From contig JAJRTK010000088.1 of assembly GCA_024278345.1 (NCBI GenBank), positions 1-18,764 of the forward strand: 18,764 bases of DNA. The letters run 5' to 3'. Positions 1-18,764 of this stretch are shown here, one piece after another. Every line of letters begins with the position of its first letter. The stretch's first letter is position 1. Source of the stretch: a bacterium. GTDB lineage: Bacteria > CSSED10-310 > JAJRTK01. Below the pieces are notes generated by a model. That model ran no database searches and was not told where the DNA came from. It worked only from the letters and a program-made list of their open reading frames with translations. A program made the position numbers and the translations under genes.

Positions 1-325
1 AAGAGCTTGCCAGGGTGAAGGTGGTGGTCATCGACATGTCAAAGCCCTATGCAGCGGCAGTCAAGGCACTGTTTGGAGAGGATGTCCTGGTCATTGACCG
101 CTTCCACGTGGTCAAGAATGCTGTCGATGCTCTGGACGAGGTGCTCAGAGCAGTTGGCAGGGAGTTGGACAAAGACGAGAAGAAAGAGCTCAAGAAGCTC
201 CGTAGACGCTGGCTCAAGGCCGATGATCAGCTCGACATGGAGCTTTGGTTGGCGCGGCAGAGCTGGTTGAAGCGTTTCCCCAAACTCAAGGAGGTGATTG
301 ACTGGATACAGGACTTGAGGCAGTG

Positions 326-334
326 GTTCAAGCG
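326..334. repeat. Left 9-bp target-site duplication of family 1 copy 1
   Basis: GTTCAAGCG directly abuts the left end of the miniature element and is repeated exactly at 536-544. The flanking bases beyond each copy differ, so the repeat is exactly 9 bp. One copy belongs to the original transposase reading frame. Confidence 0.85.
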
Positions 335-535
335 GGCCTTGGTCATAGTACCGGCCACGGTGCAGATTTCAGACGCCGCCCCAGGGCTTCCAGCCCTGGA
401 ACCGGGCGGAGGCTCTGCCTCCGGACCTCCGCTGGGAGCGCCGCTCCCAGACCCACGCCAGGGAGCCAGCTCCCTGGACCCACATCTTTGTGCGCTGCGC
501 GCTTTTTTCGGGTGGCCCGTACCATGACCGAGGCC
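335..535. mobile_element. Miniature inverted-repeat element, family 1, copy 1 (201 bp)
   Basis: Nonautonomous element inserted in the transposase. The 9-bp direct repeat GTTCAAGCG lies at 326-334 and again at 536-544. The ends are inverted repeats of 24 bases, starting GGCCTTGGTCAT on the left and GGCCTCGGTCAT on the opposite strand at the right, with four mismatches. The interior is a string of short palindromes: CCAGGGCTTCCAGCCCTGG, CGGAGGCTCTGCCTCCG, CTGGGAGCGCCGCTCCCAG and CCAGGGAGCCAGCTCCCTGG, followed by a T-rich tail. There is no coding capacity. It is about 87% identical by eye to copy 2 at 3212-3412. The autonomous partner that would move it is not in the window. Confidence 0.85.
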
Positions 536-544
536 GTTCAAGCG
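536..544. repeat. Right 9-bp target-site duplication of family 1 copy 1
   Basis: Second copy of GTTCAAGCG, directly following the right end of the element. Joining this copy to the sequence left of 326 recreates the uninterrupted transposase codons for WFKRKYT. Confidence 0.85.
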
Positions 545-834
545 CAAGTATACGAAGCCCGCACGCAAGGCTCTTCAGAAGCTGATTGAGCGGGCCGCGG
601 CATCGGCAACTCAGCCATTGAATCGCATGTCCGGGACATTGAGCAGGTGGTTCGAGCCAATCTTACGGTATATCCGGAATCGATACACGAACGGCCTGAC
701 CGAGGGACTCAACAACAAATTCAAGTTGATTCAGCGGATGGCGTTTGGAATCCGAAATGAGGCAAATAGAAAGAAACGCTTTCTAGCCTGGTGTGGGGCG
801 CCTTGACGCTTGGCCTCAAAGATGGCGAAGAGCC

Positions 835-1246
835 AAAAATGTGGGTCCAGCAACTGTCTTGAATGTCAAGTCCTCCACCATAGGTTGTCGCGATTCGGCG
901 CCGCACAGAACAAGTGCTCCTCATGACTGCGGAGGGCGGAGCCGTAGCCTGGCTCGTTGGTCGTCGGCCCTGCTGGCCAACGCCCACGATCCAGGCCCAA
1001 GCTTGGTCTTGCGGATGACCTCCCAGCCTTGTTGATGCGAGCTCGCCAGGCGGCTCAGGCAACTGTTCGGGTTCGTCATGGAAGATACAAGGGAGCTGGC
1101 TCCCTGGTGGGGGCAGGGCGAAGCCCTGCCAGGGGGCGGGGGACAGAGTCCCCAGACGACCGCCAAGCGGAGCGAGGCGTTGCCCAGACGATTGGATTTT
1201 CCACAATCCTTGAAGTGGCCCGCCTTGCGTGGATGGCCTGGAAAGG
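835..1246. other. Repeat-rich spacer without a recognisable gene
   Basis: No convincing coding sequence is visible on either strand; open frames here are short and compositionally odd. Positions 835-850 are identical to the complement of CTGGACCCACATTTTT, a block of the hairpin module in the miniature element at 3212-3412. Positions 1085-1243 hold a truncated copy of a second repeat family. The stretch 851-1080 is GC-rich and I recognise nothing in it. Confidence 0.6.
1085..1243 (-). repeat. Family 2 hairpin repeat, copy A, truncated
   Basis: Read on the minus strand it matches the plus-strand repeat at 4518-4752: a terminus with ATCCACGCAAGGCGGG, then the block GGGCAACGCCTCGCT, CTTGGCGGTCGTC, a GGGGACTCTGTCCCC hairpin, GGCAGGGCTTCGCCCTGCC and CCAGGGAGCCAGCTCCCT. 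Similarity stops there: the GGACCC plus T-rich tail and the opposite terminus seen in the other copy are missing. The left terminus falls at or against the stop codon of the methyltransferase at 1247. Confidence 0.7.
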
Positions 1247-1924
1247 TCAGATTGTATTTTTCGGGCTGCATGCCAGAGCGATGAGATAGTGGCACATGGG
1301 ATAGAAGCCTACATGAGCGACTTCATCATTCATCCCAAATAAGAAAACGTGGTGAAAGCGCTCATTGAGCATGGCGGTCAGACGTTGGTGGTCATACATG
1401 TTGATGTGCCCAATCATGCTTGCTTCGGAAGCAAACCGCGACGCACTATCATTTGGAGTTCCAATAATGCATATTCCATTCTTGGTAAGATTCTTGACCA
1501 CTGTTTCCATAAACTTGTGCTCTTCCTCTGGAGAAATATGCTCAATCACGTCAAGTGAAATAACCGCATCATATTTCCCATATTGTTTCGCCAAAAAATC
1601 ATCGCATAAAAAATTAATAGATAACTTGTTTGGGATATTATCTCTAGCATGCGCAATGGCATTTTCGTCAAAATCGACAGCTGTAATTTTGTGGTCGAAC
1701 TCAGAAAGAATAAGAGTGCCAATCCCTTCATTGCATCCCAGTTCAAGAACGTCAAGGTTCCATTTTGCAGAAAGTAATTTGGCAGCAAATTTATATCGCG
1801 CTAGAGTAAAAAGAACATGACGTGGTGAATTGAGTAGTTGATGAGCAAAATATGGTCCCAGCAGCATCTTATCCTGTGGTACCGAGCCCATGACCTTTTT
1901 CCAAAGTTCCTTAGACATGATCAC
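1247..1924 (-). CDS. Class I SAM-dependent methyltransferase
   Basis: Predicted cytoplasmic methyltransferase of about 225 residues. Motif I is VLELGCNEGIG (59-69), followed by an acidic motif II (ITAVDFDENA) and a motif IV region YDAVISLDVIEHIS, typical of methyltransferases that modify sugars or small molecules. The substrate is not evident; the position next to another methyltransferase and a sulfotransferase suggests glycan decoration. Two starts are possible: GTG at 1924, overlapping the upstream stop as GTGA, or ATG at 1918, two bases after that stop; translation is probably coupled in either case. The gene is AT-rich (18 G/C in the 60 bases at 1561-1620) compared with the heptose genes, which suggests separate acquisition. 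The last few codons and the TGA touch a repeat terminus, so the C-terminus may have been altered. Confidence 0.82.
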   Translation of the reverse strand: MIMSKELWKKVMGSVPQDKMLLGPYFAHQLLNSPRHVLFTLARYKFAAKLLSAKWNLDVLELGCNEGIGTLILSEFDHKITAVDFDENAIAHARDNIPNKLSINFLCDDFLAKQYGKYDAVISLDVIEHISPEEEHKFMETVVKNLTKNGICIIGTPNDSASRFASEASMIGHINMYDHQRLTAMLNERFHHVFLFGMNDEVAHVGFYPMCHYLIALACSPKNTI

Positions 1925-3189
1925 CCGTTGCGTTCATCGCCGACTTCTTGAAAGCTGGCTATTTGTTGAGGAGAAAAAGGTGGCAAAACCCATTTCATTC
2001 CCGACCCTTCCCGGAGAAAACGTTCGCGGAGACTCATGGCCATCGTCGGGGGTAACGCTAAAAAAACTGGTTGCTCCCGCAAAATCTGACTGGGATGGTA
2101 GATAGGAATTCCAAGGTAAGATTTGTGAATGCGAGCCGGATCTTCATCGACGAAAACGAATCCTTCGTTTCCACCCAGCGATGCAGCGGTCCAAATTCCG
2201 GCGATTCCAGTACCAAAAACACCGACGAGCGAGTCCGCTCGAAGCAACATTACCCTTTCGGAAACTTTTCGCAGCCACTCAAGCCAACTCCTCACCTCAG
2301 TCAGCGAGGAAACGCTTTGGATTTTTTTCTTATCCGTTGAAGCGAATCGACTTGTTTTTCCCAGGACCAAGGAAATCTCCCGGGCCCGCCAATTCATCGA
2401 GCAAAATAGACTTTCAAAACCAGCGGTCTGTGCCGCTGATATGAGAGACGCTGGTAGAAAATGGTGGACGTGATCTACAACCATGAGATCAAAAGGGTTT
2501 TCGCGCCAGCAGGGAACCTGGATAAGGAGATGTCCCTGGGGTTTGAGAAGTTTCTGAATTTGCAAAAGAAAGTCATGAAGATCCACAATATGTTCGATGA
2601 CATGGAATGCAGTCACAAGATCAAATTGCCCCTCAATATCTTCAATTGATCCACAGTAAAATTTTTCTACGTTTACATGCAAGGATAATTTATCTTTGAT
2701 ATGATTATATCGATCTTGTGCATAGATCCGCCATCGCGGTCGCAACTTGCAAAAGCTTCGCAAAAGAGAGCCGTTTCCACATCCAACGTCGAGAAGTTTT
2801 CCCTTCTCTGCTAGACCGAACTTTGCCTCGTATTTCCCAAGAACCCACGCCGAACGTGAAGCGACGGGAATTCCAGCTATGAACTCCCTTTGCTCCTCGC
2901 CACCGCTCACACCATAAAGGTTATAGGATTCGTATATCGCGGAAACTTGGCAATGCCAGTCATGATCCACTTTTTTCTGAACGTGACCACATGCTCGACA
3001 GAATACCAATGCGTGGGGATGCTCCCAAGTCCTGCAATCGGACGTTACCCCCGGGAGATCGAGGTGTGTATCAAGAACCTTTGGGTCAGATTCATGACAT
3101 AATAGACAATGGTCAGCTTTCGAAACGAACGGCATGGCTAGTTCTAGAGTTTGATTTGCGAATTGGTTCCCATGGAAATGAGTGGCCAT
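1921..3189 (-). CDS. Three-domain C-methyltransferase-like protein
   Basis: A 422-residue protein with the layout of sugar C-methyltransferases. An N-terminal zinc-binding module has cysteine pairs C28/C31 and C64/C67. The central SAM-binding domain has LLDVGCGNG (132-140) and the post-I region FDLVTAFHVIEHIVDLHDF. The C-terminal domain contains VFGTGIAGIWTAASLGG, like the extra Rossmann-type domain of this family. Family members methylate a carbon of a nucleotide-linked keto-sugar; that this one does so is inference. The ATG at 3189 has no obvious Shine-Dalgarno; a second ATG at 3135 is possible and would still keep the zinc cysteines. Before the miniature element inserted, the upstream sulfotransferase stop was only about 20 bases away, so the two were probably co-translated neighbours. 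Confidence 0.8.
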   Translation of the reverse strand: MATHFHGNQFANQTLELAMPFVSKADHCLLCHESDPKVLDTHLDLPGVTSDCRTWEHPHALVFCRACGHVQKKVDHDWHCQVSAIYESYNLYGVSGGEEQREFIAGIPVASRSAWVLGKYEAKFGLAEKGKLLDVGCGNGSLLRSFCKLRPRWRIYAQDRYNHIKDKLSLHVNVEKFYCGSIEDIEGQFDLVTAFHVIEHIVDLHDFLLQIQKLLKPQGHLLIQVPCWRENPFDLMVVDHVHHFLPASLISAAQTAGFESLFCSMNWRAREISLVLGKTSRFASTDKKKIQSVSSLTEVRSWLEWLRKVSERVMLLRADSLVGVFGTGIAGIWTAASLGGNEGFVFVDEDPARIHKSYLGIPIYHPSQILREQPVFLALPPTMAMSLRERFLREGSGMKWVLPPFSPQQIASFQEVGDERNG

Positions 3190-3202
3190 GGGCGTTGGTA
3201 CT

Positions 3203-3211
3203 CGTTGAGTT
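3203..3211. repeat. Left direct repeat flanking family 1 copy 2
   Basis: CGTTGAGTT, repeated exactly at 3413-3421 on the other side of the 201-bp element; interpreted as target-site duplication. Confidence 0.78.
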
Positions 3212-3412
3212 GGCCTTGGTCATCGTTTCGGCCACCCTGCAGAATCTCAGGCGCCGCCCCAGGGCCTCCGGCCCTGGAACCCGGCGGAGGCTCCGCCTCC
3301 GGACCTCCGCTGGGAGCGCTGCTCCCAGACCCACGCCAGGGAGCACGCTCCCTGGACCCACATTTTTGTGCGCTGCACGCTTTTATCGGGTGGCCGAAAC
3401 GATGACCACCAC
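3212..3412. mobile_element. Miniature inverted-repeat element, family 1, copy 2 (201 bp)
   Basis: Same size and order as the copy at 335-535. An 18-base stretch of the terminal repeats is perfect: GGTCATCGTTTCGGCCAC on the left and its exact complement at 3390-3407. The element is flanked by CGTTGAGTT at 3203-3211 and 3413-3421. It contains four consecutive short palindromes, including CCAGGGCCTCCGGCCCTGG and CTGGGAGCGCTGCTCCCAG, and a T-rich tail. It lies between the stop codon of the sulfotransferase and the start of the methyltransferase, so it is transcribed within that small operon if transcription passes through. The right outermost five or six bases differ from copy 1, leaving the true duplication at 8 or 9 bp. 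Confidence 0.82.
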
Positions 3413-3421
3413 CGTTGAGTT
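3413..3421. repeat. Right direct repeat flanking family 1 copy 2
   Basis: Second CGTTGAGTT. It overlaps two bases of the sulfotransferase stop codon (complement of TTA at 3420-3422), so the insertion left that stop intact. Confidence 0.78.
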
Positions 3422-4280
3422 AATTCCTTGGCCGAAAACGCCGCAACGCGTAAAATTTTCGATTCCACCACCGATAACGGAGCCAGGTCCATGGGGAATC
3501 GGAACGGAAGTTAAAGCGTTTACTGTCTTCTTGAAGCTCCCGGCAAATATCATCGATTTCTTGCATGTTGGAAATAGATCGTTCCGCCGAATCGGGAATT
3601 TTTCGGGTAGGCGGCGTGTGGAGGATTCTGGAGACATCTTCCTCTGACGCTGTGGATCCAACAAAATGACAGATTTCCAAGAAGCGGGAAGGAATCTCAG
3701 AGTAGCGAACATCCATATAGTGATCATGCGTTTCTGAAAAGCTGTCAATCCAACGATCATTTGCCATCATCATTTGAATGTACAACCGGCACATGGGTGC
3801 AGGAACGCTTCGAGCTACCTGGTTCCAACTGTCTACCATCTGCAGTGCTCGATTCTCATCTGATCGCAAGGTTCCAATCAGGCGGGAATCCGAGGTTCGC
3901 ACAGAATTGTGGAGGAGGTGAACCGATCCTCGGAGCAACGAGAGAAAAGAGTCGCGGTAAGAACGTCGTAAGTGAATGATCCGAACTTCCTTTGGGATGA
4001 CGTGGGCCAAATCACGAAATTCCCCAGTGCGATGGGGTCTGGCGTCCAAGACCAGCTTCGAACCAACGATCCGGGAGCTGGCTGACAATCGCTCAAGTGC
4101 CTCTGAGAGTTTGAAGCGACGGTCCGGAATGACTTTATGGAGTTTCCCGGGCCGATAACCCACGGGCCGCCATTTGAATTCCCAGTCAACAGAGACATCG
4201 GGCAACTCTCCAAGCATAGAGACAAGCCAGGTGGATCCTGTACGGGCATTGCATATAACAAGAAACTTCGAGAAGGTCAT
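3420..4280 (-). CDS. Sulfotransferase family protein
   Basis: Predicted PAPS-dependent sulfotransferase of 286 residues. The 5'-phosphosulfate loop is NARTGSTWL (11-19), and the 3'-phosphate region appears as IIHLRRSYRDSFLSLLRG (101-118) with the usual Arg and Ser. No signal peptide or membrane segment is visible, so it is probably cytosolic; an O-sulfation role on a glycan, lipid or glycolipid fits the context but the acceptor is unknown. The frame stays open to 4583, but those extra residues run through unrelated GC-rich spacer into a repeat and resemble no protein; the ATG at 4280 starts two residues before the first core strand and is preferred. The protein ends directly at the edge of the miniature element at 3212-3412. 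Confidence 0.82.
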   Translation of the reverse strand: MTFSKFLVICNARTGSTWLVSMLGELPDVSVDWEFKWRPVGYRPGKLHKVIPDRRFKLSEALERLSASSRIVGSKLVLDARPHRTGEFRDLAHVIPKEVRIIHLRRSYRDSFLSLLRGSVHLLHNSVRTSDSRLIGTLRSDENRALQMVDSWNQVARSVPAPMCRLYIQMMMANDRWIDSFSETHDHYMDVRYSEIPSRFLEICHFVGSTASEEDVSRILHTPPTRKIPDSAERSISNMQEIDDICRELQEDSKRFNFRSDSPWTWLRYRWWNRKFYALRRFRPRN

Positions 4281-4517
4281 TCTTTTGGCTCTATTCCTGT
4301 TCCCAGGGCTCTGTCCCGAGTATCTCATCAGAAATCTGCTGCGGCGCCCGATCCGCCCATGAGAACAGCGTCGGCCTCGACCGTCCCTCCTCAACGTAGC
4401 TGACACTGCGCCTCCGGCGACCGGCTGTCGTTCTCCTTGTTCTCGTGGGGCCTCGGACCCCTCGCGCTGAAGTCTGATGAGAAATCCGCGTCTATCACCA
4501 CAAGGAGGCACTGGCCT
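4281..4517. other. Spacer upstream of the sulfotransferase
   Basis: No gene is apparent. The inverted octamer CTCATCAG (4324-4331) and CTGATGAG (4473-4480) is present but the arms are about 140 bases apart, so its meaning is doubtful. This is where a promoter for the sulfotransferase and the two methyltransferases should lie; I could not pick one with confidence. Confidence 0.4.
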
Positions 4518-4752
4518 GGATATCCGGGTATCCACGCAAGGCGGGACATTCCCAGGACCGTGGAATCGAAAGCGTCCGGGCAACGCCTCGCTGTTGCTTG
4601 GCGGTCGTCCGGGGACGCTGTCCCCCGTCCCCTGGCAGGGCTTCGCCCTGCACCCACCAGGGAGTTACCTCCCTGGACCCGCGTTTTTGTACGCTCCGCG
4701 TCTTTTTTTGGTTTGGTTGCGTGTCCCGGCTTAGGTGGATGCCCGGATATCC
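4518..4752 (+). mobile_element. Family 2 miniature inverted-repeat element, copy B (235 bp)
   Basis: The ends are 31-base inverted repeats with about four mismatches: GGATATCCGGGTATCCACG on the left against GGATATCCGGGCATCCACC read inward from the right. The interior carries hairpins GGGGACGCTGTCCCC, GGCAGGGCTTCGCCCTG and CCAGGGAGTTACCTCCCTGG, then GGACCCGCGTTTTTGTACGC and a run of seven T. The right-hand module from CCAGGGAG through the T run is shared with family 1, although the ends are unrelated. I found no flanking direct repeat, so this insertion may be old or the boundaries slightly different. No coding capacity. Confidence 0.72.
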
Positions 4753-4767
4753 CATCAAAAATCGTGC

Positions 4768-4825
4768 ATCCACGCAACGCGGGGCAATTCGAGGACTGTG
4801 GAACTCCAAGCGCCAACGCCTTGGA
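4768..4825 (+). repeat. Partial terminus of another family 2 repeat
   Basis: GCATCCACGCAACGCGGGG followed by an AATTCGAGGACTGTGGAA block and CCAACGCC matches the first 75 or so bases of the repeat at 4518-4752 in the same orientation. The hairpin interior and second end are missing. It lies only 15 bases beyond the complete copy, suggesting a tandem or nested insertion that has decayed. Confidence 0.6.
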
Positions 4826-5171
4826 TACGGCCTACGACCGCTACCTTCGGTTACCGTGAAAGCTCGCGCCAGGCAGACATCTGTCTCGCCGTAAAAATAC
4901 ACGCCAGCGTGGAGACCAGAAGGCCTCCACGCGAAAGGATTGGGGGCTGAAACATCGGAGGCTGTGGCGTCCTGCCTTTCATATTTCCGGCGATGGTTCG
5001 ATTGGTCTCCATGAGGGTTATGGGAGCATATACGAGGTGAACGGTTACCCTCCGGTCTCCGACTCTCCCTCCTTGGTGAAGCCGCCTCAGACTGCCTTGC
5101 GACGATCCTTGATGAGACATCCGGGCGGAACGGTTACCAATCTACCGCTAATCATGTTATCACAGTAAAAA
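4826..5171. other. Spacer between the modification genes and the heptose-type operon
   Basis: No gene is supported. The octamer CGGTTACC occurs three times on the plus strand, at 4848-4855, 5042-5049 and 5131-5138. A hairpin with an 8-bp perfect stem (GCGTGGAG at 4907-4914, CTCCACGC at 4925-4932) is present. The last 30 bases next to the methyltransferase stop are AT-rich. Any terminator of the large operon would lie here, but no classical stem followed by a T run in the operon direction is clear. Confidence 0.45.
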
Positions 5172-5837
5172 TTATTCAAAATAGATAAACGAATAGTCCC
5201 CGGAATACCCGCAATGCCGGAACCACCACTCCCACTCTTTCGGAGTGTAGAACGACTCGCATGTGACCTGCCAGTACAGAAGGTTCGCTTTTTCTTCCTC
5301 CGTTCGGTACGACTCGACGCAGAGGTATTTGTGTTTGCGCCCCACTCGCTCCATCTCCCTAAGCGCCTTGTCCAGGTCGTAGCAAAACAGGTTATGGAGC
5401 GTGTTGAGGCTGATCACCAGGTCGAAAAATCCGTCGTCGTAGGGAAGCTCCGTGGCATTCCCCACTTGCAGGCAGGGGCGGATCTCTTCCTTGGCATGCT
5501 CGATGGCGTAGTTTGAAATGTCGAGACCGAAAACCTGGACGCCTGGGACCGACAGTGTAAAATCGTACAGCAAGTATCCCTTACCGCAGCCGATATCCAA
5601 AATTCGCTCGCCAGGCTTGATCCCATAATGTTTCGCCATTCTGTCTGAGACCTTCTGCCACCGCCTGGGTATGTAACGATAGCCGCCATAACAGATCCGC
5701 CGGTCGCCGTCCCAGTAGTCGTAGCCCCACTTCTTGGCTTTCTTCGCCGCCTCGGCCTTCGGGTATTCGTTGACCCGGGCTAGGTAATCCCTTTTCGTGC
5801 TCTTGTGGAGCACCGACATGAAATCGACGTAAGTCAT
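5172..5837 (-). CDS. Class I SAM-dependent methyltransferase
   Basis: A 221-residue methyltransferase, the last gene of the large operon. Motif I is ILDIGCGKG (79-87), followed by VFGLDISNYAIEHAKEE and a NATELPYDDGFFDLVISLN segment, the standard arrangement of the methyltransf_11/25 type. The basic N-terminus with FMSVLHKSTKRDYLARV precedes the fold and may bind the substrate. It starts 17 bases after the SDR at 5855-6880, so it is very likely co-transcribed; O-methylation of a sugar made by the cluster is the natural guess. No strong ribosome site precedes ATG 5837. Base composition is GC-rich like its upstream neighbours and unlike the methyltransferases at 1247-3189. Confidence 0.84.
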   Translation of the reverse strand: MTYVDFMSVLHKSTKRDYLARVNEYPKAEAAKKAKKWGYDYWDGDRRICYGGYRYIPRRWQKVSDRMAKHYGIKPGERILDIGCGKGYLLYDFTLSVPGVQVFGLDISNYAIEHAKEEIRPCLQVGNATELPYDDGFFDLVISLNTLHNLFCYDLDKALREMERVGRKHKYLCVESYRTEEEKANLLYWQVTCESFYTPKEWEWWFRHCGYSGDYSFIYFE

Positions 5838-5854
5838 GGCGTGTCACGATCCGG

Positions 5855-6880
5855 CTAGGGTTTATGGCAATAGACGAGGGGTTGCTTTTCGATCTCTTCC
5901 CAGTATTCACCGACCCAGCGGAGGACCTCGTCGCTCCCTTCCTGGAAACCGATTTCGGGACTCCAGCCGAGTTCGTTTCTGGCCAGGGAAGAATCGATGA
6001 CGTAGGCCGCATCCTGGCCGGGCCTCTCCTCCACGACCTCGACACACTCCTCGAACGACCTGCCGGCCTGCTCGCAGATCATACGAACCACGCCCCGCAC
6101 CGTGATGCTCGAGTTCGGGGAGAGATGATAGATCTGGCCGACGCGCCCGCGATCCAGGATCGCCAATTCCCCCCGGGAAACATCCCGGATATGGATGTAA
6201 GACTTGACGGCAACACCTCCGCCATGGAGCTGGATCTTTCGGCCAAGACGAAGGTAGATGGCAGTGCGGGGAATGATCTTGAAGAGCTGCTGCCGCGCAC
6301 CATAGACATTGGTAGCCCGCACGGTCAACAACGGAAATCCGAATTGCTTCCAAAAAACGGAGAGGAGCATGTCGGCTCCTGCCTTGGAGGCCGCGTACGG
6401 CGTGCTCGGGCGGAAAGGAGCATCCTCCCGAACGGTGCCCACGCAGTTCCCATAGATCTCAGGCGACGAAACATGGAGATAGCGCTTCAGATAATCACGC
6501 TTCCGAAAGTGGTTCACCATCCTGGCCAAGGCGACGCAATTGGTCTGGAACCAGTGCTCGGGATGCACCCAACTTGGCCCCACTTCGCTCTGCGCTGCGA
6601 AGTTGACGATATGAGACGGTCGCTCAGTGTCAAGGAGTTCGAGAAGCTCCTCCATCTGGAGGTTCATGTCGATAGCATGGTACTGGTATCTGGAGAGATC
6701 CCGTCTCAGACGATAGCGAAGGAAAAGAGTCGTGCGCTCCTGGGACCGGCTCACACCGATGACCCGGTTCCCCGGATCGGACAAGAGCAGATCGACGAAA
6801 TCCTGGCCGGAAAAGGAATTTGCGCCCAGGACCAGGATCTTGCGCTCGCTGGCGGTGGCATTGAAAAGAGAGTCCGTCAC
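5855..6880 (-). CDS. Extended SDR sugar-nucleotide 4,6-dehydratase/epimerase
   Basis: A 341-residue enzyme with an N-terminal Rossmann motif GANSFSG (19-25) and the YxxxK pair Y162/K166 (PYAASKAGAD). The layout resembles dTDP-glucose or GDP-mannose 4,6-dehydratases, which oxidise C4 and remove the 6-hydroxyl using bound NAD(P). The active-site loop reads SSPEIYG (138-144): Ser-Pro-Glu sits where RmlB has Thr-Asp-Glu and GDP-mannose dehydratase has Thr-Ser-Glu, so the base glutamate is kept but the RmlB acid aspartate is absent. The AAES motif of RmlB is here AAQSEVGPS. The start is GTG 6880, overlapping the upstream stop as GTGA. It may act on a nucleotide-heptose or hexose; the name RmlB is not justified. 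Confidence 0.8.
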   Translation of the reverse strand: MTDSLFNATASERKILVLGANSFSGQDFVDLLLSDPGNRVIGVSRSQERTTLFLRYRLRRDLSRYQYHAIDMNLQMEELLELLDTERPSHIVNFAAQSEVGPSWVHPEHWFQTNCVALARMVNHFRKRDYLKRYLHVSSPEIYGNCVGTVREDAPFRPSTPYAASKAGADMLLSVFWKQFGFPLLTVRATNVYGARQQLFKIIPRTAIYLRLGRKIQLHGGGVAVKSYIHIRDVSRGELAILDRGRVGQIYHLSPNSSITVRGVVRMICEQAGRSFEECVEVVEERPGQDAAYVIDSSLARNELGWSPEIGFQEGSDEVLRWVGEYWEEIEKQPLVYCHKP

Positions 6881-8037
6881 TGAATCTTCCTTTTCTGTGG
6901 TGGAAGCCCCTGAGAGACCGCGAAAGCGAGCCCTTCCGTTTCGAGTCCACCCGGCGGCGACCTGTGGCGCATGGGGAAACGGGAACTCGGATCCTTGGGG
7001 CTATCGAGCTTTCCCAACGCTTCCCTGGCCTTCCGAAGCTGAACCGCCTTGGCCTTGGAAAGCTCGAACTCCGACGACGCGAATCGGCGCCGGGCACGAC
7101 CGACCGGGAGAAACACGTTGAGCAGGATGCAGCACCACTTTACCGAGTATACCGGGAAGAGCAACTCCATCCTCCGGAGATGCCACGGCGGATCCGGAAA
7201 CTCCGAGGCCACCCGCTCCGCGAACCAAGGGTACCACAATTGGGGCACCGGTACCGCAGGCTGGCAAAAAAAGTCGTTCACCAGCTTTGCCGGATCGTCC
7301 CAGCCCGCGTACTCGAAATCGACGAACCGAACCATGCCATCATCCTGCAGGAGCGCATTGTGGAAGCCAAAATCCGAAGGCGAGAGAGATCGTTCCGGAA
7401 GGGGAAGAGGCTCCAGCCAGGAGATATTCCCGCGGCACGCACTGCGATCGACTCCACCAAGGATCCGGCTCCAGGCCGGCCTTAACTCCGACTCGACCCA
7501 GGTGCGGGCGACCCGGTCCAGGTCATCTTCAGGCTCGAATCGCTCCAATCTCCTAAGGCGGGCCTCGACACACTCCACGTGTTCCCGGAGAGAAAAGCAG
7601 GCTTCCTAAGCCAGCGGCAACTTTGCGGCTTCCCGGTGGGTCTTGGCCCGCTGGAGCCCGGAGTAGAAATCCAGGGCCTGCTCCACCATCCTCCTCTGGA
7701 GTTCGTGAGGCTCTGGACGCCAGCCGGCCACGAATTCGTAGAGGGCCATCCCGTTTGCCGGATCGGCGGCCAGGGGGCGAGGCACAACGCGGACCCCGCG
7801 ATCCCAGGCAAAGCGGCAGAACGAGAACTCGGCGCCGAGGCGGTCCCTGGGGTCGCCAGGATGCCGGAAATAGAGCTTGAGGAAGGCTCGTCCGTCGCCA
7901 GCGCGGATTAAGGCTCCGCGGTTATTGGCCGTGCCGGGCCGAAACTCGATCCGAATGGGGCGAGAAAAGCCGGCCTTCTCCGTCAATGCCTCGATTTGCA
8001 CATCCAGTTCCGGCGTTGGTCTTCTTGCATCCATCAT
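6877..8037 (-). pseudogene. APH-like sugar/small-molecule phosphotransferase with one in-frame amber codon
   Basis: One reading frame of 386 codons is interrupted only by TAG at 7606-7608 (codon 144). The N-terminal lobe has FLKLYF with the ATP-binding Lys54 and Glu70. The C-terminal lobe has SPSDFGFHN with catalytic Asp222 and Asn227, and RFVDFEYAGWDDPAKLVNDF with metal-binding Asp240, all in the same frame. Sequence directly after the stop (EACFSLREH) is protein-like and reads through without a new start signal. It belongs to the aminoglycoside/choline kinase fold, and in this setting probably phosphorylates a sugar or polyol rather than an antibiotic. It overlaps the HAD gene upstream (ATGA) and the SDR downstream (GTGA). 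Unless the amber codon is suppressed, or is an assembly error, the product is truncated before the catalytic residues. Confidence 0.8.
7606..7608 (-). other. In-frame amber stop inside the phosphotransferase
   Basis: The plus strand reads CTA, TAG on the coding strand. The frame before (AAKLPLA) and after (EACFSLREH) is identical, so this is a substitution-type interruption and not a frameshift. A single change from TCG (Ser) would produce it. Confidence 0.85.
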
Positions 8038-8633
8038 GGCAATAGGATTTCCCGAAGTTCCGACCAGGAAGGCACAACGACGAATCTCGATTCCGCGGCG
8101 TGGGCGCCACCAGGGTCGAAGAGAAGCTTCCGGACGCCCCGTGGGAAACCGCGTTCGCCCAGGAATTCAGGGAGATCATCGACGAAATGCGTGCATCGCT
8201 CGGCGGCGATCCGGTTCAACTTGTCCCTCTTGGTCAGCTCGAAAAAGGTTTGCAGGGGTTCGCCGGTCCAATGGTCTTCGAGCCAGCGGCAGGCGAACTG
8301 GTGGAGATCGTAGCGCGGCCCCAGGTAGGGATGGCGGGTGCGATGGCTAATGATGGCCGTGGCAACGCCACGCTCCCGGCAAAGGGCGAAAAACTCGAAC
8401 ACTCCCGGGAACGGGGAAGCATTGGCCATGCGTGGACCATAGACAAGCCCCTGAAGTCGAGTCCAATCTTCTTCGCGACCACAAGCGCGGAGATGGTTCC
8501 GAACCGCAGTTTTGGAGGCGGACAGATGGTCCGGGATCAATCCTTCATCGACGGCCACGCGGTGGAAGAGCCCATCGTAACAAACCACAGTGTTGTCGAA
8601 ATCCACGCCGATGATGATGTCGGCGCCGCTCAT
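8034..8633 (-). CDS. HAD-superfamily phosphatase
   Basis: A 199-residue hydrolase of the haloacid dehalogenase superfamily. The four HAD motifs are clear: DFDNTVV with nucleophile Asp11 and acid/base Asp13, AIISHRT with Ser96, a lysine in TKRDKL (Lys135 or Lys138), and HFVDDLPEFL with Asp152/Asp153. A cap segment of about 70 residues lies between motifs I and II. It would dephosphorylate a phosphorylated sugar or polyol in the cytoplasm; the true substrate cannot be read from the sequence. It starts at ATG 8633, four bases into the end of the alcohol dehydrogenase (ATGA), and overlaps the phosphotransferase downstream in the same way, so kinase and phosphatase are probably produced together. 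Confidence 0.83.
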   Translation of the reverse strand: MSGADIIIGVDFDNTVVCYDGLFHRVAVDEGLIPDHLSASKTAVRNHLRACGREEDWTRLQGLVYGPRMANASPFPGVFEFFALCRERGVATAIISHRTRHPYLGPRYDLHQFACRWLEDHWTGEPLQTFFELTKRDKLNRIAAERCTHFVDDLPEFLGERGFPRGVRKLLFDPGGAHAAESRFVVVPSWSELREILLP

Positions 8634-9670
8634 GGGGGCGTCATGTCGATGAGAGGTCGGATCACACGGCCTTCCTCCAGGTCACGAAGAGCGACATTCA
8701 CGTCTTCCAGAGCATAAGTCCCACCGAACAGAGACGCTAGATCGATCTTGCCTGCCTGAATCAGGCGGCCATACCGAGGAAAATCGCGGCTTGGAACCGT
8801 ATCACCGCCCCAAGTGCCGCAGAGTTGCTTCCCCTGGTTCAATTCCTTGGGATCGATTTCCAGGAGGCGCCCGCTCCTGGCGTTCCCGACCACGATGGCG
8901 ACGCCTCCCCGGGAGCGAACGCCGCGGAGCGCCTCCGCCATGACCTCGGGAGAACCAGTAGCCTCGACGACGAAGTCGAGGCCGCCCGGGCAAAGCTTTG
9001 CCAGGCGGCTGGAAACATCTTCCTGGCTGGCGAGGATCGTATGCGTGGCCCCCAACTTCCTGGCCACATCCAGCTTCCGGGGAAGCAGGTCGATGGCGAC
9101 CACGGGAAAACAACCGGCTATGGCGGCGCCAGCCACGGCGCAGAGCCCGACTCCGCCCGCGCCGAAAACGGCCAGCGACTGTCCCGGACTGGGCGAAGCG
9201 GTATTAAAGACGACTCCAAGCCCCGTGGGCAAGGCGCAACCGAGCGCAGCAGCATCGCGCATCGCCAGTCCATCGGGCAGAGGCCATAGCCGGTTCTCGC
9301 TGATGACCATGCGCCGACCGAACGTCGTGATGCCGCCTGCATTCACCTTGCGGTCCCCCCAGCGGTAAGTCGTCCCAGGAACATTCTTGCCCTCACCCTT
9401 GATCCAGGAACAGACTACCCGGTCCCCCGCCTCGACCCTGGTCACGCCCGGTCCCGCCTTCAAGACGACTCCACTCCCTTCATGGCCAAGGCAGTGGGGC
9501 ACGTACGGGTCCGGCCCCCGATGCCCTTGCGCCTCTAGGAGTTGCGTGTGGCAGACGCCACTATAGTGGATCTCCACGAGAACCTGCCCGGCTCTCAGAG
9601 GTTCGATCTCCAAGGAAACGACTTCCAAGGGCTTTCCAAGCTCGACGAGGATTGCGGCAGTGGTCTTCAT
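8630..9670 (-). CDS. Zinc-dependent alcohol dehydrogenase lacking the structural-zinc loop
   Basis: A 346-residue medium-chain dehydrogenase. Catalytic zinc ligands are visible: Cys40 in GVCHTQ, His63/Glu64 in GHEGSG and Cys145 in GCALPTG. The cofactor domain has FGAGGVGLCAVAGA (169-182) and Asp194 after the second strand (VAIDLLPRK), favouring NAD(H). It resembles class III enzymes, but the four-cysteine structural-zinc lobe usual after residue 90 is absent and replaced by the short segment WIKGEGKNVPGTTYRWG. It probably oxidises or reduces a sugar-derived alcohol or aldehyde. The frame is open to 9757, but ATG 9670 is preferred: it overlaps the transketolase stop as ATGA and has AAGGAG upstream. 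Confidence 0.85.
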   Translation of the reverse strand: MKTTAAILVELGKPLEVVSLEIEPLRAGQVLVEIHYSGVCHTQLLEAQGHRGPDPYVPHCLGHEGSGVVLKAGPGVTRVEAGDRVVCSWIKGEGKNVPGTTYRWGDRKVNAGGITTFGRRMVISENRLWPLPDGLAMRDAAALGCALPTGLGVVFNTASPSPGQSLAVFGAGGVGLCAVAGAAIAGCFPVVAIDLLPRKLDVARKLGATHTILASQEDVSSRLAKLCPGGLDFVVEATGSPEVMAEALRGVRSRGGVAIVVGNARSGRLLEIDPKELNQGKQLCGTWGGDTVPSRDFPRYGRLIQAGKIDLASLFGGTYALEDVNVALRDLEEGRVIRPLIDMTPP

Positions 9671-10647
9671 CTTTTTTTTGGCTCCTTGGGTTGATGGCCT
9701 TGGGTCATTGGGGGCGGCGAAGGCTCGCCTGACAATGCCTGGCGGATGCGCTGACAAACAGCCTCCGTCGTCAATCCGTAGGCTTCGCGAAGATAGCTCT
9801 GCCCGCCGGCTTCATGGGGATAGCAGTCGGGGGTGGCAAGTATTTCGAAGCAAGTCGTGGACCGTGGACGCCCAAGAAGCCATTCCCCGACGGCGGAACC
9901 AAAGCCGCCCAAGCGGCTGTGCTCTTCGAGGGTCGCCACGACGCGGAAACGCCCGAACAACCCCGCAAGCAACTCTTCGTCCAGAGGCTTGATCGTATGG
10001 AAGCTGGCGACCAGGGTCGATACGCCTTCGGCAGCCAGCCTCTTCCCCGCCTCCACCGCCACGGGGAGTACGTTTCCCGCGGACAGCAAAGCGACTTCCT
10101 CTCCTTGCTGGAGCACGATGGCGCGGCCAATAACCAGCTCCGGTTCCGAAGAGTGGAACACGGGTTCCCCCTTCTTCCCAAGGCGGACATAACAAGGATG
10201 GCCGTAGCCGATGGCGGCCCGCAATGCGGCCCGCACTTCCTGGGCGTCTCCCGGGCAAAGGACGGTCATTCCTGGTAAAGTCCGCATCTGGGCGATATCC
10301 TCCAGGGAGTGATGGGTGGCTCCGAGGCGGGCATAGGAGAGCCCGGCGCCAGTGCCCACTACCACCACCGGGAGATCATGGTAGCAGAGATCGATCTTGA
10401 TCTGCTCCAAACAGCGGATGGTGTTGAAGGAGGCAATGGTGTAAGTCACGGGTTTCAGTCCCGACATGGCTAGTCCTGCGGCCAGACTCGTCATGTTGGC
10501 TTCGGCCACGCCGCAGTTGTAGAAGCGACTTGGAAACTTGGCCTTGTAAGTGTTGAAGAGCCGGTTCCCGATATCCCCTGAAAGCAGGACGATCCGCGGA
10601 TCCTGGTCCGCGAGCTCTGTCATGATGGCAGCGAAAGCGTTCCTCAT
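9667..10647 (-). CDS. Transketolase, C-terminal subunit
   Basis: A 326-residue subunit containing the pyrimidine-binding domain and the C-terminal domain of transketolase. GVAEANM has the conserved Glu49 that activates thiamine diphosphate. SGDIG near the start, and FNTIRCLEQIKIDLCYHDLPVV, fit the family. It works with the N-terminal subunit encoded directly upstream; together they transfer two-carbon ketol units between sugar phosphates. The open frame extends to 10929, but ATG 10647 is the sensible start because it overlaps the upstream stop as ATGA, follows GAGGAG, and begins the recognisable domain. A role in supplying sedoheptulose 7-phosphate for the GmhA step is inferred from context. 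Confidence 0.88.
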   Translation of the reverse strand: MRNAFAAIMTELADQDPRIVLLSGDIGNRLFNTYKAKFPSRFYNCGVAEANMTSLAAGLAMSGLKPVTYTIASFNTIRCLEQIKIDLCYHDLPVVVVGTGAGLSYARLGATHHSLEDIAQMRTLPGMTVLCPGDAQEVRAALRAAIGYGHPCYVRLGKKGEPVFHSSEPELVIGRAIVLQQGEEVALLSAGNVLPVAVEAGKRLAAEGVSTLVASFHTIKPLDEELLAGLFGRFRVVATLEEHSRLGGFGSAVGEWLLGRPRSTTCFEILATPDCYPHEAGGQSYLREAYGLTTEAVCQRIRQALSGEPSPPPMTQGHQPKEPKKR

Positions 10648-11486
10648 CGAAGTCCCAACTCCTCGTGTGCCCGCCGGACCTCCTCCGAGGTCGGAATGCG
10701 ATAATGCCAGTTGTTGTCGTCTTCCATGAAGGAGACGCCCTTCCCCTTGACGGTATTGGCAATGATGACCACAGGTTTTCCCGTCCCATGGGGCGTCTGG
10801 CGAAGAGCTTCCCGGAGATCGGCCAGGGAGTGCCCGTCCAGCTCCACCGAGCTCCAGCCGAACGCTTCCCACTTGGCCGCCAAGGGATCCAACGCCAGGA
10901 CCTCCCGGCTGCGACCGGTGGCCTGCCACTTGTTGTCGTCAACGATGACGACAAGGTTTTCCAGGCCGTGAGCCGCCGCGAACATAGCACCCTCCCAGGT
11001 GGACCCCTCATTGCACTCGCCGTCGCTCAACACCACGAAAACGCGGTACCAGCGTTCCTGAATCCTGCCAGCTAGCGCCATTCCAATCCCGATGCCAAGG
11101 CCATGGCCCAGGGATCCAGTGGCGGCTTCGACGCCAGGGGCGCAGCCGGGACCAGGATGCTCCGCCAGACGATCCCCGTCCTCGGCGTACGTGTCCAGCC
11201 AGGAGAGAGGAAAAAAGCCTCGATGAGCCAGCGTCGCATAGAGAGCCATGGCAGCATGTCCCTTGCTCAGGATCAGCCGTTCCCGACCCGGATCGGCGGG
11301 TTTCGCCGGATCGATCCGAAGCGCCGACCAGTAGGCGGCCACAAGGATATCGATACAGCTCAGGCAGGAACCGAGATGGGGAGAACGGCTTCTGTGGGAC
11401 ATCTTCACCACTGCGCCGCGGATGGTGCGAACCATCCGTTTCATCGTCTCGTGTTCGACACCGGGATCAGCTTGTGGATTCACCAT
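10644..11486 (-). CDS. Transketolase, N-terminal subunit
   Basis: A 280-residue subunit carrying the thiamine diphosphate/Mg binding domain. His77 in LSKGHA and His128 in TGSLGHGL are the family histidines, and SDGECNEGSTWEGAMFAAAH through DDNKWQ (154-188) is the diphosphate/metal motif, with Ser in place of the common initial Gly. Split transketolases of this kind occur in many bacteria and archaea, often in specialised gene clusters alongside a conventional enzyme. It is the first gene after a 295-bp gap, so a promoter may lie directly upstream; GGAG about ten bases before ATG 11486 can serve as the ribosome site. Confidence 0.9.
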   Translation of the reverse strand: MVNPQADPGVEHETMKRMVRTIRGAVVKMSHRSRSPHLGSCLSCIDILVAAYWSALRIDPAKPADPGRERLILSKGHAAMALYATLAHRGFFPLSWLDTYAEDGDRLAEHPGPGCAPGVEAATGSLGHGLGIGIGMALAGRIQERWYRVFVVLSDGECNEGSTWEGAMFAAAHGLENLVVIVDDNKWQATGRSREVLALDPLAAKWEAFGWSSVELDGHSLADLREALRQTPHGTGKPVVIIANTVKGKGVSFMEDDNNWHYRIPTSEEVRRAHEELGLR

Positions 11487-11781
11487 GGGAACGGCTCCGA
11501 GAAGAGCGAGGGAAACAAGCCGGGCCGAGCTCTATTTCCCGGTCCCGGGAGGAGGGCAAAGGGGAAAGCAGGGGAAGCGGCAGTGAAGGGGAATTCCATT
11601 TTCCGGATTCCCAGCGACGGTGAAGGGGGGAAGCAGGGCGAGCGGCAGACGGCTGGACGATCGCCAACGCGAGCGGAACTCAAGGCAAAAAACGAAGAAA
11701 GCGGACGAGGAAAACTGCATTTAACAAGAATCACCCCAGCATGCGACCCGACCCTTCTCAAATGTTCCGCCGAGCCCGAGA
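11487..11781. other. Intergenic region with an imperfect direct repeat
   Basis: No gene is supported on either strand. An approximately 27-base purine-rich segment at 11557-11583 recurs imperfectly at 11621-11647 (shared core AAGCAGGG and AGCGGCAG). This is the largest gap inside the operon and the natural place for an internal promoter or processing site ahead of the transketolase genes. A TTGTTA on the minus strand around 11723-11728 could be a -35 element, but no matching -10 is convincing. Confidence 0.45.
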
Positions 11782-12792
11782 CTATTGGGCCTTGAGTTGT
11801 TGCATGCGCTTGATGTTGTGGTAGAGGGGATTGGTGAGGGGGTCGCGGATCTTCCCATCCTGGAAAGCCTCCACGAGGCTCTGGACAGCGTCCTCGATGG
11901 TGAAGCGGGGAACGAAGCCGAGCTTTTCGCGGATCTTGTCCGAATTGATGTGGTAGGAGCGCAGGTCGTCGGAAGGTTCGTAACAGAGCTCGATGGCCTG
12001 GTCTCCAAAGGTATCTTTCACGATTTCGGCGATTCTGGAGACGGAGAGGTTCTGGTATCCGGCATTGAACGCCTCGCCGTCGATGGTCTCCCTTGGAGCC
12101 TGAAGAAGCGTCTGATAAACTCGCACCATGTCTTGGATGTTGATGTTGGGTCGGAGCTGGCTCCCGCCGAAGATCCTGATTTTCTTGTTCACCAGGGCAT
12201 GGGCCGTCAAAATGTTAACGGTAAGATCCAGCCTCAGCCTGGGCGCCCAGCCGCAGACCGTGGCGGGCCGCAAGACGACGCGCTCCATCTCTCCGACATG
12301 AGGATGCTCCAAGAGCGTCCGTTCACATTCTAGCTTGAAGCGAGAATAATCGGTAAGGGGCTCCGGTGTCGCATCTTCCCGCACGTCGGGATCCGCCTTG
12401 ACCCCGTAGACACTGGACGAACTGGCGTAGATGAAGCGCCGCACTCTCTGATCGATGGAACTTTGGAGCAACGGGGCGAAGGCTTCACGGTTGATGGAGG
12501 TGCCCAGGTCCGGATCGAGCTCGAAGCTGGGATCGTTGGAGATGCAGGCCAGGTGGATCACCACATCCACTCCGGCAAGCTCCCTGCGAACGCCAGCAAC
12601 ATCGCGAATATCCATGGGAATCACCCGCAGGCTCGGATGGTTCCTGGCCGATCCGAACACATCATCACCGTACCAAAAAAGGTCGATGACCTTGGCGCTG
12701 TACCCATCCTCGAGGAGTTTCGGGACCAGCAAACTCCCCACGTAGCCACCGCCTCCGGTGACGAGAACCGTTTCAAAGCCGTTGGAGTCCAT
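11782..12792 (-). CDS. Extended SDR NAD-dependent epimerase/dehydratase
   Basis: A 336-residue sugar-nucleotide enzyme. It has TGGGGYVG (12-19) for cofactor binding, YASSSSVYG around 122-130, and Tyr149/Lys153 in DYSRFK. It has the general shape of UDP-glucose 4-epimerase or GDP-mannose-type reductases, but I cannot assign a specific reaction. Sequence near the C-terminus (DDLRSYHINSDKIREKLGF) matches the usual substrate-binding tail of this family. AGGGA lies about eight bases before ATG 12792. It sits 68 bases after the GmhA-like gene, so it may epimerise or reduce the nucleotide-heptose produced by its neighbours. Confidence 0.82.
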   Translation of the reverse strand: MDSNGFETVLVTGGGGYVGSLLVPKLLEDGYSAKVIDLFWYGDDVFGSARNHPSLRVIPMDIRDVAGVRRELAGVDVVIHLACISNDPSFELDPDLGTSINREAFAPLLQSSIDQRVRRFIYASSSSVYGVKADPDVREDATPEPLTDYSRFKLECERTLLEHPHVGEMERVVLRPATVCGWAPRLRLDLTVNILTAHALVNKKIRIFGGSQLRPNINIQDMVRVYQTLLQAPRETIDGEAFNAGYQNLSVSRIAEIVKDTFGDQAIELCYEPSDDLRSYHINSDKIREKLGFVPRFTIEDAVQSLVEAFQDGKIRDPLTNPLYHNIKRMQQLKAQ

Positions 12793-12860
12793 TCTATTTC
12801 CCTAAATGTGTTGGCAACAGGTTGGCTAGGTAATGACGTCGGCGATGCGAAGCGGTGAGC

Positions 12861-13472
12861 TCAACCGGGTATGCGACCGGCACCGGGGATCTCCACAAGG
12901 TCCATCCAATGGTGGAGGACCGTGGCGTGGCAAGTTTCAGCGTCCCCGTAAGTGCGGCAAGGCAACCATGCGTTGAGGTCTCCGGCACTCCGCAAGGGAG
13001 TCTCCAGATCCATGGCGGAAAGCGTCACGATGGTCATGGAGAGCCGCCGCGCCGTCCGGGTCGCAGCCAGGACGTTGGGCGACCGGCCAGAGCTGCTGAT
13101 GGCAACGAGCATGTCAGCCCCTCCGCCACGCCTGGAAAGAGGCTCGGAAAAGACATGTTCATACCCCATGTCGTTGGCCACAGCCGTGATGAGGGAGAGG
13201 TCGGAGAAGACCTGCGTGTGGAGGCGGGCGTTCTTTGCCAGGTCGGCGGCCATGTGGCTGGCCATGGATGCACTTGCTCCGTTGCCCACCAGGTAGATTG
13301 TGCCATTGTCCTTCCGAACTTCCTCGGTGTAGCGACACCAAACGGAAAACCCGGCATCCACAGGAAGCGCCTGGGCATCAGCGTCCCAAAAGGAGAGGTT
13401 GCGAAGAAGCCCATGGACCTTCTCCGCCTTGGAAGTCCAGTCCCCGGTACCTTGACTCGCCTTGTCCGCCAT
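12861..13472 (-). CDS. gmhA: Phosphoheptose isomerase (SIS domain, GmhA-like)
   Basis: A 203-residue SIS-domain protein, close to the usual GmhA length. VGNGASASMASHMAADL (62-78) and ISSSGRSPNV (125-134) are the sugar-phosphate binding loops, and HATVLHHWMDLVE is the C-terminal helix. GmhA converts sedoheptulose 7-phosphate to D-glycero-D-manno-heptose 7-phosphate. By my recollection of the E. coli sequence, catalytic Glu65 corresponds to Asp77 here and Gln172 to Glu179, while His180 is kept as His187, so activity may be altered. The frame is open to 14054; ATG 13472 follows GAGGA closely and gives a family-like N-terminus, whereas ATG 13523, overlapping the upstream stop, is the alternative. 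It is followed downstream by the SDR at 11782. Confidence 0.8.
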   Translation of the reverse strand: MADKASQGTGDWTSKAEKVHGLLRNLSFWDADAQALPVDAGFSVWCRYTEEVRKDNGTIYLVGNGASASMASHMAADLAKNARLHTQVFSDLSLITAVANDMGYEHVFSEPLSRRGGGADMLVAISSSGRSPNVLAATRTARRLSMTIVTLSAMDLETPLRSAGDLNAWLPCRTYGDAETCHATVLHHWMDLVEIPGAGRIPG

Positions 13473-13516
13473 GGTTCCTCGAATTCGCTTAACACTTGAT
13501 TTTGGTGGAGAGACCT

Positions 13517-15040
13517 TCAACATAGAAGAGAGAGAATATGCTGCCAGAAGCCTTCGAAATCCAGCGCCTTTTTGTTGCCCATGGTAGCACAGGCTTCGGC
13601 GCCAGCAACATTCCCCAGAAAACCGATAAGTTCCATGGGGAGCCCGGAGGCCGCACAGGGCGCAGCGACGGACAATACGGCGTCGCCGGCGCCGATGCGG
13701 TCCACTAGTTTGAGGGCGAAGGCGGGGACCTCGCTGAACCCGGCATCCGCATCGTAGCCCAGGCTGCCATACTTGCCCCGCGTCACCATGAAGCGAGGAC
13801 AATCGATACGCTGTGCGATCCTCCGCACGACCTCGCGAATATCGGCTCGCTCGTCGCGAACTTCCAGGCGAGCCTCGGCCTCGTCGATGGAGATGTAGTC
13901 CGCCCGGGGGTACTTGGTGATGAGATTGAACCCGCGGTTCCCCGCGTTGGTCTGGGCGTTGACAGCAAGAAACGGGGCATCGGAGCAGAGGCGATCCACG
14001 ACCCGCCGCGTCAAAAGTCCATGACCGTAATCGGCCACGACCACGAGGTCGCACTCCGGCAACATCCGCCCCAGCTTCTCGCAGAACGCTTCCTCATCAC
14101 CGGTCGCGAACGTTTCGTTGCTCATGGTGTAGACCTCGAAAAGCTTGGCTCCCAGATATTCTTCCAGGAAACGGGTCTTGACGATGGTCGGTGTCCCCGG
14201 CTTGACGACGAAATCCGCAGCCACGTTGGGCTGGAGTTTGGCACGAATGAATTCCTCCCAGGAGTCGATCTCGCCCAGCATCGTCAAGAGCCCCACCTGG
14301 TCACAAAAACTGGCCACGTGGTTGGCGATGGCCAGGATCCCGCCGGCATACCGTTCGGTGTACAGGTGTCGGGCGGCCAGGATCGGTTCCTTGGACGCCT
14401 TGGCCATGACATTGCACAGGTGGTACTCGTCGATAATCGTCTCGCCCACGGTCAGCACCTTCAGGGAGCGGACCTTCCGCAACGCCTGGAGAATTCCTGC
14501 CGGCGTGTACTCCTGGCGGAAGCGGTCCAGGAATGCCCGTGCTTCCGGGGAAAACAGGTTCATGTGGAGGTTGGCCAGGGACGAAGTGCTGACCCCGCGC
14601 TCCTGGGTCAAAAAAAGCCTTGCCCCGACGTCTCGGGCAGCCTCTTCGTCCTGGCGCAGGCTTTCCAGCGACGCATTGGAATTTCCAGGATCGATGCCCC
14701 GAGCATAGACATCGGGGCGGAGAAGGTAAATGGCCTCGTGGGAGAAACCAACGTCGGAGATAGCGACGAAATCTACGCAAGAAAGGGCGGCGACGGCTTC
14801 GGCACGAAGCCCTTCGGAGAAGACCGGTCGGTGGGGTCCCTTTTGGACAAAGCGGTCGGGAACGATGGTCACCGCAAGGATTCTTCCCTCTCGACGGGCC
14901 GCCTCGAGATGCTTGATGTGACCGACGTGCAGCAGGTCAAAAACCCCATGGCTGTATACCGTGATCGGACCCTCCTTCCGGCATGCGGTAAAGAGGTCTG
15001 CCATCTTGCGGAAGGATATGATTTTGTCCCTCGAACCCAT
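13517..15040 (-). CDS. hldE: Bifunctional heptose kinase/nucleotidyltransferase with reversed domain order
   Basis: A 507-residue fusion. Residues 26-160 form a cytidylyltransferase-like nucleotidyltransferase with HGVFDLLHVGH (31-41), GPHRPVFSEGLRAEAVAAL and STSSL (151-155). Residues 190-507 form a PfkB/ribokinase-type kinase with AGG at 232-234, KTRF, VVADYGHGLLT and the signature DRIGAGDA (447-454, catalytic Asp453). E. coli HldE has the kinase first and the adenylyltransferase second, so this protein is arranged the other way round. The expected role is 1-phosphorylation of heptose 7-phosphate and, after GmhB, transfer of a nucleotide to heptose 1-phosphate. Its ATG overlaps the upstream stop by one base (TGATG). 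The symbol is by function; orthology is not certain. Confidence 0.8.
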   Translation of the reverse strand: MGSRDKIISFRKMADLFTACRKEGPITVYSHGVFDLLHVGHIKHLEAARREGRILAVTIVPDRFVQKGPHRPVFSEGLRAEAVAALSCVDFVAISDVGFSHEAIYLLRPDVYARGIDPGNSNASLESLRQDEEAARDVGARLFLTQERGVSTSSLANLHMNLFSPEARAFLDRFRQEYTPAGILQALRKVRSLKVLTVGETIIDEYHLCNVMAKASKEPILAARHLYTERYAGGILAIANHVASFCDQVGLLTMLGEIDSWEEFIRAKLQPNVAADFVVKPGTPTIVKTRFLEEYLGAKLFEVYTMSNETFATGDEEAFCEKLGRMLPECDLVVVADYGHGLLTRRVVDRLCSDAPFLAVNAQTNAGNRGFNLITKYPRADYISIDEAEARLEVRDERADIREVVRRIAQRIDCPRFMVTRGKYGSLGYDADAGFSEVPAFALKLVDRIGAGDAVLSVAAPCAASGLPMELIGFLGNVAGAEACATMGNKKALDFEGFWQHILSLLC

Positions 15041-15783
15041 CAGCCGTCCTTCACACGGAAGGGAGGTTTGTACCGTCCATCGAGCACCGCCCGCCGAGCC
15101 CTGGCATAACGCTCCGGTGAGTCGATAGCGATCCGGAAGCCAGTCAACGGGAAGCCAAAGATCGGAAGCTCACGCAGGTTAGGAATGTAAACGTCCTTCG
15201 GCAAATCTGCAAAACTTCCTGGCACCAGTCGGGCCAGGAGCAGGGGCGTCAAGAGCTGAACTCCCGAATTGACCCACGGATAGGGATTGCGCCTTCGCTC
15301 TTCCTCCGTCGGCCTCTCGATGAACGCCACAATCCTTCCTGCGTCGTCCATTTCCACCAGGCTGTTGGAGCCCTGCCGCCTGTGCAAGAACAAGGTTGCG
15401 GCGGCTCCACGCTTCCGGTGGAAATCGACCATGGCGCCAAGATCCTGGTCGATGAGCAAATCGCCATAGATGACCAGGAACTCCCTGGATCCCCGGAAAG
15501 AGTCCAACACGTTACGCACGCCACCTGCGGTCCCCAAGAGCTCTTTCTCCCAGGAGTAGGCGATCCGAACACCCAAAGAACTCCCATCGCCCAGGAAATC
15601 CGCAACAAGTCGCCCTTGAAAATGGAGGTTGATCACCAAGTCGTCAAAGCCGTGAGACGCCAGGTACCGGATAGTATACACGATGAGCGGCTCGTCCCCC
15701 AGGGGTAGCATCGGCTTGGGCAACCTCTGTGTCAAGGCGCCCAACCGGGTTCCGTAACCCGCAGCCAGAATCATCGCTTTCAT
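15040..15783 (-). CDS. Sugar-1-phosphate nucleotidyltransferase (HddC/RmlA-like)
   Basis: A 247-residue nucleotidyltransferase: LAAGYGTRLG (6-15) and PKPM (22-25) bind the nucleoside triphosphate, and YGDLLID (106-112) supplies the metal-binding aspartate. WVNSGVQLL and PKDVYIP match the sugar-binding half. Length and context fit D-glycero-D-manno-heptose 1-phosphate guanylyltransferase (HddC) or a related enzyme; the base and sugar cannot be decided by eye. It lies between GmhB and the HldE-like gene, which already has its own nucleotidyltransferase domain. The frame is open to 16104, but that stretch is the shadow of GmhB; ATG 15783 overlaps the GmhB stop as ATGA and starts exactly at the family motif. 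Confidence 0.87.
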   Translation of the reverse strand: MKAMILAAGYGTRLGALTQRLPKPMLPLGDEPLIVYTIRYLASHGFDDLVINLHFQGRLVADFLGDGSSLGVRIAYSWEKELLGTAGGVRNVLDSFRGSREFLVIYGDLLIDQDLGAMVDFHRKRGAAATLFLHRRQGSNSLVEMDDAGRIVAFIERPTEEERRRNPYPWVNSGVQLLTPLLLARLVPGSFADLPKDVYIPNLRELPIFGFPLTGFRIAIDSPERYARARRAVLDGRYKPPFRVKDG

Positions 15784-16373
15784 GCCCGTCGCTCCTCTGT
15801 GGAGAAGATCCAGTCCAAGGCCCTCCCTAGGTCCCGGCATCGGTGGTCCGGCCAGAGATCCGGGGGCATGGGAACCGCCGATTCGATAGGCGCCTCCGCG
15901 TGCTTTCCCGTCTCTAGCAAGACCGTCCGGCAACCGGCAAAGCGGCCGGCGGCAACGTCGCTCATCCGGTCGCCAATCATGAAACTCCGAGCCAGCTCGA
16001 GATCCAGATCGGCGGCGGCCTGTAGCAGCATTCCCGGCGCGGGCTTTCGGCAAGAACAGGCCCGCCGGTACCGGGCCAACGTCGCCCTGGGATGGTGAGG
16101 ACAAAAATAAAAGGCCTCTGGCGCCGGCCTGGCCAACTCCCCAAGGCGCCGGGCGATGAAACGATGAATCGCTTCCACCTCGGCCTCCGACACGAGACCC
16201 CGCGCCACCACGGGCTGATTCGTCACCACCACCATGACAAACCCCGCCTGATCAAGACGCCGAAGAGCTTCCGGTACGCAAGGAAACAGCTCTACCTGCT
16301 CCGGGCGAGTCAACAAGTGGACATCGCGGATTAGCACGCCGTCCCGGTCCAAAAATACGGCCTTGGAACTCAC
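15780..16373 (-). CDS. gmhB: D-glycero-D-manno-heptose 1,7-bisphosphate 7-phosphatase (GmhB)
   Basis: A 197-residue HAD phosphatase of the histidinol-phosphatase type. FLDRDGVL gives Asp9 and Asp11, TNQP gives Thr51, CPHHP and CSCRKP supply the zinc site (Cys91, His93, Cys106, Cys108) and Lys110, and IGDRMSDV gives Asp135/Asp139. GmhB removes the 7-phosphate of heptose 1,7-bisphosphate in the cytoplasm, between the kinase and nucleotidyltransferase steps encoded by its neighbours. The start is GTG 16373, overlapping the upstream SDR stop as GTGA and preceded by GGAGGAG. The protein has a C-terminal extension of about 15 residues beyond the usual domain, nothing remarkable. Confidence 0.92.
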   Translation of the reverse strand: MSSKAVFLDRDGVLIRDVHLLTRPEQVELFPCVPEALRRLDQAGFVMVVVTNQPVVARGLVSEAEVEAIHRFIARRLGELARPAPEAFYFCPHHPRATLARYRRACSCRKPAPGMLLQAAADLDLELARSFMIGDRMSDVAAGRFAGCRTVLLETGKHAEAPIESAVPMPPDLWPDHRCRDLGRALDWIFSTEERRA

Positions 16374-17389
16374 CCTGCCTGCTCCTCCGCACCTGGCGGC
16401 GACAGGTACTCAAACCAGGCCCGGGTCGCCACTTCGATGCTCTCTGGCGTCCAAAGCGGCGCATCCTTCCAATCACCAATTCTCTCCGACATCCGGGCCA
16501 CGCCCTCCTCGAAGGAGACTTGAGGCCTCCAACCCAGGAGCCTCTCAATCTTTCCGATGTCGGCCCAAGTCTGATCCGGCTCTCCCGGCCGCTTCGGAAT
16601 GTGGACCTTGTCGCCGCCCAACAGTTCTACCAGGCGGTTGACGCTGGATGGAGCGCCGGAACCGATATTCAGGATCTCCCCCCGCAAATCCGAGTCGGCG
16701 GCACGGACAAGAGCCTCCGCAACGTCCGTGACGAAGGTGAAATCCCGGGTCTGGGCTCCATCTCCCACCACCGTAAACGGCTCCCCTGCAATCTTCTGCT
16801 TGAGGAAAACGCCGAAGACCGCTCCATAGGTCCCCGACGTCCGGGACCTGGGCCCGTAGACGTTGAACAAGCGGCAAGAAACCACTGAAACCCCGTACAC
16901 CTGCCCCCAATGAAGGACGCATTCTTCCCCTAACCTCTTGCTCAAGGCATAGGGATACTGCGGGCGAATCTCGGCCGCCTCCGGAGTCGGGTAGATGTCG
17001 GGAATCCCGTAGCAGGAGGAAGACGCCACGTAGAGGAAGCGCTCGACTCCCGCTCCCCGCGCCGCCTCAAGAACCGCCACCGTGCCATCGACATTGGCGT
17101 GGTGGTAATCCATGGGCCGCTGGATCGAAGGCACAATATCCGCCAACGCAGCAAGGTGAAACACCTGCTCCACGCCACGAAAAAAAGGACGAATCTCTTC
17201 AAGCTCTGAAACATCGGCCTCGTGAACACTCAAGTTTTCATCGTCCACGAATTCCGCCAAATTCTCCAGCCGGCCCGTGGAGTAGTTGTCGATCACCTGA
17301 ACTCTGCGTCCATCGGCCAGAAGGCGCTCTACGAGATGAGACCCGATAAACCCGGCTCCACCGGTCACCAAGCAAGTCAGTTTGGTCAT
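16370..17389 (-). CDS. Extended SDR NAD-dependent epimerase/dehydratase (GalE-like)
   Basis: A 339-residue enzyme with [17 protein letters not shown] at the N-terminus (cofactor loop 9-16), VASSSCYG (122-128) and the catalytic Tyr147/Lys151 in [19 protein letters not shown] and the C-terminal [15 protein letters not shown] are typical of the GalE/WbpP/UDP-glucuronate decarboxylase group. It probably changes the configuration at C4 of a nucleotide sugar, or acts on a nucleotide-heptose given the next genes. AAAGGGG precedes ATG 17389, which overlaps the end of the GDP-fucose synthase remnant as ATGA. Precise substrate not assignable. Confidence 0.85.
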
Positions 17390-18183
17390 GGTGCCCCTTT
17401 GTCCATTTCTTCAAGATGGTCAAGATACCAGCAATAGGTGGCCTCAAGGCCTGCGCGAAGCTCGATGCGGTGTCTCCAGCCAAGAGCGTGGAGCCGATTG
17501 ACATCCAATAGCTTCCGCGGTGTGCCATCTAGCTTCGAAGTGTCAAAAACGATCCGCGCCCCCGGATAGACGATCTCCCGGACAAGATCCGCCAGATCGC
17601 GAATGCTGAGGTCCTCCCCCGTCCCAACATTGATGTGACGATCATCTTCGTAGTGATCCATCAAATGCAGGCAGCCGTCGGCCAAATTTTCCACATGCAA
17701 AAACTCCCGGCGAGGATCCCCGGACCCCCAAATCACAACCTCCTCATCCCCCTTCATCCCGGTCGCGTGGAACTTCCGGATCAATGCCGGAACCACGTGG
17801 GAGCTTCCAAGGTCGAAATTGTCCCTGGGACCGTAAAGATTCGTGGGCATCGCAGAAATGAAGTTGCACCCGTACTGGCGGCGATAAGACTGGCAAAGCT
17901 TGATCCCCGCAATCTTCGCAATGGCATACCACTCGTTGGTTGGCTCCAGCCGCCCCGTCAACAACGAGTCCTCCCGGATCGGTTGCGGCGCCTCCCTGAG
18001 GTAGATGCACGAACGCCCCAAGTACAAGAGCTTCTTGACATCGTGGAGATAAGCCGCATGCACCACCGTGCAAAGATCCGCACGGCGTGGGGCACCTCTT
18101 GCTTCATGGAAACGCCCTTTTCTTGCACATTGTTCCATACCATTCTTCTGCATTGGATTGCGTTCCGCTCCCATCGGCGGCAA
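17386..18183 (-). pseudogene. GDP-L-fucose synthase remnant, N-terminus missing
   Basis: From about 18072 down to the stop the sequence closely matches GDP-4-keto-6-deoxymannose epimerase/reductase (Fcl/WcaG): [68 protein letters not shown] and [13 protein letters not shown]. The usual protein is about 310 to 320 residues; the first 100 or so, with the NADP-binding glycine loop, are absent and replaced by 37 unrelated codons up to the ATG at 18183. The family motif GSSC reads GRSC here (codon CGT at 18013-18015), so the serine I recall as catalytic is lost, while Tyr86/Lys90 remain. Both changes point to a decayed gene. It may now serve mainly as the transcribed leader of the operon. Confidence 0.75.
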
Positions 18184-18247
18184 TCCGTCCGCCGCTGGGA
18201 GCCATCCTCACCCCTATTGTCATCGCTGAGCCCAAGGACCCAAAGAC

Positions 18248-18286
18248 TCTGACTTTCCGAGCAATCCACCCAAGGCGGGACAATTC
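18248..18286 (+). repeat. Remnant of a family 2 terminus
   Basis: CTGACTTTCC followed by ATCCACCCAAGGCGGGACAA matches, with small changes, the terminus of copy A read on the minus strand (CTGACCTTTCC then ATCCACGCAAGGCGGG). Nothing of the hairpin interior remains downstream. Confidence 0.55.
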
Positions 18287-18337
18287 ATTGTAGCCACCTA
18301 CACCCCGCAGAACCCCGGCCCTGGAATCCGGCTGCGG

Positions 18338-18357
18338 GGCCTTGGTCATCGTACTCG
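18338..18357 (+). repeat. Remnant of a family 1 terminus
   Basis: GGCCTTGGTCATCGTACTCG shares its first 15 bases with the left end of the 201-bp element at 3212-3412. No second end or direct repeat was found nearby. Confidence 0.5.
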
Positions 18358-18483
18358 CCAGGAACCCGGCAAGGATGTGGCACAATCGCCCTCGACTGCG
18401 ATGAGGCGGAAACGACACAACAGGCACCAGCGATACCAGTGACCGAAGGGGATCCATCCAGAAGCCAGTGAACCCGGCCAACC

Positions 18484-18516
18484 ACCGGGTCCTCCAGCTC
18501 ACGCTCAGGACCCGGT
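18484..18516. other. Perfect 10-bp stem hairpin
   Basis: ACCGGGTCCT at 18484-18493 pairs fully with AGGACCCGGT at 18507-18516, with a 13-base loop. No T run follows on either strand, so it does not look like a classical terminator. It lies about 100 bases upstream of the plus-strand gene at 18615. Confidence 0.55.
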
Positions 18517-18602
18517 TTCGTCCTTGCCTGCCAAAGAGAAACCACGCTTCCCCGCCAAGATCAACACCAAAACCAGCACGAACCACAAGATCCCCAACCA
18601 CT

Positions 18603-18608
18603 GGGAGG
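18603..18608 (+). promoter_or_regulatory. Ribosome binding site for the partial plus-strand gene
   Basis: GGGAGG, six bases before the ATG at 18615. It is a strong Shine-Dalgarno with good spacing and is the main reason for calling that start. Confidence 0.7.
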
Positions 18609-18614
18609 AACCAC

Positions 18615-18764
18615 ATGGCAATAGCATCAAATAATCATTTGTTTCAAGAGATTACCGAGATACCTATGGTCCCATCCGGCCTTGAGCCGTCTGTTTTTGA
18701 TCCCAAGACGAGAACTTTTGTCTTGCCGCAACGTGTTCAGTGCAATGTGCCTCAGTACGGCAAA
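18615..18764 (+). CDS. Unrecognised protein, N-terminal 50 codons only
   Basis: An open frame begins at ATG 18615 after a strong ribosome site and runs to the edge of the window without a stop. The peptide begins MAIASNNHLFQEITEIPM and continues with SGLEPSVFDPKTRTFVLPQ; it shows no signal peptide, membrane segment or motif I recognise. Codons in the first part are AT-rich compared with the heptose operon. It is transcribed away from that operon, so it marks the other side of a divergent spacer. It could be the start of another mobile-element gene given the surrounding repeat debris, but nothing in these 50 residues proves it. Confidence 0.55.
   Translation, partial: MAIASNNHLFQEITEIPMVPSGLEPSVFDPKTRTFVLPQRVQCNVPQYGK

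Follow-up and report, generated by a model that had tools for sequence, protein, structure and literature searches.

The reading frame of an ISL3-family transposase at the start of contig C5 of a bacterial genome (G000; 6.06 Mb, 550 contigs, 87.9% complete) is broken by a short segment rich in palindromes, which raises the question of what this segment is, whether it is mobile and which enzyme could have moved it. The original prediction, made on the 18,764-bp stretch referred to here as the window, placed a 201-bp palindromic repeat between identical 9-bp repeats, with boundaries defined to the base. Both flanking stretches read GTTCAAGCG, and the coordinates hold as claimed (Table 1).

When the flanks are joined, leaving out the element and one of the repeats (210 bases), a single open frame results (...DLRQWFKR/KYTKPARKAL..., the slash marking the junction). 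The joined frame matches PF01610 (DDE_Tnp_ISL3) unbroken, with its residues 3–185 on profile positions 53–235 (E 1.4e-48), so that the predicted in-frame restoration of the transposase is borne out. Uninterrupted relatives, which were sought in other genomes, are also available: in 247 plasmid records ISL3 homologues span 80% or more of the joined protein at an identity below 60%, and the aligned homologues cross the junction without an insert. Taken together, the element, its target-site duplications (TSDs), the restored frame and the plasmid alignments lead us to regard the observation as real at these positions. The "exact excision" of the original prediction stands as an insertion, while the excision itself was carried out only on paper: no site that the element had left was observed, and an empty version of the ISL3 site does not occur naturally in the genome as assembled. 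Likewise, the proposal that the repeat moved after the insertion sequence arrived is upheld for the gene, not necessarily for the present place of the insertion sequence in the genome. Since the contig start cuts the ISL3 gene, the 5' part of the insertion sequence is not visible. Directly past the apparent end of the ISL3 element, positions 834–849 of the window (AAAAATGTGGGTCCAG) match the reverse complement of the repeat's core; possibly, then, the ISL3 element was in turn inserted into a copy of the repeat.

The element starts with GGCCTTGGTCATAGTACCGGCCAC and its opposite end is the imperfect reverse complement, giving terminal inverted repeats (TIRs) of 24 bp. Its core consists of stacked GC-rich hairpins, whose predicted folding exceeds that of shuffled sequences (z −5.4 as DNA, −7.1 as RNA); a search of the window against Rfam gave zero matches. 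Copies are short (174–249 bp) and carry no transposase gene. We describe it as a MITE, a non-autonomous DNA transposon, bounded by TIRs and containing a row of hairpins, which fits it better than the term palindromic repeat. GC-rich hairpins and a high copy number would also fit a REP- or REPIN-like palindrome that a REP-associated tyrosine transposase (RAYT) has dispersed, an origin that we consider very improbable, as long TIRs and precise 8–9 bp target duplications are, to our knowledge, not expected for REPs. Repeats of the REP/REPIN kind would be expected to lack a target-site duplication, whereas here duplications of 8–9 bp are present (on REPs and REPINs, see PMC2817692 and PMC3116915).

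Table 1. Positions of the features discussed in the text (window coordinates, except for the intron sites)
Feature	Position	Strand	Evidence or remark
MITE copy, 201 bp	335–535	+	42 BLAST matches in own genome; 98.0% identity to 15-copy consensus
Target-site duplication, left copy, GTTCAAGCG	326–334	+	sequence
Target-site duplication, right copy, GTTCAAGCG	536–544	+	sequence
Left TIR, GGCCTTGGTCATAGTACCGGCCAC	335–358	+	TIR matches in genome
Right TIR, reverse complement, GGCCTCGGTCATGGTACGGGCCAC	512–535	−	TIR matches in genome
Core hairpin 1, CCAGGGCTTCCAGCCCTGG	381–399	+	sequence; fold z −5.4 DNA, −7.1 RNA
Core palindrome 2, CGGAGGCTCTGCCTCCGG	407–424	+	sequence; predicted fold pairs part of palindrome differently
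Core hairpin 3, CTGGGAGCGCCGCTCCCAG	432–450	+	sequence; fold
Core hairpin 4, CCAGGGAGCCAGCTCCCTGG	458–477	+	fold; absent in 174-bp copy of C58
Terminator-like stem, GTGCGCTGCGCGC, then TTTTTT	490–508	+	consensus match only
Second MITE copy, other subfamily, 202 bp, intergenic, right TIR end eroded	3212–3413	+	89% identity
Target-site duplication of second copy, left, GTTGAGTT	3204–3211	+	sequence
Target-site duplication of second copy, right, GTTGAGTT	3414–3421	+	sequence
ISL3-family transposase gene, part before insertion	3–334	+	gene start outside contig
ISL3-family transposase gene, C-terminal part after insertion	545–806	+	stop codon 804–806
Apparent group II intron sites	L074 (C128) 1–246; L069 (C32) 19–153; L067 1930–2049; L096		

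Besides the BLAST matches given in Table 1, a genome search with the TIR at a tolerance of up to 3 mismatches yielded 115 forward and 118 reverse matches, compared to 0 for the reversed-pattern control, which corresponds to ∼115 dispersed MITE copies. Fifteen full copies that were sampled show 95.5–99.5% identity to their own consensus. The core varies by blocks: next to the 201-bp form there are a 174-bp form, in which one hairpin is absent, and a 249-bp form with ∼48 extra bases. When the bases immediately adjacent to 50 left ends on the outside were set against those adjacent to 49 right ends, there were 16 exact 8-bp duplications common to opposite ends (0.04 expected) and 4 exact 9-bp duplications (0.01 expected). 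Hence the family duplicates 8 bp and sometimes 9, and the 9 bp of the window copy represent the rarer size (4/20). The expectation that further copies would be flanked by 9-bp direct repeats is accordingly right for 4 of the 20 end pairs, while most (16/20) have 8 bp. The TIRs, the TSD, the restored frame and the dispersed near-identical copies, in combination with the recurrent exact duplications, support, at the level of sequence, a mobile element that entered an ISL3 transposase gene which was there before it.

An assembly or misjoin artefact, in which the assembler set repeats beside chance 9-mers, would have to account for the same picture. The assembly is indeed fragmented: many contigs stop ∼140 bases inside a MITE copy, presumably due to the assembler being unable to pass the repeat. 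Several copies are present in the assembly without a matching duplication; they could be misjoins, or may be recombinants. Nevertheless, taking out the window copy rebuilds a conserved gene to the base, and duplications of 8 or 9 bp are found repeatedly at complementary ends, including ends on separate contigs, far above chance, which makes an artefact hardly credible. A second gene-level case is found in C507, where a 249-bp variant of the MITE with the TSD TCGCTTTC interrupts a DUF6399-type pseudogene. At 18338–18361 the window contains a degenerate stretch that resembles the TIR with 3 mismatches; no second end lies near it, and it may be what is left of an eroded copy. In 144 other genomes, the element DNA had one weak match only, of 33 bases, so among the genomes searched the MITE seems restricted to this lineage. 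The MITE family is new, of a known kind.

A MITE depends on a transposase supplied elsewhere, and its ends lead to fragments of genes for DUF6399 proteins in the same genome. In C96 the TIR GGCCTTGGTCATAGTACCGGCCA lies ∼300 bp before a stretch coding for an N-terminal HTH (MPRENATPVRLQ...), which is broken by another repeat; further copies of this left end are found in C206 and C36. In C80 a match to residues 517–555 of the DUF6399 protein adjoins a TIR of the same type, GGCCTTGGTCATAGTACCGACCAC, and the 5' end of the MITE resembles this C80 end for ∼15 bases beyond the TIR. Judged from sequence, the left end in C96 and the right end in C80 are candidate ends of the same element or of separate ones. 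Additional DUF6399 gene fragments are present in C387, C188, and C507. The search of this genome (88% complete, 550 contigs) turned up DUF6399 fragments but not one complete element, and the present source of the transposase is thus unseen in the assembly. A transposase-like ORF beside a MITE in C33 was also considered as partner and rejected, as it appears to lie within DNA inserted in a MITE copy. This 423-codon frame (L076, 39–1310), which is transposase-like by eye, had zero matches among the Pfam and NCBIfam families.

The N-terminal DUF6399 fragment alone found no relative in 84,980 genomes and no match in plasmids. A profile made from the pseudogene pieces, with two pseudogenes in the alignment, led to L124, an intact relative from a Chloroflexi MAG; it is a 590-codon frame that matches PF19936 with an E-value of 1.9e-44. 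This gene is bounded by the TIRs GGCGTTGGTCATCGTTTCGGCCA and by an exact 8-bp TSD, CCGAGCTA. A second intact DUF6399 gene resides on plasmid pTs417 of Ca. Thiodictyon syntrophicum (L130, WP_100918590.1), here with the TIRs GGCCTTGATCATAAATCCGGCCA on the left and GGCCTTGATCATCGTTCCGGCCA on the right and the exact 8-bp TSD GTCCAACC. In both elements the TIR type and the duplication size match those of the MITE. Other DUF6399 fragments, both in the genome of L124 and in a relative of the same phylum, a member of the Schekmanbacteria, likewise have TIR-like ends beside them. No TIR pair of the MITE kind was seen at three further DUF6399 genes: L131 and L132, which are more distant and lie on cyanobacterial plasmids, and L133, a partial gene from a Methylomonas plasmid. 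Neither viral contigs nor phages yielded a DUF6399 match; the TIR pattern had 18 single matches in viral contigs, which we took as chance in view of no convincing TIR pair. The literature search returned no paper on DUF6399 or on transposases of Schekmanbacteria.

The MITE could alternatively be mobilised by a different transposase, e.g. of the ISL3 or IS256 type, with the DUF6399 fragments as passengers or co-residents. Duplications of 8–9 bp are not unique to one family: ISL3- and IS256-type transposases also make them, and 8 bp is the size known for ISL3. The assembly, as described, is one without a complete DUF6399 element. In contrast, the apparent end of the ISL3 element in the window is GGCGAAGAGCC near 823–833, whereas the MITE end is GGCCTTGGTCAT by direct reading, so like ends do not place the MITE in the ISL3 family (PF01610) to which the interrupted gene belongs. 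Furthermore, the MITE TIR adjoins DUF6399 ends in its own genome and, in two unrelated bacteria, flanks intact DUF6399 elements on either side, with exact 8-bp duplications. We therefore consider a different transposase unlikely, and regard the DUF6399 protein as the likely mobiliser of the MITE and probably as the transposase of the elements that share its TIRs.

Pfam lists DUF6399 (PF19936) as a domain of unknown function; the proteins are annotated only as DUF, and no transposase family of Pfam or NCBIfam matches them above cut-off. Four DUF6399 proteins have D156, D210, D230-x-F-H233, and E481-G-R-N-G as invariant residues, a pattern that suggests a DDE transposase; by eye, the D-x-F-H and E-G-x-N motifs are similar in ISL3. 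When the profiles of DUF6399 and ISL3 transposases were compared, no match across the catalytic region reached significance; a search for a relative with a solved structure found none, and a single-sequence structure model of the L124 protein was too poor to use (mean pLDDT 45.7). The tentative DDE assignment is thus drawn from the conserved residues. It is likely that DUF6399 proteins are the transposases of an IS family unnamed in Pfam and NCBIfam, with TIRs of approximately 5'-GGC(C/G)TTGGTCATCGTTYCGGCCA, an 8-bp TSD, and MITE derivatives that can number more than 100 copies per genome.

We propose, with a probability of roughly 0.88, that the element is a high-copy MITE that is moved in trans by a DDE-type DUF6399 transposase with the same type of TIRs, and that broke the ISL3 gene upon insertion with an 8/9-bp TSD. 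A full-length element with these TIRs would encode the DUF6399 protein and supply it in trans, and the transposase would recognise the MITE through its ends. The MITE would then be inserted at a staggered cut, by cut-and-paste or by copying and with the chemistry of a DDE enzyme, resulting in a target duplication of 8 and sometimes 9 bp. One such insertion would have landed in the ISL3 transposase gene.

Another repeat family, whose ends differ from those of the MITE (GGGTATCCACGCAAGGCGGGACA...), occurs in the window at 4518–4752, 1090–1240 (inverted), and 18253–18287. It has the hairpin core CCAGGGAG..CTCCCTGGACCC..TTTTTGTGCGC in common with the MITE, as if cores had been exchanged between the two, and is also the repeat that breaks the DUF6399 gene fragment in C96 (L096). 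Apparent group II introns are situated just past hairpin 4, at CTCCCTGGAC/CCACAT, in at least two MITE copies (Table 1), and L069 and L067 match Rfam RF00029. In L067, an element end with a MITE-type TIR is itself inserted in the intron. Group IIC introns are known for hairpin-directed insertion, which the placement after hairpin 4 resembles.

Correia, RUP, and Nezha are bacterial MITEs, and together with the hupL MITE they share features with the present family: they are short, carry no transposase, have TIRs and a TSD, reach very high copy numbers and interrupt genes. The hupL MITE of Ca. Thiomargarita nelsonii was reported to have 10-bp direct repeats and to match 260 of the 439 contigs (PMC4853749). 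The present MITE differs from these in its TIRs and sequence and in its GC-rich hairpin core that varies by blocks, as well as in having a transposase family that can be put forward as its likely partner. The DUF6399 elements (WP_100918590.1 and L124) have the TIR type and the 8-bp duplication in common with the MITE, but are ∼1.8–1.9 kb long and contain the full gene.

A transposon inserting into a transposon is ordinary in itself. From a single odd repeat, the analysis leads to a well-bounded MITE family of ∼115 copies with a likely partner, and to an explanation for the strong fragmentation of this assembly, many of whose contigs stop within the element. The link to DUF6399, the most interesting part and a new lead, offers a testable function for a domain of unknown function.
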